This document shows positions 1 through 64,000 of a stretch of 64,000 nt of DNA, piece by piece. The stretch spans positions 1-64,000 of the IMG/VR virus record IMGVR_UViG_3300042887_002440; one strand, written 5' to 3'. The stretch is from a virus. Under the pieces are notes generated by a model. The model saw nothing but the letters and a program-made list of their open reading frames with translations, ran no database searches and had not been told where the DNA came from. Numbering within the stretch: position 1 is the stretch's first letter; the number at the start of each line of letters is the position of its first letter. The position numbers and the translations under genes were made by a program.

Positions 1-50
1 TTAAGTTGTTAATACATTGTTTAAATTAATTGTTAATAAGGTGTTTATAT

Positions 51-983
51 ATGGACTTTTCTAAATTAAAAAAATCATCAGGCTCAAACTTAGAAAAAAT
101 GGCTAAAGCTGTTGAGCAAATGGCTGGTGGTAATCAAAATAGCGATGCAGACGAATATTGGAAATGTGAGTTAGACAAATCTGGTAATGGTTATGCAGTT
201 ATTCGTTTTCTTCCAACATCTCCAAAAGATGCAGAATCAGATGGTCTTCCATGGATAAAATATTATGATCATGGCTTCCAAGGACCAGGTGGTTGGTATA
301 TCGAGAAATCTTTAACGTCAATCGGTCTTGACGATCCGTTAGGTAAATATAATAGCGAACTATGGGAATCAGGGATTGAGGCTAACAAGGCACAAGCACG
401 TACTCAAAAACGTAGATTGCATTATGTTTCTAACATCTATGTAGTTAAAGATACAAAACATCCAGAACACGAAGGAAAAGTATTTAAATATACATACGGC
501 AAGAAAATTTTTGAAAAAATTACTCAAGCCATGAATCCTCAGTTCGAAGATGATAAACCAATTGATCCATTTGATTTCTGGACTGGAGCGAATTTCAAAT
601 TAAAAGTTCGTAAAGTTGATGGTTATCAAAACTACGATTTAGCTGAATTTGATAGCGCTGGTCCATTATTTGACGATGATGATAAATTAGAAAAACTTTG
701 GAAATCTCAATATTCTTTACAGGAATTGCTAGAACCTAAAAACTTTAAATCTTATACAGATTTAGATAATCGTTTAAAAAGAGTTCTTGGTCTAACTAAT
801 CAAGCAAAATATAAAACTGCTGAAGATTATACAACAAAATCTCTCGATGAGGTTGAAGATGATGTATTCGTGCAAAATGTAGTTGAAAAGAAAACTACTG
901 CTTCATTTGCCGCAGCAGTAATTGATGATGAGGAAGATGATGATATGAGTTATTTCAGTAAATTAGTCGGTGATGATGACTAA
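51..983 (+). CDS. gp32: gp32-like single-stranded DNA-binding protein
   Basis: Coats single-stranded DNA during replication, recombination and repair. The 310-residue product is close to T4 gp32 (301). It keeps the family blocks: an N-terminal basic patch (KLKKSSGSNLEKMA), the OB-fold segments GNGYAVIRFLP and HGF..GGWYIE, the EGKVFKY.YGKKI block, and a long acidic tail ending in DDD. The zinc-binding Cys cluster of T4 gp32 is absent: the His of HGF remains, but the segment that should carry CxxC has no cysteine. I start it at the ATG at 51 because AAGGTG lies just upstream at 39-44; an in-frame TTG at 30 has no ribosome site. It ends 4 bases before a strong hairpin terminator and converges with the minus-strand tail operon. 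Confidence 0.93.
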   Translation: MDFSKLKKSSGSNLEKMAKAVEQMAGGNQNSDADEYWKCELDKSGNGYAVIRFLPTSPKDAESDGLPWIKYYDHGFQGPGGWYIEKSLTSIGLDDPLGKYNSELWESGIEANKAQARTQKRRLHYVSNIYVVKDTKHPEHEGKVFKYTYGKKIFEKITQAMNPQFEDDKPIDPFDFWTGANFKLKVRKVDGYQNYDLAEFDSAGPLFDDDDKLEKLWKSQYSLQELLEPKNFKSYTDLDNRLKRVLGLTNQAKYKTAEDYTTKSLDEVEDDVFVQNVVEKKTTASFAAAVIDDEEDDDMSYFSKLVGDDD

Positions 984-986
984 ATG

Positions 987-1012
987 AAAAAGGGAGCTTC
1001 GGCTCCCTTTTT
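987..1012 (+). terminator. Bidirectional rho-independent terminator
   Basis: The stem AGGGAGC/GCTCCCT closes on a TTCG tetraloop, with A-tract and T-tract on either side, so it works for transcripts from both directions. It separates gp32 from the convergent tape-measure gene, whose stop codon begins at 1015 on the minus strand. The same stem-loop recurs at 43487-43510. Confidence 0.9.
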
Positions 1013-3769
1013 TTATGCGTTATGTGAATTGGTATTCCATAAATTACCTTGTTCAACTTTCATTAATGTTGGATCATCATTTCTTACTTTTGGTACAGCT
1101 TTACTTACACCAGCAGGAGATCTTGGACCTTGTAATTGCTGTGACATAGAAGGTTGCTGTTGTTTCATTGAAGCTTGCTGCATTCCTGCTGTTTTTCTAT
1201 TTTCTATATTTGCTTGATATTCTGCGCTTCCTGTTACATCATTACGTCTTTTATTTAATGCTACCATTTCTGTGTTAATATCATTTAAACGATCTAATTG
1301 AGCAGTCATATCTTTTTCATTACTAGGAGAAAGTTTAGCAAGTTTATTTCTTTCTTCTTGTAATACAGCTTTTTGTGTATCAACTTCACTAACTTCAGCA
1401 TCCAATGGAGTTGCTGTTTGTTTAGGAGCGAAATCGAAAGTATCAGTAAATTTATCTAATAAACCTTTTTCTTTATTTGTAGGTTCTTCGTTGTCATATT
1501 TACTCCAAGCTTGTTCTCTATCTGATGTTTCTTGTGGAGTTTCTTTAATTTCATCAATATTTGCTCCTCTTCTTCTATGTTCAATTTCTTCTGGAGTCAT
1601 ATCAGTAGAATTAGATTCTAAAGAAGGACTTTTGGCTTGCATTACATTTTCTGCGCTTTGTATTCTTATTTTAGAGATTTTACCATTTGGTCCGGAACTT
1701 TGTTTATCTCTTTCAAAATATTTTTCAAAAACTCCAGTTGCACCAGATACAGTTTTTTGACTTTTTAATAAATTTCCAGCCTTTTGTTCTGAATTTTTTA
1801 ATTCCCAATCAACAAATTGTAATTGTTGACCAAATGTTGCGTCATTAATGGAAACTTTCATAATTTCTTTAAATTTAGCTTGTCTTTCAGGAGAATGCCA
1901 TTGCGCAATACCATATGACGTTCCACCATCTCCAGGTTTTGGTGCTGACTGTAATCCACTTTCTCCTATTAGATTGCCTATAATACCAGATGCTTGCGCT
2001 TCAGACCAACCTGCTTCCAGAAAGAATTTCTTAGCATATATTACTCGTTCGTCAAATTCTTTTGTGCTAAGTCCGCCTTGTTTACTTTCTGATGATAATT
2101 TACCTTTTATTGGAGTTAAAGTTTTAGGCATTTGTTTAAAATCGCTTGTAGCTTCACTTGCGTTAGCTTCTTTTCCAAAAAACATGGATGCAGTAACTCC
2201 GCCTGCAACAGCTATTGGGTATTTCCATTTTTTCGCAAAATCACCAGCTTTTCCTGCTGCTGACATTAAAGAATTAAGTATTCCACCACCTTCTTTTTTT
2301 GAACTAGATGAATTATCATTATCGTCATCTCTTCCCCCACCACCAGAACTAAGTATAGAAGCAGATCCTCCTTCATTTTGTCTAGCAGATAAATTGGAAG
2401 ACATTAAATCTCTTGATGTATCTTGTTGACTTTGTGCTCGGACTAAAGCAGATACATTTCTTGCCATATCTTCCGTTATATTTCTAGTTGAAGATAAAAC
2501 TTGATATATTTTATTCAATACTTCGAGAACTGTATTGCCAGCTAACCCACCTTCTGCAAAATGCCCTTCCCCAACAGTTCCTGAATCTCCTCCCGATGGC
2601 ATAGAACTTAACATTGCCTCTGACGAATTTCTTGATGGAAATAAAGAACCAACTCCTCCAACTAAACCTTTAATACCTTTAAATGGATTACTACCAGTAG
2701 CAACACCTGCACCAACAAGACCAGCTCCAATTTTTTCTATTAAATTTGGACCTCTTTCTTTCCCTTCTCCGCCACTTCCAGTTTCTCCATCATTTGTACC
2801 TTCTTCTCCACCTTCTTTTTTCTCGCCATAAATTGCATCATTTAATATTTTTGTTGCGGGTTCTTGCAAATAATCAGGAACATTTTTATTAATTAAATCA
2901 GTTCCCATTTCACTGGCTTTTCCTTGTAGGTAATCTTTGTTTTTATAGCCTAGATAACCCAATCCTCCGCCTAATGCAGTTAACCCTAATCCTGTTCCTA
3001 GAATAGATTTTGCAGCAAATTTTGTTGCACCCCATGTACCAGATAATATTGAACCAAAAATACCTTTGCTACCTGAAGAACTTTCTGTTGTTTCTCTTGG
3101 CATTCTATTGTTAAATGGGTTTCTGCTTTGATCAGCTCGTAATTCTTCCGCTTCTTGTGCAGCTCTTCTTTCTTGATTTACTGTTTGTCCAGCTCGCTCA
3201 GTATTTGTTGTAGTACCCTTTCCTATTTTATTTTTCCAATATCCGCCATCTGCTTGTGCTTTTTGTATAGCTTCTTGTTCTCTTTTAATTTTTTGTGCTG
3301 CTGAAAATTCGCTTTCGAATGCCTTTCCCATTGTGGGTTCTATTCTTTCAGCTACTCGAGAACCTTTTGATAATGATCCAAATATTTTAGATCCTGCAGA
3401 AAAAATACCTTTTGTTAATGCTCCACCTACATATAATTCTGCAGCATTTGCAGCAAGACCTCCCCATGCCCCAGCTGAACTTTTTAGTGATTCTTTATAA
3501 ACGTTTTGACCAGCAGTATAATCTCCATTTTCGTTCCCCAACATAGAAGCATCAACAAATTTCTGTGCATCTGCTGCATTAGAAATATATGATAATTGTT
3601 CTTTTTGGCTTGAAGTTAATGCATTAGATTTATTTTCTCTGGCTATAATAGCTTCACGATCTGCTCTATTTTGCATAACTTGAGTATAATCGTGTTTTAC
3701 CTGATTGGTTGCCATTTCAGGCAACCCTCGTACTTTATCCAAAAACGATGAATTTGAATTATCTGCCAT
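1013..3769 (-). CDS. Tape-measure/baseplate hub-like protein with tail-lysozyme domain
   Basis: A 918-residue protein, last gene of the minus-strand tail operon. The N-terminal half is rich in Ala, Gln and Glu and probably helical. Hydrophobic glycine-rich segments near residues 243-273, 343-360 and 515-530 resemble the membrane-active segments of tape-measure proteins. Residues about 575-690 match the phage tail lysozyme family: GWSEAQASGIIGNLIGESGL, with the Glu of GESGL as likely catalytic acid, then SYGIAQWH. The C-terminus is Gln/Met-rich. Its ATG overlaps the stop of the -1 frame extension of the gp26-like gene (TAATG), the usual place for a tape measure after its assembly chaperones. 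It may set tail length and also digest peptidoglycan. It replaces the lysozyme missing from gp5. A hub protein that is not the ruler is the alternative. Confidence 0.7.
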   Translation of the reverse strand: MADNSNSSFLDKVRGLPEMATNQVKHDYTQVMQNRADREAIIARENKSNALTSSQKEQLSYISNAADAQKFVDASMLGNENGDYTAGQNVYKESLKSSAGAWGGLAANAAELYVGGALTKGIFSAGSKIFGSLSKGSRVAERIEPTMGKAFESEFSAAQKIKREQEAIQKAQADGGYWKNKIGKGTTTNTERAGQTVNQERRAAQEAEELRADQSRNPFNNRMPRETTESSSGSKGIFGSILSGTWGATKFAAKSILGTGLGLTALGGGLGYLGYKNKDYLQGKASEMGTDLINKNVPDYLQEPATKILNDAIYGEKKEGGEEGTNDGETGSGGEGKERGPNLIEKIGAGLVGAGVATGSNPFKGIKGLVGGVGSLFPSRNSSEAMLSSMPSGGDSGTVGEGHFAEGGLAGNTVLEVLNKIYQVLSSTRNITEDMARNVSALVRAQSQQDTSRDLMSSNLSARQNEGGSASILSSGGGGRDDDNDNSSSSKKEGGGILNSLMSAAGKAGDFAKKWKYPIAVAGGVTASMFFGKEANASEATSDFKQMPKTLTPIKGKLSSESKQGGLSTKEFDERVIYAKKFFLEAGWSEAQASGIIGNLIGESGLQSAPKPGDGGTSYGIAQWHSPERQAKFKEIMKVSINDATFGQQLQFVDWELKNSEQKAGNLLKSQKTVSGATGVFEKYFERDKQSSGPNGKISKIRIQSAENVMQAKSPSLESNSTDMTPEEIEHRRRGANIDEIKETPQETSDREQAWSKYDNEEPTNKEKGLLDKFTDTFDFAPKQTATPLDAEVSEVDTQKAVLQEERNKLAKLSPSNEKDMTAQLDRLNDINTEMVALNKRRNDVTGSAEYQANIENRKTAGMQQASMKQQQPSMSQQLQGPRSPAGVSKAVPKVRNDDPTLMKVEQGNLWNTNSHNA

Positions 3770-3966
3770 TAACTGTTCCTATTAGCTTCTTGTTGTTTAC
3801 GTTTTTCTTCTTTTTCTTTTAGATACTGTATTAACAACCCAATATAAATTTCCCTTTCCCAAGGGATCATACCTTCCAACTCATTCAAGCTATATCCATG
3901 ATGTTGCATCATGGAAAAGTTTGTCTTATAATATGTTGAAAGGTTAACATTACCAAGAATTAAATA
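3769..3966 (-). CDS. Probable -1 frameshift extension of the gp26-like protein
   Basis: The -1 reading frame is open from the seven-T run at the end of the gp26-like gene to a TAA that overlaps the ATG of the tape-measure gene, 65 codons in all. The encoded segment has a conserved-looking core (YSLNELEGMIPWEREIYIGL) followed by a charged helix (QYLKEKEEKRKQQE). Two ATG codons in tandem (residues 19-20 of the extension) could start a free 47-residue protein, but I see no good ribosome site before them. The arrangement copies the G/G-T chaperone logic of lambda and the E/E+E' logic of P2: a short protein, a frameshifted longer form, then the tape measure. A stand-alone gp51-like assembly protein is the alternative. 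Confidence 0.6.
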   Translation of the reverse strand, partial: YLILGNVNLSTYYKTNFSMMQHHGYSLNELEGMIPWEREIYIGLLIQYLKEKEEKRKQQEANRNS

Positions 3967-4682
3967 AAAAAATCAAAAATATCCGTTACTGTAATAACAT
4001 GATCAAACCCGCATTTGTTACATTTAATCTTTACGTTTTTAATAATTTTTGGTTCATTGTCAAAAAATTCTTCTATCTTTTTATATTTTTCTGGAGGCAA
4101 TTGACCAATCCAGTCAACAATATTTTGTAATGGAACGTCATTTTGTCCATATGCAGAATTTTCATCATAAATATAATCAACATTTTTAGCTATAATTTCT
4201 AAAATATCTTGAGGAGTTGGTATTTTATCTCCTATTGTATCATGCGAAAAACGTTGGTACTTTAATTTTAATCCAACTTTATCTGTAACTTCTATTAAAT
4301 CAGATACATCACCTTTTATTACTTCTAAGTCGGTTAATAAATTTAAATCGTAATTCATTATATTATTACATGTACCATCATCAACTGAATTCTCGCATCT
4401 AAACTTCATTTCAACAATTTCTGATTCAGATCTAGCTCTTAACATATAAAATAAATATTCAACATCAGTTAATGGTAGTTCACTAACATTTGTTGAATCT
4501 AAAACGCAGTTTGTTAATAATTGTAGTATCGCGTCAATTAACGCATTTTTTTCATCTGATTCTTTCGCCATTGCTAAAAGTTTTTGCTCTTTTACACAGT
4601 ATGGTCTGTATCTTACTTGTAAACCAGATATAGGTAATTTCACTGTATGGATTGGTGCTTCGATTTTTGGTAATAAACTCAT
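3960..4682 (-). CDS. gp26: gp26-like baseplate hub / tail assembly protein
   Basis: A 240-residue protein of the T4-type base plate protein family. The N-terminus LPKIEAPIHTVKLPISG and the block RYRPYCVKEQKLLAMAKES are typical, as is the middle LTDVEYLFYMLRARSESEIVE. Paired cysteines late in the protein (CNKCGFDH) suggest a small zinc ribbon, with another Cys pair near residues 132-141. It lies between the tube-initiator gene and the tape-measure-like gene in the late minus-strand operon. By position it may be a chaperone for the tape measure as well as, or instead of, a structural hub subunit. It ends in a frameshift-prone run of T (3966-3972). Confidence 0.72.
   Translation of the reverse strand: MSLLPKIEAPIHTVKLPISGLQVRYRPYCVKEQKLLAMAKESDEKNALIDAILQLLTNCVLDSTNVSELPLTDVEYLFYMLRARSESEIVEMKFRCENSVDDGTCNNIMNYDLNLLTDLEVIKGDVSDLIEVTDKVGLKLKYQRFSHDTIGDKIPTPQDILEIIAKNVDYIYDENSAYGQNDVPLQNIVDWIGQLPPEKYKKIEEFFDNEPKIIKNVKIKCNKCGFDHVITVTDIFDFFI
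3966..3972 (-). promoter_or_regulatory. Slippery heptamer T TTT TTT
   Basis: On the minus strand the zero-frame codons read GAT TTT TTT ATT TAA. The seven T's lie in the exact X XXY YYZ phase needed for -1 slippage, two codons before the zero-frame stop. Slippage continues directly into the open extension frame. I did not identify a clear downstream pseudoknot. Confidence 0.55.
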
Positions 4683-4713
4683 ATTTTATAATCCTATTCT
4701 AAATAAATTTTGT

Positions 4714-5517
4714 TTAACCTCTAGATACTGAAAAATTGGATAAACCCATGCTAGGTGCTACTGATCCCAACATTGAGTAATTTCCGGATTTAATAGATCC
4801 TTGGATTGTTTCTGCTGCGCCTGTTAAATTTTTTGTTGTTTCTAATAATTGTCCTAATGGTCCTTTTGCATAAGGTTTCATACCAATAACATATTTAAAA
4901 TCGTATTGATATTCAGTATATGCAAATACAACATTTAATGATTGTGCTTGATTTTGTAAAGACCAAGAAAGAGGTATTTGATTAATTGATAATGGAAATG
5001 CATCAAATAGCGTAACTTCTAATAATGGATCTCCTGATATTGCATAATGTGTAATTTTTATTGATGCTGCATATTCACTTTTATATTTTACATTATATGT
5101 TGTTTCTAGGTTAATTTGTTTTACTGTTTCATCCCTTCCAGTAATAAATGCTATCCAAGATTGAAAAAACTTTCTAACCATTTCATCACCAGAACCTCTT
5201 GTATAAAATGCTAATTGGATATCATTATATCCAGTCATAACAGAAAACTTTTCATTAACACCATAAATTTTTTGTGATACTGTTGCAGTAGATTCTCCTG
5301 GAAGTTCCGCTGAATGACAAAGATAACTTAAAGATTTTGGATCATTTCCTGATGATGGAGCCACTCCAGTAAAAGGGACGTTAAAAACTTCTACTTTAAA
5401 ATATGAAGATCTTCCTACATCATATTTTCGCAAATCTGATAAACCTTCTAACATGTTATTAGTTGTTTTTGGTGCAGAACCATTCATTAGTTCTGATACA
5501 CTATCCATTATTCCCAT
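4714..5517 (-). CDS. gp54: gp54-like baseplate tail-tube initiator
   Basis: A 267-residue protein with the tail-tube fold shared by T4 gp19, gp48 and gp54. Diagnostic stretches are YFKVEVFNVPFTG near the N-terminus, LCHSAELPGES, the strand pair around FSVMTGYNDIQLAFYTRG, and the tube signature DAFPLSINQIPLSW followed by VVFAYTEYQYDF. It is longer than the tube protein gp19 (184 residues here), as expected for the first tube ring that joins tube to baseplate. gp48, its partner, is encoded divergently at 6675. It could instead be a tube paralogue with another place in the tail, but its company of hub genes favours gp54. Confidence 0.68.
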   Translation of the reverse strand: MGIMDSVSELMNGSAPKTTNNMLEGLSDLRKYDVGRSSYFKVEVFNVPFTGVAPSSGNDPKSLSYLCHSAELPGESTATVSQKIYGVNEKFSVMTGYNDIQLAFYTRGSGDEMVRKFFQSWIAFITGRDETVKQINLETTYNVKYKSEYAASIKITHYAISGDPLLEVTLFDAFPLSINQIPLSWSLQNQAQSLNVVFAYTEYQYDFKYVIGMKPYAKGPLGQLLETTKNLTGAAETIQGSIKSGNYSMLGSVAPSMGLSNFSVSRG

Positions 5518-5527
5518 TTGTGTTCCC

Positions 5528-6163
5528 TTAAAGTGTCATATCTTGTGTAGCCATAGATTCTTTCCAAACTTGTTGTTTAGTTTTCTTAACAAAAGCTTCT
5601 ATTGGAAGAGCAGCAGCATATGCCCAATCTTCTGGCGGGATTAATTTGATTTCTGACCTAATATTAGATTTTAAATATTGTTTAAAGCAAGGTTCAAAAA
5701 ATGCAAACTCTTGAACTCCTTTTAAGTTATCATACTTAATATTTAACCTTTCTAATTTTCCATCTAAAAAAACCGATTTCTGCGTTAAATTACTTAACAA
5801 TATCAATCTTGGTTCAGGCGGCAAATAATGTAAATTTAATCCTGTAAACCCACCACGATGAATACCTGTTAATAATATTAAAGGAAATGTATCATAATAT
5901 GGTAAAGTCTTTCTTCCTTTTGGATCATAATGAAATAGATACATCTTTCCAACTTCAAATTTTTCAGTTTTATATGTTCCAGGTCGTAATAAATCAGCTT
6001 TTTCTTGTTCTTTTTCAGTTTTTTCTTTTGCTGTTGGATTCGTTAACGATTTAATTGCATTTTTAAACCAATTTATTGCCTCAAATGCACTTTTTAATAA
6101 AAATTTATGATGAAATTTAGAATCTAAAGGTTCAGCAGGTCCAGCCGGTTTATTTTTATCCAT
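5528..6163 (-). CDS. Conserved virion-associated protein of unknown role
   Basis: A 211-residue protein that I do not recognise from T4 itself. A charged N-terminal third (TAKEKTEKEQEKADLL) is followed by a compact beta-rich part: GKMYLFHYDPKGRKTLPYYD, then FPLILLTG and GFTGLNLHYLPP. This kind of sequence is common beside hub genes in marine T4-like phages, usually with no assigned function. It sits between gp4 and the gp54-like gene with almost no spacing, so it is late-expressed and probably structural or an assembly factor. Confidence 0.55.
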   Translation of the reverse strand: MDKNKPAGPAEPLDSKFHHKFLLKSAFEAINWFKNAIKSLTNPTAKEKTEKEQEKADLLRPGTYKTEKFEVGKMYLFHYDPKGRKTLPYYDTFPLILLTGIHRGGFTGLNLHYLPPEPRLILLSNLTQKSVFLDGKLERLNIKYDNLKGVQEFAFFEPCFKQYLKSNIRSEIKLIPPEDWAYAAALPIEAFVKKTKQQVWKESMATQDMTL

Positions 6164-6607
6164 TTATAATCCTAGGTCTTTTTCAGTAAGAATTTTAAAT
6201 TCCCACTTTCTGTCCATACAATATTCTCTTGCTGCTTTCCATTTAGCTTGATTTATTGCGTAAGTACACACTTCTGTTATATATTGTTTAGTAATTCGTT
6301 TTTTAATTTCAGGAGCATTTGCTTGATATTCTGGTTTTATTTCAAGCAAATATGTTTTTATTCTTCCATCAGCTCCTTTAACTTTAGCCCAAATATCCGG
6401 AAAATATCTATGTAATTTTTGGTCTACTGGGGATTTATATGGAATGACACATTCTTCCGATGCCCATTCCAACACTGATGGATTATCATCCATCCATTTA
6501 AAAACCCGCAATTCCCAGCTACTTCGATAAACAATATTGCTTGCGTTACCTTTATATTTGCTTGGGTTTTTAGGAGGGTAAATTCCTTGTTTATAGTTTC
6601 TAGCCAT
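6164..6607 (-). CDS. gp4: gp4-like head completion protein
   Basis: Needed to finish the filled head before tail joining; T4 gp4 (gp50/65) is 150 residues and this is 147. The opening MARNYKQGIYPPKNPSKYKG and the block YRSSWELRVFKWMDDNPSVL followed by SEECVIPYKSPVD are nearly diagnostic. HRYFPDIWAKVK and TYLLEIKPE form a nuclease-like core of the TnsA/PD-(D/E)xK type, with D and E..K in the right order. First gene of the minus-strand late operon, 8 bases from the late promoter TATAAATA on the same strand. It abuts the next gene directly. Confidence 0.9.
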   Translation of the reverse strand: MARNYKQGIYPPKNPSKYKGNASNIVYRSSWELRVFKWMDDNPSVLEWASEECVIPYKSPVDQKLHRYFPDIWAKVKGADGRIKTYLLEIKPEYQANAPEIKKRITKQYITEVCTYAINQAKWKAAREYCMDRKWEFKILTEKDLGL

Positions 6608-6614
6608 AATGAAA

Positions 6615-6622
6615 TATTTATA
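6615..6622 (-). promoter_or_regulatory. Late promoter (TATAAATA), minus strand
   Basis: Exact T4-type late promoter octamer on the minus strand, just upstream of gp4. It should drive the gp4 to tape-measure operon under gp55 and the gp45 clamp. It is 9 bases from a divergent copy on the plus strand. Confidence 0.8.
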
Positions 6623-6631
6623 AATTATTAA

Positions 6632-6639
6632 TATAAATA
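6632..6639 (+). promoter_or_regulatory. Late promoter (TATAAATA), plus strand
   Basis: Exact late octamer 35 bases before the ATG of gp48. It is the only clear promoter found for the long baseplate block that follows until 26652. Confidence 0.82.
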
Positions 6640-6674
6640 GTATTTAGTTAATTCCATTAAAAAGAAATAAAATT

Positions 6675-8096
6675 ATGGCAATAGATCCAAATTCACCGTT
6701 AAAAGATTTATATCAAAATAAAAATGATATGCCAGTCTTAATGTATCCCCATGATTTGGGTTCAGCAAGAAAAGGGCATTTTATAACATTTTCTGTGTTG
6801 ATTCCAACAAAATCAACATATAAGATGCCGGCAACTGGTGTCTCGTCATCTGTAATTCCCCCTAGCGTTACTTCGCTAGTAAATGATGCGCAAACGTCAT
6901 TTAATTCTGCTGCAACAACTGCAACGCAAGCAGCAGCTGATGCCAGTTCAACTTTAGGGTCTATTACTTCTACGATAGGTGAAGTTGCAAGTGTAGCCAA
7001 TCAAGCTCTTACCACAGCATCACAAGTTGTTGGAACGGCAACGTCCATTGCTGGGGCAGTTTCTAGTGCTGCATCTTCTGTATCTGCTGTTGGTTCGGCG
7101 ACTACTGCTTTCGGTGCTGTTACCGGATCGATTAGTGCAATTAATTCAGTAACTTCAGCTGCATCAACTATTTCTAATATTCCTGGAGTTTCTAGCTTTT
7201 TAAATGATCCAATGCAAGCTGCCTCAAATGCTTTTGATTCAATTAAAAACTTCTTAAACGACCCTCTTAAATCTATAAGTGGTGGAGCACCAACCGGAGA
7301 TCAAGCTCCAACAGATACAACTGGACCAAAGTTTTCTCCTGCTACAATGAAACCATCTGGATATATTAATCTTTATATGCCTGATACGGTATCAATGGCT
7401 CAACATGCATCATACGGCGATATCGGTATGACTGAGGCATTAGGTGCATTAGGTGGGTTCATGGAAGGAATGGATGAAGCTGGGCAATTTAAAGATGCAA
7501 CGAATTCAATTTATGATAATTTCGATAAAAATGATATAATGGGTTCTACGTTAAGAACTTATAATAAATTCAAAACCGGAGAAATTGGAGCACCACCTCT
7601 TGCAATCGAAGGACTAGGAGCAGGAGCTGGCGCAGCAGGAATTGTTGCAAATGGCGGAGCTGTATCTAGATTTTTATTAAAAAAAGCAGGTTATGCACTA
7701 AATCCACAATTTGAAGTTGTATTTACTCAAATGGATTTTAGAAAATTTCAATTTGATTTTACATTTACTCCAAAAAGTCCAGAAGAAGCACAAACAATTA
7801 GGGATATAATAAAATTGTTTAGAGTACATTCTTCCCCATCAAATCCAAATGTTGAATCTGGTAGATATTTTAATACTCCATCAGTATTTAAAATAGAATA
7901 TATGCATTTAGAATCTCATAATGAAAATTTACATAATTTTGCTCCTTGTGTGTTAGAAACTGTTATTGTTGATTATGCTCCAGAAGTAGGTTGGGTTGCA
8001 TTTAATGATGGTATGCCAGTTAAAACTCGTTTAACTTTGCAATTTAAAGAAACCGAAATTATAACCCAAGAAACAATTCTTTCAAAAGGATATTAA
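6675..8096 (+). CDS. gp48: gp48-like baseplate tail-tube cap
   Basis: Binds the hub top and with gp54 nucleates the tail tube. The product is 473 residues against 364 in T4. The N-terminus PVLMYPHDLGSARKGHFITF and the C-terminal half (INLYMPDTVSMAQHASYGDI; FEVVFTQMDFRKFQFDFTF; NTPSVFKIEYMHL; CVLETVIVDYAPEVGW) carry the conserved tube-like fold. Between them lies an Ala/Ser/Thr-rich low-complexity stretch, roughly residues 60-180, with no resemblance to T4 and probably a flexible or helical insertion. First gene after the plus-strand late promoter; gp53 follows after 3 bases. Confidence 0.85.
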   Translation: MAIDPNSPLKDLYQNKNDMPVLMYPHDLGSARKGHFITFSVLIPTKSTYKMPATGVSSSVIPPSVTSLVNDAQTSFNSAATTATQAAADASSTLGSITSTIGEVASVANQALTTASQVVGTATSIAGAVSSAASSVSAVGSATTAFGAVTGSISAINSVTSAASTISNIPGVSSFLNDPMQAASNAFDSIKNFLNDPLKSISGGAPTGDQAPTDTTGPKFSPATMKPSGYINLYMPDTVSMAQHASYGDIGMTEALGALGGFMEGMDEAGQFKDATNSIYDNFDKNDIMGSTLRTYNKFKTGEIGAPPLAIEGLGAGAGAAGIVANGGAVSRFLLKKAGYALNPQFEVVFTQMDFRKFQFDFTFTPKSPEEAQTIRDIIKLFRVHSSPSNPNVESGRYFNTPSVFKIEYMHLESHNENLHNFAPCVLETVIVDYAPEVGWVAFNDGMPVKTRLTLQFKETEIITQETILSKGY

Positions 8097-8099
8097 TAT

Positions 8100-9107
8100 A
8101 TGGCATCATTCTTTTCGAAATATCCTAAATTTATTGTTAATAATAAATTAGTAACTGATTTAATTGCTAGATCAGTAATTAGAGATAAATATTCAGATAA
8201 ATTATCAATTTTTTATCCATATACTCTACAAGAAGGTGATACTCCAGAGATTATTGCATCAAAATATTATGGAGACCCAGAAAGACATTGGATAGTAATG
8301 TTGGCTAATAATATTGTTAATCCTTTTTATGACTTTGCATTAGATTATCAAATATTTAACAAATATATTGAACAAAAATATAAAAATCAAGCGAATAGTT
8401 TAAATATTTGGGCTAATTCTAATTGGCGAGGCGATTGGAATGCCAACAACAATATTCTTTATTCAGATGTTGTTGTTTATAGTAATACTGCATATATTTG
8501 TAGACAAACACATACTCCAACAATATTTACCAAAGATTTAGCTAATAATTATTGGGAAAGAATTTATGAAGGTGTTTACTGGAAAGATTTATGGGAAAAT
8601 GATACCGAATATAATAAAGATGATGTTGTTAAAAATCAATACACAATTTATATTTCGCTACAAAATCATACATCAAATACAGCTAACGGTATAACTTATT
8701 CTAACAGCGATTATTGGAAAACATATAATAATGCAATAGAATATGCTTCTATAACTCCATATGGATATAGAGCAATTATAACAACAACTGATCAAAATAG
8801 TGGAACTTCTACTGATCAAAAATTTTACATAGATGATAATTCTTATGTTGGTAGATATACTAATTTAGATACCAATCCATTGAATGATATTTACACGGAA
8901 GTAGAAAATTCAAGCGCATTTAATTATGCTAATGAAATAAAATATGGACAAGATATTGTTGTTTCTACAACAAAAGAAAGAATATCAATTTTTCAGTATG
9001 AACAAGAATTGAACGAAGATAAAAGAGAAATAAAATTAATTAGAAAAGAGTATGTTCCGCAATTAGAACAAGAATTTAAACTTTTGATGGAAACTTATTA
9101 TGGCTGA
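8100..9107 (+). CDS. gp53: gp53-like baseplate wedge protein with carbohydrate-binding-like insert
   Basis: T4 gp53 (196 residues) joins wedges around the hub. The first ~95 residues here match: FFSKYPKF, then a LysM-like part TLQEGDTPEIIASKYYGDPE followed by RHWIVMLANNIVNPFYDF. The C-terminal ~70 residues (NEDKREIKLIRKEYVPQLEQ) match the family end. The extra ~140 residues between them hold two Trp/Tyr-rich repeats (WRGDWNANNNILYSDVVVY...YWERI and YWKDLWENDTEYNKDDVV...YWKTY) resembling small carbohydrate-binding modules of the CBM5/12 type. The insert is probably exposed on the baseplate. The end overlaps the next gene by 8 bases. Confidence 0.85.
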   Translation: MASFFSKYPKFIVNNKLVTDLIARSVIRDKYSDKLSIFYPYTLQEGDTPEIIASKYYGDPERHWIVMLANNIVNPFYDFALDYQIFNKYIEQKYKNQANSLNIWANSNWRGDWNANNNILYSDVVVYSNTAYICRQTHTPTIFTKDLANNYWERIYEGVYWKDLWENDTEYNKDDVVKNQYTIYISLQNHTSNTANGITYSNSDYWKTYNNAIEYASITPYGYRAIITTTDQNSGTSTDQKFYIDDNSYVGRYTNLDTNPLNDIYTEVENSSAFNYANEIKYGQDIVVSTTKERISIFQYEQELNEDKREIKLIRKEYVPQLEQEFKLLMETYYG

Positions 9108-10455
9108 TGGTTTAGGTTATTCTCAGGATATAACAATAAATTCGTGCAGGATTGTTGGCGCAAGCGGAAATCCTATTGATATACGACATATTGTTGTTGA
9201 GATAAATTATTTCGAGGATATTTTTTCTAATTTTGTTAATGGGGCATTAGTTGTCAACGATTCTATTGGTTGTATACAAATGTTCGAGTTTCAAGGTCAA
9301 GAAGTATTATTTTTATCAATCGACAAACCTGGATTAGATAAACCTTTAGAAAAAGTTTGTAGAATTTATAAACACAGCGGAAGAACACAAACAAAAACTT
9401 CTAATGAAAATTATATTTTACACTTTTGTTCCGAAGAAGCAATGCTAAGTGAACAATATAAAATTTCAAAAGCATATGCTAATGTGAAGATTTTAGATAT
9501 TGTAAAAGATATAGTTATAAATCAATTAAAAGTAGATAAAAAATATTTTAAAAATTATGATGAAACAACTGGTGTTAAAAATATAGTTATACCAAATCTT
9601 AAACCTTTACAGGCTATAAATTGGCTAACTACATTTACTCAAGCAGATCAAGATAAAAATGCTGGAGCATTTTATTTGTTTTATGAAGATAAAGCAGGGT
9701 TTAATTTTAAATCAGTTTTAAATTTATATAAACAACCTATTTTTAGAAAATATCAATATGAAGAAAAAAATTTAAAATCTAATAAAAATGATTTGGTTGT
9801 TGATTTAGAAAAAGAATTCGTTAATGTTATTGCATTTGAACATGTTAATTCTTTTGATTCTATCACAGCAGTAAAAACTGGTGCAATGGCAAATAAAACA
9901 ATAACTATTGATCCATTACGATTAAAATTTGATGAAAAAAATTACGATTATAACAAATACATAAAAGATGTTCAATCTTTAGATAAACAAAATATACCAA
10001 ATTCAGCAACAAATAGACTTGGTGATAAAATAAACGAAACGTTTGGTGCAATTAAATTTTGCGTTTCTACTTCTGGACAAAGCGAAAATAAATATATTAA
10101 AGACAAAGAAGTACATGTTAATGAATATAGACCAGAGGAAACTTCATCTATAAGGTCTGCTCAATTATCTCTTATGTGGTCAAATAGAATTAAAATATTA
10201 GTTCCAGGAGATGTTGAATTAACTATTGGTAAAATTGTAGAATTTAACAAACCAGAAATTAGTTATAATAACCCAAATAGCAAAGAAAAAGTTGCGGATC
10301 CGTTTTATTCAGGAAGATATCTTGTTACTGCGGTTAGACATACAATAACACAAGAGCATAAATTTACAACAGTATTAGAACTTTGTAAAGATTCATATCC
10401 AAATAAATTTAGCAATTTTGATAATTCCGATTCTGGTTGGAAAGGCGTAAGATAA
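9100..10455 (+). CDS. gp27: gp27-like baseplate hub protein
   Basis: A 451-residue protein (T4 gp27: 391). It opens with IDIRHIVVEINYFEDIFSNF and NGALVVNDSIG, typical of hub proteins that form the trimeric collar under the tube. Other blocks are AINWLTTFTQADQDK.AGAFYLFYEDKAGF and, near the end, the beta-barrel segment ILVPGDVELTIGKIVEFNKP with GRYLVTAVRHTIT. It overlaps gp53 at its start and shares a TAATG stop/start with gp5, its structural partner. The assignment rests on position and these motifs, since gp27 diverges strongly between phage groups. Confidence 0.75.
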   Translation: MADGLGYSQDITINSCRIVGASGNPIDIRHIVVEINYFEDIFSNFVNGALVVNDSIGCIQMFEFQGQEVLFLSIDKPGLDKPLEKVCRIYKHSGRTQTKTSNENYILHFCSEEAMLSEQYKISKAYANVKILDIVKDIVINQLKVDKKYFKNYDETTGVKNIVIPNLKPLQAINWLTTFTQADQDKNAGAFYLFYEDKAGFNFKSVLNLYKQPIFRKYQYEEKNLKSNKNDLVVDLEKEFVNVIAFEHVNSFDSITAVKTGAMANKTITIDPLRLKFDEKNYDYNKYIKDVQSLDKQNIPNSATNRLGDKINETFGAIKFCVSTSGQSENKYIKDKEVHVNEYRPEETSSIRSAQLSLMWSNRIKILVPGDVELTIGKIVEFNKPEISYNNPNSKEKVADPFYSGRYLVTAVRHTITQEHKFTTVLELCKDSYPNKFSNFDNSDSGWKGVR

Positions 10456-11420
10456 TGGGAAATAACAGTAGAGGAAACTTTATAGGGCACAGCGGTTTTG
10501 TTTGGTGGATTGGCGTTGTTGAGGACAGAATGGATCCTCTTAACTTAGGTCGCTGCAGAGTAAGAATCCAAGGATTACACTCAAAAGATAAAAATTCTAT
10601 TCCAACAAATACATTGCCATGGGCTCAACCTCTTTTTTCTATTAATGGATCTACATCAACGCCTTCTACGTTAAAAGAAGGTGATTTTGTTATGGGGTTT
10701 TTTATGGATGGAAATGGTACACAATTTCCAATCATAATGGGTATGTTTCATGGAATTCCAGAAGATAACCCAGATAGAGAAATTGGGTTTAACGACCCGA
10801 GAACAGATGTGCAATTAAAAGCTGCTCCAAGAAAACCAGCACTTATGCAGTATAATGAAGATGGTTCAGGAATGGTTCTTAGTGAATATCCATCAGCTAA
10901 TACTTATCCAAATAGAATAAATCAGCCAACTACAAGTAGATTGGCTAGAAATGAAGATATTGCAAATACAGTTATTGGTATAAAAAATAGAACTTTATAT
11001 ACAGAACAAGGTCCAGATGGAGCAAATGTTTGGTCAGAACCAGCTTCTCCATATAATACAAAATATCCATACAATCAAGTTATAAGCACCGAATCAGGGC
11101 ATTATTTTGAGCTTGACGATACGCCTGGATACGAACGAGTACATCTATACCATAGATCTGGAACGTTCGTAGAGACCCATCCAAATGGCTCTCAGGTGGA
11201 GAAGATAGTTAAAGATAAATATACTATTATTATGAAAGACGATAAGGTTTCTATTTTGGGTAGCTGTTCTTTGACTGTTCAAGGAAGTTCTACAGTTTAC
11301 ATAGTTGGTGATAGTAATGTTACAGTTGATGGAGATTATAATATAACAGTCGGCGGTAATATGAATATTAATGTTGCTGGAACTTTAACCCAAAAAGGTA
11401 AAACTATCAATTTAAACTAA
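10455..11420 (+). CDS. gp5: gp5-like hub spike without lysozyme domain
   Basis: Residues ~1-120 form the OB-fold domain that sits on gp27: FVWWIGVVEDRMDPLNLGR, then RVRIQGLH, LPWAQPLF and EGDFVMGFFMDG. The C-terminus (from about residue 250) is a run of alternating short strands, SILGSCSLTVQG.STVYIVGDSNVTV, the triple-stranded beta-helix needle of gp5C and VgrG proteins. T4 gp5 has a lysozyme domain between these parts; here only about 110 residues join them and no lysozyme motif is visible. I chose the ATG at 10455, which overlaps the gp27-like stop codon as TAATG; the longer TTG start has no support. Confidence 0.87.
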   Translation: MGNNSRGNFIGHSGFVWWIGVVEDRMDPLNLGRCRVRIQGLHSKDKNSIPTNTLPWAQPLFSINGSTSTPSTLKEGDFVMGFFMDGNGTQFPIIMGMFHGIPEDNPDREIGFNDPRTDVQLKAAPRKPALMQYNEDGSGMVLSEYPSANTYPNRINQPTTSRLARNEDIANTVIGIKNRTLYTEQGPDGANVWSEPASPYNTKYPYNQVISTESGHYFELDDTPGYERVHLYHRSGTFVETHPNGSQVEKIVKDKYTIIMKDDKVSILGSCSLTVQGSSTVYIVGDSNVTVDGDYNITVGGNMNINVAGTLTQKGKTINLN

Positions 11421-11421
11421 T

Positions 11422-11820
11422 ATGGATAAAATAAAAAATTTTAGCGGATATACTGACTTAGATTTAACATTTGCTCCTCATCCAGCCAAAAAAGATTTAA
11501 TGATTTCAACTGGAGAATTGGCTGTTGTACGAGCATTAAAAAATCTATTATTAACAAATTATTACGAAAAACCATTTCAACCAGAATACGGTTCAAATAT
11601 TCGTAAATTATTATTTGAACCAATGAGCCCAATAACTTCGTCTGCATTGGCTAAAGAAGTAGAATATGTCATAAAAAACTTTGATCATAGAGTTTCTCTT
11701 AAGTCAGTTAATGTGACAGCTTTATATGACGATAATGTATATCAAGTTACAATATATTTTTATATTGAAAATTTGGTTGAACCATTTACAGCAGACTTTA
11801 TCTTGTCTAGATTAAGATAA
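11422..11820 (+). CDS. gp25: gp25-like baseplate wedge (sheath initiator)
   Basis: 132 residues, the same length as T4 gp25, and a clear member of the GpW/gp25 family. The conserved stretch is NYYEKPFQPEYGSNIRKLLF followed by EPMSP; the end VEPFTADFILSRLR is also typical. The protein sits at the top of the wedge and seeds sheath polymerisation. It starts one base after gp5 and precedes gp6 as in other T4-like phages. Confidence 0.93.
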   Translation: MDKIKNFSGYTDLDLTFAPHPAKKDLMISTGELAVVRALKNLLLTNYYEKPFQPEYGSNIRKLLFEPMSPITSSALAKEVEYVIKNFDHRVSLKSVNVTALYDDNVYQVTIYFYIENLVEPFTADFILSRLR

Positions 11821-11854
11821 AATAAATATTATTAAAAGGATTTAGGGGATAATA

Positions 11855-13891
11855 ATGGCTAATGCCAATTCATCAATTAATATTGCAGAATTAGATTTTG
11901 ATGCAATTAAAAATAATTTTAAAAATTACTTAAGAGGTCAAGATAAATTTTCAGATTTTGACTTTGAAAGTTCAGTTATTTCTACTGTATTAGATTTATT
12001 ATCTTATAATACTCATTATAATGCATATTATCTAAACATGGTTGCAAATGAAGCATTTTTAGATACAGCAGTAAAAAGAAGCTCAGTAGTTTCTCATGCA
12101 AAACTTTTAAATTATGTACCATCATCTAAAAGAGCATCAAAAGCTATTTTGGATATAAAATTTAATGGTACAACTGCACCAAATTTAACAATTCCGAAAT
12201 ATACAAAATTCTATTCTCAAGCAATAGACAACGTAAATTACCCTTTTGTTACACTGGAATCAGTAACAGTAACAGCAACGGGTAATTATGCGCAATTTTA
12301 CAGTATTCCTTTATATCAAGGACAACCAGTAAAATACACATATCAAGTTAATACAATGCAAAATCCATCTGGAATTTATTCTATTCCAGATGATAGTGTA
12401 GATACAACGACGTTGCAAGTATTGGTTTATGATAGTACACAATCTACAGTTTTTACTAAATTTGAGCTTGCTTCTAATCACCTGTTACTAAACGAACAAT
12501 CTCCCGTATATTTTATACAAGAAGGCTTAGATGGCAATTTTGAAATATATTTTGGTGATGGAATTTTAGGTAAAGCACTAAAAACTGGAAATGTTATTAC
12601 AGTTGAATATCTTGTTACTAATGGAATGGATCCTAATGGCGCATATAAATTCACGCTAATGGATAAAATAGGTAATTATAATGGCGTTGTTATTAACAAT
12701 GTTATTCCTGCTTTTGGTGGGCAAGAAAAAGAATCTATCCAGTCAATAAAATTTTCAGCTCCAAAGGCATATTCTTCTCAAAATAGAGCAGTAACTAAAT
12801 CCGATTATTTAGAGTTATTAAAAAGAGATAATTCTATAATTCCAATTCAGGCTGTTAATGTTTGGGGTGGAGAAGATGTAGATCCTCCTCAATATGGAAA
12901 AATGTTTATTTGCGTCAAACCCAATGGTGGATATACACTAACGGCATCACAAAAATATAGATTAATAAACGAATATATTAAACCATTTAGTATGATTACG
13001 ATTAATCCAGAAATTGTTGATGTAGATTATACGTTTATAAAAATAACTAATAATATACTTTTCGATAAAAATAAATCTATCTTTGATTCTGCTCAATTAT
13101 CGAGTTTGATAAAGTTAGGAGTTTTGGATTTTTGTAATAGAACATTAAATACATTCGACTCTGTATTTGTTTTACCAGATTTAATAACAACGGTGAAATC
13201 TATTGATGCGTCAATAATAAGTTCGGAATCTAACATACAAATACAAAAGAAGTTTACTCCAATATTTAGAACTACTAATTCAAATACATTTAATTTTGAA
13301 ACTACAATACAAAAAGGTTCTCTGGATAGCGATTACTTTGATTACGTTGATGAGTCTGGAATTATACACACATCATTAAAAATAGAAGAATCCCCAGTTG
13401 TATCTAATGTTATAGATTCAATACAAGTAATAAGTGGTGGTATGGGGTATGTTTCTACTCCATTAGTTTCAATTTATGGAGATGGAACTGGAGCATTAGC
13501 TACAGCAGAAGTTACTAATGGCGTAATTAAAAAAATTACTGTAGTTTCTCCTGGAAATAATTATACACAAGCAATTGCTGTTATTATTGGTGATGGATCT
13601 GGAGCAATTGCTATTCCAGTTTTAACCGGAAATAAAGTTACATTACGAAGCTATTATTACGCAAATAATGTAAAAACTGTTGTGCAAGAAAATATTGGTG
13701 AAATAAATTATTCTGCTGGAACAGTGTATCTTACTAATTTTATTCCATACAATATAAATAATGTATTAGGGCAATTCTCTATAACTGTATCTCCTAAATC
13801 CACTATATTTTCATCAACAAAAGATAAAATAATAACATTGGATATAATGGATGATTCGTCGATAATAACTAATATACAGACGAAAGCGTAA
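11855..13891 (+). CDS. gp6: gp6-like baseplate wedge protein
   Basis: Forms the inner ring of wedges in the baseplate. The product is 678 residues against 660 in T4. Family blocks are INIAELDFDAIKNNFKNYLR, DFESSVISTVLDLLSYNTHY and NEAFLDTAVKRSSVVSHAKL near the N-terminus, FIQEGLDGNFEIYFGDGILG, and the J-like segment KAYSSQNRAVTKSDYLELL. A glycine-rich module at about residues 522-585 (VISGGMGYVSTPLVSIYGDG and its second half) recurs in gp7, gp8 and the DUF4815-type protein downstream. An AGGGGAT ribosome site lies before the ATG. gp7 begins inside the stop codon (TAATG). Confidence 0.92.
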   Translation: MANANSSINIAELDFDAIKNNFKNYLRGQDKFSDFDFESSVISTVLDLLSYNTHYNAYYLNMVANEAFLDTAVKRSSVVSHAKLLNYVPSSKRASKAILDIKFNGTTAPNLTIPKYTKFYSQAIDNVNYPFVTLESVTVTATGNYAQFYSIPLYQGQPVKYTYQVNTMQNPSGIYSIPDDSVDTTTLQVLVYDSTQSTVFTKFELASNHLLLNEQSPVYFIQEGLDGNFEIYFGDGILGKALKTGNVITVEYLVTNGMDPNGAYKFTLMDKIGNYNGVVINNVIPAFGGQEKESIQSIKFSAPKAYSSQNRAVTKSDYLELLKRDNSIIPIQAVNVWGGEDVDPPQYGKMFICVKPNGGYTLTASQKYRLINEYIKPFSMITINPEIVDVDYTFIKITNNILFDKNKSIFDSAQLSSLIKLGVLDFCNRTLNTFDSVFVLPDLITTVKSIDASIISSESNIQIQKKFTPIFRTTNSNTFNFETTIQKGSLDSDYFDYVDESGIIHTSLKIEESPVVSNVIDSIQVISGGMGYVSTPLVSIYGDGTGALATAEVTNGVIKKITVVSPGNNYTQAIAVIIGDGSGAIAIPVLTGNKVTLRSYYYANNVKTVVQENIGEINYSAGTVYLTNFIPYNINNVLGQFSITVSPKSTIFSSTKDKIITLDIMDDSSIITNIQTKA

Positions 13892-16605
13892 TGTCAATTA
13901 GATATTCTACAATTTTTGAACACAAACTTCCTGCTTTTATCAGGGACGACCCATCATACACAAGATTTATTCAATTTTTTGATGCATACTATGAGTGGTT
14001 TGACGACACTTATGATATTTATGGTTTAGGGGATAAATTAGATATAGATTCTGGATTTAATGAATTTTATGCATATTATGCGCAAGATTTTTTACCAAAT
14101 TTTCCAGATATTGATACTATTGCCACTGATAAAGTAAAATTAATAAAAATAGCAAAAGAATTATATAAATCCAAAGGTATTCCAGACTCATTTAAATTTT
14201 TATTCAAAGCATTATACAATTCTAATGTAGAAATACAAGAAACTAGTAAATTTATTTTAAGGGCAAGTGACGGTAAATGGATTGCACCGAAATCAATTAA
14301 AATAAAATCTACTGATCAAGTTTTTCTTAATATTGATAACTTTAAAGTATTAGGCGAAATTTCCAAATCTGTTGGTACAATAGAAAAAAGTGTTGTTCAT
14401 GGAAAATATATTCAGATTTACTTATCTAATATAAGAAGATTATTCTCATCTGGTGAACCAATTAGAATTTTAGATTATGATGATAAAGACGTATATTTTA
14501 TAAATGGTAAATATGCACCATACGAAAAAACTCCACCAATTGGAGGCATACTTTTAACTTCAAAAATTATAGGATCTTTATCTAGTATTGATATAAATCC
14601 GTCTAGAAGAGGAGCATATTATCGCACTGGAGATCCAGTTGTAATTACTGGCGGATTATCAAAATATATTACAGATCCAATTGGCGCAACTGCATATGTT
14701 TCTGAAGTAACAACAGGCAGAATAACAAATATATTAATTAATAATGGTGGATATGGATTTACTGTATCTCCAAATTCTATAATTGATGTTGTTAAATCTG
14801 ATGGAGAAGTTGATCCAAATGCTAGCTGTATTGTTTCCTTTGTAGATGAAACAAAACCGGCAAATGTTGCTTATATTTCAAACGATTGTATTGAAGAAAA
14901 TTTATTTACTGAATTAGATAGTGTTAATTATAATTTTTCTTTTCCTGCAGATATAGATACAAAATTAGAAGATTGCTTTTCATTTTTAACATACCCAACA
15001 TATCCAATCGTTGGCGTAACTGTAGTTAATGGCGGTGGTGGCTATGATGCTATACCATCTATACAATTTCATTCAACTTTCAAAGCAAATACAGTAAATC
15101 AATATACAGAATTCTTAGAAGATTTAGGTATGTTAGCTCCAATACAAATAAATGATGGAGGACAAAATTATACTTTAGATGATACTATAACTGTTTCTGG
15201 TGGAGGAGGGTTTTATGCATTTGCTCAAATACATAGCGTTGACGAAGATGGAGCAATATCAAAAGTAGAGTATTATTATAACCCTAATATTCCATATGGT
15301 ATCGGTGGCATGGGATATTCAAATGATAACCTACCTACAATAATCGTAAATTCTTTAACCGGATCTGGTGCAAATTTATCTGTTCCTGGTATTTTAAGTA
15401 GTGGCGTAAAATATTCCATGGAAACCGATAAAATTGGAGCAATAACTAAAATTACATTAAGCGAAAATGGAGAAGATTATATCTCTGCTCCAAACGTTTC
15501 CCTTAGAATGCAAGATATTGTTATTACTGGGCTAAATATTGATACAATAGAAAACTCAACCTCTCTTTTATATCAAGGAACTTTACAAAATCAAACATTT
15601 TATGGCAATATCAGTTCAATAACTCCTATTTCATATAACGCAATAACAGACGTAGAACTATTTTCTATTAGAGTTTATGATTACAAAGGCGTTATTGATC
15701 CAGTTTCGTCTATTAATGTTTACAGCACAATCACTGAAACATCAACTCATGAGCTGAGTTTAGATTCGACATATTCAACAGATCCATATACTAATGGTAT
15801 AAAAATGTATGGGGATGGAACTGCGTTGGCATCAGCTAAATTTTTAAATGGATTGATAGAAGATGCAGGAAGATATTTAAATACAGATGGACAACCATCT
15901 GCTCATTCCGTTCTACAGAGTGATATATACAATTTATCTACATACATATTGTCAACAGAAAAAGATTATAGTGCGTATAAAGATGTAGTTAAAAACTTAT
16001 TACATCCTATTGGCACACAAATTATAACTAGAAATTTAATAAAATCAAATACTGAATTAAAATCAACGCCAAATACTGTGTTAAATGATGGTATTAATAG
16101 AAGTAATGTTATGGCTGTGTTAAAATTAACAGATCCAACTAATTATAATTTCTCAAATACATTATCAATGCGATTTGAAAGTTTAGATGTTGAAATAACT
16201 AATTTATTTGCTGTAAATGATAGAATAGCAATTTCTGAAAGTAATTTTTATGTGTATTCAACCATTTCTAACATTAATGAAACCAGTAATGAAATAACAT
16301 TATCAGATTATATTCAATACAAATTTCCTAATGTGTACAATGGATATACTAGTTCAAACTCTATTGCTGTATTACTTAACAATTACAAAAGTAGTAGATA
16401 TGATATTTTATCTTTAGTTGGTATTGGGGATATAATAGATATGGGAACAAATATTGATAGTATAGTTACTGGAATTGATACAGATAACAATATACTGTAT
16501 TTTGCCAACGATTTAAATCAGAGCGGTTCTAGAGCAGTTACAGCAAATATTTCTGTAACTAAAGAATTGGTTTCTAATAACATTACAATTTTTAAAACGG
16601 TGTAA
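13891..16605 (+). CDS. gp7: gp7-like baseplate wedge protein
   Basis: A 904-residue wedge protein (T4 gp7 has 1032). The N-terminal helical part is characteristic: FEHKLPAFIRDDPSYTRFIQ, FFDAYYEWFDDTYDIYGLGD and KLIKIAKELYKSKGIPDSFK. The remainder is mostly beta-sandwich repeats with the GGxGY..P.I pattern (residues ~270-300, 375-395, 520-545) shared with gp6 and gp8. The C-terminal helix-rich piece (DYSAYKDVVKNLLHPIGTQ) returns to the family pattern. Assignment follows both these motifs and its place between gp6 and gp8. Confidence 0.85.
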   Translation: MSIRYSTIFEHKLPAFIRDDPSYTRFIQFFDAYYEWFDDTYDIYGLGDKLDIDSGFNEFYAYYAQDFLPNFPDIDTIATDKVKLIKIAKELYKSKGIPDSFKFLFKALYNSNVEIQETSKFILRASDGKWIAPKSIKIKSTDQVFLNIDNFKVLGEISKSVGTIEKSVVHGKYIQIYLSNIRRLFSSGEPIRILDYDDKDVYFINGKYAPYEKTPPIGGILLTSKIIGSLSSIDINPSRRGAYYRTGDPVVITGGLSKYITDPIGATAYVSEVTTGRITNILINNGGYGFTVSPNSIIDVVKSDGEVDPNASCIVSFVDETKPANVAYISNDCIEENLFTELDSVNYNFSFPADIDTKLEDCFSFLTYPTYPIVGVTVVNGGGGYDAIPSIQFHSTFKANTVNQYTEFLEDLGMLAPIQINDGGQNYTLDDTITVSGGGGFYAFAQIHSVDEDGAISKVEYYYNPNIPYGIGGMGYSNDNLPTIIVNSLTGSGANLSVPGILSSGVKYSMETDKIGAITKITLSENGEDYISAPNVSLRMQDIVITGLNIDTIENSTSLLYQGTLQNQTFYGNISSITPISYNAITDVELFSIRVYDYKGVIDPVSSINVYSTITETSTHELSLDSTYSTDPYTNGIKMYGDGTALASAKFLNGLIEDAGRYLNTDGQPSAHSVLQSDIYNLSTYILSTEKDYSAYKDVVKNLLHPIGTQIITRNLIKSNTELKSTPNTVLNDGINRSNVMAVLKLTDPTNYNFSNTLSMRFESLDVEITNLFAVNDRIAISESNFYVYSTISNINETSNEITLSDYIQYKFPNVYNGYTSSNSIAVLLNNYKSSRYDILSLVGIGDIIDMGTNIDSIVTGIDTDNNILYFANDLNQSGSRAVTANISVTKELVSNNITIFKTV

Positions 16606-16607
16606 AT

Positions 16608-17972
16608 ATGATTAATGGTTTAGTCCCGCATTCTGGGTACTCTGAAGAACTTTTAAAATACTACTATTCTCCAAACTTAGTATTAAAAAATAGTGGAGAC
16701 GAGTTCTTAAATTTATATTGCTTTATTGCAAAAATTGACCCATGGGATGATGAAAATAATCCCCCTGTTCCTGTGGACTCAGATTATTATTTAAAATCTA
16801 TTACTAGAAATTTGGTGGCTCTAAAAAGAATAAACACTAACGATATTTGTCCAGTTATAAAAAGAATAGATTGGACATATGGGGTAATTTATAACCAATA
16901 TGCATCAAACGTAGCAGGAAATACCAATTATTATGTTAGAAATTCTTACGATCAAATATTTAAATGTTTATCTAATGGAACAACAGAAACATCAACAGCC
17001 GGATCGCAATCAATTAGACAACCAATAATTGATTTTACCACGAATTTTGTTAGTGATGTAATTGATACTGATGATGGATACAAATGGAAATATTTATATA
17101 CTATAGATCCTGGAGTCAAAGTAAAGTTTTTTGATGATAATTGGATGCCAATATCTATTACAACCCATAGAGAATCAATTTCAACAAGTAAGGTTGGATT
17201 TGGCGAAGTTTCAGTAATTAACATATATAATGGCGGTGATGATTATACTGATGATATTGGAAAAAATACAACAACTACAATAAAAATTACTGGAGATGGC
17301 ACAGGAGCTGCAGCAGCAGCCATTATTGACAATAATACAGCAATAAAAATTGTAATGGCAAATACTGGTTCTGGATATACTTATGCAACAGCAGAACTTA
17401 TACCATCTTCCGGTTATGCTGGTAGTGGAGCAATATTAATTCCGGAAGTTTCTCCAATAGGCGGTCACGGTCACAACCTTATAGCTGAATTAGGTTGCAA
17501 AGCTGTTATGGTTACTGCTGAATTTAACGGGTCAGAAACTGGTGTATTACCAACAGATATTGATTATAGACAAATTGGTTTGATTGCTAATCCTGAAATA
17601 GAACTTAATGGAAAAGCTATTTTCGCAAATTCTTCTATTTACAAAGCAACTCATGATGTAACAGTTTCTAATGGGTCTGGCATTTATGAACAAGACGAAA
17701 TAGTATTCCAAGGAACTAGAGATAATCCGTCATATTCAGGTAAAGTTTTAAATTTTGATAGAGCAAATAATTTATTGTACCTTATAAATACTCAAGGAAC
17801 TATAAAGTTATTTGATGGAATATATGGTACACAAGCATCAAGAATTGCACTACAAGAAGTTATAGAACAAATTATACCATATTCCGGAAATATACTTTAT
17901 ATCGAAAACAGAACAAAAGCACAAAGAAATCCTTCTGGGCTAGAACAATTTAGATTAACACTTAATTATTAG
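16608..17972 (+). CDS. gp8: gp8-like baseplate wedge protein
   Basis: A dimeric wedge subunit, 454 residues here and 334 in T4. The N-terminus NLYCFIAKIDPWDDENNPPV and the segment LVALKRINTNDICPVIKRID with TYGVIYNQYASN are conserved. The block IDTDDGYKWKYLYTIDPG is also a hallmark. A Gly-rich module, roughly residues 200-290 (VINIYNGGDDY...ITGDGTGAAAAA), is inserted and matches modules in its neighbours. GHGHN after it probably binds a metal or forms a turn. The gene is followed after 12 bases by the giant DUF4815-type gene. Confidence 0.9.
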   Translation: MINGLVPHSGYSEELLKYYYSPNLVLKNSGDEFLNLYCFIAKIDPWDDENNPPVPVDSDYYLKSITRNLVALKRINTNDICPVIKRIDWTYGVIYNQYASNVAGNTNYYVRNSYDQIFKCLSNGTTETSTAGSQSIRQPIIDFTTNFVSDVIDTDDGYKWKYLYTIDPGVKVKFFDDNWMPISITTHRESISTSKVGFGEVSVINIYNGGDDYTDDIGKNTTTTIKITGDGTGAAAAAIIDNNTAIKIVMANTGSGYTYATAELIPSSGYAGSGAILIPEVSPIGGHGHNLIAELGCKAVMVTAEFNGSETGVLPTDIDYRQIGLIANPEIELNGKAIFANSSIYKATHDVTVSNGSGIYEQDEIVFQGTRDNPSYSGKVLNFDRANNLLYLINTQGTIKLFDGIYGTQASRIALQEVIEQIIPYSGNILYIENRTKAQRNPSGLEQFRLTLNY

Positions 17973-17984
17973 GTTTAAAAAAAG

Positions 17985-20900
17985 ATGCTAAATTTTAATG
18001 TACATCCATACTATGATGATTTTAACGAAGATAAGAATTTTCACAGAATTTTATTTAAGCCTGGAGTAGCTGTCCAAGCAAGAGAGCTAACTCAAGCACA
18101 AACTATTCTTCAAGATCAAATAGGAAAATTAGGAAAATTTGTTTTATCAGATGGTTCTAATGTCACAGGCGGAAAATATTCTATTGATACTAATGTCAGA
18201 TCTTTAAATATCGCTAATGTAGGTACAATTGCAGATGATATTTTAAATTTTGATGGTATGGTAGTTGTTGGAGAGAATTCTCTTAGCGTGAGTTTAATTG
18301 TTTCTGTTGATATTTTAAACTTTTATCTTGTTGTAAAACCAATAACTAATGCAGTAAGCAAATATCAATCAGGGGAAACTCTATTAATATTTTCAACAAA
18401 AGAATTGGCGTATGATTATTTAACTAATAATTTAATCCAACCAGATTATACTGCAACATTATTTACAGAGCCTACTCCATTTTCTGTTTCATTAAGCGGA
18501 ACTAGATATTCAACAATATTAACTGGAGTTCCGGTTAGTGTTAAAGTTGGCGATACTTTATCTGCAAATTATAATACAGCAACTCAAACTGATTATATCG
18601 TAACAGAAAAACTTGCGGATACCAATGGCTCTGTTATTGTTAATAGACAACTAACAGAAGATTATGTAAGTAAAACATTTACAGTATTACAATATGCATC
18701 AAAAACAGTACAAGAAGTTAGCTTTTCTGAGGGTGTTTATTTTACAAACAACACGTTTGTAAAAGCATTGCCACAAAGTATAGTTCCGAATTCAGCAACA
18801 CAATACCCAAGTTGTGTAGTTGGATATGAAGTTGTCGAAACAATTTTAGATTATGTTGATGATCCATCATTATTAGATCCAGCACAAGGTTCATACAACT
18901 ATACAGCTCCTGGATCAGATAGATATAAAATTTATTTAAACTTAGTATCTAAACCATTAGTTTATGGGACAATAGAACAATCATCGTTAACTACAGCTAA
19001 ATTTATTGAATTATTAAGATTAAAAAATGGCGTTATTGTTTCAGATAATACTAGTCCAGTTTTAGGCGGATTGCAAGAAATACTTGCAAAACAAATGTAT
19101 GATCACGCAGGTAATTTTATTATTTCTCCATTCACAATTTCATTTAATAATTCTGATTTTAGAAATAATGAAACTATGTTAAATTGTAGCGTTGCTGCAG
19201 GAAGAGCATACGTTTATGGATATCCATACAATGCAACATTCCCTACAAATTTAACAAATATTACTAAAGCAAGAGAAACTGCGTCAGAATCAAATGTTAT
19301 CACTAATACAAATTATGGTAATTTCATAAAAGTAAAAAGTCTATCTGGTGGATTACCGTATCCAAAATTAGGAACAAAGGTAGAATTTTTTGCAAATACA
19401 AAAACTCAGATATCTGATGCAGGTAAATTAGGATTTGGTTACATAAGAAATATGGATTTTATTGATACAGATAACTACGGGTTATATTTGTACGATTCAA
19501 GCATTTCACAAAAAGAAATGTTAAAAATTAAATCTGTAAAAGCTGTTGGTGGTTTCCTAGCGAATACAATACTATCAACAACAGGAACAACTGAAGTTCA
19601 AGATACAAATTCAAATAAATTATTATTTAAATTAAAATATTCAAATCCAGCATCATTATCAAATGTATTGGTAACTTTAGATTCATTTGTTCAAGATTTA
19701 CAAGTTACAACAAATAAAGCATATATTATAACAGATAGCCCAACTATTAATTTTGCTACTGGAACATCAACAGATTTATCTTTAGAATTAAAAAATCAAA
19801 ATTATATTGTTGTTGCAAAAACTGCCGTTGATGGATATACAGTTGGTCAATATATTGATTTATCTCATGTTAAAATTAAAATTGAAGATATTACAACTGG
19901 ATATAAAACAACTATTGAATTTTTAACTGGATATGAATATTCGGGTAAAATTGATGTAAAATATAGTTTATCGTATACAAACGCAACTAAAAAACAAAAA
20001 ACATTAGTACAAAATAAAGTTGCACAAGTTACAGCAAAAACTGTTCCAACAAATATCGGTTATGCTGATGTTGTTAAATTTAAAGGTATATTTGCAGCTT
20101 CAACTCCGGTAACAAGCTTTTCTAGTTCTGCATGGAATTCTTCAACATCATATACGAAAGGAACTGTTGTACCATTTAGCGAAAAATTATATATAGCTGT
20201 TAGCGATAATACAGGTCAAGATCCATCAAGAGGATCGTCATATTGGAATCAATTGAATGATGTGACAAAACAATATAAAACTGATAATGGTCAACGCGAA
20301 TATATGTATGATCATGCAACTATTACAGCACAAACTTCAAATTTTGCAAAAACTGTTTTTGTATTGTTTGATTATTTTACACATTCAGAAAATGGTCAAT
20401 ATATTGCTTTTGATTCATATTCAATGGATTATAAAGATATTCCTGTCGTAAAAATCAATAATATTTCATATGAATTAAAAAATTATATTGATTTTAGACC
20501 AAGAAAAAAAGATATTACTAATAATGTTATTACTGGAGAATTTAATTCATATAATATTCCATCTTCTATAACTAATTCTTCATTGAAATATAATATGACT
20601 TATTATATGGGAAGAATTGATAAATTAATTTTATCTCATGATAGAAAATTACAGTGGTTGACTGGCAAATCTTCGTATAGAAATTATATTCCGCCACGAG
20701 ATTTACCTGACGCAATGACTATTGCGACAATTCAATTTGATCCATTTACACCAGATCTAAAATCTATAAAAATAAACTACGAAAAACACCGTAGATATAC
20801 TATGGATGATATTGGTGGATTAGAAGAACGCATTCAAAATGTTGAATATTATACTGCATTAACTATTGGCGAGAAATCTGCACTAAGCACTAATATCATT

Positions 20901-23900
20901 GATCAGTATGGAACAAGATTAAAAAATGGATTTATTGTTGATTCGTTTACTAATTTTACTATTTGCGATATCCAGAATCGTAATAATACATTTTCTATTG
21001 ATTTAGATAAAAACGAAGCTACAGCTTCGTTTAAAGATAAAACATTCAATTTAACTACATCTGTATCTTCTTCTGGATTATTAGATCTTAGAAGAAATAA
21101 ATTAGTTGGGTTTACATACGAACAAGTTCCATTAGTAACACAAACAGCTGCAACTTCGTATATAAAAATAAATCAATTTAATGCAATATCTTATCTTGGT
21201 TCTATGGAATTAGACCCTCAAAAAGATATATACACTGATGTTGTTTCAACCGTAAACAAAATTGATGAAAATACTACAGCATTTATGAATGCTTCTGAAA
21301 TTCCAGGAATATTATTAGATTCTACTGGATTGTTACGTCAAGAAACAAGTAAAATTTATTCAGTTACGGATAATTCTCAACCGGCAACTAAAGTAAATAT
21401 TAATAACGATACATATACAATAACAGCATCAACAAAAAAACTTAGAGAAGATACTGCTGAAGTTGCATTAACTACAAACATACACCCAACAACTAGATCT
21501 ATTCATATAAATTTTTTAGCAAGTGGGTTGGCTCCATTAACTAAAATGTTTGTATATGTTAATGGACAAATGGTAAATGCGTATGTTACCCCACATGAAA
21601 ATCCAAAAGGCGCAATCACTACTCTCAATATATTAGATAAAGGTGCTGGATATGGAGCATGTACTTCTCCAACATTAGTAATATCAAATGATACTTCTAA
21701 CAACCCAGCTACATTTAAATTAACAACAGATAGCGGTTCTATTAAAACTGCATCCATAGTTAATTTTGGCTCTGATTATTCAACTATGAATACTATTATT
21801 TCAAGTGTTTCTAGTTCAGTTGTACCTACAGCAAATGCAGATGTTCAAGTATCTACTGTTCCAGTACAAGGTTCGTATTTATATTCAAATAGATCTGGTA
21901 TTTGCGGAGGAACCTTAGATTTACCCAATGGTTTGATATCATTTCAAAAGGGTGAATTAGTAATAGCAATAAGCGACACTCCTCATGGCGATTTACAAAA
22001 TTCATTGGCATATGCTCATGCAACTTTTTATTCATCGACAAAATATGTGGAAAAAACTATATTTTCAATAAGAGAACCAGTAATATCAAAAGCTGTAGGA
22101 ACAATTCAACCACCATTACCATCAAGTGGAAAACGTATTTGCGTTCCAGCAAGCTTGCAATATCTAATATATCATTATGGAAAAACATATGCATCTGACG
22201 TGCAAAATGGAACCCTTAAAATTCCTGTATATTTAAGCGCTCTTCCAACAAGTGATGTTACAGTAAGATTTTTACCGAATGCTTCTGAAGATAAATCACA
22301 AGCATCTGCAATAACATCATATTCACCAACAACATTAACTTTTACTGGGTCAAATTGGAATGCGCCACAAGAAGTTTCAATTGCATATAATCTGGGAACA
22401 AGAAAAGAATATACCGATAGAAATAATGTAAAACAATACTTAGATAATAACTTACCTTCGTATGTTGAATTTTATTCAGAATCGGCTGATCCAGCATACA
22501 ATCATCCAGATACCGCATTACCGTTTAGATCTTGGTTATTACCAAGTCCCGTAATTGGTGTCAGCTCAGTGCATTTATCTCCATATAAAGTGTATGACCC
22601 TAAAGCTGGACCTTCTGCTGCAACTAGTCCTTTTGTTGATATTACAACTATAGATCAAGCATTTCCTGTTGTTGGCGGAGAAGGATTTATAACAGTAACA
22701 TATGGCGGAGGAAATGATATTGGTTGGTGGAGTCAAACTGCTAATAATCCATATCCATTAACATTTAGTTTTACTACAGATAGTAGTCCTGCAAAAGTAG
22801 AAGCAATTAGATCAGAATATACAGATGTTGATTCTAATGTTGTAAAATCTGGTCCAATATTAATTGTAAATAAACCTGATCATCAAGTTTTATCTTTTAA
22901 ATTTTATGTTAGAGGATTAGTAGAAGGAACGACAAATATAACTGTATCTACAATATCAGCATACGCTCCATGGAATGGTTTATCAAAAACTGTTTCTGTA
23001 ACTGTAGGCGCAGCATTAACAACTGCAACCCCTGATATAGTTGTGCATAATAATGTTATTGCTTCTACCAAAGAAGGATTACAAGTTAGTGCTCCTAGAG
23101 TAACAAATTCAAAAGGTGGAACTAATATTATTGGCGTAACTCTAAGCACGCAACCGGCATCTGCTGTATCTATTAAAGCAAATTCATCTATTATCCTTAA
23201 TGGAGGAAATATCTATAACGTATCCAATAATGGAGTTGAGTTAGTTAGCGGAAATACAATTTCGTTCTCTACTTCTGATTGGAACCAGATGAAATCAATT
23301 GTTGTTACTGGAACAAACGACCCAACAAATTTTGATAAACAAAATACTATACCATACAACGTTTATTTAAAAGCTACATCTTCTGATGGAAACTATAATA
23401 ATAAAACTAAATCGGTAGAATTAACAAATATAGATTATATCGATATTGCGGGTGAAGTAAAAGTATCTTATGTTAGCAAAAATAACGCAAAATTAATAAC
23501 TTCTAAAGAAACTAAAGTAGTTACTTTACAATTTATATTAAGTAGAAAATTAAATTTTGGACAAGTAGTTAAAGTATTTGTCACATCAGGAAATACTACA
23601 GAAGGAGGAAATGTTTTATTTGGTGGAAGTGTTGCCACATCAGTAACGCTAACATTTACATATGGAACTGAATTTATTCCTCAATTTGTACAAGTACAAG
23701 GGATAGATATTGAAGGTTCAACTGAAGGAGATATTAATTACAAAATAAATTACGAATCTCAAGAATGGAATACTGTTACTAATGCTAAATTAGTTCCTTC
23801 TGAATGGAATGGAACAGGTTCAATTGATGCAACAAATCATAAATATGGTACTCCAACTACTATTAAAGAAGTATATAATGATTTTTCAACAAGAACAGTA

Positions 23901-24854
23901 ACTGCTGCTCCATTAATCGGACCAGGAAAAATAAGAGAAGTTTCAAGATGGGCTCCTGATTTTACAGTATCAAGTGCAACAATAAAAGTAGTTAAAACAG
24001 GAAAAGCTGAAAACCCAAAAGCACAAATTATATCAGTAGATTCAGGTAGCTCAACAAGTCCTGGATCTATTAAACTACAAGTATCTGCAAATTTAACATC
24101 AGCTTCATATGGTTCCGACACTAAAAGATATAAACAAGGAAATACAACAGTTAGAGTCGAATTAACTAGAGGATCAAATGCTGATTGCTTTTTCTCTAAA
24201 CATACAGATATAACATATGAAACTAAACCAAAAGATGACCCAAATCACGGGGAAACGTATTATGGCACGATTCAATCTATAACAAAAGATAAAGCAATTT
24301 TCGATATTTATTTGCACGGAGGGGCAGGTTCGTCAACAAAAAAAGTTCCTGTTATGTCTACTTATAACATAAAAGGGGTTTATTTAGATCCTACTCCAGG
24401 ATTTAAAATTACTGATACTATTGAACAATATACAGAAGTTAGAACGTTTAGAACTGATAATTATGTCCAACAAGGCGAAGTATTAAAAACTACGGAAATT
24501 TTAGACCAGAGTTTTGAGTATATTCCATCAAAAACGACTACTGATGATTTCCACAGAAAAGCTGTATATGATGCAGTACATATGGTTGTTAATGGAAAGT
24601 CCTATCCCGTTAGCCCATATCCAGATGATATAGAAAGTACATATACAAGTTATTCTCCAACGCAAGCTGATGTGACGAGAAAACAAGAATTACGAGATTA
24701 CTATACTAAACAAATAACAACAATAACTGAGTTTAAAAGCAAAATAGATACAAAAAATAGCAAAACTTCTCCAGATCCGTTATTAGCTGCTGCGAGTGCG
24801 TATCAACAAGATTTGATAAATTCGTTTCAAGCAAAAATAAATAGTATAGTATAA
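17985..24854 (+). CDS. Giant DUF4815-type baseplate/tail structural protein
   Basis: A 2289-residue protein, the largest in the window. The N-terminus YYDDFNEDKNFHRILFKPGV with AVQARELTQAQTILQ is the DUF4815 signature of marine T4-like phages, where it occupies the place of T4 gp9/gp10. Around residues 715-755 lies a small carbohydrate-binding-like module (WNSSTSYTKGTVV...YWNQL) like those inserted in gp53. A GxGY module sits near residues 1210-1265. The region ~1390-1950 looks like successive Ig-like beta-sandwiches. The C-terminus contains helical stretches (DVTRKQELRDYYTKQ). It probably forms the outer baseplate and may carry host-binding domains. No Cys-rich or enzymatic motif is seen. 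Confidence 0.75.
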   Translation: MLNFNVHPYYDDFNEDKNFHRILFKPGVAVQARELTQAQTILQDQIGKLGKFVLSDGSNVTGGKYSIDTNVRSLNIANVGTIADDILNFDGMVVVGENSLSVSLIVSVDILNFYLVVKPITNAVSKYQSGETLLIFSTKELAYDYLTNNLIQPDYTATLFTEPTPFSVSLSGTRYSTILTGVPVSVKVGDTLSANYNTATQTDYIVTEKLADTNGSVIVNRQLTEDYVSKTFTVLQYASKTVQEVSFSEGVYFTNNTFVKALPQSIVPNSATQYPSCVVGYEVVETILDYVDDPSLLDPAQGSYNYTAPGSDRYKIYLNLVSKPLVYGTIEQSSLTTAKFIELLRLKNGVIVSDNTSPVLGGLQEILAKQMYDHAGNFIISPFTISFNNSDFRNNETMLNCSVAAGRAYVYGYPYNATFPTNLTNITKARETASESNVITNTNYGNFIKVKSLSGGLPYPKLGTKVEFFANTKTQISDAGKLGFGYIRNMDFIDTDNYGLYLYDSSISQKEMLKIKSVKAVGGFLANTILSTTGTTEVQDTNSNKLLFKLKYSNPASLSNVLVTLDSFVQDLQVTTNKAYIITDSPTINFATGTSTDLSLELKNQNYIVVAKTAVDGYTVGQYIDLSHVKIKIEDITTGYKTTIEFLTGYEYSGKIDVKYSLSYTNATKKQKTLVQNKVAQVTAKTVPTNIGYADVVKFKGIFAASTPVTSFSSSAWNSSTSYTKGTVVPFSEKLYIAVSDNTGQDPSRGSSYWNQLNDVTKQYKTDNGQREYMYDHATITAQTSNFAKTVFVLFDYFTHSENGQYIAFDSYSMDYKDIPVVKINNISYELKNYIDFRPRKKDITNNVITGEFNSYNIPSSITNSSLKYNMTYYMGRIDKLILSHDRKLQWLTGKSSYRNYIPPRDLPDAMTIATIQFDPFTPDLKSIKINYEKHRRYTMDDIGGLEERIQNVEYYTALTIGEKSALSTNIIDQYGTRLKNGFIVDSFTNFTICDIQNRNNTFSIDLDKNEATASFKDKTFNLTTSVSSSGLLDLRRNKLVGFTYEQVPLVTQTAATSYIKINQFNAISYLGSMELDPQKDIYTDVVSTVNKIDENTTAFMNASEIPGILLDSTGLLRQETSKIYSVTDNSQPATKVNINNDTYTITASTKKLREDTAEVALTTNIHPTTRSIHINFLASGLAPLTKMFVYVNGQMVNAYVTPHENPKGAITTLNILDKGAGYGACTSPTLVISNDTSNNPATFKLTTDSGSIKTASIVNFGSDYSTMNTIISSVSSSVVPTANADVQVSTVPVQGSYLYSNRSGICGGTLDLPNGLISFQKGELVIAISDTPHGDLQNSLAYAHATFYSSTKYVEKTIFSIREPVISKAVGTIQPPLPSSGKRICVPASLQYLIYHYGKTYASDVQNGTLKIPVYLSALPTSDVTVRFLPNASEDKSQASAITSYSPTTLTFTGSNWNAPQEVSIAYNLGTRKEYTDRNNVKQYLDNNLPSYVEFYSESADPAYNHPDTALPFRSWLLPSPVIGVSSVHLSPYKVYDPKAGPSAATSPFVDITTIDQAFPVVGGEGFITVTYGGGNDIGWWSQTANNPYPLTFSFTTDSSPAKVEAIRSEYTDVDSNVVKSGPILIVNKPDHQVLSFKFYVRGLVEGTTNITVSTISAYAPWNGLSKTVSVTVGAALTTATPDIVVHNNVIASTKEGLQVSAPRVTNSKGGTNIIGVTLSTQPASAVSIKANSSIILNGGNIYNVSNNGVELVSGNTISFSTSDWNQMKSIVVTGTNDPTNFDKQNTIPYNVYLKATSSDGNYNNKTKSVELTNIDYIDIAGEVKVSYVSKNNAKLITSKETKVVTLQFILSRKLNFGQVVKVFVTSGNTTEGGNVLFGGSVATSVTLTFTYGTEFIPQFVQVQGIDIEGSTEGDINYKINYESQEWNTVTNAKLVPSEWNGTGSIDATNHKYGTPTTIKEVYNDFSTRTVTAAPLIGPGKIREVSRWAPDFTVSSATIKVVKTGKAENPKAQIISVDSGSSTSPGSIKLQVSANLTSASYGSDTKRYKQGNTTVRVELTRGSNADCFFSKHTDITYETKPKDDPNHGETYYGTIQSITKDKAIFDIYLHGGAGSSTKKVPVMSTYNIKGVYLDPTPGFKITDTIEQYTEVRTFRTDNYVQQGEVLKTTEILDQSFEYIPSKTTTDDFHRKAVYDAVHMVVNGKSYPVSPYPDDIESTYTSYSPTQADVTRKQELRDYYTKQITTITEFKSKIDTKNSKTSPDPLLAAASAYQQDLINSFQAKINSIV

Positions 24855-24878
24855 TACAAGGAATAAAAAGGTTTTCTT

Positions 24879-26420
24879 ATGACAAAAGATGAAATTAGAA
24901 GTAAAGTTCAATTAAAATTTACAAATTCAGAATATATAAAACGAAGAACGTTACCAGATGGTGCACCATCTGGTACGCCTAAATTTAGACCAGAAGAAGT
25001 TGAATATTGGACAACATTAATTAGTAATTCAAATTGGGATATGAGCACAGGTTCTACGTTATTTGATACTGAATTTGACAAAACCTATAGCATAGATCAT
25101 TCAAAATCTGCTCTAACAATACCGCAAAACAATTATATTGGACAGACATTTTATATACCGAAAAAGGGTAATGAATATGGTATCTATATATCTTCTATTG
25201 CAGTGTTCACCGCTATTGAAGACGAATCGGCAACGCTTACTCTTGATATTAGACCATTAGTTAATGGTATTCCATCAGATGCGCTCCCATTAGGGTCAAC
25301 AACTGTACAACCATTACCCAATATATTAGTTACTGCTGCAGAAAGAAAAATTTGGGATCCAGCACCATTAACCAATCCTTCAGACCAATTGTCAAAAAGA
25401 GAGTTTGAATTTGAATATCCAGTATATTTGTCATCTGGAGGACCTGGTGCTGAAGGCGCGTATTATTGTTTTACATTAACAACAAATTCTAAAAATTATG
25501 AAGTTTATATTAGCGAAAGCGGAAAACCTACTCTTGTATCAGGAAATATACTTTCTAATCCGTATTTGGGGGACTTTATTTATTCTAGTCAAGGAGAATC
25601 TTGGGTTATTGACCCAACAAAAGATTTATGCTTTGAAATAAATAGAGCAGAATTTGCAGTTGGAACAGAATCAATAACATTTAATATACCAAAACAAGAT
25701 GTTGATTTTCCATATGACGAATTAAATTTAAACGTCACAACATCACAAATCAATGAAATTGCATATATTAGTAATTCAACAGCCAGCGTTAATAAATTTA
25801 ACACTGATGTTATGACAACAATTCAAACTCCAATTAATTCTAGAGTAATATCCCCATACACATCATCATTAAACATTACTGACGGATTAACGTTTACGGT
25901 TGAGCTAACAAATACTAATTCAAAAGTAACTCCTACAATCGATACGCGTGCTGGTGTTACATTAACTAGAAATTATATTGATCCATATTCTACTGAAATA
26001 TCTGATGCAGAATTGTTGCCTCCATCAAAAAATGGTATAGAAGCTTTTGCCAAATATATGACCAGACCTGTTGTATTAAATGAAGGATTTGATGCTGATG
26101 GTATTACAGTTTACGTTGATGTTAATAAACCAATTGGAACTGAAATTGAAATTTTCTATAGAATTTTAAACAGATATGATGCAAGCGTTGCATTTTCGGA
26201 TTCTCGTTGGTATAGAATGACGAAAAAAACAACTGAAACTCCTGCACTTTTATCTGATGAATATGCGCAAGAAACATACGAAGATTTAAATATTGTATAT
26301 TATTCGGGTGGAGCTGAATATAATACATTTAATCAACTTGCAATCAAAGTAGTATTCTATTCAGATAATTCAACAGTAATTCCTACTATTAAAAATCTAA
26401 GAGCTATCGCTACAGTATAA
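24879..26420 (+). CDS. Baseplate/tail structural protein, partner of the DUF4815-type protein
   Basis: A 513-residue protein with strongly beta-type composition. It starts MTKDEIRSKVQLKFTNSEYI, then has a segment NYIGQTFYIPKKGNEYGIYI common to structural proteins encoded beside the DUF4815 gene in marine T4-like phages. The pattern YYCFTLTTNSKNYEVYISE and the C-terminal SVAFSDSRWYRMTKK, KVVFYSDNSTVIPTIKNLRA suggest jelly-roll sandwiches. I cannot assign a T4 homologue; by place it could stand for gp10 or gp11. AAGG precedes the ATG. It overlaps the next small gene by one base. Confidence 0.6.
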   Translation: MTKDEIRSKVQLKFTNSEYIKRRTLPDGAPSGTPKFRPEEVEYWTTLISNSNWDMSTGSTLFDTEFDKTYSIDHSKSALTIPQNNYIGQTFYIPKKGNEYGIYISSIAVFTAIEDESATLTLDIRPLVNGIPSDALPLGSTTVQPLPNILVTAAERKIWDPAPLTNPSDQLSKREFEFEYPVYLSSGGPGAEGAYYCFTLTTNSKNYEVYISESGKPTLVSGNILSNPYLGDFIYSSQGESWVIDPTKDLCFEINRAEFAVGTESITFNIPKQDVDFPYDELNLNVTTSQINEIAYISNSTASVNKFNTDVMTTIQTPINSRVISPYTSSLNITDGLTFTVELTNTNSKVTPTIDTRAGVTLTRNYIDPYSTEISDAELLPPSKNGIEAFAKYMTRPVVLNEGFDADGITVYVDVNKPIGTEIEIFYRILNRYDASVAFSDSRWYRMTKKTTETPALLSDEYAQETYEDLNIVYYSGGAEYNTFNQLAIKVVFYSDNSTVIPTIKNLRAIATV

Positions 26421-26656
26421 TGGAAAAGTTAAAAATTGAAAATGTAGAAGGCTGGGTTAAAGATCCAGCCTCTAAAGCTATATTAAATACAGATTTATCT
26501 TCTTTAGAACAGTATAAAATAAATAGAAGAAAAAATATGCTAATAAATAATATGGAAGAAGATCTAACTAATGTCAAAACTGAATTGGAAGAATTAAAAA
26601 CAGACATTAAAGATATTAAAAATATTTTACTACAATTTATAAAACCTAATTTATAA
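26420..26656 (+). CDS. Small coiled-coil structural protein
   Basis: 78 residues. The N-terminal half EGWVKDPASKAILNTDLSSL is a motif found in short proteins next to the DUF4815/fibre genes of marine T4-like phages. The C-terminal half is a clean heptad coiled coil (MEEDLTNVKTELEELKTDIK). Its ATG overlaps the upstream stop (TAATG). A role as a connector or fibre chaperone is plausible from place only. Confidence 0.6.
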   Translation: MEKLKIENVEGWVKDPASKAILNTDLSSLEQYKINRRKNMLINNMEEDLTNVKTELEELKTDIKDIKNILLQFIKPNL

Positions 26657-26659
26657 ATA
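26652..26659 (+). promoter_or_regulatory. Late promoter (TATAAATA)
   Basis: Exact late octamer that overlaps the stop codon of the coiled-coil gene, 33 bases before the GTG start of the fibre gene. Confidence 0.8.
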
Positions 26660-26691
26660 TAGGTAAAAAAATTATTTAAAGGGAATTACAA

Positions 26692-29600
26692 GTGGCCATA
26701 TCTCAGATTACATATTCTAATACATTTTCTCATTGGTTAGTTTCCACTAATCAACTAGTAACAGAAGTCAATACTTTAAAATATGGAGACTACGAAAAAG
26801 TTAGTGGAACACTATCTATTAATTCTCCTAATATTGGACTATATGTTGCTAATTCAGCATTATTTGCTGGTAACGTTACAATTAATGGCGCGGCAAATAG
26901 AACAGTAGAAATTTCTCTACCAGTTAATATTTACAACACCGTTAACATTAGTTCTGCCGTGAGTATTAATGCTAACGGTGCAATAAAATCTAATACAACA
27001 ATTTCTTCTGTTAATACATTTTCAAGATATACTACAGTAAATAATCAACTTACTGTTGCAAATTCTACAATACTAACTGGAAATGTTAGTATTACAGGTA
27101 ACACAATTTCAACAGGAAATTCTTCATTTATTGGAAATGTAGCAGTTTTCGGATTAACAAATATTACAGGTAATACAAATATCGCTGGTAATATACGTTT
27201 ATCTGGAAATACAATTTCAACAGGTAATACAAATATATCTGGTAATACTTTAGTCACAGGAAATACTAAAGTAATAGGAAATACTATCATTATTGGTGAT
27301 ACTATAGTAACAGGTAATTCTCAAGTATCTGGTAATACAATAGTAACAGGTAATACAAATATTGCTGGTAATACCAATGTATCAGGAAATACCATTATTG
27401 TAGGGAATACAATAGTAAACGGAAATACTGGAATAAATGGAATTATTGCAATTTCAGGAGATACTGCAGTATCGGGAAATAATAGATTATCTGGAAATAC
27501 AATTTCAACAGGAAATACAAATATTTCAGGAAATACAAATATTGCTGGTAATACTTTAGTATCAGGAAACACTATAATAATCGGAAGTACAGATATTTCT
27601 GGCTCCACTGACGTATCCGGAAATACAACCATATCTGGTAATACTGCAGTATCGGGAATAACTTTTGTATCAGGCAACACTTTTGTTACCGGCAACACTT
27701 TTGTAGCAGGAAATACAAATATATCAGGAATAGCGTTTGTATCTGGTAACACTTTTGTTACTGGTAATACAAATATATCGGGAAATACTGTAGTATCAGG
27801 AATAGCGTTTGTATCTGGTAATACTTTTGTTACTGGCAACACTGTTGTTACTGGAAATACCTCTTTTTCCGGTAATACAAATATATCTGGGAATAATAAC
27901 ATTTCTGGCACAACAGTTGCAACAGGAAATACCTTTATTTCTGGTAACACCCAATTATCCGGAAATACAATTTCAACAGGTAATACAAATATATCTGGGA
28001 ATAATAACATTTCTGGCACAACAGTTGCAACAGGTAATACCTCTTTTTCTGGTAATACACAATTATCTGGTAATACGTTTATTTCTGGATATAATAGATT
28101 ATCTGGTAATACAGTTGCAACAGGAAATACAAATATTTCTGGCAATACTGCTGTAACAGGAAATACACAATTATCTGGTAATACAATAGTAACTGGAGTT
28201 ACAAATTTATCTGGAACATTTGTCTTATCTGGTAACACAAATGTTTCTGGAAATGTTGTATTTTATAATACAATATATTCAAATCCAAGCGAAAAGGTTT
28301 CTATTAGCGCTAATGGATCTATTGTAAGTAATACAGTAATTTCTTCTTCGAATATATTTACAAGTTCTTTTCAAGCAAATTCTAACGTATTCATCAATAC
28401 AACTAATGCATTAATTAAAAATTTAGATAACTCATATTATCCAATAATATCAACTAAAGATTTAAATGATGTAAATACTGCAATAAGAAGCGATCTTGCT
28501 AATACAAATGTGTCTCTTAATGCATTTTCAGGATTTGCAAATTCTACGTTCATATCGTATTCAAATAACAAAGAATCTTTAATTACTATTCCACAAGTAA
28601 GCGCTAATACATTAACAGTAAAAACTTTACAGGTTCTTGGCGGTATTACCAATTTCGGTTCTACAACATCAGACTCAAATGAATATTTGTTTCAAGCAAA
28701 TACTGGTTCTACTGTATCTCCAGATACTAATATTATTGTAAATAGATCAGCAAATACTTTATATACTGGAGCTAATGCTGTACTTAGATGGTATAATGCA
28801 GGAAAAGAATGGCAAGTAAGAGATGTTGATAGCCCAACAACATTTTATAAAATTACCACAAAAAATGAATTAGATGGCGCGAATACATTTTTAAGTAATC
28901 TGATTAATAATAAATTTACTAACCCAGTAACTTTTAGTAATTCAGCTTCTTTTGCCGGAGACGTTACGGTTGGCGGAAATTTAACAATTAATGGTACAAC
29001 GACTACAATAAATACCAATATTTTATCTGTTGATGATAAAAATATAACGTTGGCTGATGTTGCTAGCAAAAATATTACGCTTACTGTTTTATCTACTTCT
29101 AATGGAGTTATGACAACAACCAGTACTTCTGGGTTAATACCTGGAATGACTATTGGAAAAGATAGTGGTACGGGTAATCCTACACAAGGGGCATATATAA
29201 TTTCAGTTGATTCTGCAACACAAATTACTGCAAATGGTAACAATCTTACTGTAGGTTCATTTGCAGCTATTATTGGTGGTGTGACAGATGTTACTGCAAA
29301 TGGTGGCGGAATAACAATTAAAGGTACTGTAGATAAAACTTTTAATTGGGCTAGTATTGCAGGTTTATCAGCATGGACTAGTTCTGAGAACTTGGCATTA
29401 ACAAATGGTAAGTTTGTTATATTTAATGGATCAACTTCAGGTAATACAGTAGTTCAATCAAATGCTTATGCAAATAATGCAGTATTAACGTTATCTAACA
29501 ACACAGGAACATTAATTTCTACAGGTGATAATTCTGTTATTACTTTTGCAATGATGTCAACAAAAACCGGAACTGGTAATACAGTATTTTCTAATAGCGC

Positions 29601-30576
29601 AAACATACTTTCTCCGAATTTTATTGCTCCTATTAGTATTGCTCCATTTACTGTCGTGTCGAATACAGTTGTAGCTAATCTTAATAGTGATCTATTAGAT
29701 GGACAACAAGGAACGTATTATATTAACTTAACTGGTAATGCACACGATAGAGCAAACACTGGAGTAACAGTTGCCACTGCTGCATTTACTCAAGCTAATA
29801 CTGGAGTAACAGTTTCTACTGCTGGATTTACTCAAGCTAATACTGGAACGACAATTGCTACATCTGCATTTACTCAAGCTAATACTGGAACGACAATTGC
29901 TACATCTGCATTTACTCAAGCTAATACTGGGGTATCAATTGCTACATCTGCGTTTACTCAAGCTAATACTGGAGTAACAATTGCTAATGCTGCATTTGTT
30001 CAAGCCAATACTGGAGTAACAATTGCTAATGCTGCATTTGTTCAAGCCAATACTGGAACGACAATTGCTACATCTGCGTTTACTCAAGCTAATACTGGAG
30101 TAACAATTGCTACATCTGCGTTTACTCAAGCTAATACTGGAGTAACAATTGCTACTGCAGCGTTTTCGAGAGCAAATACAGAAACCATCGGACAAGCAGC
30201 ATTTGGAGTTGCTAACACTGGCGTTACAATAGGACAAGCAGCATTTGGAGTTGCTAACACTGGAGTAACTATAGGTCAAGCAGCATTTTCTAGAGCAAAT
30301 ACCGAAACGATAGGTCAAGCTGCATTTGTTCAAGCTAACTCCGCATACAATCAAGCTAACTCCGCATACAATCAAGCTAATACTGCAAATAATATTGTAG
30401 CAGGAACTGCAAAACAAATTCCATACCAATTAGGACCAAGCGTAACTTCATTTATAAACGCGCCAAATGTACCTAGTTATTTGTATTATGATGGAACAAA
30501 TTATTCTTGGGTTACAGCTTCAGATATTGTTAATGCTGGTGGTGGTAATGGTCAATATGAATACCCATTAATTTAA
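26692..30576 (+). CDS. Repeat-built tail fibre-like protein
   Basis: A 1294-residue protein with a GTG start preceded by AAAGGG. Three parts are visible. Residues ~125-520 are nearly continuous hexapeptides of the form x-(V/I)-(S/T)-G-N-T (NISGNT, FVTGNT), predicted to coil as a beta-solenoid or trimeric fibre shaft. Residues ~700-1000 are mixed beta structure with a segment FAGDVTVGGNLTINGTTTTI typical of T4-like fibre proteins. Residues ~1015-1230 are 14-residue repeats of the type AFTQANTGTTIATS, which are frequent in fibres of marine myoviruses. The tip VPSYLYYDGTNYSWVTAS closes it. It is probably a long or short tail fibre; receptor-binding activity cannot be placed from sequence alone. 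Confidence 0.75.
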   Translation: MAISQITYSNTFSHWLVSTNQLVTEVNTLKYGDYEKVSGTLSINSPNIGLYVANSALFAGNVTINGAANRTVEISLPVNIYNTVNISSAVSINANGAIKSNTTISSVNTFSRYTTVNNQLTVANSTILTGNVSITGNTISTGNSSFIGNVAVFGLTNITGNTNIAGNIRLSGNTISTGNTNISGNTLVTGNTKVIGNTIIIGDTIVTGNSQVSGNTIVTGNTNIAGNTNVSGNTIIVGNTIVNGNTGINGIIAISGDTAVSGNNRLSGNTISTGNTNISGNTNIAGNTLVSGNTIIIGSTDISGSTDVSGNTTISGNTAVSGITFVSGNTFVTGNTFVAGNTNISGIAFVSGNTFVTGNTNISGNTVVSGIAFVSGNTFVTGNTVVTGNTSFSGNTNISGNNNISGTTVATGNTFISGNTQLSGNTISTGNTNISGNNNISGTTVATGNTSFSGNTQLSGNTFISGYNRLSGNTVATGNTNISGNTAVTGNTQLSGNTIVTGVTNLSGTFVLSGNTNVSGNVVFYNTIYSNPSEKVSISANGSIVSNTVISSSNIFTSSFQANSNVFINTTNALIKNLDNSYYPIISTKDLNDVNTAIRSDLANTNVSLNAFSGFANSTFISYSNNKESLITIPQVSANTLTVKTLQVLGGITNFGSTTSDSNEYLFQANTGSTVSPDTNIIVNRSANTLYTGANAVLRWYNAGKEWQVRDVDSPTTFYKITTKNELDGANTFLSNLINNKFTNPVTFSNSASFAGDVTVGGNLTINGTTTTINTNILSVDDKNITLADVASKNITLTVLSTSNGVMTTTSTSGLIPGMTIGKDSGTGNPTQGAYIISVDSATQITANGNNLTVGSFAAIIGGVTDVTANGGGITIKGTVDKTFNWASIAGLSAWTSSENLALTNGKFVIFNGSTSGNTVVQSNAYANNAVLTLSNNTGTLISTGDNSVITFAMMSTKTGTGNTVFSNSANILSPNFIAPISIAPFTVVSNTVVANLNSDLLDGQQGTYYINLTGNAHDRANTGVTVATAAFTQANTGVTVSTAGFTQANTGTTIATSAFTQANTGTTIATSAFTQANTGVSIATSAFTQANTGVTIANAAFVQANTGVTIANAAFVQANTGTTIATSAFTQANTGVTIATSAFTQANTGVTIATAAFSRANTETIGQAAFGVANTGVTIGQAAFGVANTGVTIGQAAFSRANTETIGQAAFVQANSAYNQANSAYNQANTANNIVAGTAKQIPYQLGPSVTSFINAPNVPSYLYYDGTNYSWVTASDIVNAGGGNGQYEYPLI
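27060..28260 (+). repeat. 18-base repeat array coding for xxSGNT hexapeptides
   Basis: About 1.2 kb of degenerate direct repeats of 18 bases (for example TCTGGTAATACA and neighbouring wobble forms), inside the fibre gene. Longer identical blocks also recur, such as the unit AATATATCTGGGAATAATAA near 27873 and 27988. The array is prone to slippage and unequal recombination, so repeat number may vary between relatives. Confidence 0.88.
29737..30380 (+). repeat. 42-base repeat array coding for QANTG-type 14-mers
   Basis: Tandem 42-base units in the fibre gene, some identical or nearly so (units beginning GCATTTACTCAAGCTAATAC around 29842-29960). Each encodes a variant of AFTQANTGTTIATS. The last units diverge to FGVANTGVTIGQAA and QANSAYN. 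Confidence 0.85.
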
Positions 30577-30589
30577 AGGAATTACTTAA

Positions 30590-31336
30590 ATGGCTCAAGT
30601 TACAACAAGAGATGAATTAAAAGATTATGCTCTAAGAAGATTAGGTGCTCCAGTAATAAAGATTAATGTTGATGATGACCAATTGGAAGATAGAATTGAT
30701 GATGCACTTCAATTCTATCAAGATTATCATTTTGATGCAACTGAATCTTTTTACTGGGTTCATACAATAACACAAGAAGATATTAATCAAAGATATTTTA
30801 AAATAGATCCAGGAATCTTAGGTATTACTAAGATTTTTCCATTAAATGATACTATTACAAAAAATAATATGTTTGATTTAAGGTATCAACTTCGTTTGCA
30901 TGAATTATATGATTTTACATCAACATCATATACTAATTTTTCTATTACTATGCAACATCTACAAAACCTAAGCGAAATGTTTACTGGAGATGTTCCAATT
31001 AGATTTCAAAGACATACACATAGATTATATCCGGATTGGGGATGGGGTTCATTACAAGCTCCATTAGGTATGACTGTTGTTGCTGAAGGTTATAAAGCAA
31101 TTGATCCAGAAACATTTGAAAGTGTATATAATGACCGTTGGTTAAAAGAATATGTTACTTCTTTGTTTAAACGTCAATGGGGGGATAATATGAAAAAATT
31201 TGGAGGTATTCAACTTCCAGGTGGGTTAACTCTTAATGGAAAAGAAACCTTTGATGAAGCTATGTCAGAAATACAAAGATTAGAAACAGAAATGGCAGAT
31301 AAGTATGAATTACCTCCTGCGTTTTTGGTTGGATAA
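30590..31336 (+). CDS. gp13: gp13-like neck protein
   Basis: Neck (head completion) protein that closes the packaged head and links it to the tail. 248 residues against 309 in T4. Diagnostic blocks: RDELKDYALRRLGAPVIKIN, DDQLEDRIDDALQFYQDYH, and the Trp-rich piece RHTHRLYPDWGWG; the segment NDRWLKEYVTSLFKRQWGDN is also conserved. An AAAGGA site precedes the ATG. gp14 follows after 5 bases. Confidence 0.9.
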   Translation: MAQVTTRDELKDYALRRLGAPVIKINVDDDQLEDRIDDALQFYQDYHFDATESFYWVHTITQEDINQRYFKIDPGILGITKIFPLNDTITKNNMFDLRYQLRLHELYDFTSTSYTNFSITMQHLQNLSEMFTGDVPIRFQRHTHRLYPDWGWGSLQAPLGMTVVAEGYKAIDPETFESVYNDRWLKEYVTSLFKRQWGDNMKKFGGIQLPGGLTLNGKETFDEAMSEIQRLETEMADKYELPPAFLVG

Positions 31337-31341
31337 AATTT

Positions 31342-32208
31342 ATGCCTAGCAAATATTTTCAAAATTATGGTAAACCTGCAGTCGAGATTAATTTAATCGA
31401 GGATCTCTATAACGAGGCGATAAACATACAAGGCTTCAGTGGGTACTATATTCCAAATACCAACGTCCAAGGGCGAGATTTGATATATGGAGATGACCCT
31501 TTAAAGCATTTCGATGATGCTTATAAATTAGACATGTATTTAGTCAATACCATGGATTATGGTGATGAACAAGACTTCTTTTCTAAATTTGGATTAGAAG
31601 TAAGAAATCAAACCAAAATACAGTTCTCATTTAAAGAATTTATGAAGAGAACAAATAATCAGTTTGAAGTTCCAAAAGAAGGTAATTTAATTTTTATACC
31701 TTTTATGAAAGATTCTGGGGAATTATTTGAAATTAAGTTTGTTAACACATCAAAAGATTTATACACTTTAGGAAGAATTAGACCATTTTATTATGAGTTA
31801 TCTCTTGAACCATTCAAATATAACGATGAAAGCCTTGATACTGGTATTGAAGGTATTGATATGATTGAATTACTTGAAGCATCAAAATCAATTCTTGACG
31901 TACAAGATGGAACTGGCGATTATATTGTTGGGGAAACTATATATCAAGGTGATGCAAATAATCATACTGCACACGCTGAAGTTGCTGCATGGGATAAAGC
32001 AAATTCAATATTAACTATAATGAATGTTAATGGATTATTCTCAAATACTTCTGCATTACATATAACAGGAGCAACTAGCAATTCAAATTATTCGTTAACA
32101 GTTGTTGATAATAAAGTACGAGAATCACAATTCGATAATTTACCAATCTTTGATGAAGTATCTGGATTTATTGATACTTCTGATGGTTACGGTAGCCTAA
32201 GATATTAA
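31342..32208 (+). CDS. gp14: gp14-like neck protein
   Basis: 288 residues (T4 gp14: 256). The N-terminus PSKYFQNYGKPAVEINLIED with LYNEAINIQGFSGYYIPN and the segment LGRIRPFYYELSLEPFKYND identify it. Residues ~188-255 (YIVGETIYQG...ANSILTIMNVNGLFSN) form a small beta module that recurs near the C-terminus of the following gp15-like protein. Works with gp13 as the head-tail connector ring. Confidence 0.88.
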   Translation: MPSKYFQNYGKPAVEINLIEDLYNEAINIQGFSGYYIPNTNVQGRDLIYGDDPLKHFDDAYKLDMYLVNTMDYGDEQDFFSKFGLEVRNQTKIQFSFKEFMKRTNNQFEVPKEGNLIFIPFMKDSGELFEIKFVNTSKDLYTLGRIRPFYYELSLEPFKYNDESLDTGIEGIDMIELLEASKSILDVQDGTGDYIVGETIYQGDANNHTAHAEVAAWDKANSILTIMNVNGLFSNTSALHITGATSNSNYSLTVVDNKVRESQFDNLPIFDEVSGFIDTSDGYGSLRY

Positions 32209-32217
32209 AGGTAAAAT

Positions 32218-33174
32218 ATGAATTATAGATTACAATCAATAAGAAAAACTACAATTGCCTTTGCAAGCTTATTTAAAGATATTCCATTTATAAAATATGA
32301 CGCACAAGGTAATGAAGTTGAGAGAATTATCGTACCAATAATTTATGGCGATAAAGAAAAATATGTTAAAAGATTAGATATTGAACACGAAAAAGTACAG
32401 ATTACACTTCCTCGTATTGAATACGGTCTTACTAACATGGAATATGATGCTAGTAGAAAATTAAATAGTGCAAATAAATTAATGGGTTGCGCTGGAACTG
32501 GAGATGTATATGTAAATTCTCCTATACCATATAATTTCAATTTGGAGTTAGTATTATATACAAGAAATATTGAAGATGCTAATCAAATAATGGAGTATAT
32601 TTTATCGCATTTTACTCCAGATTACAATTTAAAAATTGTAATGGTTCCTGAAGCAGGAATAATAAAAAATGTACCAATAACTTTTAATGGTGAATCTGAA
32701 GAAGAAGATTCAACTGGTTCATACGATTCTCCAGTTAGGTCTGTTTTTAGAACATTAACATTTACTGCCAGAAGTTATATTTTTCAACCACCGCAAGAAT
32801 ACAAACCTATTTTACAAGCAAATTCGTTTATATATATTCCAAGCGCTATTGCAAATTATCAACTTACAACTGGAAACGGAAATTTCACATTAGGAGAAAG
32901 CGTTTATCAAGGATACTCATATGATAGATCTACAGCAAGAGGTAGCGTTGTTGGTTGGAATGCAAATAATGAGATATTAACGCTTGAAAATGTTACTGGA
33001 AATTTTGTTGCTAATTCTATTATAACAAACTTAACTGGATCAGCTCAATATATTATAGGTGAATTACCTAATAATGGATTAGCATATGATACAGGTGTTA
33101 CCCCATCACCAAATACATATCCTGTTGTTGGACCATATACAGTAAATCAAACTAACTTGGATTACACAGCTTAA
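32218..33174 (+). CDS. gp15: gp15-like tail terminator (tail completion) protein
   Basis: Caps the finished tail and binds the neck. 318 residues (T4: 272). The pattern IAFASLFKDIPFIKYD, VPIIYGDKEKYVKRLDIE and LPRIEYGLTNMEYDASRKLN is nearly diagnostic; SPIPYNFNLELVLYTRNIED and DYNLKIVMVPEAG follow in family order. A C-terminal module (residues ~218-282) is homologous by eye to one in gp14. Confidence 0.9.
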   Translation: MNYRLQSIRKTTIAFASLFKDIPFIKYDAQGNEVERIIVPIIYGDKEKYVKRLDIEHEKVQITLPRIEYGLTNMEYDASRKLNSANKLMGCAGTGDVYVNSPIPYNFNLELVLYTRNIEDANQIMEYILSHFTPDYNLKIVMVPEAGIIKNVPITFNGESEEEDSTGSYDSPVRSVFRTLTFTARSYIFQPPQEYKPILQANSFIYIPSAIANYQLTTGNGNFTLGESVYQGYSYDRSTARGSVVGWNANNEILTLENVTGNFVANSIITNLTGSAQYIIGELPNNGLAYDTGVTPSPNTYPVVGPYTVNQTNLDYTA

Positions 33175-33176
33175 TT

Positions 33177-33614
33177 ATGACATCTAAATTTAATAAAACA
33201 ATGGAGGAAATATTTAATGTTCCTCCATTGGTGATTGAAGAAGAAACCGAATTCGCAGAATTTTTGCCCGCAGAACAATCAACTCATGATTTGTCTACTT
33301 TACTAGATCACGATTTAAAAACTGATTATGAAAAAACTAGGGAAAGTATTGATTCGTTGATTGCAAAAGGAACTGAAGCTATTGATGATATGTTAGCAAT
33401 TGCACGACAATCAGAAAAAGCTAGAGATTTTGAAGTTGCTGGTAATATGATCAAAACTGTCGTTGACGCATCAAAAGAATTACTTGAAGTTCAAAAGAAA
33501 ATGCGTGATATTACAGGAAAAAAAGAAAACGTTACCCAAAATATTAAGAATGCAGTTTTTGTTGGTTCAACTAAAGATTTGATTCGATCTATTAAAAATG
33601 AGAATAATGAATGA
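33177..33614 (+). CDS. gp16: gp16-like small terminase subunit
   Basis: Regulates the packaging motor and cuts initiation of headful packaging. 145 residues (T4: 164). It is almost wholly helical, with a central coiled coil LIAKGTEAIDDMLAIARQSE...KTVVDASKELLEVQKKM and a short C-terminal SIKNENNE tail, as in other family members. It overlaps the large terminase gene by 4 bases (ATGA), which indicates translational coupling. Confidence 0.88.
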   Translation: MTSKFNKTMEEIFNVPPLVIEEETEFAEFLPAEQSTHDLSTLLDHDLKTDYEKTRESIDSLIAKGTEAIDDMLAIARQSEKARDFEVAGNMIKTVVDASKELLEVQKKMRDITGKKENVTQNIKNAVFVGSTKDLIRSIKNENNE

Positions 33615-35326
33615 TAGATTTTGAGGGTAGCAATAAATTATATTATAGGGATAATCCTAATCTAAGAAGAGCTGGTATTGAAAATTGGGAATACGAGCAG
33701 CATCAAAAAGATGAACTTAGAAAATGCATTAATGATCCAATATATTTTATTCGCAATTATGTAAAAATTATTAATCTTGATGAAGGTCTTGTGTATTTTG
33801 ACATGCACGATTATCAAGAAGAAATGGTTCAAGCATTTCATGACAACAGATTTTCTATTGTAAGGATTGGTCGTCAGTCAGGTAAAACAACAACTTCTGT
33901 TGGGTATCTTTTATGGTTATCATTATTTACTGAAAATTATAATATTGCTATCACAGCAAATAAAAAATCATTAGCTGTTGAGATTCTGTCTAGATATCAA
34001 TTAGCGTATGAAAATTTACCTATGTGGCTTCAACAAGGTATTGTCATATGGAATAAAGGTAGTATTGAACTAGAAAATGGTTCAAAGATGTTAGCAGCTT
34101 CTACTGCTGCCAGTTCCGTTCGTGGTGGATCATTTAATCTTGTATTTATGGACGAATTTGCTCACGTTCATAATAACTTAGCTGAAGAGTTTTTTACTTC
34201 AACATATCCTGTAATTTCATCCGGTAAAACAACAAAAATTATTATTGTATCTACTCCGCGTGGTATGAATTTATACTACAAAATGTGGATGGATGCGGTT
34301 AATAAAAAAAGTGATTATAAAGCTGTTGATATTCATTGGTCTAAAGTTCCAGGTCGTGATGAAAACTGGAAAGAAACTACGATTAGAAATACATCTGCTC
34401 GTCAGTTTAATCAAGAATTTGGTTGCGAATTTTTAGGTTCTACAAATACGCTAATAGATGGTTCCAAATTACAAACTCTTGTTGCAATAGATCCATTAGA
34501 CACTGATGATGAAATATTTTCTGGAGTAACAATTCCAAATGAAATGGATATTTTTATTCCTCCAGTTAAAGAATCTTTTGATGATGAAACTAAAAAACAA
34601 ATAGATAAAGATCATATCTATGCTATGACTGTTGATGTTTCAGAGGGCAAAAATCTAGACTATGCTGCATTTTCTATTTTTGACGTATCAACGATTCCAT
34701 ATACACAAGTAGCTACATATAGAAATAATCAATTGCATCCAATGTTATTCCCAGATATTATTAAAATGGCTGGAGAATATTACAATAATGCATATGTATT
34801 AATTGAGGTAAATAATAACCCAACAGTTGCTGATACTCTATTTCAAGATTTAGAATACGAAAATGTATTAAAAGTTTATGCAGGAAACAAAAAAGCTCAA
34901 CAAATAAGTGAGAATGGTAAAGCAACACAAAATGGCGTTAATATGAGCCCATTAGTAAAACGTGTTGGTTGTACTACATTAAAAACTTTAATTGAAACTG
35001 ATAAATTAAGAATTAATTCTAGTGAAACTATATATGAATTAACTCGTTTTATTGCAACAAATAATTCATTTGCAGCTGAAGAAGGAGCAAATGATGATTT
35101 AGCAATGACTCTTGTTATTTTTGCTTGGTTATCAACTCAAAAATTATTTATAGAATTATCATCAACAGATATTCGTAAGCGTTTACAAATAGAAAATAAT
35201 TATGCAAAAGAAGATGATATTGATGTTCCTCCTATGCCACAATTTAGTAATACTTTAATGGACAAATATAATCTTGAAGATGGAGATTTATGGGAAGTAG
35301 TTGAACCTGCTGGTTTTTACTATTAA
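33611..35326 (+). CDS. gp17: gp17-like large terminase (ATPase-nuclease)
   Basis: Motor and headful nuclease of DNA packaging; 571 residues (T4: 610). Walker A IGRQSGKTTTS lies near residues 87-95, Walker B LVFMDEFAHV near 178-187, and the coupling motif STPRG near 217. The RNase H-like nuclease starts with MTVDVSEGKNLDYAAFSIFD at ~338-357, and the last acidic motif is in EGANDDLAMTLVIFAW near 491-506. All catalytic elements appear intact. Forms a tight pair with gp16. Confidence 0.95.
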   Translation: MIDFEGSNKLYYRDNPNLRRAGIENWEYEQHQKDELRKCINDPIYFIRNYVKIINLDEGLVYFDMHDYQEEMVQAFHDNRFSIVRIGRQSGKTTTSVGYLLWLSLFTENYNIAITANKKSLAVEILSRYQLAYENLPMWLQQGIVIWNKGSIELENGSKMLAASTAASSVRGGSFNLVFMDEFAHVHNNLAEEFFTSTYPVISSGKTTKIIIVSTPRGMNLYYKMWMDAVNKKSDYKAVDIHWSKVPGRDENWKETTIRNTSARQFNQEFGCEFLGSTNTLIDGSKLQTLVAIDPLDTDDEIFSGVTIPNEMDIFIPPVKESFDDETKKQIDKDHIYAMTVDVSEGKNLDYAAFSIFDVSTIPYTQVATYRNNQLHPMLFPDIIKMAGEYYNNAYVLIEVNNNPTVADTLFQDLEYENVLKVYAGNKKAQQISENGKATQNGVNMSPLVKRVGCTTLKTLIETDKLRINSSETIYELTRFIATNNSFAAEEGANDDLAMTLVIFAWLSTQKLFIELSSTDIRKRLQIENNYAKEDDIDVPPMPQFSNTLMDKYNLEDGDLWEVVEPAGFYY

Positions 35327-35344
35327 TCATAAATGCTAGAAATT

Positions 35345-35352
35345 ATAAATAC
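35345..35352 (+). promoter_or_regulatory. Late promoter (TATAAATA)
   Basis: Exact late octamer 47 bases before the sheath gene, followed by an ACAAGGAG ribosome site at 35382-35389. Confidence 0.83.
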
Positions 35353-35398
35353 CTCTATGAAAACTGACTTTCTATTTTTATAACAAGGAGTACAATTT

Positions 35399-37531
35399 AT
35401 GGGGTTTCAATTATCACCAGGAGTAAATGTATCTGAAATTGATTTGACTAATGTCGTTCCAGGCGTTAGTTCATCGGTTGGAGCATTCGCTGGACAATTC
35501 AGCTGGGGACCAGCAAATATCAGAACATTAGTAGATTCAGAAAATAAATTAGTATCTATTTTCGGTAAACCTAATAACGATAGCAACACATACACATCAT
35601 TTTTTTCTGCTGCTAATTTCTTGGCATATACCAATAACATTAGAGTTGTCAGAGCAATCAACGATACTACTACGTTTAATGCAACATCTATCTCTGAATT
35701 GATAGATCTTGAAACAGTAGCTGCTGATGCAACTAGTGGTAACAATTATATTAGATTTAATACTGATATAGCAGATTATTTGGCAAGCGGAGACGAATTT
35801 ACAATATCTTACGGAGCAAATACATCTGTATTAGAAGTTGTCGAAATTTATAACGGCAATACAGCTCTTGTTGTTAATAATTTAATAGGAAATGCAACTG
35901 CAGGTTCAATTACTTTACCAACATATGAAACTAATGTTAGTATTGCTAATGAAGAAGATTATGAGATTAATTTCTCACTTGGTCAACATCCTAAATTCGG
36001 TGCGTTTTATGGTCGTTATCCAGGAGATTTCGGTAATTCTTTAACAGTTTCAGTTTGTTCTTCTGAAAACGCATTTAGAAGAACTGGATTAACAGCAAAT
36101 ACTACTTTACATAGTACAAGTGCAGTTTTAAATACTGGATTAGCTAATACATTCTTAAATGCAGGAGATAGTATTACCATTGATGGTTATACATATACTG
36201 TAGGTAGCATTGGTTCAACTAATTTAGTTTCTACAAATATTACATTAACTACAGGCGCAGAAACTCAAAAAAATAACGCAACAGCTACAACAAAATGGGC
36301 ATATGCGGACAATTTTGATAGCGCTCCATCTACATCATCAACAGTTGAATCAAAAGGTTCATCAAATGATGAATTACACGTTATTGTAATTGATACTGAT
36401 GGTAAATTTACAGGCGAAAGAGGAACTGTATTAGAAAAATTTGCACATCTATCTAAAGCAGATAATGCTACAACAGATGATGGTTCTCCAAATTATTATG
36501 CAACTAGAATCTTTAATGAATCAAAATACATTTATGTTGCAAATCATGTATCAGGTTCTTCTAATTGGGGATTAGTTACAAATAACGGTCTTTCTTATGA
36601 CAAATTACCAAACTATTCTGTAAAATTATCAAATGGAACAGATGATTCTGCTCTTGATTCTGATTATATAACAGCATATAATTTATTCCAAAATGCAGAT
36701 GAATCTGATATTTCATTATTAATTACTGGTGATTGCAGTCAACGTCCTGGAACATTATCTCGCTGTTTAAGTATTGCTAATGAAAGAAAAGATTGCGTTG
36801 CATTCGTTTCTCCAAAAAGAGCAGACGCAGTATCAGCAGTTGATATTGATAAAATTATTGAATATAGAAATGGATTATCCCCATCAACTTCATATTCAGT
36901 ATTTGATTCTGGTTGGAAATATCAATTTGATAAATATAACAATAAATATCGTTATGTTCCATTAAATGGTGATATTGCTGGTTTATGTGCAAGAACTGAT
37001 AATACCAGAGATCCATGGTGGTCGCCTGCAGGGTTTAATCGCGGTCAAATTCTAAACGCAATTAAAGTATCATATAATCCAACTAAAGCTCAAAGAGACG
37101 AATTATATAAAAATGGTATTAATCCTGTATTAGCATTTCCAGGAGAAGGTATTATTCTTTATGGCGATAAAACTATGCAGAAAAAACCATCTGCATTCGA
37201 TAGAATCAATGTTCGTAGATTGTTTATTGTTTTAGAAAAAGCTATTGCAATTGCAGCAAAATACTCTCTATTTGAATTCAACGATGCGTTCACAAGAGCA
37301 CAATTCGTAGCTATGGTTGAACCATTCTTAAGAGATGTAAAAGGTCGTAGAGGGATTTATGACTTCAAAGTTATTTGCGACGAATCAAATAATACTCCTG
37401 AAGTTATTGATACCAATAGATTTATTGGTGATATTTATATCAAACCAGCTAGATCTATTAACTTCATCCAATTGAATTTCGTAGCAGTTCGTACTGGAGT
37501 TGACTTTACTGAAGTTGCTGGTAAATTTTAA
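35399..37531 (+). CDS. gp18: gp18-like contractile tail sheath
   Basis: 710 residues (T4 gp18: 659). The N-terminus LSPGVNVSEIDLTNVVPGVS and GAFAGQFSWGPANIRTLVDS is typical of sheath subunits. The C-terminal domain, which forms the conserved inner layer around the tube, carries DPWWSPAGFNRGQILNAIK, NPVLAFPGEGIILYGDKTM, FDRINVRRLFIVLEKAI and the end IQLNFVAVRTGVDFTEVAGK. The middle region is variable. It has its own late promoter, fitting the need for many copies. Confidence 0.96.
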   Translation: MGFQLSPGVNVSEIDLTNVVPGVSSSVGAFAGQFSWGPANIRTLVDSENKLVSIFGKPNNDSNTYTSFFSAANFLAYTNNIRVVRAINDTTTFNATSISELIDLETVAADATSGNNYIRFNTDIADYLASGDEFTISYGANTSVLEVVEIYNGNTALVVNNLIGNATAGSITLPTYETNVSIANEEDYEINFSLGQHPKFGAFYGRYPGDFGNSLTVSVCSSENAFRRTGLTANTTLHSTSAVLNTGLANTFLNAGDSITIDGYTYTVGSIGSTNLVSTNITLTTGAETQKNNATATTKWAYADNFDSAPSTSSTVESKGSSNDELHVIVIDTDGKFTGERGTVLEKFAHLSKADNATTDDGSPNYYATRIFNESKYIYVANHVSGSSNWGLVTNNGLSYDKLPNYSVKLSNGTDDSALDSDYITAYNLFQNADESDISLLITGDCSQRPGTLSRCLSIANERKDCVAFVSPKRADAVSAVDIDKIIEYRNGLSPSTSYSVFDSGWKYQFDKYNNKYRYVPLNGDIAGLCARTDNTRDPWWSPAGFNRGQILNAIKVSYNPTKAQRDELYKNGINPVLAFPGEGIILYGDKTMQKKPSAFDRINVRRLFIVLEKAIAIAAKYSLFEFNDAFTRAQFVAMVEPFLRDVKGRRGIYDFKVICDESNNTPEVIDTNRFIGDIYIKPARSINFIQLNFVAVRTGVDFTEVAGKF

Positions 37532-37544
37532 GTAATATGATTTT

Positions 37545-37572
37545 TTGGCGGTAGAGGAAACTTTGCCGCCAA
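37545..37572 (+). other. 12-bp hairpin with GAAA tetraloop between gp18 and gp19
   Basis: Bases 37545-37556 pair fully with 37561-37572 (two G-U pairs) around a GNRA-type GAAA loop. No T-tract follows, so it does not look like an ordinary terminator. It sits 13 bases after the sheath stop and 5 bases before the next late promoter. A role in 3'-end stability or processing of the sheath mRNA is possible. Confidence 0.6.
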
Positions 37573-37576
37573 CCCT

Positions 37577-37584
37577 TATAAATA
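37577..37584 (+). promoter_or_regulatory. Late promoter (TATAAATA)
   Basis: Exact late octamer 45 bases before the tube gene; ACAAGGAG lies at 37612-37619. Confidence 0.83.
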
Positions 37585-37628
37585 ATTAAAAGAATATTAC
37601 ACAATTTTAAAACAAGGAGTATCTGAAC

Positions 37629-38183
37629 ATGGCGTTCAATATAAATCAATTTAGATCTGAAATGGTAAAGGATGGGGCAAGACCTAATCTATTTTCAGTT
37701 TCAGTTACGTTTCCATTTTCAACTGGTGTGTCATCAAAATTAACATTTATGGCACATGCAACATCATTGCCTCCATCAATTGTTGGTGTTGCATCACAAT
37801 ATTATTTCGGTCGTCAAGTAAAATTTCCTGGAGATAGACAATTTCCTGATTGGAGTATTACAGTTATTAATGACGAAGACTTTATCGTAAGAAATGCATT
37901 TGAAGTTTGGTCTGATAAATTAAATAGCCATAGTTTAAATGTTCGTGCTACTGGAGCAATTAATTCTACAACTTATTCTGCTGACGCTACTGTCACACAA
38001 TACGGTAAAGATGGATCACAAATAAAAACATATAAATTTGTTGGACTATTCCCATCAACAATTGATCCAATTGGTCTTGATTGGGGTTCTAATGACAGAA
38101 TTGAAGAATTTAATGTTACATTCTCATATCAATATTGGGAAGCATATGCTGGCGCAGCTGGCGCGACTCAAGTTACAACCTAA
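37629..38183 (+). CDS. gp19: gp19-like tail tube protein
   Basis: Major tube subunit; 184 residues (T4: 163). It begins with FNINQFRSEMVKDGARPNLF and has the tube signature FMAHATSLPPSIVG, then YFGRQVKFPGDRQFPDWSIT. WSDKLNSHSLN and the terminal strand pair NVTFSYQYWEAY complete the fold. Own late promoter and a strong ribosome site. The portal gene follows after 42 bases. Confidence 0.95.
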   Translation: MAFNINQFRSEMVKDGARPNLFSVSVTFPFSTGVSSKLTFMAHATSLPPSIVGVASQYYFGRQVKFPGDRQFPDWSITVINDEDFIVRNAFEVWSDKLNSHSLNVRATGAINSTTYSADATVTQYGKDGSQIKTYKFVGLFPSTIDPIGLDWGSNDRIEEFNVTFSYQYWEAYAGAAGATQVTT

Positions 38184-38225
38184 TATATAGAATATACTAT
38201 TAAATAATTAAAAAGGTAATTTATT

Positions 38226-39905
38226 TTGGCTAAATTTTCATTATTCGGTTTTAAAATAGGGAAAGATACACCAGCACAGGAAGTGCTACCTTCTTTTTCA
38301 GCGCCAGTATTAGATGATGGTGCAGTAACTATTACTGCAGCAGCACATTATGGCACATCGATTGACCTAGATTCAAATTACAAAAACGATGTTGAGTTAA
38401 TTACTAGATATCGCGAAATGGCTATGCAGCCAGAAATTGAAAGCGCAGTTGACGATATCGTCAATGAAGCAATTGTAAACGAAGAAGGGGTTATTGTAAA
38501 ATTAAATTTAGATAACTTAAAAGTTACCCCAAAAATTAAAAAAGCTATTGAAGATGAATTTGATAATATCTTGACTCTTTTAAATTTTAAACAATTGGGT
38601 CAAGATATTTTTAGAAGATTTTATATCGATGGAAGAATGTATTACAATATCATTCTTGATAAAGAAAATACTTCTGGTGGTATTCAAGAGTTGCGTTACA
38701 CGGATCCACGTAAAATAACAAAAATTCGCGAAATTAAAAAAGTAAAAGACAAAACAACTGGATATGATATTGTTGCGGGTTATGTCGAATATTATATCTA
38801 TTCAGATGTTATTTCAACAAAATCAAACCTAACAAATTCAGGATTAAGAATCGCTCCAGATTCAATGATTAGTGTTACATCTGGAATATTAGACGCAAAA
38901 CGCTCAATAGTATTAAGTAATTTACACAAAGCAATTAAACCTCTTAACCAATTAAGAATGATTGAAGATGCTAGTGTAATTTATAAAGTATCAAGAGCGC
39001 CAGAAAGACGTATTTTTTATATTGATGTTGGTAATTTGCCTAAAATGAAGGCAGAACAATATCTTAAAGATATTATGACCAAATATAAAAATAAAGTTGT
39101 TTATGATGCATCTACTGGAGAAATCAGAGACGATAGAAGATTCCTTTCTATGATGGATGATTTTTGGCTTCCTAGACGTTCTGATAATAAATCAACAGAA
39201 ATCACAACATTACCATCATCAGCTGCATTTGATGATATGTCAATGGTAGAATATTTTGAGAAGAAATTATATAAAGCTCTTGGAGTTCCATTCTCTAGAT
39301 TAGTACAACCAGATAGCGCATTTGATGTTGGAACTAATCAAGTAATTTCCAGAGATGAAATTAAATTTGATAAAGCAATTCAAAGGTTAAGAAATAAATT
39401 TACTGATGTATTTGATCAAGCATTAAAAGTTCAGTGTCAATTAAAAGGTATTTGTTCTGACGAAGAATTTGATGTCTATAAACAAGATTTCAATTATGAT
39501 TTTGTTAGAGATAATAATTATGCTGAAATGAAAGATGCTGAACTATTGCAAAATAGATTAAATTTATTAGCGGTAGTTGATCCATATAAAGGTACATATT
39601 ATTCACAAGCTTGGATCCAGAAAAATATCTTGAAAATGGACGAAGATGAAATTGACCAAATGCAAAAAGAAATTGAGCAAGAAATTGCTAATAATTTGTA
39701 TCCTGATCCAAAATTACTTAATGACCCAATGGCAGGTTTAGGTGGAGATGGCGGTTTCCCTAGCGGCGATCCTAACCTAGATTCAGATGGTGATGGAGTT
39801 CCAAATGATCAAGATGCAAATGATCAAGATCCATCTATAGGTCGTCCAACAACAAAACCAAATAAACAATCAGCTACTGATAAAAAGAATCCGTACTATG
39901 ACTAA
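38226..39905 (+). CDS. gp20: gp20-like portal protein
   Basis: Dodecameric portal at the special vertex; 559 residues (T4: 524). Strong landmarks: LITRYREMAMQPEIESAVDD, the segment FRRFYIDGRMYYNIILDKEN, ELRYTDPRKITKIREIKK, YKVSRAPERRIFYIDVGNLP, NKVVYDASTGEIRDDRRF and DFWLPRRSDNKSTEITTLP. The C-terminal tail is Asp/Pro-rich (DSDGDGVPNDQDANDQD), resembling calcium-binding thrombospondin-type repeats, and is not seen in T4. The start is TTG, 8 bases after AAGGT; no upstream ATG gives a better fit. The end overlaps the next gene by 8 bases. Confidence 0.95.
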   Translation: MAKFSLFGFKIGKDTPAQEVLPSFSAPVLDDGAVTITAAAHYGTSIDLDSNYKNDVELITRYREMAMQPEIESAVDDIVNEAIVNEEGVIVKLNLDNLKVTPKIKKAIEDEFDNILTLLNFKQLGQDIFRRFYIDGRMYYNIILDKENTSGGIQELRYTDPRKITKIREIKKVKDKTTGYDIVAGYVEYYIYSDVISTKSNLTNSGLRIAPDSMISVTSGILDAKRSIVLSNLHKAIKPLNQLRMIEDASVIYKVSRAPERRIFYIDVGNLPKMKAEQYLKDIMTKYKNKVVYDASTGEIRDDRRFLSMMDDFWLPRRSDNKSTEITTLPSSAAFDDMSMVEYFEKKLYKALGVPFSRLVQPDSAFDVGTNQVISRDEIKFDKAIQRLRNKFTDVFDQALKVQCQLKGICSDEEFDVYKQDFNYDFVRDNNYAEMKDAELLQNRLNLLAVVDPYKGTYYSQAWIQKNILKMDEDEIDQMQKEIEQEIANNLYPDPKLLNDPMAGLGGDGGFPSGDPNLDSDGDGVPNDQDANDQDPSIGRPTTKPNKQSATDKKNPYYD

Positions 39906-40332
39906 GACAATACATAGAGATTTACCGCAGGTATTAATCCTAAAAAGAACTTATATACAAAGATTTCCTAATGGACAGCAAGTTGCACTGTATCACTCAG
40001 AGCATTTAAATCAATATATTACTGTTCCATTGGATGGATCTAAATTTTCTAATACATCAGAATCTGTATTAGAAAAATTAACTCAAATATCAGAGAATGA
40101 TGATATTCAGTCTATTATATTTAATGATTTATCTGAATTAAATATAAATAAAGAATGCGCTGATGTAATTTTAAATTTTATTAGCAATAACGAAGAATTA
40201 GCAGAACAATTACACGTTTCGGATAAAAGTTTCTTAGAAATTTTGGAACAGGCTGCTCAATTAGAATCAACAGATTTATCGGAAGAATCTGGTCAACAAC
40301 AGGAGTTAACAAACGATGAAATTGTTAAATGA
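39898..40332 (+). CDS. Small prohead-region protein of unknown function
   Basis: 144 residues between portal and protease, where T4 has the prohead core genes 67 and 68. It opens with HRDLPQVLILKRTYIQRFPN, followed by a helical acidic half (ISENDDIQSIIFNDLSELNI) and a Gln/Glu-rich tail. I do not recognise a named family; similar small proteins occur at this place in marine T4-like phages. It overlaps the portal gene by 8 and the protease gene by 17 bases, so all three are translationally linked. A prohead core role is inferred from place. Confidence 0.55.
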   Translation: MTKTIHRDLPQVLILKRTYIQRFPNGQQVALYHSEHLNQYITVPLDGSKFSNTSESVLEKLTQISENDDIQSIIFNDLSELNINKECADVILNFISNNEELAEQLHVSDKSFLEILEQAAQLESTDLSEESGQQQELTNDEIVK

Positions 40333-40957
40333 GTTTACCGAAACAGAAGTTCTAGTAGAAGAAGCTAACGGTAAAAAGAACCATACTATTAAAGGATATT
40401 TTATTCATTGCAACGAACAAAATAGAAATGGCAGAGTATATGTTAAAGAACATATGATGCCAGAAGTTGCAAGATATAAAAGAGATTATATAGATACTCG
40501 TAGATCTTTAGGTGAATTATCTCACCCAGAAGGTCCTCAAATTAACCCAGATAAAGTATCGCATCTTATCACTAAATTAGATTTTGATGATCACCGTTGT
40601 TTTGGAGAAGCTAAAGTTTTAGATACTCCTAATGGTAATATCGTAAAATCATTTATTGATGCTGGAGTTAATTTCGGGGTTTCTACCAGAGGATTGGGGT
40701 CTATTAAAGAATCAAATGGAATTAAATATGTCCAACCAGATTTTCGTTTAGTAACAGTTGATATTGTATTAGATCCATCAGGTAAAGATTGTTATGTTGA
40801 AGGTTTAATGGAAGGAAAAGAATGGATGTTTGTTGAAGGAAAAGGTTGGGTTGAACAATATCTAGAAGAATCAAGAGATACTTTAAGAAAACTATCAGCA
40901 AAAGAAGTTGAACCAATGGCTCTTAAAATCTTCGAAAACTTTTTAAGAAAACTTTAA
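40316..40957 (+). CDS. gp21: gp21-like prohead protease
   Basis: Serine protease of the herpesvirus-type (His-Ser-Asp/His) fold that processes capsid and core proteins; 213 residues (T4: 212). The His is in LGELSHPEGP near residue 69 and the Ser in GVNFGVSTRGLGS near 122. DYIDTRRSLGELSHP, FGEAKVLDTPNGNIVKSFID and VTVDIVLDPSGKD are conserved. Its T4 cleavage rule, (L/I)-x-E followed by a small residue, makes two targets in this window testable: the capsid protein gp23 and the protein at 59147. Confidence 0.93.
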   Translation: MKLLNEFTETEVLVEEANGKKNHTIKGYFIHCNEQNRNGRVYVKEHMMPEVARYKRDYIDTRRSLGELSHPEGPQINPDKVSHLITKLDFDDHRCFGEAKVLDTPNGNIVKSFIDAGVNFGVSTRGLGSIKESNGIKYVQPDFRLVTVDIVLDPSGKDCYVEGLMEGKEWMFVEGKGWVEQYLEESRDTLRKLSAKEVEPMALKIFENFLRKL

Positions 40958-40973
40958 TACAAAAATTAATTTA

Positions 40974-40981
40974 TATAAATA
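40974..40981 (+). promoter_or_regulatory. Late promoter (TATAAATA)
   Basis: Exact late octamer 32 bases before the scaffold gene. It probably also supplies the major capsid gene, for which I see no exact octamer of its own. Confidence 0.8.
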
Positions 40982-41012
40982 ATTATTATAAAAATCTAAT
41001 AGGAGATATTTG

Positions 41013-42089
41013 ATGTCACAAAAAAATTTAAATCTTTCTGAAGCTGCAATGGATATCCTAAACGGCAACAGAAAAGACAAAGATACAAAACAAGATTCAT
41101 TTGGTCAAGGTCAAAAATTGCATGACACAGCTAATAAAACCACAGCATGCGATACAGGAAATGCAGATTGGGAAAAACCATATGTTGAAGCTCCAACAGC
41201 AACTCCTCCAGGACAAACACCACCAGTTGGACAAGAACCTGCTAAACATTTACCACCACAACCAGCTGACACTGTTTCAAAAGCTAACACAAAAGTAAAT
41301 CTTCATCCTAAAAAAGGTGTTAATGAAGAAGGCGAACCAGATGACGAAGAAGATGAAGTAAATGAAGATATCGCAGCATTAATGGCTGGCGAAAACTTAT
41401 CAGAAAGTTTCAAACGTAAAGCATCTGCTATCTTTGAAGCTGCAGTAAAATCAAAAGTTGGAGAATTAGCTGAAGAATTAGAAGCACATTATGTTGCTCA
41501 ATTCGAAGAAGCTTATGAAGATATGAAAGAAGATTTTACTAATAAAGTTGATGAATATCTAGATTACGTTACTGAATCTTGGATGGAAGAAAATAAATTA
41601 GCAGTTGAATCAGGTTTAAGAACTGAAATTGCAGAAGGCTTTATTGAGTCTTTAAAAACCGTATTCGAAGAACACTATATCGATATTCCTGAAGAAAAAT
41701 TCGATGTAGTAGAAGAATTAGCTTCTAAAGTAGAGGCATTAGAAAAACAAGTTAATGAAGAAATGTCTAAAAACATTGACTTGAAACAAAAATTGTCAGA
41801 ACAAAAGAAAGTTGAAGCTCTTCACGCAGTATGTGAAGGATTAACATTATCTCAAGCTGAAAAAATTAAAACTATTGCAGAGAGCGTAGAATTTGTAAGC
41901 GAAAATGATTTTGTTACACAAATGGAAGATATTAAAGAATCTTATTTCTCAGCATCTACCGTTAAACCAGCTTCTATTGAATCTTTAAATGACGTTATTG
42001 ACTTAAATGAAGAAGTAAAACCAGCAAAAAGAGTTGATCCAACAATAGCTGCTTATGCTTCACGTATTTCACAAACAATTTTAAAATAA
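41013..42089 (+). CDS. gp22: gp22-like prohead scaffolding core protein
   Basis: 358 residues (T4 gp22: 269). A Pro/Thr-rich segment (APTATPPGQTPPVGQEPAKH) lies in the first third. The rest is acidic and helical, with long heptad stretches (AELEEALEAH-type, VVEELASKVEALEKQVNEEM), ending VDPTIAAYASRISQTILK, typical of the T4 core protein. I start it at the ATG at 41013 with AGGAGA at 41001-41006; an in-frame TTG lies directly before. Degraded by gp21 during head maturation in T4. Confidence 0.88.
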   Translation: MSQKNLNLSEAAMDILNGNRKDKDTKQDSFGQGQKLHDTANKTTACDTGNADWEKPYVEAPTATPPGQTPPVGQEPAKHLPPQPADTVSKANTKVNLHPKKGVNEEGEPDDEEDEVNEDIAALMAGENLSESFKRKASAIFEAAVKSKVGELAEELEAHYVAQFEEAYEDMKEDFTNKVDEYLDYVTESWMEENKLAVESGLRTEIAEGFIESLKTVFEEHYIDIPEEKFDVVEELASKVEALEKQVNEEMSKNIDLKQKLSEQKKVEALHAVCEGLTLSQAEKIKTIAESVEFVSENDFVTQMEDIKESYFSASTVKPASIESLNDVIDLNEEVKPAKRVDPTIAAYASRISQTILK

Positions 42090-42116
42090 AAATAAAAATT
42101 TAAGGAGTTTATCTAA

Positions 42117-43460
42117 ATGGCTTTATTAAACGAAGAATTGCAAAATAAATGGAGTCCAGTTCTGGATCATCCAGAATTAGCAAAAATTACTGATCCATAC
42201 AAAAAAGCAGTTACTGCAATTGTATTGGAAAATCAACAAGCAGCGATGGATTCAGATCGCGAAACATTGATGGAAGGAACACCAACTAATACAACTGGCG
42301 GTATTTCTAACTTCGATCCAATCTTAATCAGTTTAGTACGTCGTGCTTTACCTAATTTGATTGCATATGACGTAGCTGGCGTTCAACCAATGACTGGTCC
42401 TACTGGTTTGATCTTTGCTCTACGTTCACGTTATGGTGCACAAGGTTCAGCTCAAAGCAATGGCAGCACTTCTGGTGGCGGAACAGAAGCATTCTACAAC
42501 GAAGCTAATACTATCTTCTCTGGTATTATTGGCACAGGCGGTTCTGTTTCTACAGGTCAATCTAATACTGCTGTTGGTACATCAGGTCCAAATGCTAATT
42601 CAGTATTTGATTCTGGACAAGGTATGACAACTGCTGCTGGTGAAGTATTAGGCGACGGTAATGGTACTGTATTCGGCGAAATGTCAATTTCAATCGAAAA
42701 AGTTACTGTTTCTGCAAAAACTCGTGCATTGAAAGCTGAATACAGCTTAGAAATGGCACAAGATTTGAAAGCAATTCATGGTTTAGATGCTGAAACTGAA
42801 TTATCAAACGTTTTATCTACAGAAATTCTTGCTGAGATGAACCGTGAAGTAATTCGTACAATCTATACAGTTGCTAAAGCTGGTGCTCAATTCGGTACAG
42901 TTACTGCTGGTGTATTCGACTTAGATACAGACTCAAATGGTCGTTGGTCAGTTGAAAGATTTAAAGGTTTGATTTATCATATCGAAAGAGAAGCTAATCA
43001 AATCGCAAAAACAACACGTAGAGGAAAAGGTAACATCTTAATTGTTTCTTCTGACGTTGCTTCTGCTCTAGCAATGGCTGGCGTATTACAATATACTCCT
43101 GCTTTATCTGCTGATTTACAAGTTGACGATACTGGTAATACATTTGCTGGTTTGTTACACGGTCGTATCAAAGTTTATATCGATCCTTATTTCGGTGGTT
43201 CATATCAAAACGTTGAATTATGTACAGTTGGTTATAAAGGTACAAGTCCTTATGACTCTGGTTTATTCTACTGTCCATATGTTCCTTTACAAATGGTTCG
43301 TGCAGTTGATCCAGGTACTTTCCAACCAAAAATTGGCTTCAAAACTCGTTATGGTTTAGTTGCAAACCCATTTGCTGAAGGTTTAACTCAAGGCTTGGGT
43401 GCTATTACTCCACGTAGCAACAACTATTACAGAATTTTTGCAGTGAAAAATCTTATGTAA
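42117..43460 (+). CDS. gp23: gp23-like major capsid protein
   Basis: HK97-fold shell protein; 447 residues (T4 gp23: 521), the shorter size usual in marine T4-like phages. Conserved stretches: FDPILISLVRRALPNLIAYD, GVQPMTGPTGLIFALRSRY, GNGTVFGEMSISIEKVTVSA, KTRALKAEYSLEMAQDLKAI, RGKGNILIVSSDVASAL and the C-terminal KTRYGLVANPFAEG. A candidate gp21 site is LME-GT at residues 51-55, close to where T4 gp23 is trimmed. Strong AAGGAG ribosome site at 42102-42107. The bidirectional terminator at 43487 follows. Confidence 0.97.
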   Translation: MALLNEELQNKWSPVLDHPELAKITDPYKKAVTAIVLENQQAAMDSDRETLMEGTPTNTTGGISNFDPILISLVRRALPNLIAYDVAGVQPMTGPTGLIFALRSRYGAQGSAQSNGSTSGGGTEAFYNEANTIFSGIIGTGGSVSTGQSNTAVGTSGPNANSVFDSGQGMTTAAGEVLGDGNGTVFGEMSISIEKVTVSAKTRALKAEYSLEMAQDLKAIHGLDAETELSNVLSTEILAEMNREVIRTIYTVAKAGAQFGTVTAGVFDLDTDSNGRWSVERFKGLIYHIEREANQIAKTTRRGKGNILIVSSDVASALAMAGVLQYTPALSADLQVDDTGNTFAGLLHGRIKVYIDPYFGGSYQNVELCTVGYKGTSPYDSGLFYCPYVPLQMVRAVDPGTFQPKIGFKTRYGLVANPFAEGLTQGLGAITPRSNNYYRIFAVKNLM

Positions 43461-43486
43461 TTTAGTTGTGTTTCAAGGATGAAACA

Positions 43487-43510
43487 AAAAGGGAGCTTCG
43501 GCTCCCTTTT
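43487..43510 (+). terminator. Bidirectional terminator after gp23
   Basis: AAAAGGGAGC - TTCG - GCTCCCTTTT, the same stem-loop as at 987-1012. It ends both the late capsid transcript (plus) and the six-gene modification operon (minus, stop at 43520). A weaker hairpin GTTTCA-AGGA-TGAAAC lies at 43470-43485. Confidence 0.9.
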
Positions 43511-43519
43511 CTATTGTAT

Positions 43520-44062
43520 TTAAAATAAGAAAGAATTAATTTTATCTAAAATTATTTTTTGATCATCAAGAGTATTATTAGAATATGATTCTATAATGAA
43601 TAAAAAATCCATATTAGTTTGAATATTTGATATTTTTGATTTTCTACCTTTTAAAAATGTTTCAGATTGATCTGAACCCCTATCAGAATAACGTTCAGTT
43701 AATAATTTCTCATCTGCTGTCAATACAATGATTTTAAATTCTGTATCTGGTAGAGAAGATAAAAAATTAAAGAATTTTGAATTTGTTAATCTATCCCCCT
43801 CAAATATAATATTTGAATTACAGTTTGAAATAAAGTCTACTGCAGCAGGTTGAACTGCCATACTCATTCTATCTGTACCAGCAAATATTTCTCCTTCTTC
43901 ATACTTTCCCAAAATATGACAATCGTATTTTTCATTATATAAAGTAGGAACTAATTTAACTGGTTCTTTAGCAATCCAATCTTTTTGCTCATCAATAATT
44001 TTCTTAAACAAAGTAGTTTTACCAACTCCTGGTCTACCGATTACAGCTAATATTTTTCTCAT
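43520..44062 (-). CDS. P-loop kinase, candidate 5-hydroxymethyluracil DNA kinase
   Basis: 180 residues, last gene of the minus-strand modification operon. Walker A is AVIGRPGVGKTTLFKK (residues ~6-21). A Walker B-like strand is SNIIFEGDRL near 84-93, and a lid-like Arg cluster LTERYSDRGSDQ follows near 127-138, so it has the layout of a nucleotide-kinase-fold enzyme. Its size and place directly after a protein resembling amino acid:DNA transferases fit the DNA kinases that phosphorylate 5-hydroxymethyl-dU in hypermodified phage DNA. A free nucleotide or nucleoside kinase is the alternative, and the DNA target is inferred. It lies 9 bases after the upstream gene and is followed by the terminator. 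Confidence 0.6.
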   Translation of the reverse strand: MRKILAVIGRPGVGKTTLFKKIIDEQKDWIAKEPVKLVPTLYNEKYDCHILGKYEEGEIFAGTDRMSMAVQPAAVDFISNCNSNIIFEGDRLTNSKFFNFLSSLPDTEFKIIVLTADEKLLTERYSDRGSDQSETFLKGRKSKISNIQTNMDFLFIIESYSNNTLDDQKIILDKINSFLF

Positions 44063-44071
44063 AACAATTCC

Positions 44072-45091
44072 TTAAAAAAACGCATCAATACCTATTAATT
44101 GTACTTCTTCATCACTAAACATCCATTCAAGATATTCTAGTTTTCCAGTATTAATGAAATTACTAAATTTAAATTTATCTATACCTGTTCTTTTATCTAA
44201 ATTTGATGTTAAATATTCGCTTCTTGCTTGCCATAGAACATTCCAATCAATACCGATCCAACCATCATTTTCAGCTAAAAGTATTTCTTCTGCTTGCCTA
44301 TCTAAATAATATCCAAGATACCTTCCTCGTTTTTCTCTAAAAATTTTCTTAAATGAACATAAACAAGTTTCCATAGTAAAAAAATCTAAATTGTAGTTTA
44401 ATTCAGGAAATCTATGTGACATTTCTTGTAAAATGCTAATAGCTTCTTGTTCTAAGTAATCATATTGTTCTTTTGTTAATTTCGTATCACATTCAGAATC
44501 TCTACCTAAAGCTAGCAATAAACCATTTCTATGGGATCTAGAACCACTATAATCATTTAACATTAAAGAAGTAGGTTCAATTTTAATATTAGCTGTTGAT
44601 TTTAAATGCTGTAAATAAAACCAAGTAGAATATCTTCCAAATTTATAAAATTTAGAATTTACAATTTCCCATAAATTTTTAAAATTTTCTTTTTCATTTT
44701 GCCCATAAAAAGATTCTATAGCCTGTTTTTGGGTTGAATTAGAAACAAATTCTTTATAAGAATTAAACATTACAGGTAAATGCCCTTTATTCCATTTTGT
44801 ATCAGTTTGATATCTCAATTTTAAATAATTTTCAGTATTCCAATTATTTAATCTATCATAAGTTACTAACTCAAAATCAGGAAACTCATTTAATAATACC
44901 CAAGATGTAGGTAATTGATATGTATTGCTATATAACCAACAAAACCATATTTTTTGTTCTGAATTATGTTCAAACCTTTTATTTAAATAATTAGTTAACC
45001 ATACAGCTGGATCACAATCATTATATTTTAAAGACCAAGCGTACCAACGAATAAATGCTTCTCTTCTATTTTGTTTTATTCTATAATCCAT
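44072..45091 (-). CDS. Candidate amino acid:DNA transferase-like protein
   Basis: 339 residues, helical and rich in Trp and Tyr. Sequence blocks are EQKIWFCWLYSNTYQLPTSW, a central FYKFGRYSTWFYLQHLK, and DYSGSRSHRNGLLLALGRDS with conserved-looking polar residues; a further block is HRFPELNYNLDFFTMETCL. This matches my recollection of the alpha-glutamyl/putrescinyl thymine pyrophosphorylase class, in which members act as amino acid:DNA transferases that replace the phosphate of phosphorylated 5-hydroxymethyl-dU by an amino acid. The adjacent P-loop kinase supports it. The assignment rests on motif memory and context and is not certain. It overlaps the phosphatase gene by 16 bases. Confidence 0.5.
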   Translation of the reverse strand: MDYRIKQNRREAFIRWYAWSLKYNDCDPAVWLTNYLNKRFEHNSEQKIWFCWLYSNTYQLPTSWVLLNEFPDFELVTYDRLNNWNTENYLKLRYQTDTKWNKGHLPVMFNSYKEFVSNSTQKQAIESFYGQNEKENFKNLWEIVNSKFYKFGRYSTWFYLQHLKSTANIKIEPTSLMLNDYSGSRSHRNGLLLALGRDSECDTKLTKEQYDYLEQEAISILQEMSHRFPELNYNLDFFTMETCLCSFKKIFREKRGRYLGYYLDRQAEEILLAENDGWIGIDWNVLWQARSEYLTSNLDKRTGIDKFKFSNFINTGKLEYLEWMFSDEEVQLIGIDAFF

Positions 45092-45531
45092 GGATTAGTC
45101 GCGCCATCATTAATGTAAATTGTTAAAGCATTAACTAACATATCAATAACTTTCTTATGTAGTTCGTTATCTTTTGCGAAATTTGGATCTGGTATTTTTT
45201 CCTCACCAATCAAACTACTAATTCTAATAGATTTCTTTGAAGCATCAACTCCAAATTTAGAAAATAGCCGCTTTTCATTACTATCGTCCATATAAAAAAT
45301 AACATCAGCCCAATCAACCAACTCTTTTGATATTGGTGTTGATCTAATTCCATCAGTAGGGAATCCTTTTTCAGTTAGAGCCAATCGCATTTTTTTAGCA
45401 GTTATTTCTCCGCCATTAGTATCTTTTAAAGCCGCAGATTTAATTTCCCAATCTGGTTTAAATTTTTGTAAAATTATTTCACCAGCAGCACTTCTGTTAA
45501 TATTACCATGACAAACGAATAAAATTTTCAT
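45076..45531 (-). CDS. Low-molecular-weight phosphatase
   Basis: 151 residues, the usual size for the LMW protein-tyrosine phosphatase family. The P-loop CHGNINRS at residues 7-14 is the CX5R motif with Cys7 as nucleophile and Arg13 binding phosphate. The general-acid loop is KIPDPNF near 112-118. The fold is therefore complete and likely active. In this operon it could remove phosphate from DNA or nucleotide intermediates of base modification, or from a host protein; arsenate reductase is a less likely relative because the context gives no arsenic genes. It overlaps both neighbours (4 and 16 bases). Confidence 0.85.
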   Translation of the reverse strand: MKILFVCHGNINRSAAGEIILQKFKPDWEIKSAALKDTNGGEITAKKMRLALTEKGFPTDGIRSTPISKELVDWADVIFYMDDSNEKRLFSKFGVDASKKSIRISSLIGEEKIPDPNFAKDNELHKKVIDMLVNALTIYINDGATNPWIIE

Positions 45532-46496
45532 ATTCCACTTTCCTGTAATTCCAACATAATAGGATATACATCTTTTGCTGTTATAGTTCCTATTGCATCA
45601 ATATCTATTCTCTTTCTTAACGCAGAAAGTCTATTTGATATTTCAGTCTTAGTATTTGTATCAAAATTAGTCCACTGATATATTTGTTCAGCTTCAAAAT
45701 TATATGGTTGAAATTTAGGAAAAGACCAATCTTGTTCCATATAAAATTCTCTAGGGGAAATATCATCTAAATTCAATGCTGCATTTAAAAATTGTTGACA
45801 CCAACGAATACAAGATTCCATTTCTACCATATCTAACGTTCCAGGAAAATGTCTAAATTCTATGGTATTAGTTTCTTCCCACATTTGTCTCAAGTTAATT
45901 CCAGCTCTAGGGGAAAAATACCACATTCTACCTTTTTCTGTTAATGGAGCATGTTCCTCGTAAAATTCTTGAGTAGTTTTTGCTGCTAGCATTGCATCAA
46001 CTCTATTTTTCGGTAATTTATATTGATGAGATTTATGACGACGTTTCATTCGTTTCAAAGCCCATGTATATTCCAATGCAGGCATTGTTGATTTATTTGG
46101 TACAGGTATAGTTTCAACTATATCAAATGCTTGTTGTTGGTATCGTTCAATATATTTTAATAATTTTTTACAATCTTCTAAATTATCTTTTAGACCTGGA
46201 ACTCTTACATGAATATGTAAATTACTTCTATAATTAACGTTTGGTGCGGGAGATAATGCTAAGTTAATTAATTTAATATGTTCTATTTGATCTTCTATAC
46301 TATAAGTTGGTTTTGTATTAATTTCTCCACCAAATGAGTATAATTTGCCATGAGGATCGTTTCCAATTCCAGTTGAACTAACGCATGTATTATCTTTATC
46401 ATTCCAAGCAGCACCATCTGGCAATTCACAAAATCTATATGAATCACCATATTCCAATTCAACTCCATAACTCCATGCATCTACATCATAATTCAT
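45528..46496 (-). CDS. Amidoligase (glutamine synthetase-fold COOH-NH2 ligase)
   Basis: 322 residues, recognisable as an Amidoligase_2-type enzyme. The order of motifs fits: YGVELEYG near residues 10-17 (metal-binding Glu pair), SFGGEINTKP near 54-63, SNLHIHVRVPG near 91-101, and NTIEFRHFPGTLDM near 211-224. These enzymes use ATP to join a carboxylate to an amine or ammonia. The gene next to it encodes a glutamine-hydrolysing domain, so ammonia may be channelled to it. In this operon the carboxylate would be that of an amino acid attached to the base; this is inference. It overlaps the phosphatase gene by 4 bases. Confidence 0.82.
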   Translation of the reverse strand: MNYDVDAWSYGVELEYGDSYRFCELPDGAAWNDKDNTCVSSTGIGNDPHGKLYSFGGEINTKPTYSIEDQIEHIKLINLALSPAPNVNYRSNLHIHVRVPGLKDNLEDCKKLLKYIERYQQQAFDIVETIPVPNKSTMPALEYTWALKRMKRRHKSHQYKLPKNRVDAMLAAKTTQEFYEEHAPLTEKGRMWYFSPRAGINLRQMWEETNTIEFRHFPGTLDMVEMESCIRWCQQFLNAALNLDDISPREFYMEQDWSFPKFQPYNFEAEQIYQWTNFDTNTKTEISNRLSALRKRIDIDAIGTITAKDVYPIMLELQESGI

Positions 46497-46535
46497 ACAT
46501 AAATCCTCTTAGATATTTTTGTTTTACTAATATTT

Positions 46536-47222
46536 TCATAAATGTTGAAAGTCTTTACTATTTTCAATAATTTCTTCTTTAAAAACTTTGTTTAAATTAT
46601 TATCATATGTTACATATGTATTTAATGCAACTTCTATTGGTTTTTCTTTAATACCTGCTCTTTTTGGTATATTTTCAGTTGAAGTTATTATAACAGAATT
46701 ATTTAAAGAAGTAACGTATATTGGTCGTTTACCATTTCTAAAAACTTGTAATGTTTTATTTGCTGATAGAGTACAAACAGCCAACGAACTATCTTTCCAC
46801 TTAATTAATGGAGAAATATTCTCTTCTATTGTATGTAATAACAATTCAGAGTCATTTTTTGTCGAGCAATCATATCCGTATAATTCTTTCCACTTTTCTG
46901 GCAATTCTTGTGTGATTACTCCATTATGCACTACGGATATATTTTTATTAGAAATAGGCTGATTATATTCCAAATCACTTGTGCTATATCTACAATGACC
47001 AATAAGATAAAGATTTCCATCTTCGTTTATATAATCTAAAAAATTAAATTCAAATTTATTTGCTGGTACTGGAAATGATATAGTATGAACAATATTATCT
47101 TTTACATACGATAACCCAGTAGCATGCAACCCTCTAATACTAGATTCTAAAAATATTTTATGTATCAAATCAAAATCTAAATTAGAGGGGTTTTGCATTA
47201 AAACCCCTATAACTGCACACAT
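46536..47222 (-). CDS. Stand-alone class II glutamine amidotransferase domain
   Basis: 228 residues with the N-terminal nucleophile fold. Cys2 (MCAVIGVLM) is the catalytic nucleophile after Met removal. RGLHATGLS near 31-39, GHCRYSTSDLEYNQP near 75-89 and SVVHNGVI near 95-102 are the glutamine-binding and oxyanion elements seen in GlmS, PurF and AsnB. No synthetase or isomerase domain is attached, so it should supply ammonia to a separate enzyme, most simply the amidoligase 39 bases downstream. Its ATG overlaps the dioxygenase stop by one base. Confidence 0.87.
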   Translation of the reverse strand: MCAVIGVLMQNPSNLDFDLIHKIFLESSIRGLHATGLSYVKDNIVHTISFPVPANKFEFNFLDYINEDGNLYLIGHCRYSTSDLEYNQPISNKNISVVHNGVITQELPEKWKELYGYDCSTKNDSELLLHTIEENISPLIKWKDSSLAVCTLSANKTLQVFRNGKRPIYVTSLNNSVIITSTENIPKRAGIKEKPIEVALNTYVTYDNNLNKVFKEEIIENSKDFQHL

Positions 47223-48604
47223 TAAAAAAAGTTCTCCAAAGTGTTACCAAATTGCGTATCGTATAAATCTTTATGATAGGTTTGTAACCATTCTTTACCA
47301 TTGGGTTGCTTTAAAAGATAATCTACCCATTCTTGCGATTCCCACAATCCAGGAGTAATACCATTCCAACGATATCTTTGATCTGGGTGATCGGGATTTA
47401 ATCTACGACTATCAATAAATTCTCTACGAGTATTTTCATAATCATAAGAACCTAGCGTTAACATACCTTCATGGAAGAAAGCAATCATACTAATTCTTTC
47501 TGCATCAGGATCTTTTAATACTAATTCAGTATTTCCATGTAATCCAGCTTGATTATTTACCAATAACAAGTCAGTTGGTCTAACATTAACAGCATAACCT
47601 ATTTCTGGAAATACCAAATAACAGCCTTCATATTGGTCATTATTAGACATAACACAAAGATTAGCAAATCCATCTTCCATATTAGCAGGATCGTAATGAC
47701 CAGCAGTACGGAAATTTTTATTTACAGTAATTGTTGTAAATGGAGTTTCCGGAACAACAAATCTATGATCAATTGATTCTGCAGCTCGTTTTTGATTACC
47801 GTAACGCCATGGTAACATATCTTCAAATCCTTTAGCTAAAGATTTTAAGAATGGATACGACTTAGCAAACTTTTCTGCGTTATCTCTGGTGTATGTAGTT
47901 GGTCTACCATAAGGAATTCTAGGATATCTATCATACCAACCAGCAATACCAGAATTAACAACATTAGCATAAGTCGTTTTACTAATAAATTTATCTAAAA
48001 TACGTTGAGCTTCAGATTTTGCTTCATCAATAGTTAATGTACATAATTTATCAATAAAATCATTAAATACAAATTGTTCAGTTTTAATTTTTTCGCTTAA
48101 CCAAACAACTCCACGACTATCATCACATTTTAAATTTTTATATTTTGCTCTAATTGCATCAACATCAACTTTAGGATTATATTCGCCAAATACTGAGGTT
48201 GAGTTTTTATGAGCAAAAAATTCTAATAAATCAAATTGTTCATCAGTAACCCATTCTCTTCCTGCACAAGTAGCAGTTCTTGGTCCACCAGCCATACCGC
48301 GATTTTGAGTTTCAACTGCTGCATCTCGTAAACCAGCATAAGCCGCTGCTGCTTCTTCTTTATTAAAGAAGTTTTTACGAAACTTAAACACGATATTTTT
48401 TTCTGATAAACCTTTTGCGCAACCAGAGCAATTTAAATCATTATCGCAATTTTCCTCTGCAGTAAAATCAGAGCAATCTGGGGGAAGATATAAATCCATA
48501 TCTTCTTCTACTAATATTTTATAATGACTTTCATTAAGCCATTTACCAACCAAATCAGGTCTTGGAGTTACCTCTTCCGGTCTTAAAACAACAACTTGTA
48601 CCAT
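47222..48604 (-). CDS. TET/JBP-like 2-oxoglutarate/Fe(II) dioxygenase
   Basis: 460 residues, first gene of the operon. The double-stranded beta-helix is clear: FTTITVNKNFRTAGHYDPAN holds the HxD iron ligands (near residues 301-303), followed by DGFANLCVMSN, YEGCYLVFPEIGYAVNVRPT, the distal His in GLHGNTELV near 355 and the 2-oxoglutarate Arg in ERISMIAFFHEG near 371. This wording is closer to the TET/JBP oxygenases, which oxidise the methyl group of thymine or 5-methylcytosine in DNA, than to other dioxygenases. A four-Cys cluster near residues 44-69 (CSDF..CDNDLNCSGC) may bind zinc. Likely activity is T to 5-hydroxymethyl-U in DNA; 5-methylcytosine is possible if a methyltransferase lies outside the window. 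Confidence 0.82.
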   Translation of the reverse strand: MVQVVVLRPEEVTPRPDLVGKWLNESHYKILVEEDMDLYLPPDCSDFTAEENCDNDLNCSGCAKGLSEKNIVFKFRKNFFNKEEAAAAYAGLRDAAVETQNRGMAGGPRTATCAGREWVTDEQFDLLEFFAHKNSTSVFGEYNPKVDVDAIRAKYKNLKCDDSRGVVWLSEKIKTEQFVFNDFIDKLCTLTIDEAKSEAQRILDKFISKTTYANVVNSGIAGWYDRYPRIPYGRPTTYTRDNAEKFAKSYPFLKSLAKGFEDMLPWRYGNQKRAAESIDHRFVVPETPFTTITVNKNFRTAGHYDPANMEDGFANLCVMSNNDQYEGCYLVFPEIGYAVNVRPTDLLLVNNQAGLHGNTELVLKDPDAERISMIAFFHEGMLTLGSYDYENTRREFIDSRRLNPDHPDQRYRWNGITPGLWESQEWVDYLLKQPNGKEWLQTYHKDLYDTQFGNTLENFF

Positions 48605-48632
48605 CTATATCTCCTATTGTAAGTTCACATAT

Positions 48633-48661
48633 ATTATAATATATAAATTAAAAAAAGTAAA
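48633..48661 (-). promoter_or_regulatory. sigma70-like promoter of the modification operon
   Basis: On the minus strand TTTACT (48661-48656), 17 bases, TATAAT (48638-48633), 29 bases before the dioxygenase ATG, which has AGGAGA as ribosome site. It differs by one base from the TTGACT early promoters elsewhere in the window. No late octamer points this way, so the operon is probably expressed early, opposite to the late genes around it. Confidence 0.65.
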
Positions 48662-48683
48662 GTATTTTTTGTATTTAGAATTT

Positions 48684-48691
48684 TATAAATA
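48684..48691 (+). promoter_or_regulatory. Late promoter (TATAAATA)
   Basis: Exact late octamer 28 bases before gp3, divergent from the modification operon promoter. Confidence 0.8.
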
Positions 48692-48718
48692 TAAGTAAAT
48701 AAATTATAAGGATTTTTT

Positions 48719-49255
48719 ATGGCTCTTAACGATACAAATATCTGTAATACGGATTTATTACAGTCATCAAAATTTATTTTCTTGATACCCAGATTAACAG
48801 AAGTACAATTTTTTTGTCAAGCTGCTAACCTTCCAGGAGTTAATTCACAAAGCACTGTGCAGGTAAATCCATTTAGAGATGCTGCTGTTCCTGGGGATAA
48901 AATGGAATATGAAGATTTAGAAGTAGAGTTTCTTGTTGATGAGGAATTGAGATCTTGGGCATCAATTTATTATTGGATTAAAGGATATACGCAAGCTGAA
49001 GCATTTGAAGATTATCAAAATTTAGATAAACTCTCTAAATTCTCACAGTACGAATATATAAACACTCCACAATACGCCGATGCTCTATTAACAACTCTAA
49101 GCGCAAATGATAAACCTAAAGTAAGAATACATTTTATAGATTTGTTTCCTGTATATTTGTCAGCTATTCCTTTTGATGTTAGAGTTAGCTCAGAAAAAAC
49201 TATGACAGCAACCGCAACATTTAGATTTAAACGTTATGAAATAGCTTTAGTTTAA
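48719..49255 (+). CDS. gp3: gp3-like tail completion / sheath stabiliser
   Basis: Binds the top of the tube when it reaches full length. 178 residues (T4 gp3: 176). The sequence has the tube-like start LQSSKFIFLIPRLTEVQFFC, CQAANLPGVN, and MEYEDLEVEFLVDEELRSWA followed by IYYWIKGYTQAEAF, then VRIHFIDLFPVYLSAIPFDV. Its place right after gp23 and before uvsY matches the marine T4-like order. It is separated from gp23 here by the modification operon, which looks like an insertion at this junction. Confidence 0.82.
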   Translation: MALNDTNICNTDLLQSSKFIFLIPRLTEVQFFCQAANLPGVNSQSTVQVNPFRDAAVPGDKMEYEDLEVEFLVDEELRSWASIYYWIKGYTQAEAFEDYQNLDKLSKFSQYEYINTPQYADALLTTLSANDKPKVRIHFIDLFPVYLSAIPFDVRVSSEKTMTATATFRFKRYEIALV

Positions 49256-49296
49256 CACCCTATATATTTTTGTAATGTTTATTTTGAGAATTTAAA

Positions 49297-49737
49297 ATGA
49301 TAAAACTTGATACAATTATAGAATATTGGAAAAATGACAGTCAAATTGACGAATCTAAACCGCACCAAGAATTGGTAAACACTCCTCTTTTGCACGCAAA
49401 ATATGTAGAGATTCTTTCTCAGCATAGGCTTGCTGCACAAAAATCAAAATTTGATCACGCAAAAATGAAAAAAATTCGTAGAGAGTATTATCTAGGGAAT
49501 CTAGCAAAAGAAACTTTAGATGAATACGGATGGGAACAGTTTGACTTAAAAATTGGAACCAAAGGTAATATTGATACTTATCTTGAAGCGGATGACTATT
49601 TAATAAAAATTTTAGAAAAGAAAGCTTACTATGAGGAATGCGTGTTTATTTGTGAAGCAATTCTCAAAGAAATTAATAACAGAACTTGGCAATTAAGAGA
49701 GTACATGACATATGCTAGATTTTTAGCTGGAAATTAA
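49297..49737 (+). CDS. uvsY: UvsY recombination mediator
   Basis: Loads UvsX recombinase on gp32-coated DNA. 146 residues (T4: 137). The features are the helical segment LLHAKYVEILSQHRLAAQKS, KKIRREYYLGNLAKETLDEY, and the end NRTWQLREYMTYARFLAGN. It lies directly before uvsW, as in most T4 relatives. UvsX is not in the window. Confidence 0.92.
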   Translation: MIKLDTIIEYWKNDSQIDESKPHQELVNTPLLHAKYVEILSQHRLAAQKSKFDHAKMKKIRREYYLGNLAKETLDEYGWEQFDLKIGTKGNIDTYLEADDYLIKILEKKAYYEECVFICEAILKEINNRTWQLREYMTYARFLAGN

Positions 49738-49738
49738 A

Positions 49739-51244
49739 ATGATAATTGAAATTGAAAAACATAATGAAACTTATGCTATCCTTAAATGCGATAAAGGGAT
49801 TGCACAAGAATTAAGCGACTACTTTTCATTTTTTGCTACTGGATATAAATTTATGCCCAGTTATAAATCTAGGCTCTGGGATGGAAAAGTAAGATTGGCA
49901 AAAATTTTACCTAATGGAGATATGGAGTTTTTCGTTGGTCTAATACCCCAGCTAGAGGCGTTTACAAAAGATCGCGGCTATACCATTAGTTATAATTATA
50001 AGGACAACTATGACCCCGTTACGGACGTAGAATTGCATAAATTTATTACTTCATTAAATATTCATTCTAATGGCAAGAAAATTGAGGTAAGAGATTATCA
50101 ATTTAAAGGTGTATTAGATTTTTTAAATGAAAAACGATTAATGCTTCTTTCTCCAACAAGTTCAGGAAAAAGTTGTATATTGTATATTATTGTTAGGTTT
50201 TTACTAGCACACAATAGAAAGAAAGGTTTATTGTTAGTTCCTAATACTTCTTTATGTCACCAGCTTACATCAGATTTTGCAGATTACTCCAGTCATAATG
50301 GATGGGACGTAAATAAACATATCCATATGATATTTGCAGGTCAAGATAAAAATGCTGAAAAACAGTTATATATTAGCACTTGGCAATCTTTATTTAATCA
50401 TAAAAGTAGAACATATTTCGATCAGTTTGATTTTGTTTTGTGTGATGAAGCTCATTTAGCATCAGCGAATAGTTTAACTGGAATAGTTCAAAAATGTGTT
50501 AATGCCGATTACAGAGTTGGTGTTACTGGAACTTTAAATGGACAAAAAATTCATTCATTACAGTTAGAAAGTTTATTCGGTCAAGTTAGAAGAGTGATAA
50601 CAACAAAAGAATTAATGGATAAAAAACAAGTAACAAAATTAAATATTAAGTGTATTGTATTAAAATATCCAGAGGAAATTTGTAAATTATCTAAAGGTTT
50701 AAAATACCAACAAGAATTAGAATATTTAATTGCTAATACTGGTAGAAATAAGTTTATTAAAAATTTATCATTATCATTAAAGGGAAATACATTATTGTTA
50801 TATCAATATGTTGAAAAACATGGAGATGTGTTATATGATTTAATTTCAAATTCAAAACATGCTGTTAATAAAAAGATATATTATATACACGGAAATATAA
50901 AAGCAGAAGAACGAGAAGAAATTAGAAAAGCAATGGAAACCGAACATAATGTCATTTTAATAGGTTCTGTTGGAACGGTATCAACTGGTACTAATATTAA
51001 AAACCTACATAATATTATATTTGCTAGTCCTTCTAAATCTAGAATTCGAAACCTTCAGGCTATTGGTCGTGTTTTAAGATTAAATGAAAACAAAGATGAA
51101 GCAATATTATATGACCTTGCTGATGATTTACGGTATAAGAAACATCAAAACTATACTTTAACACATTTCCAAGAAAGAATCAAAATATATGATTCTGAAA
51201 AATTTGATTACAAAATTATTAAAGTGGATATGGAAACATTATGA
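49739..51244 (+). CDS. uvsW: UvsW superfamily 2 helicase
   Basis: Unwinds branched DNA and R-loops and turns off origin-dependent replication late in infection. 501 residues (T4: 503). The N-terminal DNA-binding part has FKFMPSYKSRLWDGK-like sequence (YKFMPSYKSRLWDGKVRLAK). Motif I is SPTSSGKS near 137-144, motif II LCDEAHLASA near 233-242, motif III GVTGTLNG near 260-267 and motif VI QAIGRVLRLNE near 437-447. It overlaps the next gene by 4 bases. Confidence 0.95.
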   Translation: MIIEIEKHNETYAILKCDKGIAQELSDYFSFFATGYKFMPSYKSRLWDGKVRLAKILPNGDMEFFVGLIPQLEAFTKDRGYTISYNYKDNYDPVTDVELHKFITSLNIHSNGKKIEVRDYQFKGVLDFLNEKRLMLLSPTSSGKSCILYIIVRFLLAHNRKKGLLLVPNTSLCHQLTSDFADYSSHNGWDVNKHIHMIFAGQDKNAEKQLYISTWQSLFNHKSRTYFDQFDFVLCDEAHLASANSLTGIVQKCVNADYRVGVTGTLNGQKIHSLQLESLFGQVRRVITTKELMDKKQVTKLNIKCIVLKYPEEICKLSKGLKYQQELEYLIANTGRNKFIKNLSLSLKGNTLLLYQYVEKHGDVLYDLISNSKHAVNKKIYYIHGNIKAEEREEIRKAMETEHNVILIGSVGTVSTGTNIKNLHNIIFASPSKSRIRNLQAIGRVLRLNENKDEAILYDLADDLRYKKHQNYTLTHFQERIKIYDSEKFDYKIIKVDMETL

Positions 51245-51618
51245 CAGAAAAATTTGAAGTAAAAATTGTTAGATTAAAAACAGGCGAAGATTTAATTGGG
51301 TTTTATTATAACGATAAAGAAAATAATACAGTAATATTAAAATACCCGAAAACATTTTATCCAACAATAGATGTTGAAAATGAAGTCGAAGAAATTATTA
51401 TGGTAGATTGGATGCCACCAGAAGCATTTCCGGTTCAAGAAGCACCTATTCCACAAGATCATATTTTATTCATTTCTTATCCAACTATCGAGTTTGGATA
51501 CAGATACCTTGATTTTGTTTTAGATTATCTGGATCCAGAATCTGTATTAGCTAAACAAATTAAAGAAACTATAAATGCCGAATTAGAAGTTCCATCAGAA
51601 GGATTAACAATTCATTAA
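51241..51618 (+). CDS. Conserved hypothetical after uvsW, possibly Sm-like
   Basis: 125 residues. The start FEVKIVRLKTGEDLIGFYYN followed by VILKYPKTFYP has the strand pattern of Sm-like folds (a 'KTGE.L.G' turn), and EEIIMVDWMPPEAF is a second conserved-looking block. No RNA-binding residue pattern is certain. It is coupled to uvsW by an ATGA overlap and ends before a tandem hairpin terminator, so it belongs to the gp3-uvsY-uvsW unit. Confidence 0.6.
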   Translation: MTEKFEVKIVRLKTGEDLIGFYYNDKENNTVILKYPKTFYPTIDVENEVEEIIMVDWMPPEAFPVQEAPIPQDHILFISYPTIEFGYRYLDFVLDYLDPESVLAKQIKETINAELEVPSEGLTIH

Positions 51619-51622
51619 TTTA

Positions 51623-51663
51623 ATCCTCTTCGAGGATCTGCTTCGCAGAAATCTTATTTTTTA
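51623..51663 (+). terminator. Tandem-hairpin terminator
   Basis: Two adjacent hairpins, ATCCTC-TTC-GAGGAT (51623-51637) and TCTGC-TTC-GCAGA (51637-51649), are followed by a T-rich stretch. They close the gp3-uvsY-uvsW transcription unit. Confidence 0.7.
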
Positions 51664-51668
51664 TTAAT

Positions 51669-51701
51669 GTTAAGGAACGAAGCGTCAGCGAAGTTCCTAA
51701 C
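51669..51701 (+). other. Stem-loop in the uvsW-55 intergenic region
   Basis: GTTAAGGAAC and GTTCCTAAC form a 9-bp stem with one bulged A around a G+C-rich loop (GAAGCGTCAGCGAA). Base composition is unlike the AT-rich surroundings. No function is evident. Confidence 0.5.
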
Positions 51702-51737
51702 AACCGATTAAGTATAATATAAACTAAAATTTTGATT

Positions 51738-51793
51738 AAGTCAAGAACTATTTTGTAATTTGTTAATTTTTAACGACAAATAGTTCTTGACTT
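51738..51793. repeat. 16-bp perfect inverted repeat carrying TTGACT on both strands
   Basis: AAGTCAAGAACTATTT at 51738-51753 is the exact reverse complement of 51778-51793, with a 24-base spacer that itself contains a small inverted repeat (GTTAATTTTTAAC). Each arm carries TTGACT facing outward. On the minus strand a weak -10 (TATATT) lies 17 bases on; on the plus strand none does. It may be an operator or a promoter remnant. Confidence 0.6.
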
Positions 51794-51831
51794 GTTTTTA
51801 GTGCTTGTTGAAAATGTTGTAAAAATAGTTG

Positions 51832-51860
51832 TTGACTTTTTTAAATTTTTATGCTATAAT
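51832..51860 (+). promoter_or_regulatory. sigma70 promoter of gp55
   Basis: TTGACT (51832-51837), 17-base spacer, TATAAT (51855-51860), 30 bases before the gp55 start. This is close to consensus and explains how the late sigma factor is made before late promoters work. Confidence 0.88.
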
Positions 51861-51889
51861 CATGTATAGAATATAATAATGAGGTGGAT

Positions 51890-52549
51890 ATGAAAGAATT
51901 AAAATTTGATTTTGAAGAAGATTTTGTTATAGAAGAAAATTTTGATATTTTAAGCGAAGAACCGGAAGATATACCTGTTGTTACTAAAGTTAAACGCAAA
52001 AAAGTTACACGAGAATATATAAATAATGCAGATTTTTGTGCAGCTTTAGAGAAATATAAAGCTGATTGCGTTTTAGCGAAAGAAGAAGGCAGAATTAAAC
52101 CTAGAATTCCGAATTATATCGGCGAATGCTTTGTTAAATTATCAGAGGGATTAGCTCGTAGACCTAATTTTTTTGGTTATTCATATAAAGACGAAATGAT
52201 TGCTGATGGAATTGAAAATTGTTTAATGTATTTTGAAAATTTTGATTCGGAAAAAACGAAAAACCCATTTGCTTATTTTACTCAAATTCTTTGGTGGTGT
52301 TTTGTTCGTAGGATCCAAAAAGAAAAAAAACAACAGTATATAAAATATAAAGCAACAGAAAATTTCGGTATTCTTGATGAAGCTGAGTTATTGGAACTTG
52401 GCGAAGGTCAAATTAAACAAATTGAAGTTTATGATAATATGTATGATTTTATTCAAAAATTTGAAGATACTGAATTTAAAAAAGCTGTTAAAATTCCTGT
52501 AGCAAAAAAGAAAAAAGCCAAAGGAATTGAAACATTTTTAGAGGACTAA
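51890..52549 (+). CDS. gp55: gp55-like late sigma factor
   Basis: Directs RNA polymerase to TATAAATA late promoters with the sliding clamp. 219 residues (T4: 185). The sigma region 2-like core is IPNYIGECFVKLSEGLARRP, NFFGYSYKDEMIADGIENCL and FAYFTQILWWCFVRRIQKEK. The C-terminus (KKAKGIETFLED) is a likely clamp-binding tail. I chose the ATG at 51890 after GAGGTG; a GTG at 51884 is part of that ribosome site. The end overlaps a convergent homing endonuclease by 4 bases. Confidence 0.93.
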   Translation: MKELKFDFEEDFVIEENFDILSEEPEDIPVVTKVKRKKVTREYINNADFCAALEKYKADCVLAKEEGRIKPRIPNYIGECFVKLSEGLARRPNFFGYSYKDEMIADGIENCLMYFENFDSEKTKNPFAYFTQILWWCFVRRIQKEKKQQYIKYKATENFGILDEAELLELGEGQIKQIEVYDNMYDFIQKFEDTEFKKAVKIPVAKKKKAKGIETFLED

Positions 52550-53277
52550 TATGGAAATTCAGGAAAATACCTTTTCGCTTTTGCTTTATCGTATTCTTTC
52601 TTGGTTTCAATAATACAAATAAATTTTTTACGTTTAATATTTTTTGTTACTCGATCTTTATTTTCTTTTCTGTATGCTTTTCTAGGGTTTGTTTCTTGTT
52701 TTCGTTTAGTATTAAATGTTAGCCCTGTATACCATCCATTAGGTATTTCGTTTTTATGTTTTACTGTAGAATTTAATATGCCATTAGTAATTCTAATTTT
52801 ATTGGACATTGGATTATTTTTACCTGATACGTTTGCGTGATTTTTTGATATCTTTTCTTTACTATCTTTTGTTCGGGGTTTATTATAATTTGGGTGTTTT
52901 TCTTTCGAAACATCTCTACCGAAAAACCCATTTGGCGCGGCGTATGCCATGTTAACAAATAATGGATTTTTAACAACATTAAAAATTTTTTGAATTTGTA
53001 ATTCTTTGTGCGTTGCTTCTGGTCTTGTATCATGATAAGAAATTATTTGAATGGAAAATAAATGAGGGTTTTCTTTTAATTCGGATTCCCAAATATTTTT
53101 GTAGAATTTTGATTTTACAGATCCCATATAACCAGATTTGATACTATTGATTGCAGATGAACCGATGTAATTTGATGGGATTATATTTGAATTATTTTTT
53201 GGTGGTAACTTATCGCCTGAGTATGTAATATGATAAACGCAGTATTTTTGTTCAGTATAAGTATTTGTGCTGAACAT
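52546..53277 (-). CDS. GIY-YIG homing endonuclease (Seg-like)
   Basis: 243 residues. The GIY-YIG core is YCVYHITYSGDKL...PSNYIGSSA near residues 12-45, with a following IKSGYMGSVKSKFYKNIWE. A NUMOD3-type DNA-binding motif lies around KEHPNYNKP and DSKEKISKNHANVSGKNNPM, and Lys/Arg-rich sequence follows. It sits between gp55 and gp47 on the opposite strand, as free-standing seg genes of T4 do between core genes. I start it at the ATG at 53277 preceded by AAGGAGA; a GTG upstream is less likely. It should cut related phage genomes and spread by repair. Confidence 0.82.
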   Translation of the reverse strand: MFSTNTYTEQKYCVYHITYSGDKLPPKNNSNIIPSNYIGSSAINSIKSGYMGSVKSKFYKNIWESELKENPHLFSIQIISYHDTRPEATHKELQIQKIFNVVKNPLFVNMAYAAPNGFFGRDVSKEKHPNYNKPRTKDSKEKISKNHANVSGKNNPMSNKIRITNGILNSTVKHKNEIPNGWYTGLTFNTKRKQETNPRKAYRKENKDRVTKNIKRKKFICIIETKKEYDKAKAKRYFPEFPY

Positions 53278-53312
53278 AGTTGTCTCCTTAGATAACACGG
53301 TTAATGTTTAGT

Positions 53313-53348
53313 GCTACTGGATATGGGGATATCGCGAGTAGCTTTTTT
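53313..53348 (+). terminator. Hairpin terminator before gp47
   Basis: GCTACT...AGTAGC encloses GATAT-GGGG-ATATC and is followed by six T's (53343-53348). It would end readthrough from the gp55 side, but is only 28 bases upstream of the gp47 start, so gp47 would need a promoter I cannot see or readthrough. Confidence 0.6.
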
Positions 53349-53375
53349 ATTATTTATTATTTTTTGGATTTTGTT

Positions 53376-54440
53376 ATGAGTAAAATAGCTTTTCTTGGTG
53401 ATTGTCATTTCGGTGCAAGAGGTGACAGTATGTATTTTCATAAATTTTTTCAAAAATTTTATGATGATGTATTTTTTCCTTATCTTATACAAAATAATAT
53501 AAGCACTGTTATTCAACTAGGGGATTTATTTGATAGAAGAAAATATACGAATCATATAACGTTATTTGAAGCTAATAATTATTTCTTTTCTAAATTCGAT
53601 GCATTTGATATTAAATTAATAACATTACTGGGAAACCACGATTTAGCGTACAAAGAATCATTAAGCATTAGTAGTTCTGGGTTATTTTTAAAGCAATTTA
53701 AAAATGTAACTGTTGTTCAAGAACCAACAAGACTACTTAATGGAATTTCTATTATTCCTTGGATTTGTAAAGAAAACTATCAAGAATGTTTAGATTTTAT
53801 TAAAACGGATACATCAAGCGTTTGCGTCGGTCATTTTGAAATTCAAGGTTTTAAAATGTACCAGAGCAGTATTTTGTCCGAGCATGGATTGTCTGCTAAA
53901 ATGTTTTCAAATTATGAAACAGTATTATCTGGGCATTATCATCATGCATCTAAACGAGGAAATATTGAATACATAGGTACTCCTTATGAAATGACATGGC
54001 AAGATTTTGGTGACCCAAAAGGTTTTCGCGTTTTTGATTTGGAAACCAGAGAATTAGATACTGTAAAAAATCCAAACTCAATATTTTATAAAATGGAATA
54101 TGATGATTCTGGTAGCGGCGATGTTACTACATCAAGTTATCTTGATACAAAATTTTTATCTGAGGTTATAGGTAAATATGTCAAAATACAAGTAAAAGCA
54201 AAAACTAACCCATATCTATTTGATTTATTTGTTGATAGAGTTTATGCCAATAATCCTATAGATGTTTCTATTACTGAAGATGTTGTTGATTTAGAAATTG
54301 AAGAAGATGTTGATGAAACTGATGATACATTAACAATTACTTACAAATATATTGATAGTATAAATCAACAAGAATTAGATAAAAATAAATTGAAGACTAT
54401 GATGTCTAATCTATATACTGAAGCTATGGCGGTTGAATAA
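53376..54440 (+). CDS. gp47: gp47-like recombination nuclease subunit (SbcD/Mre11 family)
   Basis: Metallophosphoesterase subunit that degrades host DNA and resects ends. 354 residues (T4: 339). Metal motifs appear in order: FLGDCHFGARGD, QLGDLFDRR, LGNHDLAYK, CVGHFEIQGF and LSGHYHHA. I chose the ATG at 53376 (MSKIAFLGDCHFG), since the longer frame runs through the hairpin terminator and adds a hydrophobic leader unlike the family. gp46 starts within its stop codon (TAATG). Confidence 0.94.
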   Translation: MSKIAFLGDCHFGARGDSMYFHKFFQKFYDDVFFPYLIQNNISTVIQLGDLFDRRKYTNHITLFEANNYFFSKFDAFDIKLITLLGNHDLAYKESLSISSSGLFLKQFKNVTVVQEPTRLLNGISIIPWICKENYQECLDFIKTDTSSVCVGHFEIQGFKMYQSSILSEHGLSAKMFSNYETVLSGHYHHASKRGNIEYIGTPYEMTWQDFGDPKGFRVFDLETRELDTVKNPNSIFYKMEYDDSGSGDVTTSSYLDTKFLSEVIGKYVKIQVKAKTNPYLFDLFVDRVYANNPIDVSITEDVVDLEIEEDVDETDDTLTITYKYIDSINQQELDKNKLKTMMSNLYTEAMAVE

Positions 54441-56161
54441 TGGTAATTTTTGAAGTAATCCGGTTTAAAAACTTTCTGTCCTATGGAAATAATTTTACTG
54501 AAATATTATTAAATACAGATAGAACTACTTTATCTACTGGTATTAATGGGCAAGGTAAATCAACATTTATTGATGCAATTACTTTTGCTCTTTATGGAAA
54601 ACCTTTTAGAAAAATTAACAAAAGTGGTTTAATAAATTCAATTAATAAATCTGAACTTGTAACTGAAATTGAATTTTCTATTGGACCAAATAAATATAAA
54701 ATTATTCGTGGTATTAAACCAAATATTTTTGAAGTTTATTGTAATGGGGATTTAGTTCGTCAAGATGCAAAAGTAAAAGATTATCAAGAACAACTTGAGC
54801 GTTATATACTTAAAATGAGTTATAAATCTTTTACTCAAGTTGTTATTCTTGGTTCAGCTAGATATACTCCTTTTATGCAGTTATCAGCTGGAGATAGACG
54901 TTCTGTTATTGAAGATTTGCTTGATATTCAAATTTTTTCCAATATGAACTCTATTGTTAAAGATAAAGTTTCTGAAATTAAAGAAACTGTTCAGGATTGT
55001 AAATTTAACATTGAGTTATTCAAAGATAAAATTGAATTACAAAAACAAAATATTAAACGTAACAATCAAGTTTCTGATGAATTAATCTTAAGAAAAAAAG
55101 AATTAATAGCAAATACTTTTGTTGAAGTTGAAGATTTACAGAAAACTATTTCTGAATTATTATCTGAAAATGAAGAGTTAGGTCAAGAAATTTCTGATTT
55201 GGAAATTGTTGAAAAAAAGAAAAATAAATTATTATTAATTGAAGGTAAACTGCGTAATAATATATCTAAAGTTGAAAAAGATAATACATTTTATCATTCG
55301 AATGATAATTGCCCAACATGTAAACAATCAATTGATTCTGTATTTAAACAAGAAATTATTGAAAAAAATAACGATAAATTAATTGAACTTGTTGATGGTG
55401 AAACTAAATTATCTGAAGAATTAAAAGTTGTAACTGATCGATTAGTTGCTATATCAAAGATAAATGCTAAAATATTAAAAAATTCAACTATTTTATCTGA
55501 AAAAAATTCTAATGTAGTTTCTGCTCAGAAATATATAAAATTAGTTTCTAATGAAATTGACCAATTAAAAGATTCAACAAATACTGCTGATAATGGTTCT
55601 GATAAATTGCAAGAATTAATTGAATCATTAGATGTTTATGTAGAAAAATATGAAGAATATATAACTGAGAAGAGTTATTATGATTTTATTTCTGTTATGT
55701 TAAAAGATGGCGGAATTAAAACTCGTATAATTAAACAGTATCTTCCTATTTTAAACAAATATATAAATCAGTATTTGTCTCAATTGGATTTCTTTGTTAA
55801 TTTTAATATTAATGAAAATTTTGAAGAAGTAATTAAATCCCGTCATAGAGATGAATTTACATATGCTAATTTCTCCGAGGGTGAAAAAACTAGATTGGAT
55901 TTAGCTATTTTATTTTCTTTTAGACAATTAGCTAGATTAAAAAATTCAGTTAATACCAATTTATTAATTTTAGATGAAATTATGGATGGTAGTTTAGATA
56001 CTGGTGGTACTGATGTTTTTATGAATTTATTATCGTCAGTAGATAAAAATACAAATATATTTGTGATTAGTCATAAATCCGATCAAGTATCAGATAAATT
56101 TGATACTGTACTAAAATTTGAAAAGATTAAGAATTTCTCTAAAATGAAGGTTGTGCAATGA
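54440..56161 (+). CDS. gp46: gp46-like recombination nuclease ATPase (SbcC/Rad50 family)
   Basis: Partner ATPase of gp47; 573 residues (T4: 560). Walker A GINGQGKST near 34-42, a central coiled coil with the zinc hook CPTCKQ near 291-296, the ABC signature FSEGEKTRLDLAI near 477-489, and Walker B LLILDEIMDG near 507-516. All key residues are present. Overlaps the following gene by 4 bases. Confidence 0.95.
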   Translation: MVIFEVIRFKNFLSYGNNFTEILLNTDRTTLSTGINGQGKSTFIDAITFALYGKPFRKINKSGLINSINKSELVTEIEFSIGPNKYKIIRGIKPNIFEVYCNGDLVRQDAKVKDYQEQLERYILKMSYKSFTQVVILGSARYTPFMQLSAGDRRSVIEDLLDIQIFSNMNSIVKDKVSEIKETVQDCKFNIELFKDKIELQKQNIKRNNQVSDELILRKKELIANTFVEVEDLQKTISELLSENEELGQEISDLEIVEKKKNKLLLIEGKLRNNISKVEKDNTFYHSNDNCPTCKQSIDSVFKQEIIEKNNDKLIELVDGETKLSEELKVVTDRLVAISKINAKILKNSTILSEKNSNVVSAQKYIKLVSNEIDQLKDSTNTADNGSDKLQELIESLDVYVEKYEEYITEKSYYDFISVMLKDGGIKTRIIKQYLPILNKYINQYLSQLDFFVNFNINENFEEVIKSRHRDEFTYANFSEGEKTRLDLAILFSFRQLARLKNSVNTNLLILDEIMDGSLDTGGTDVFMNLLSSVDKNTNIFVISHKSDQVSDKFDTVLKFEKIKNFSKMKVVQ

Positions 56162-56751
56162 ATAATGAATTAATATATAATACTGCTGATATAGTTTCTC
56201 AGGCTGCAGCAGTGCCTGAACCTCAATTTCTTGGTTATGAATTATGCGATCAAAACGATTCCATTCTTACTACAAAATTAAAAAATTTTGATTTTACTGA
56301 TACTTCTTTAAATCCAAGCGAAATTGCTTCTAGATTAATTGCTACCTGTAAATTACATAAAGTATATGGAATTGCTGCAAATCAATGCGGATTAGATCAT
56401 AATGTACTAGTTGCAGGAGCAGAAGATAATTATGTTGCATTTTTTAACCCTATTGTTATTGAATCGCATGGCGAAATTTTATTAGAAGAATCTGATTTGA
56501 GTAATATGGGTTTATTAATGGCAGTTAAACGCCCTACTACAGTTATTGTTTCATATCAAGATTTCGAAGGAAATGGAAAAATGACTAGGTTCGATGGTTT
56601 AACCTCAAGAATTATCCAACAAGGAATAGATAGATTAAATGGAATTGATTTTAAAACTAAAGTTTCTAAATTTGTCCTGGAACGAGCCGAAACTGCATTA
56701 AATAAAAAAATTAAGAAATTTGTACGAAGCCAAATGATTATTAAAAAGTGA
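56158..56751 (+). CDS. Peptide deformylase-like protein without catalytic residues
   Basis: 197 residues with the overall deformylase layout: KVYGIAANQCGLDHNVLV (motif 1, residues ~67-84), VAFFNPIVIE, then VKRPTTVIVSYQDFEGNG and LNGIDFKTKVSKF. Motif 2, normally EGCLS with the metal-binding Cys, reads EESDLSNMG. Motif 3, normally QHExDH with both metal His, reads QQGIDRLNG. All three metal ligands and the catalytic Glu are thus lost, so deformylase activity is very unlikely. The reading frame is intact and translationally coupled to gp46, which suggests a retained structural or binding role. Active deformylases are common auxiliary genes of marine phages. Confidence 0.72.
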   Translation: MNNELIYNTADIVSQAAAVPEPQFLGYELCDQNDSILTTKLKNFDFTDTSLNPSEIASRLIATCKLHKVYGIAANQCGLDHNVLVAGAEDNYVAFFNPIVIESHGEILLEESDLSNMGLLMAVKRPTTVIVSYQDFEGNGKMTRFDGLTSRIIQQGIDRLNGIDFKTKVSKFVLERAETALNKKIKKFVRSQMIIKK

Positions 56752-56758
56752 GGTGAAA

Positions 56759-57067
56759 ATGGCAAAAAATAAATGCCAACCGTGTATAACTATTTCTACT
56801 ATTTGGAAATTAGCGAAAATACATTTTAAACATTTTATGGAGGATGTTCGGGCATTTAATATCGTTCAGGAATATTCTTGTAAAATTTATTATGACGAGA
56901 ATATTTGTAAAACTGCTTTAATTTCATCTAGAGAAGCTGAAATGATTAAAAAGGTACGAGAAACTGCTGCATCTAAATATAATTCTACTATCACCGAACA
57001 GATATTCGCAATACCAGAAGATGTGCAAAATAAAATTAATGAACAACTTATAGAAGAGACTACTTAA
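56759..57067 (+). CDS. Small protein of unknown function
   Basis: 102 residues, starting at the ATG at 56759 after GAGGTG. Two N-terminal cysteines (KCQPC) and further Cys at EYSCKI and ENICKTA could bind metal. The middle SSREAEMIKKVRETAASKYN is helical. No family recognised. It sits between the deformylase-like and glycosyltransferase genes in the same transcript. Confidence 0.55.
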   Translation: MAKNKCQPCITISTIWKLAKIHFKHFMEDVRAFNIVQEYSCKIYYDENICKTALISSREAEMIKKVRETAASKYNSTITEQIFAIPEDVQNKINEQLIEETT

Positions 57068-57070
57068 ATT

Positions 57071-57865
57071 ATGGAAATTCAATTATCAAAAGAAAACTTA
57101 GAAGGTAAAAAATTATTTATTGCTACTCCAATGTATGGAGGTAGTTGTCTTGGTGCATATATGAAAGCTTGTTTGGATTTACAAGCAGTTGCAATTCAAT
57201 ATGGCATTGAAATTAAATTTTCGTTTTTATTTAATGAAAGTTTGATTCAGAGAGCAAGAAATTATTTAGTTGATGAATTTTTACGTTCTGATTGCACGCA
57301 TATGATGTTTATTGATGCGGATATTGGTTTTAATCCATTGGATGTTATTGCTATGTTAGTATTAGATAAAGATATTATCGGTGCGCCATATCCAAAGAAA
57401 ACAATTAAATGGGAAAATATTAAAAAAGCTATTATCAAAAATCCGAATATTTCTACTACTGAATTAGAAAGATTAGGCGGCGATATTGTATTTAATCCTG
57501 TTGCGGGAACTAAGCAGTTTAATGTTACTGAACCTCTACAAGTTCTTGAAATCGGAACTGGTATGATGATGATTCGTAAAGACGTTTTAGGTAAATTTAA
57601 AGAAGCATTTCCTCAATACGAATATACGCCTGATCATGTTGGTACACAACATTTTGGTGGTGATCGAAAAATTCATTCATATTTTAATGTTGAAATTGAT
57701 GAAGAATCTAATCGTGTATTGAGCGAAGATTATCATTTCTGTCAACAATGTAGAAAGATTGGAATTGAAGTTTGGATGGCGCCATGGGTTAATTGCGTTC
57801 ATGTTGGTAGTTATCAATTTCAAGGTAATTTACCTGCTGTAGCTAATTATCTCGGCGAATTGTAA
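57071..57865 (+). CDS. GT-A fold glycosyltransferase-like protein
   Basis: 264 residues. The N-terminus LFIATPMYGGSCLGAYMKAC and the metal/nucleotide-sugar motif CTHMMFIDADIGFNPLDVIA (DxD near residues 84-86) are those of phage GT-A glycosyltransferases. IIGAPYPKKTI, GTGMMMIRKDVL, the acidic SEDYHFCQQCRKIG (likely catalytic base) and VWMAPWVNCVHVGSYQF follow in family order. The acceptor is unknown: protein, cell-surface glycan, or a hydroxymethylated base made by the dioxygenase in this window. It is the last gene before the tRNA region. Confidence 0.75.
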   Translation: MEIQLSKENLEGKKLFIATPMYGGSCLGAYMKACLDLQAVAIQYGIEIKFSFLFNESLIQRARNYLVDEFLRSDCTHMMFIDADIGFNPLDVIAMLVLDKDIIGAPYPKKTIKWENIKKAIIKNPNISTTELERLGGDIVFNPVAGTKQFNVTEPLQVLEIGTGMMMIRKDVLGKFKEAFPQYEYTPDHVGTQHFGGDRKIHSYFNVEIDEESNRVLSEDYHFCQQCRKIGIEVWMAPWVNCVHVGSYQFQGNLPAVANYLGEL

Positions 57866-57883
57866 AATAATTTAAAAAAATGC

Positions 57884-57912
57884 TTGACTTTATAGAGGTG
57901 TTAATATATAAT
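57884..57912 (+). promoter_or_regulatory. sigma70 promoter of the tRNA cluster
   Basis: TTGACT (57884-57889), 17 bases, TATAAT (57907-57912). The small inverted repeat AGAGGTG...ACCTCT spans the -10 (57894-57918). Expected to start transcription about 95 bases before the first tRNA. Confidence 0.85.
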
Positions 57913-57984
57913 ACCTCTATAGTAAAAAAATAAAAATAATTTTAAAAAAGTTGTAAAATTTGACTAAATAGAATAAAGTATTTT

Positions 57985-57992
57985 TATAAATA
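57985..57992 (+). promoter_or_regulatory. Late promoter (TATAAATA) before the tRNAs
   Basis: Exact late octamer 22 bases before tRNA-Thr. With the upstream sigma70 promoter it would keep the tRNAs transcribed early and late. Confidence 0.72.
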
Positions 57993-58013
57993 GATACTTT
58001 ACTAAGAATATTT

Positions 58014-58088
58014 GCCTCTTTAGTATAATGGCTATTACAGTTGACTTGTAATCTTCAGATCTCAGTTCGATTCTGGGAAGAGGCTCCA
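58014..58088 (+). tRNA. tRNA-Thr (TGT)
   Basis: Acceptor GCCTCTT/AAGAGGC, T-arm CTCAG-TTCGATT-CTGGG, encoded CCA. Loop CTTGTAA gives anticodon TGT. The anticodon stem (GTTGA/TCTTC) has two U-U mispairs in the middle. Confidence 0.85.
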
Positions 58089-58096
58089 AATTATTA

Positions 58097-58173
58097 CTCC
58101 CATTAGCTCAGTCTGGTAGAGCGATCCGTTTGGGGCGGATAGGTCGGCAGTTCGAATCTGTCATGGGAGACCA
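58097..58173 (+). tRNA. tRNA-Pro (TGG)
   Basis: Acceptor CTCCCAT/ATGGGAG, anticodon stem ATCCG/CGGAT with loop TTTGGGG (anticodon TGG), T-loop TTCGAAT, encoded CCA. Confidence 0.93.
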
Positions 58174-58180
58174 AATATTA

Positions 58181-58256
58181 TGCGAGGTATGTCAGCGGTA
58201 GACGGCTAGGCTCATAACCTAGAGGACGTTGGTTCGATTCCAACCCTTCGCATCCA
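58181..58256 (+). tRNA. tRNA-Met (CAT)
   Basis: Acceptor TGCGAGG/CTTCGCA, anticodon stem CTAGG/CCTAG with loop CTCATAA (anticodon CAT), encoded CCA. The first pair is U-A, and the anticodon stem lacks three G-C pairs in a row, so it looks like an elongator rather than initiator. Confidence 0.88.
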
Positions 58257-58280
58257 AATTTGTTTAGTGAGAATTATATT

Positions 58281-58892
58281 ATGATTATAGGTTTACTTGG
58301 GTTTATTGGTTCCGGTAAAGGAACTGCTGGTGATATTTTAGTAGAAAATGATTTTACTGCTTTATCTTTTGCTGGTTCATTAAAAGATGCTGTATCTTCT
58401 ATTTTTGGTTGGGATAGAGCCTTATTAGAAGGAGATACTGAAGAATCACGAGTTTTTCGTGAAACTGTTGATGATTTTTGGTCAGTTAAATTTGGTAAAT
58501 CTATAACGCCTAGATATATTTTACAATATTTTGGTACAGAAGTTTGCAGAAATAATTTGCTTGATAGTATTTGGGTTGATTCTCTAGAAAGAAAAATTAA
58601 ACAGTATGATAACGTAGTTATTACTGATGTTAGATTTAAAAATGAAATTAGTTTTTTAAGGTCTATTGGAGCTAAATTTATACATATTGATAGAAAAGAA
58701 ACTAGACCTGAATGGTATGGATTTCTTGACTCGGTAGATAGACCTGTATTTGTGGCTTATGCTGAAGCTAGAGATATTCATAAATCTGAATATGAATGGT
58801 ATAGTAATCCTCATATTGATTATATAATTCAAAATGATGGAACTCTACAAGAATTAGAGTTAAAGATATTAGATGTAATTGTAAATGATTAA
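58281..58892 (+). CDS. gp1: gp1-like deoxynucleoside monophosphate kinase
   Basis: 203 residues (T4 gp1: 241). P-loop LLGFIGSGKGTAGDIL at the N-terminus, FAGSLKDAVSSIFGWDRALL, RYILQYFGTEVCRNNL, and VITDVRFKNEISFLRSIGAK are conserved. T4 gp1 phosphorylates dGMP, dTMP and hydroxymethyl-dCMP, so the enzyme here could also serve modified nucleotides. I start it at the ATG at 58281, directly before the P-loop strand; the TTG at 58260 lies 4 bases from tRNA-Met. It is embedded in the tRNA cluster. Confidence 0.88.
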   Translation: MIIGLLGFIGSGKGTAGDILVENDFTALSFAGSLKDAVSSIFGWDRALLEGDTEESRVFRETVDDFWSVKFGKSITPRYILQYFGTEVCRNNLLDSIWVDSLERKIKQYDNVVITDVRFKNEISFLRSIGAKFIHIDRKETRPEWYGFLDSVDRPVFVAYAEARDIHKSEYEWYSNPHIDYIIQNDGTLQELELKILDVIVND

Positions 58893-58900
58893 AAGATAAA

Positions 58901-58977
58901 TCCCAGATGGGCGCAAGGTGTGCCAGCTGACTGTTAATCAGTTTATCAGGTAGGTTCGATTCCTACTCTGGGAGCCA
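58901..58977 (+). tRNA. tRNA-Asn (GTT)
   Basis: Acceptor TCCCAGA/TCTGGGA, anticodon stem around CTGA/TCAG with loop CTGTTAA (GTT), T-loop TTCGATT, discriminator G, encoded CCA. Confidence 0.92.
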
Positions 58978-58983
58978 AATAAG

Positions 58984-59078
58984 ACCCATTAGGTGTGACT
59001 ATGACGGAATTGGTAGACGTCCTCGATTGTGATTCGAGATTTTGTGGGTTCAAGTCCCACTAGTCACCCCTAATGGGT
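58984..59078 (+). repeat. Inverted repeat flanking tRNA-His
   Basis: ACCCATTAGG (58984-58993) pairs perfectly with CCTAATGGGT (59069-59078). With one mismatch (T-C) it stacks on the 7-bp acceptor stem, giving a continuous helix of 17 pairs at the base of the tRNA. It might guide processing or act as part of a terminator. Confidence 0.75.
58995..59068 (+). tRNA. tRNA-His (GTG)
   Basis: Acceptor GTGACTA/TAGTCAC, anticodon stem CTCGA/TCGAG with loop TTGTGAT (GTG), T-loop TTCAAGT. Discriminator C as in His tRNAs. The 3' CCA is not encoded, and the base at -1 is T, not the usual G. The gene is enclosed by a perfect 10-bp inverted repeat that prolongs the acceptor helix. Confidence 0.85.
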
Positions 59079-59146
59079 TTAAAAAATAAATATGTAATAG
59101 AAGTCAACTATTGGCTTTATTCAAATTTATATAAAGGAATATATTA

Positions 59147-60190
59147 ATGTTAAGATTTAAAACGTTTATTAATGAACAACAAGCTGCTGAACATGTTGGA
59201 TATACTGCTGATTTATATTTGCACCCAACAGAAAAGCCTATTGTTTATATTTATAAAAAAGGCGTTCCTCTTGATGAAGCAGCTAAAGATTGGTCATTGC
59301 CTACTGTAACATCAACAGACCCTAATGATCCAACTAAAACTGGAAGAATTAGAGAATTAACAAAAGATAAAATAAAATTACCATCTGATCATCATTTAAA
59401 AGCATTTTCTGAATTTAAACCTACGAATTTGAATGATCATGAAAAAACTATGGAAGAATTCCATAAACACTTAGCCGCTCATGGGTTATATTCTGCTACA
59501 GATAAACATCCTATGCATAAAACTCCTCATATGCAAAAGTTTGAAGATGGAGTACATGATATTTTAGGTGGTGGAAAGCATGAACGTTGGCATACTGATT
59601 CTACTGGAGCATTAGGTTCTCCTGGATCAGCTGCTGCTAGAGATGCTGCTGTATATTCTAGTAGTCATGCCTCTACTCATGTAGGCAAAATTACTGGATA
59701 TGATGATAAAAAGAAACCAATAGTTGAACCTCTAAAGCCTGGAACTAAACCTGGAACTGTTCATATTTTTGATGATTATGGCGAAAAAATTCCTGGAACT
59801 AATCAAGGAGATAGCCAACATAAAGCTCCATCTAGGGAAGAACGAGGCGATAGACATTTTATCAGAGCTTCAGATATTAGAGCAATACCAGAAAAAGGTA
59901 TTCCTAAAAAAGGTGGAAGTCATTATGATCATAATACACCAGAAGGTATTGCTGACTATATTAAAGATAAAACGCCATCAAATGAAAAAAATAATATGCA
60001 CAATAAATTGCGTGTAAAAATTGGAAAATGGATATCAGATAATCCTAATCCAGCAGAAGGATCTGTTAATCATAAAAAGCGACAAAATTTATTAGCGCAT
60101 ATAAATAGCGAAACTAATAGGTCACATTATAATCATGATGGTTGGGTAGAAAAACATATGAAAAATGTTGATTCTAAGGCTAAAACTTAA
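59147..60190 (+). CDS. Candidate capsid-packaged protein with gp21 cleavage signal
   Basis: 347 residues with no family I recognise. The N-terminus MLRFKTFINE-QQ closely resembles the capsid-targeting sequence of T4 internal proteins (MKTYQEFIAE-A), which ends in (L/I)-x-E and is cut by gp21. The rest is basic and His-rich (HKTPHMQKFEDGVHDIL, KHERWHTDSTGAL), with Gly/Pro-rich turns; DRHFIRASDIRAIPEKGIP is a conserved-looking block. Together these suggest a protein packed in the head and injected with DNA. An enzymatic domain is possible but I see no catalytic motif with confidence. Ribosome site AAAGGAA precedes the ATG. Confidence 0.6.
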   Translation: MLRFKTFINEQQAAEHVGYTADLYLHPTEKPIVYIYKKGVPLDEAAKDWSLPTVTSTDPNDPTKTGRIRELTKDKIKLPSDHHLKAFSEFKPTNLNDHEKTMEEFHKHLAAHGLYSATDKHPMHKTPHMQKFEDGVHDILGGGKHERWHTDSTGALGSPGSAAARDAAVYSSSHASTHVGKITGYDDKKKPIVEPLKPGTKPGTVHIFDDYGEKIPGTNQGDSQHKAPSREERGDRHFIRASDIRAIPEKGIPKKGGSHYDHNTPEGIADYIKDKTPSNEKNNMHNKLRVKIGKWISDNPNPAEGSVNHKKRQNLLAHINSETNRSHYNHDGWVEKHMKNVDSKAKT

Positions 60191-60197
60191 AAAATAA

Positions 60198-60287
60198 GGA
60201 AGAGTGGCTGAGTGGTTTAAGGCAGCGGTCTTGAAAACCGTCGAGGGTTAGTCCCCTCCTAGAGTTCGAATCTCTACTCTTCCGCCA
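60198..60287 (+). tRNA. tRNA-Ser (TGA)
   Basis: Class II tRNA of 90 bases with a long variable arm (GAGGGTTAGTCCCCTC). Acceptor GGAAGAG/CTCTTCC, loop CTTGAAA (TGA), T-loop TTCGAAT, encoded CCA. Confidence 0.95.
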
Positions 60288-60294
60288 AATAAAT

Positions 60295-60369
60295 GTCGCT
60301 ATCGTCTATCGGTTAGGACACAAGATTTTCATTCTTGTAAGCGGGGTTCGACTCCCCGTAGCGACGCCA
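60295..60369 (+). tRNA. tRNA-Glu (TTC)
   Basis: Acceptor GTCGCTA/TAGCGAC, anticodon stem CAAGA/TCTTG with loop TTTTCAT (TTC), T-loop TTCGACT, encoded CCA. Confidence 0.95.
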
Positions 60370-60393
60370 ATATAGTATCAAAAATTGAACCTT

Positions 60394-60401
60394 TATAAAT
60401 A
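60394..60401 (+). promoter_or_regulatory. Late promoter (TATAAATA) of the HNH gene
   Basis: Exact late octamer 22 bases before the HNH endonuclease start; AAAGGG follows as ribosome site at 60408-60413. Confidence 0.75.
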
Positions 60402-60422
60402 AAAATAAAAGGGTTCGATTGT

Positions 60423-60869
60423 ATGAAAATATGTCCAAAATGTTTTATTAAACATGATAAAAATGGAAAATACTGTTCTAGAACTTGCGCTAACAGTAGA
60501 ACTTGGTCAGAAGAAGATAAACATAAAAAACGGTTAACCGTATTAAAAACTTTAGGTATGGAATATATCCCTAAAACCGCTAAAGCCGAAAAATGTTATC
60601 CTAATGAAACGGTTTTTGTTGAACATTCAAGTTATTCTAGGCGTAGTTTAAAAAAGAGAATAATTGAACAAAATTTGCTTAATCATTGCTGTCAAGAATG
60701 TGGGTTGAAACATGAATGGAATGGGAAACCAATAGTTTTGCAATTAGATCATATTAATGGTATTAATAATGATCATAGAATAGAAAATCTGCGTTTTCTT
60801 TGTCCTAATTGTCATACGCAACAAGATACTTATGCAGCAAAAAATATAAAAAAAAATAAAATTGGGTAG
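60423..60869 (+). CDS. HNH homing endonuclease
   Basis: 148 residues. Two zinc-finger-like Cys pairs at the N-terminus (CPKC, CSRTC) and two around the nuclease (CQEC, CPNC). The HNH core is LQLDHINGINNDHRIENLRF followed by LCPNCH, with the DH, N and H residues present. The stop codon TAG (60867-60869) lies inside the first bases of tRNA-Trp, so the gene is tightly fitted against it. Late expression from its own promoter is typical for T4 homing genes. Confidence 0.88.
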   Translation: MKICPKCFIKHDKNGKYCSRTCANSRTWSEEDKHKKRLTVLKTLGMEYIPKTAKAEKCYPNETVFVEHSSYSRRSLKKRIIEQNLLNHCCQECGLKHEWNGKPIVLQLDHINGINNDHRIENLRFLCPNCHTQQDTYAAKNIKKNKIG

Positions 60870-60940
60870 GTAGTTTAATTGGATAAAACGCGTGCCTCCA
60901 AAACACAAAGATGAGAGTTCGAATCTTTCCCTGCCCGCCA
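60864..60940 (+). tRNA. tRNA-Trp (CCA)
   Basis: Acceptor GGGTAGG/CCTGCCC, T-loop TTCGAAT, discriminator G, encoded CCA. Loop CTCCAAA gives anticodon CCA. The anticodon stem CGTGC/ACACA has C-A mismatches at both ends. It overlaps the HNH stop codon by 6 bases. Confidence 0.85.
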
Positions 60941-60962
60941 AATAATTTAATACGAGGAAGTT

Positions 60963-61145
60963 ATGAAAACTTTATTTTTAGTTAGTTTATGTTTATTATC
61001 AACAGGATGTGCGAGTTCTGGTGATTTAGCTAAGTTACAAGAGGATCATGCTGCTTTAACTGCAAAGGTTGATTCTTTAACTAATTCAAATAAACAGTGC
61101 GATAAAAAATTAGATAATTTCTTCAAAAAAGTTCAGAAAAAATAG
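60963..61145 (+). CDS. Small predicted lipoprotein
   Basis: 60 residues. MKTLFLVSLCLLSTGCASS is a signal peptide with the lipobox LSTGC, so mature protein would be lipid-anchored at Cys16. The rest is a short charged coiled coil (LAKLQEDHAALTAKVDSLTN) like murein lipoprotein, with a basic end (FFKKVQKK). AGGAAG precedes the ATG. Superinfection exclusion or Rz1-like lysis function are guesses; no Rz partner is adjacent. Confidence 0.75.
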   Translation: MKTLFLVSLCLLSTGCASSGDLAKLQEDHAALTAKVDSLTNSNKQCDKKLDNFFKKVQKK

Positions 61146-61148
61146 TTC

Positions 61149-61177
61149 TTGACTAATACATAGTTACGTTATATAAT
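61149..61177 (+). promoter_or_regulatory. sigma70 promoter before tRNA-Ile
   Basis: TTGACT (61149-61154), 17 bases, TATAAT (61172-61177), 13 bases before the tRNA. It shares the upstream sequence TAGTTCTTGACT with the inverted repeat near gp55. Confidence 0.87.
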
Positions 61178-61190
61178 AGTAATGTAATTT

Positions 61191-61266
61191 GCCCCTTTAG
61201 CTCAATGGTTAGAGCGTCCGACTCATAATCGGTTGGTTCTAGGTTCGAATCCTAGGAGGGGCACCA
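61191..61266 (+). tRNA. tRNA with CAT anticodon, probably tRNA-Ile2
   Basis: Acceptor GCCCCTT/GAGGGGC, anticodon stem CCGA/TCGG with loop CTCATAA, T-loop TTCGAAT, encoded CCA. The stem and variable region (CGACTCATAATCGGTTGGTT) resemble bacterial tRNA-Ile2, in which C34 becomes lysidine and reads AUA, more than elongator tRNA-Met. AUA is frequent in this genome. Confidence 0.85.
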
Positions 61267-61274
61267 AATATTCA

Positions 61275-61973
61275 TTATGTGAATAATATTGATTCAATTA
61301 AGTGTAATTTTAATTTGGAAATATATTCTTTATGCGATATTCTTATGGTTTGAATATTATAGTGTTTGAGAATTAATGCATCTCGTTGTAAATCATATTC
61401 TTTGGTTTGTTCATGTTGAGATCCATCTAATTCTATTAGTAGGTTTAATCCTGGAAAATAAAAATCTCCGTAATATAATTTAGTAGGACATCTAAATGTT
61501 TTATTTTTTATAAAATTTGTATAATTGTTTTTTAATAGCCAATTTTCAAATGATTTTTCTAAATATGAAGGTGAACTTCTATTTCTATTTTCGTTGGGAT
61601 TCCAACCATTATCTATTCTATTTCTTACATGGTTGGATAGTAATATAGATTTACATTTAGTTGAACACGTTTTACCTGTTCCTGTGTGATATTTTTTGCA
61701 TATTATACATAGTTTTATTTTTGTATATGGATAATAATTCTTTGGTTTTGTTCCTTTTTCTGGTCCACTTTTGAATTTTGAATAATCTTTATTTCTATTT
61801 CCATATTTTGCAGAACATGATGATGAGCAAAATTTGTTTTTGTTAAAAATTGGGTTATTACACTCAATACAATATGATTTAATAACGTGTTTTTGTAGGT
61901 GTTGTTTTAATGATTGTGATGTTATTTCTTGTTTACAAATAATACAAGAACATCTAATATTAAATTTAGACAT
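61275..61973 (-). CDS. VSR/EDxHD-type homing endonuclease with zinc fingers
   Basis: 232 residues. The N-terminal half has three Cys-rich fingers (CSCIICKQE..., CIECNN...FCSSSC, CIICKKY...CSTKC). The C-terminal half has the nuclease core: YLEKSFENWLLKNNY, then YGDFYFPGLNLLIELDGSQH (Asp, Glu and Q-H) and KEYDLQRDALILKHYNIQTI, the pattern of Vsr-like/DUF559 endonucleases. It lies between tRNA-Ile and tRNA-Gly on the opposite strand, with a minus-strand late promoter. Confidence 0.8.
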   Translation of the reverse strand: MSKFNIRCSCIICKQEITSQSLKQHLQKHVIKSYCIECNNPIFNKNKFCSSSCSAKYGNRNKDYSKFKSGPEKGTKPKNYYPYTKIKLCIICKKYHTGTGKTCSTKCKSILLSNHVRNRIDNGWNPNENRNRSSPSYLEKSFENWLLKNNYTNFIKNKTFRCPTKLYYGDFYFPGLNLLIELDGSQHEQTKEYDLQRDALILKHYNIQTIRISHKEYISKLKLHLIESILFT

Positions 61974-62030
61974 TATAGTTATTCCTGCGTACTAGTTTTA
62001 GGGACAGCCCAGTTACCTGCAATTGCGGTT

Positions 62031-62051
62031 GATAATACTCTTAATATTATC
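62031..62051. other. Hairpin in the leader of the VSR-like gene
   Basis: GATAATA and TATTATC form a 7-bp stem with a 7-base loop in the minus-strand leader between late promoter and start. A role in translation control is only suggested by analogy with other T4 homing genes. Confidence 0.45.
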
Positions 62052-62061
62052 TAACCTAATT

Positions 62062-62069
62062 TATTTATA
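62062..62069 (-). promoter_or_regulatory. Late promoter (TATAAATA), minus strand
   Basis: Exact late octamer on the minus strand, 89 bases upstream of the VSR-like endonuclease start. Confidence 0.72.
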
Positions 62070-62080
62070 CAATATTTAAT

Positions 62081-62155
62081 GCAAGTAAAGTGTTGATGGT
62101 TACACGTTCGGCTTCCACCCGAAAATATGGAGATCGTGACTCCATACTTGCTCCA
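62081..62155 (+). tRNA. tRNA-Gly (TCC)
   Basis: Acceptor GCAAGTA/TACTTGC, anticodon stem TTCGG/CCGAA with loop CTTCCAC (TCC), encoded CCA. The T-loop reads ATCGTGA rather than the usual TTCRANY, so the T-arm (TGGAG/CTCCA) is atypical. Confidence 0.85.
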
Positions 62156-62168
62156 ATTTAAAAATTAC

Positions 62169-62197
62169 TTGACTTTTTAGTTTAGTCGAGTTATAAT
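62169..62197 (+). promoter_or_regulatory. sigma70 promoter of gp45
   Basis: TTGACT (62169-62174), 17 bases, TATAAT (62192-62197), 39 bases before the clamp gene, followed by GAGGTG as ribosome site. Confidence 0.88.
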
Positions 62198-62236
62198 ATA
62201 TTTAAAATGATTCTTAACGATGAGGTGATATAAAAT

Positions 62237-62917
62237 ATGAAAATTTCCCAAGAAACAACTGCTATTCTAAAAAACTTTGCTCATATTAACCAAGGTATTT
62301 ACTTTAGAAAGGGTAATGTAGTTTCAACTATGAGTCCAGGTAAAAATATTTTATCTGCGGCTACTATCTCTGATACAATTCCTCAAGACTTTGGTATTTA
62401 CGATTTAAATAATTTCTTATCAGTTGCTTCTTTATTTAAAGAAGGTCCAGAATTAGAGTTTGATGATAAACACGTAATTATTAAAGGTCGTGGTGGACGT
62501 AGTAAGATTAAATATCGTATTGCCGATCAATCAATGATTGTTGTTGCTCCAGATAAACGCCCTAATTTACCAGCAGTTGATGTTAAATTTACGTTTTCTA
62601 AAGAAGATTTTGAATGGGTAATAAAAACCGCAACTGTGCTTGGTGCAACGCACGTTGCTGTTGAGTCTGATGGAACTACTGTATCTTTAATTACATTTGA
62701 TGAGGCAAATGATTCAAGCCATGTTAATTCATTAGAATTAGCTGATGTTAATCCAGAAGGTAAAAGCTTTAAATTAGTTTTTAAAACTGAAAATTTAAAA
62801 GTTATTCCTGATACATATTCAGTAGAAATTAGTAATAAAGGTTTGTCTGCTTGGACATCAGTCACAGCTGAAATTAAATATTGGATTACTCTTGAAATGA
62901 GTTCTGTGTACGGATAA
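62237..62917 (+). CDS. gp45: gp45-like sliding clamp
   Basis: Trimeric processivity clamp for the DNA polymerase and coactivator of late transcription with gp55. 226 residues (T4: 228). Conserved start KISQETTAILKNFAHINQGI, the segment FGIYDLNNFLSVASLFKEGP and the end STYSVEISNKGLSAW-like sequence (DTYSVEISNKGLSAWTSVTA) with IKYWITLEMSS. Expressed from its own sigma70 promoter, consistent with early need. Confidence 0.95.
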   Translation: MKISQETTAILKNFAHINQGIYFRKGNVVSTMSPGKNILSAATISDTIPQDFGIYDLNNFLSVASLFKEGPELEFDDKHVIIKGRGGRSKIKYRIADQSMIVVAPDKRPNLPAVDVKFTFSKEDFEWVIKTATVLGATHVAVESDGTTVSLITFDEANDSSHVNSLELADVNPEGKSFKLVFKTENLKVIPDTYSVEISNKGLSAWTSVTAEIKYWITLEMSSVYG

Positions 62918-62920
62918 TAA

Positions 62921-63124
62921 ATGAGCGATTTTAATAATAAAATGTTAGATAGTTGGAATTCTTATATTCCCTCTACTGCGTATAAAATGAAACAAGTATT
63001 TTTATTTACTTTATTAGATTCTTATATGACGACATGTTTATATAATGAGCAATTTAATTCAGACGAAAATATAACTGATGAAGAATTTATATATGGCATT
63101 AAATCAATTTTGACGGAGGAATAA
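62921..63124 (+). CDS. Small protein between clamp and DsbA, unknown function
   Basis: 67 residues, acidic, beginning MSDFNNKMLDSWNSYIPSTA with a central hydrophobic helix (VFLFTLLDSYMTTCLY). It starts 3 bases after gp45 and ends 4 bases before dsbA, so it is cotranslated. T4 gp33 occurs near dsbA but I see no likeness to it here. Confidence 0.6.
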   Translation: MSDFNNKMLDSWNSYIPSTAYKMKQVFLFTLLDSYMTTCLYNEQFNSDENITDEEFIYGIKSILTEE

Positions 63125-63128
63125 TATT

Positions 63129-63413
63129 ATGACTGAAAATTTAGAAACAGTATTTGGTACACTTGATGATAAACAATTAAAAATTCTTACTGATGGGTTG
63201 AAAGAAATTTCAGTTCACTTCTCTCGTATTGAACGAGAGAAAGAAGCAGTAAAGGATATTGTTGATGCTGTTAAGGATCAAATCGAGTTACCGAAAAAAA
63301 TTATTAATCGTTTAGCTAAAACATATCATAAACAAAATTTTGCTGAACAGAATACTGAAGATAAAGAATTTGCTAAACTTTATGTAAGTATTGTATCTGG
63401 TCATTCTGAGTAA
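63129..63413 (+). CDS. dsbA: DsbA-like double-stranded DNA-binding protein
   Basis: 94 residues (T4 DsbA: 89). T4 DsbA binds DNA near late promoters. The C-terminal half KDIVDAVKDQIELPKKIINR with LAKTYHKQNFAE and FAKLYVSIV aligns by eye with the T4 protein's KDIRIRAKDELG..FNRLLALYHKDN. Its association with gp45 fits a link of replication to late transcription. AGGAGGAATAAT-like ribosome site (GGAGGA) before the ATG. A terminator follows. Confidence 0.78.
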   Translation: MTENLETVFGTLDDKQLKILTDGLKEISVHFSRIEREKEAVKDIVDAVKDQIELPKKIINRLAKTYHKQNFAEQNTEDKEFAKLYVSIVSGHSE

Positions 63414-63425
63414 TTATTGATTTTT

Positions 63426-63449
63426 GGGCGGCTTCGGTCGCCCTTTTTT
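63426..63449 (+). terminator. Rho-independent terminator after dsbA
   Basis: GGGCGGC-TTCG-GTCGCCC (one G-U pair) followed by six T's. It ends the gp45-dsbA unit, directly against the stop of the convergent endonuclease. Confidence 0.9.
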
Positions 63450-63450
63450 A

Positions 63451-64000
63451 TTATTTTCTTTTAGTTCTTTCTCTTAATCTATAAAACGTTGGGTATTTTG
63501 GGTTGTCTAATCTTTTTCTAATATTAATTCCAGGAAAATGTTTTTGCGCTTCTCCTACTGATGGATAATCTATACCTTCACAATTTACTGGGCAATTATT
63601 TGCTTTAATCATTTTTTGTTTTGCTTCTTTGAGGAAATTTGCTGTATCTGGTCTAGATCTACCAAACATAGGGTTTTTTTCTCCTAATATATCTCGAGTT
63701 ATCATCCCTTGTTTGTAATTTTCAGATTTAGAAGTATCTCCTCCAGATAACCCATCTTCTGGACGCATATTTGCCCAATTTTTGGATTCTACTATATTTA
63801 AAATATCTGATAACAGTAAAGAAACTCTTACTAATGTATCGATATCGTAAAATAGTTTTACCCAAGTTGTATTTATTGAATTGCCGTGTTTTTTTAGATG
63901 ATTTTTCCAGCGAGTTCCAGAACCTTTGTATTTATTTGGATCTCTAGTTGTTTTACCTAGATATTTTAATCCAGTAATAGAATGTTGCTTGATATACAAA
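63451..64000 (-). CDS. GIY-YIG homing endonuclease, cut by the window edge
   Basis: At least 182 residues; the start lies beyond the window. The visible N-terminus YIKQHSITGLKYLGKTTRDP followed by YKGSGTRWKNHLKKHG is the second half of the GIY-YIG core as found in Seg-like enzymes. LGEKNPMFGRSRPDTANF is a NUMOD3-type motif, and the C-terminus (GIDYPSVGEAQKHFPGINIR) resembles a NUMOD1-type DNA-binding helix. It is convergent with dsbA across the shared terminator. Confidence 0.82.
   Translation of the reverse strand, partial: LYIKQHSITGLKYLGKTTRDPNKYKGSGTRWKNHLKKHGNSINTTWVKLFYDIDTLVRVSLLLSDILNIVESKNWANMRPEDGLSGGDTSKSENYKQGMITRDILGEKNPMFGRSRPDTANFLKEAKQKMIKANNCPVNCEGIDYPSVGEAQKHFPGINIRKRLDNPKYPTFYRLRERTKRK

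Follow-up and report, generated by a model that had tools for sequence, protein, structure and literature searches.

Six open reading frames of 180, 339, 151, 322, 228 and 460 aa occupy positions 43520–48604 on the minus strand of the window, that is, the whole stretch of 64,000 nucleotides analysed. The source, a T4-like environmental phage, is represented by a 65,898-bp fragment of its genome. The T4-like capsid gene gp23 (42117–43460) flanks the operon on one side, and gp19 and UvsY (48719, 49297) on the other. Recomputed reading frames reproduce the compact geometry of the preliminary description, with overlaps of 1, 4 and 16 bases and gaps of 39 and 9 bases. The features of the locus are:

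43487..43510, no strand: hairpin AAAAGGGAGC-TTCG-GCTCCCTTTT with A-/T-rich flanks, read directly from the sequence
43520..44062, minus strand: P-loop kinase, 180 aa (AAA_18 PF13238 and Ploopntkinase3 PF18751)
44072..45091, minus strand: AADT, amino acid:DNA transferase family, 339 aa (ADDT PF18724)
45076..45531, minus strand: low-molecular-weight (LMW) phosphatase, 151 aa (LMWPc PF01451)
45528..46496, minus strand: amidoligase, glutamine-synthetase-like COOH-NH2 ligase, 322 aa (Amidoligase_2 PF12224)
46536..47222, minus strand: class II (Ntn) glutamine amidotransferase (GATase), 228 aa (GATase_6 PF13522)
47222..48604, minus strand: TET/JBP 2-oxoglutarate/Fe(II) dioxygenase, 460 aa (Tet_JBP PF12851)
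48608..48615, minus strand: Shine-Dalgarno-like AGGAGATA upstream of the TET start codon, read directly

The GGGAGC-TTCG-GCTCCC hairpin sits where the gp23 and kinase genes converge, parting the operon from gp23, and is probably a bidirectional terminator. The T4 late-promoter motif TATAAATA occurs 20 times against 19.4 expected in this AT-rich window, that is, at chance level, and we therefore claim no promoter class. Reading frames and gene order are kept in dozens of independent contigs at 45–73% protein identity which, together with catalytic residues conserved in at least 97% of homologues, argues that the operon is not a product of chance.

The family names originally proposed for the six proteins are all borne out by Pfam and PHROG matches and by intact catalytic motifs. 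The TET protein matches Tet_JBP (3.2e-23, 82.2 bits against a cut-off of 34.9) and phrog_24024 (2e-134), and its Fe/2OG site residues H303, D305, H356 and R370 are invariant among 16 diverse homologues. Against the PDB, a phmmer search with the single sequence gave nothing useful and a profile was needed; the family profile retrieves TET2 at 3.6e-9 and the Naegleria Tet more weakly. Its predicted activity is oxidation of thymine in DNA at the 5-methyl group, yielding 5-hydroxymethyluracil (hmU). The kinase matches AAA_18 (6e-7) and Ploopntkinase3 (2.8e-6), both just above cut-off, as well as phrog_800 (4.4e-14); it is 39% identical to that of phage Cr30, and its Walker A motif G9xPxxGKxT is kept in at least 97% of 82 homologues. 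No match to the HMUDK families (PF18748/PF18723) was found for it in Pfam. Its predicted role is phosphorylation of the hydroxymethyl base in DNA. The AADT matches ADDT, 'Amino acid:DNA transferase' (1.2e-19, 71.4 bits against a cut-off of 26.2), and phrog_3271 (1.2e-54), with homologues in Ackermannviridae at ~28% identity across ~93% of the length, and is predicted to swap the phosphate of hmU for an amine. Its structure model was too poor to use (mean pLDDT 61, no meaningful PDB match).

Among the remaining proteins, the GATase (GATase_6, 1.7e-11) retains the nucleophile C2, the oxyanion residues N100-G101 and the glutamine-binding D124 in at least 97% of 55 homologues, and is the predicted ammonia source. 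It resembles asparagine synthase (5.6e-11) and PurF (8.6e-8) in NCBIfam, both far under the cut-offs; phmmer with the single sequence against the PDB gave nothing useful. The amidoligase barely exceeds its Pfam threshold (Amidoligase_2, 9.7e-5, 22.8 bits against a cut-off of 22), and both the GxExE motif (G11, E13, E15; invariant) and E213-F-R215 are conserved. Its AlphaFold model (pLDDT 82) finds YbdK as the best Foldseek match (probability 0.99, E 2e-3), followed by GS, gamma-GCS and Dop. The LMW phosphatase (LMWPc, 1.3e-16) keeps the loop C7-x5-R13-S14 and the general acid D115-P116 in at least 97% of 14 homologues, and is 35.7% identical to a copy in phage Simon likewise placed after an amidoligase. 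The pathway outlined previously assigned this phosphatase no role.

The cassette is widespread among environmental phages. A scan of IMG/VR for the AADT recovered 336 stretches encoding a relative; thus, the combination of genes, at first described as unusual, is so among named phages but is not rare. The GATase gene lies between TET and AADT in all 50 IMG/VR contigs that have AADT downstream of TET, while an amidoligase is found in 36 of these 50 cassettes and the kinase in 76 of 82 AADT loci. Each of the 50 cassettes has one of three third genes: a GNAT of type a with an amidoligase (27), a GNAT of type b without one (14) or the LMW phosphatase with an amidoligase (9). This conserved linkage supports the earlier proposal that the six genes form one DNA-modification pathway. 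In sister phages (L083–L086, L088 and L095), which share 93–96% identity with the window phage in gp23, 95–96% in UvsW and 81–90% in TET, the TET gene occupies the same site and is followed only by TAGT PF20691, the 'TET-associated glycosyltransferase'; in L087, L091 and L092, TET is followed by the kinase. The tail of the pathway is thus exchangeable, with TET constant. The families, their catalytic motifs, the linkage and this swapping of tailoring genes while TET stays the same are direct observations.

Several known phage systems share parts of this arrangement. In phages M6, ViI and phiW-14, a 5hmdU DNA kinase is described as phosphorylating hmdU before its further modification (PMC6449724). 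As in those phages, the kinase would act before transfer and the modification would be completed in DNA, and ViI-like phages have an AADT homologue over ~93% of the length. In contrast, a TS-like enzyme probably makes hmU there at the nucleotide level, whereas TET would here generate it within DNA; moreover, GATase and LMW phosphatase are not described there, and the operon kinase lacks an HMUDK match. The hmdU-based hypermodification of thymine in ViI, M6 and phiW-14, via a kinase and an alkylamine transferase, was reportedly described by Lee and colleagues in 2018. Phage base hypermodification initiated by TET is likewise said to have been predicted by Iyer and colleagues in 2013. Those predicted pathways resemble ours in the clustering of TET with tailoring enzymes and in the TAGT of the sister phages; they differ in that no C5-methyltransferase was found with the cassette relatives and in that the tailoring enzymes here are a kinase, AADT, GATase and amidoligase, not those of sugar addition. 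A passage of PMC6449724 credits the prediction of phage hypermodification pathways to Iyer et al. 2013.

The trio of TET, AADT and P-loop kinase also occurs in two cultured phages, Caulobacter phage Cr30 and Mycobacterium phage VioletZ (genes 1–4). No amidoligase was found in either, nor a GATase or LMW phosphatase in the stretches examined; unlike the operon, VioletZ adds a ParB-like protein and Cr30 a TAGT-like protein. No restriction data for Cr30 were found in the literature. Phage DLP6 has a TET without an AADT, and its published restriction data are uninterpretable as printed. Phage Simon (PQ683277, unannotated) encodes side by side an AADT, a DAO oxidoreductase, an amidoligase, an LMW phosphatase, an HMUDK-type kinase, HMUDK_hel and a thymidylate-synthase homologue; AADT, amidoligase, LMW phosphatase and kinase thus share a single cluster, as in the operon. 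In Pfam, the Simon kinase and the adjoining protein hit PF18748 (below cut-off) and PF18723. In the thymidylate-synthase homologue, the residue that recognises the base is Asn, as it is in phage ViI, whereas T4 dCMP hydroxymethylase has Asp there. Simon differs in obtaining hmU from a TS-like enzyme rather than TET and in its kinase subfamily; no GATase was found in its first 40 kb. Finally, phiEco32/LUZ24-type phages such as tf also have a class II GATase adjoining Amidoligase_2, but tf has no TET, AADT or kinase annotated nearby, and its GATase is longer and only ~27% identical.

Taken together, we consider it likely that the locus is one biosynthetic operon hypermodifying thymine in the phage's own DNA; the individual reactions and their order, the base and the final structure are what we infer. 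TET would oxidise thymine in DNA to hmU, the P-loop kinase would phosphorylate the hydroxymethyl group and the AADT would then put an amine in place of the phosphate. The class II GATase would free ammonia from glutamine, and the amidoligase, with ATP, would form an amide bond on the product. The LMW phosphatase would partner this type of amidoligase, perhaps dephosphorylating the added group or unused phospho-hmU.

A rival reading concerns the base. The same operon might act on cytosine, with TET oxidising 5mC and the kinase, AADT and amidoligase producing a hypermodified cytosine; a methyltransferase outside the sequenced fragment, or 5mC supplied by the host, could underlie such a route. 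To our knowledge, the phage TETs assayed to date all use 5mC as substrate, an activity that Burke and colleagues reportedly showed in 2021, and we know of thymine-oxidising TET/JBP enzymes only in kinetoplastids and relatives. The sister phages also have TAGT, whose family name refers to TET-associated glycosyltransferases, and Methylophilales phage Melnitz has a C5-methyltransferase, TET and a kinase 33% identical to ours in close succession, so this kinase family is not tied to thymine. However, Melnitz, where the methyltransferase gene adjoins TET, is the sole positive for C5-methyltransferase PF00145 among 28 records searched; the enzyme was found neither in four cassette-carrying relatives of 165–171 kb nor in 23 other records. 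Furthermore, the AADT, amidoligase, LMW phosphatase and kinase functions of Simon accompany a TS homologue of the Asn (uracil-recognising) type, a dUMP-type hydroxymethylase. The initial preference for thymine over 5-methylcytosine is thus upheld, thymine being the better-supported base, and we regard the cytosine route as unlikely. A TS-like dUMP hydroxymethylase is absent from the same four relatives, which are near-complete. The ThyX of genomes G001–G004 keeps the canonical RHR-type motif and was taken to serve ordinary dTMP synthesis. TET position 308 is Asn here and in TET2, and Asp in most relatives and in Naegleria Tet; the active-site residues do not separate specificity for T from that for 5mC.

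It is considerably less probable that the locus comprises two independent adjoining modules, TET, kinase and AADT acting on DNA while GATase, amidoligase and phosphatase serve the cell wall or a metabolite, in the way suggested for phiEco32-like phages. Podophage tf pairs GATase and amidoligase with no TET or AADT nearby, and Iyer et al. 2009, as cited in PMC10580990, suggested that this pair acts on the cell wall. Yet in all 50 cassettes the GATase sits between TET and AADT, which argues for a single module, as do the amidoligase and LMW phosphatase inside the thymine-hypermodification cluster of Simon and another amidoligase homologue adjoining 7-deazaguanine genes in Vibrio phage 2.275.O. 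Action on RNA, free nucleotides or a small molecule, with no DNA modification at all, seems highly improbable: although GNAT, amidoligase, LMW phosphatase and GATase families have other substrates elsewhere, the TET/JBP, ADDT and kinase families are built around DNA-modifying members, and the same-site exchange with a TET-associated glycosyltransferase fits DNA modification.

Within the thymine pathway, the GATase was first thought to feed the amidoligase, and this part of the scheme is not supported in that form. The constant pairing of the two that would be expected of a phiEco32-type system is broken in 14 of the 50 cassettes, which have a GATase without an amidoligase; two 171-kb relatives (G001 and G002) lack an amidoligase throughout. 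The ammonia is thus probably not for the amidoligase alone, and may feed the AADT. In this context, we tentatively put forward, as a possibility about which we are doubtful, that the GATase channels ammonia to the AADT, where a PurF-like displacement of phosphate by NH2 would give 5-aminomethyl-deoxyuridine in DNA, subsequently acylated by the amidoligase (with the LMW phosphatase) or by a GNAT. If so, a new family of DNA bases would result, and a reaction supplied by glutamine would run on polymeric DNA, on a base derived from thymine through a JBP-like dioxygenase of the phage.

The operon would be a new, abundant form of the TET-initiated hypermodification reportedly predicted in 2013. From this family of cassettes we predict a phage dioxygenase that acts on thymine and supplies an amine-transfer pathway; cultured phages with the same core (Cr30 and VioletZ) make this prediction directly testable. 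Phages with AADT relatives are abundant (336 matching stretches in one IMG/VR scan), and the cassette offers candidate enzymes for site-selective DNA labelling. It probably yields bases that nobody has seen, and suggests the types of modification that face the restriction systems of environmental hosts.

The virus fragment that contains the window measures 65,898 bp, of which the window spans 64 kb, and derives from a T4-like phage, with genes for gp32, scaffold, gp23, gp19, UvsY, a UvsW-like helicase and the sliding clamp. The six minus-strand genes of the preliminary description were found at exactly 43520-48604, between gp23 and gp19, and the family names it gave them were borne out: Tet_JBP (TET), class II glutamine amidotransferase (GATase), Amidoligase_2, LMWPc (LMW phosphatase), ADDT (here AADT) and a P-loop kinase (PF18751-type by family match). 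The catalytic motifs of these enzymes are kept in at least 97% of homologues. The amidoligase gives a weak family match at the sequence level, but the structure predicted for it (pLDDT 82) is closest to YbdK, followed by glutamine synthetase, gamma-GCS and Dop. Elsewhere in the window, a DUF559 protein (61275-61973, minus strand) weakly matches the N-terminal domain (E 0.0037) of PvuRts1I-like proteins, a family of modification-dependent nucleases.

The cassette is widespread. When IMG/VR was scanned with the AADT, 336 stretches proved to encode a relative, and 80 loci were retained. Gene order is strongly conserved among these contigs: where TET lies upstream of AADT, a GATase lies between them in 50/50 contigs and an amidoligase is present in 36 of the 50, while the kinase is also present at 76 of 82 AADT loci. 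The genes around AADT vary regularly, in three alternative combinations.

Gene combinations around AADT in 50 cassettes
GNAT type a with amidoligase: 27/50
GNAT type b without amidoligase: 14/50
LMW phosphatase with a distinct amidoligase subtype (the window's type): 9/50

Identity between the two amidoligase subtypes is only ~28%, against ~70-80% within each type, so amidoligase and partner gene are inherited together; the phosphatase goes with one subtype, phage Simon included. Some cassettes add 2OG oxygenases, radical SAM proteins, a glycosyltransferase or a GIY-YIG/homing-endonuclease-like protein. Just upstream of AADT, 13/50 cassettes encode a 430-aa protein (L003:1415-2716 and the f14 family) with a homing-endonuclease-like N-terminus and a middle region ParB-like by eye; gene 1 of Mycobacterium phage VioletZ, adjoining TET, is ParB-like by PHROGs.

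The cassette probably acts through thymine, 5-hydroxymethyluracil (hmU), phospho-hmU and an amine. TET would convert thymine in DNA to hmU, the kinase would phosphorylate it and AADT would replace the phosphate with an amine, the latter two steps being modelled on the published logic of M6, ViI and phiW-14, phosphorylation and then amine for phosphate (PMC6449724). That the GATase serves the amidoligase, as first suggested, is not supported as its sole role: 14/50 cassettes have a GATase without amidoligase, and two 171-kb relatives have no amidoligase anywhere. Its constancy would be explained if it fed the AADT step, by analogy with the displacement of pyrophosphate by ammonia in PurF; the amine would then be acylated by the amidoligase, or an attached amino acid amidated. 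The GATase is weakly similar to PurF and asparagine synthase, which agrees with this coupling without proving it, and the lack of a GATase in the examined stretches of the AADT phages Cr30 and VioletZ counts against it.

TET is the constant element of the site. In the closest phages (gp23 93-96%, UvsW 95-96% and TET 81-90% identical to the window), TET occupies the same gp23/gp19 site and has only TAGT after it (a Pfam family whose name refers to TET-associated glycosyltransferases); in another sister group (L087, L091, L092; gp23 85%) the kinase directly follows TET. That a glycosyltransferase can take the place of cassette genes at a single site is strong evidence that they all act on what TET produces. 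Compared with the other lineage, the window's TET and kinase show ~50% identity, whereas its GATase (56-60%) and amidoligase (69%) come near that lineage's own range. This would fit a mosaic, the exchange of tailoring genes having taken place beside a resident TET and kinase, with the reservation that rates differ between genes. A homing-endonuclease-like gene (L088:11402-12124, weak NUMOD-type match) lies inserted between TET and TAGT, pointing the opposite way, with equivalents in L089, L090, L093 and L094. In L100, L101 and further named phages, the TET homologues bear the annotation 'SNF2 DNA repair protein', while the kinase is listed under 'terminase small subunit' (phrog_800; NC_025422); both are probable misannotations.

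The rival substrate to thymine is 5-methylcytosine, whose oxidation by phage TETs was reportedly shown in a 2021 study. A C5-methyltransferase adjacent to TET occurs in Methylophilales phage Melnitz, but none was found in the other 27 of 28 records, namely four relatives of 165-171 kb carrying the cassette and a DNA polymerase, and 23 further records. The four relatives also have no TS-like hydroxymethylase, and their ThyX is ordinary-looking. Phage DLP6 (L104) and contig G005 (L109), with TET and without AADT, encode divergent ThyX-like proteins with a weak Thy1 match (open frames of 301-343 aa) that might make a modified pyrimidine nucleotide.

The most informative comparison, phage Simon (L117, PQ683277), also favors thymine; its unannotated cluster is of the thymine-hypermodification type. 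It encodes ADDT, a DAO oxidoreductase, an amidoligase (42% identical to the window's), LMW phosphatase, an HMUDK-type kinase, HMUDK_hel, Nmad5, a YfbR-like nucleotidase and a TS homologue with Asn at the base-recognition position, as in ViI; T4 gp42, a dCMP hydroxymethylase, has Asp. TET was not found in Simon. Four of the window's six functions (ADDT, amidoligase, phosphatase and kinase) thus occur in a setting in which hmU is synthesized as a nucleotide, which argues that the window pathway is also built on hmU, TET substituting for the nucleotide-level enzyme.

TET-initiated base hypermodification in phages was reportedly predicted in 2013, and the TET, AADT and kinase trio also occurs in cultured phages VioletZ and Cr30. 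What is new, as far as can be told, is that the GATase is nearly universal, that amidoligase/phosphatase and GNAT modules are exchanged in a regular pattern, that the cassette is abundant and that it is linked to Simon. In Vibrio phage 2.275.O, an amidoligase homologue (L118:5887-6996, 30% identical) adjoins 7-deazaguanine DNA-modification genes (its neighbors being QueF, a queuosine biosynthesis protein, GTP cyclohydrolase and an Ntn hydrolase), which suggests that amidoligases contribute to DNA modifications of more than one type.

Follow-up and report, generated by a model that had tools for sequence, protein, structure and literature searches.

A candidate injected internal head protein with a T4-like capsid-targeting leader, and the same leader on unrelated proteins of T4-like phages

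The locus at positions 59147-60190 raises the question whether an orphan protein of a T4-like virus is packed into the phage head and delivered with the DNA. It was analyzed within a stretch of 64,000 nucleotides (the window), positions 1 to 64,000 of IMG/VR record IMGVR_UViG_3300042887_002440. The source record is a T4-like virus of 65.9 kb, and the major head protein in the window shares 62% identity with its counterpart in Methylophilales phage Melnitz. The first-pass annotation had suggested that the gene may encode an injected internal protein carrying a T4-like capsid-targeting peptide. This proposal is supported at the sequence level by the match of critical residues, the unrelated cargoes that carry the same leader, a virion protein of S-SM1, a contrast among DUF6321 proteins, a gp21-type protease, and a late-promoter motif. 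The gene product is probably a late-made, gp21-processed, injected internal head protein of the T4 type, likely acting on host defence or another host function. The gene and its predicted parts are as follows.

59147..60190, + strand: candidate internal (injected) protein gene, 347 aa; ATG open reading frame with a ribosome-binding site, supported by codon changes and GC3
59133..59139, + strand: AAAGGAA ribosome-binding site, 7 nt upstream of the ATG, read from the sequence
59147..59176, + strand: putative capsid-targeting leader MLRFKTFINE, residues 1-10; F4, F7, I8, and E10 match the critical positions of T4 IPIII
59174..59179, + strand: predicted gp21 cleavage site INE-Q between residues 10 and 11, inferred from the L/I-x-E rule
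59177..60187, + strand: predicted mature protein, 337 aa, orphan; pI 8.95, no family match

Compared with a near relative (L001), the open reading frame differs by 13 synonymous and 4 nonsynonymous codon changes, which marks purifying selection. As its GC3 of 12% also resembles that of the neighbouring genes, 59147-60190 is a true coding gene. The start at ATG 59147, the length of 347 aa, and the leader MLRFKTFINE with its I-x-E end, followed by QQAAEH, all agreed with the earlier reading of this locus.

In T4, residues 1-10 of IPIII are enough for packaging; residues 4 and 7 of this leader control targeting, residues 8 and 10 control cleavage by gp21, and gp21 cuts after L/I-x-E (PMC9026906). 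The window leader MLRFKTFINE is identical to T4 MKTYQEFIAE at M1, F7, I8, and E10 and similar at position 4 (F or Y), so that the critical positions 4, 7, 8, and 10 read F, F, I, E in the window protein and Y, F, I, E in T4. A strict leader pattern, M..[FY]..F[ILVM].E, was applied to ATG-started open reading frames and matched one of them in the window (59147-60190), only IPII, IPIII, and gp61.1 in the whole of T4, and one apiece in the complete sequences of S-SM1 and Melnitz. Permuting or shifting the pattern in five ways gave no match in the window and two matches summed over T4, S-SM1, Melnitz, and the window. At the DNA level, a pattern of a ribosome-binding site followed by ML-x-FK-x-FI-x-E at gene starts occurred in at least 119 stretches of IMG/VR, compared with none for a scrambled pattern of equal degeneracy. 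Since the strict and DNA patterns exceed the permuted and scrambled controls, the leader in the window protein is more than chance.

Two further T4 products resemble proteins with a capsid-targeting leader. The gp61.1 protein (L124:18966-19130, NC_000866) starts MKTFKEFIKE, and a 76-aa open reading frame (L163:4810, T4 about 114,210) starts MLLEFKQFLYEA; the literature compared does not list either as a T4 internal protein.

The proteins that carry the leader have little else in common. Among the matches listed, the mature parts of the tagged open reading frames formed 46 mutually unrelated groups, defined by having no match to one another at E<=1e-4. The cargo families among these matches include zeta toxin, HicA, ADP-ribosyltransferase, cytidylyltransferase, and HAD phosphatase (single scans), as well as SAM lyase, DUF6267, DUF6321, and LAGLIDADG, while most of the listed cargoes are without family and some are short and Lys-rich. 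Zeta-toxin-like kinases with the leader were found at three loci (L089, L003, and L056), with L089 above the PF06414 cutoff, and a 74-aa HicA-type RNase toxin with the leader MLSFKEFIVE at two (L043:4250-4471 and L075). Tagged ADP-ribosyltransferases at L081, L061, and L066 scored just above the PF03496 cutoff and have a His-rich N-terminal half; they are possible analogs of T4 Alt. Among the matches listed, 85% of the tagged mature parts have a pI above 8, compared with 47% of the genes at those loci. The invariance at positions 4, 5, 7, 8, and 10 is not independent evidence, because the search pattern fixed these residues. Positions 3 and 6 were left free and are nearly all polar among the tagged leaders listed, as they are in the window protein (R3 and T6), which is what an amphipathic helix would need. 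The phages with tagged proteins are mostly marine. In 123 of the 134 tagged loci, one or more open reading frames resemble T4, S-SM1, Melnitz, or the window, which makes this a tag of T4-like phages. The leader is a modular tag shared by unrelated cargoes of these phages.

A link between the tag and virions is provided by S-SM1, a T4-like marine phage. Its sole strict match, in the whole genome, is the cytidylyltransferase-like protein T4-GC190, which begins MKKFSAFLNE-AERSF and was detected by proteomics in purified S-SM1 virions by Sullivan et al. (PMC3037559). T4-GC190 resembles the window protein in having the leader at the same positions, but its mature domain has a recognisable CTP_transf-like fold unrelated to the window protein. 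DUF6321 proteins point in the same direction. They carry the leader in S-CREM1 (MKTYNDFITE-VAAWQRKEG) and in the metagenomic locus L036 (MLSFKDFITE-AAPAWQRKEG), whereas those of the podophages HTVC033P, Lederberg, and HTVC115P start MAK[TS]PAWQRK, without leader. Whole-record searches with PHROG 207 found no gp21-type protease in these three podophages and were positive for T4, S-SM1, Melnitz, and the window record. The presence and absence of the DUF6321 leader relative to gp21 may thus be read as a natural experiment tying the tag to virions. The pattern is not universal, since in P-SSM2, S-SM1, and MED4-213 DUF6321 makes up the C-terminus of a longer protein.

In these three fusions, DUF6321 begins right after a pair ending in E, namely VNE-GAAW in P-SSM2 (L153), QNE-SAAW in S-SM1 GC119 (L129), and VSE-EAW in MED4-213 (L155). 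These could be prohead-protease sites that release the domain.

The presumed processing machinery and the immediate surroundings of the tagged gene were located in the window as follows.

40316..40957, + strand: gp21-type prohead protease, presumed to carry out the processing (PHROG 207 head maturation protease, 3.5e-67; whole-record search)
41010..42089, + strand: gp22-type scaffold, to which the leader would presumably dock in the prohead core (PHROG 237, 1.9e-75)
42117..43460, + strand: gp23-type major head protein (PHROG 138, 4.7e-159) with a candidate gp21 site LME-G at residues 51-53, read from the sequence
58901..59070, + strand: tRNA-Asn and tRNA-His, upstream of the 59147-60190 gene (ARAGORN)
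60198..60369, + strand: tRNA-Ser and tRNA-Glu, downstream of the gene (ARAGORN)
59085..59092, + strand: late-promoter-like AATAAATA, 62 nt ahead of the start codon, by likeness to a cyanophage late promoter

A gp21 homolog with plausible substrates shares the genome with the tagged gene. The tagged gene itself lies between the gp46 and gp45 genes, among tRNAs and homing-type endonucleases. The late promoter of cyanomyoviruses has been reported as NATAAATA (PMC2984593). In the window, the genes for tail sheath, tail tube, and gp22 have TATAAATA upstream, and the late-promoter motif was not found before gp45, gp46, and gp47. The motif ahead of the tagged gene, AATAAATA, differs from the T4-like TATAAATA, and AT-rich DNA yields such motifs by chance. 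Among the tagged loci listed, ATAAATA occurred at most 120 nt upstream of 30 of 79 tagged genes compared with 55 of 473 controls (Fisher p=6e-8). A scan for sigma-70 promoters around the 59147-60190 gene gave chance level only.

The mature part has a pI of 8.95, 27 His (8%), and 0 Cys, and no match above chance was obtained for it in Pfam, PHROGs, NCBIfam, PADLOC, or PDB sequences. Its earlier description as basic, His-rich, and without recognised family was thereby confirmed. A tblastn search against 50,697 phage records, T4 included, gave no match at E<=1; neither there nor among PDB chains did it show sequence similarity to T4 Ip1, Ip2, or Ip3, and phmmer at maximum sensitivity found no relative of the mature part among the open reading frames of the collected tagged loci. 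In scans of viral and bacterial contigs, the only other copy was on one IMG/VR contig (L001/L084), whose protein is 99% identical. AF2 on a three-row alignment reached a mean pLDDT of 41 over the full length, and residues 258-347 by themselves reached 62; such models are not usable, and fold matches to them mean little. As nothing similar to the mature part turned up in the libraries, phage records, or solved structures searched, its function must be deduced indirectly, and an effector role rests on analogy because there is no relative beyond the one 99% identical contig. By this analogy, an early-acting counter-defence or host-takeover protein is the likeliest role. The REERGDRHFIRASDIRAI stretch was considered as a possible ADP-ribosyltransferase region, but this was rejected, as it had no profile match in Pfam, PHROG, or NCBIfam and no clear R/STS/E motifs.

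The steps from docking and cleavage to packaging and injection, and likewise the kind of target, are inferred as follows. The protein would be synthesized late from an NATAAATA promoter, and residues 1-10 would act as a short amphipathic tag that docks it into the prohead core formed by the gp22 scaffold. As the head matures, the gp21-type protease of the same phage would cleave after E10 and release a basic, His-rich protein of 337 residues, which would remain among the packaged DNA. Ejected with the DNA into the next host, the mature protein would act ahead of any phage gene expression, most likely on host defence, or else on another host function. Internal L/I-x-E motifs are present in the mature part (LDE44, IRE70, and IPE249), and these could be cut as well, if exposed.

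This course follows that of the T4 internal proteins. IPII and IPIII (MKTYQEFIAE-A), together with IPI, also have a ten-residue leader ending in L/I-x-E with aromatic residues at 4 and 7, I8, and E10, basic mature parts with no family resemblance among them, and a phage that encodes gp21. They differ from the window protein in length (76 to about 183 aa versus 337 aa for the mature part), in lacking its His-rich character and any sequence similarity to it, and in the wording of the leader, MKTYxxFIxE in T4 versus MLxFKxFIxE in the window protein. T4 Ip1, Ip2, and Ip3 have the leader alone in common, are injected, and each block a different GmrSD nuclease (PMC12373910). GmrSD targets of the E. 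coli kind are hypothetical for the host of the window phage. Judged from its sequence, the window protein would be of an internal-protein kind already known, with a new orphan mature part.

T4 Alt is an injected ADP-ribosyltransferase that modifies host RNA polymerase. Alt and the tagged protein at L081 are alike in being packaged, or presumably packaged, and delivered with the DNA, and L081 further resembles the window protein in its leader (MLRFKSFITE) and a His-rich region. L081 matches PF03496, while the window protein has no ADP-ribosyltransferase signature. The ejection proteins of SPN3US and phiKZ are likewise packaged in the head and trimmed by a prohead protease, as is predicted for the window protein, but their propeptides are longer and different, and their protease is diverged.

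An unlikely alternative, though the most serious one, is that the protein is packaged without being an effector, as a filler or core protein, basic and His-rich, which associates with DNA and aids head assembly or DNA condensation. The basic mature part and the short, Lys-rich nature of some tagged cargoes fit such a role, which has been proposed for T4 IPIII, whose mutants give some aberrant heads; internal proteins also bind DNA at low salt (PMC9026906). However, T4 Ip1, Ip2, and Ip3 are all injected inhibitors of specific nucleases (PMC12373910), enzymes are numerous among the tagged cargoes listed, and the window gene sits in a tRNA and homing-endonuclease island outside the head cluster and is not widespread in relatives.

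The same leader would also target a gp67/gp68-like component of the prohead core or scaffold, and the internal sites LDE44, IRE70, and IPE249 would suit a protein that is degraded by gp21 and leaves the head ahead of DNA packaging. In T4, the genes of core proteins adjoin gp20-gp23 and their products are acidic or helical. The window gene lies far from the gp20-gp23 cluster, its product is basic, and tblastn against phage records found no relatives in other T4-like phages, which makes this the least probable of the readings weighed. Scarcely more credit can be given to a resemblance of the N-terminus that is unrelated to capsids, whether by chance or through another signal, with the protein working in the producing cell. 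A ten-residue motif is short, but the excess of at least 119 DNA matches over none for the scrambled pattern, the calibration of the strict pattern on T4 and S-SM1, and the absence of the DUF6321 leader where gp21 was not detected all speak against it. Injection as an internal head protein of the T4 type remains the preferred reading.

The tagged repertoire, by its breadth and its toxin-like members, is a more interesting result than the window protein. The balance tips slightly towards a view in which T4-like phages, marine and other, use one interchangeable ten-residue tag to deliver with their DNA a very large arsenal of unrelated effectors, including toxin-type kinases, HicA-like RNase toxins, ADP-ribosyltransferases, SAM lyases, and many orphan families, in which the window protein would be the first of a new effector family to be described. 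If one tag serves the whole arsenal, it could be used to find injected effectors by sequence alone, and a one-line rule would identify the proteins that T4-like phages inject ahead of transcription. Many unannotated phage genes would become testable candidates for counter-defence or host take-over, the tagged zeta-type kinase, HicA, ADP-ribosyltransferase, and SAM lyase would represent toxin or metabolite-depleting folds re-used as injected weapons, and the window protein would be one orphan in this arsenal. The titles and opening lines of abstracts in open-licence literature on the capsid targeting sequence yielded no description of a tagged effector repertoire in T4-like phages, a scope within which novelty is not proven.

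Three minor observations concern the surrounding genome. A 144-aa open reading frame between the portal and gp21 genes (39898-40332) has only weak PHROG matches and, judged by position, may be a gp67/gp68-like core protein. The block 58263-62159 is 96-98% identical to L001, compared with 87% for the flank at 56794-58181 and 82% for gp45 (62220-63019), and as the identity of the block exceeds that of the flanks, a recent exchange of this island is suggested. Between tRNA-Glu and tRNA-Trp lies an HNH endonuclease gene (60423-60869) that L001 lacks at the corresponding place and that is a probable recent homing insertion.
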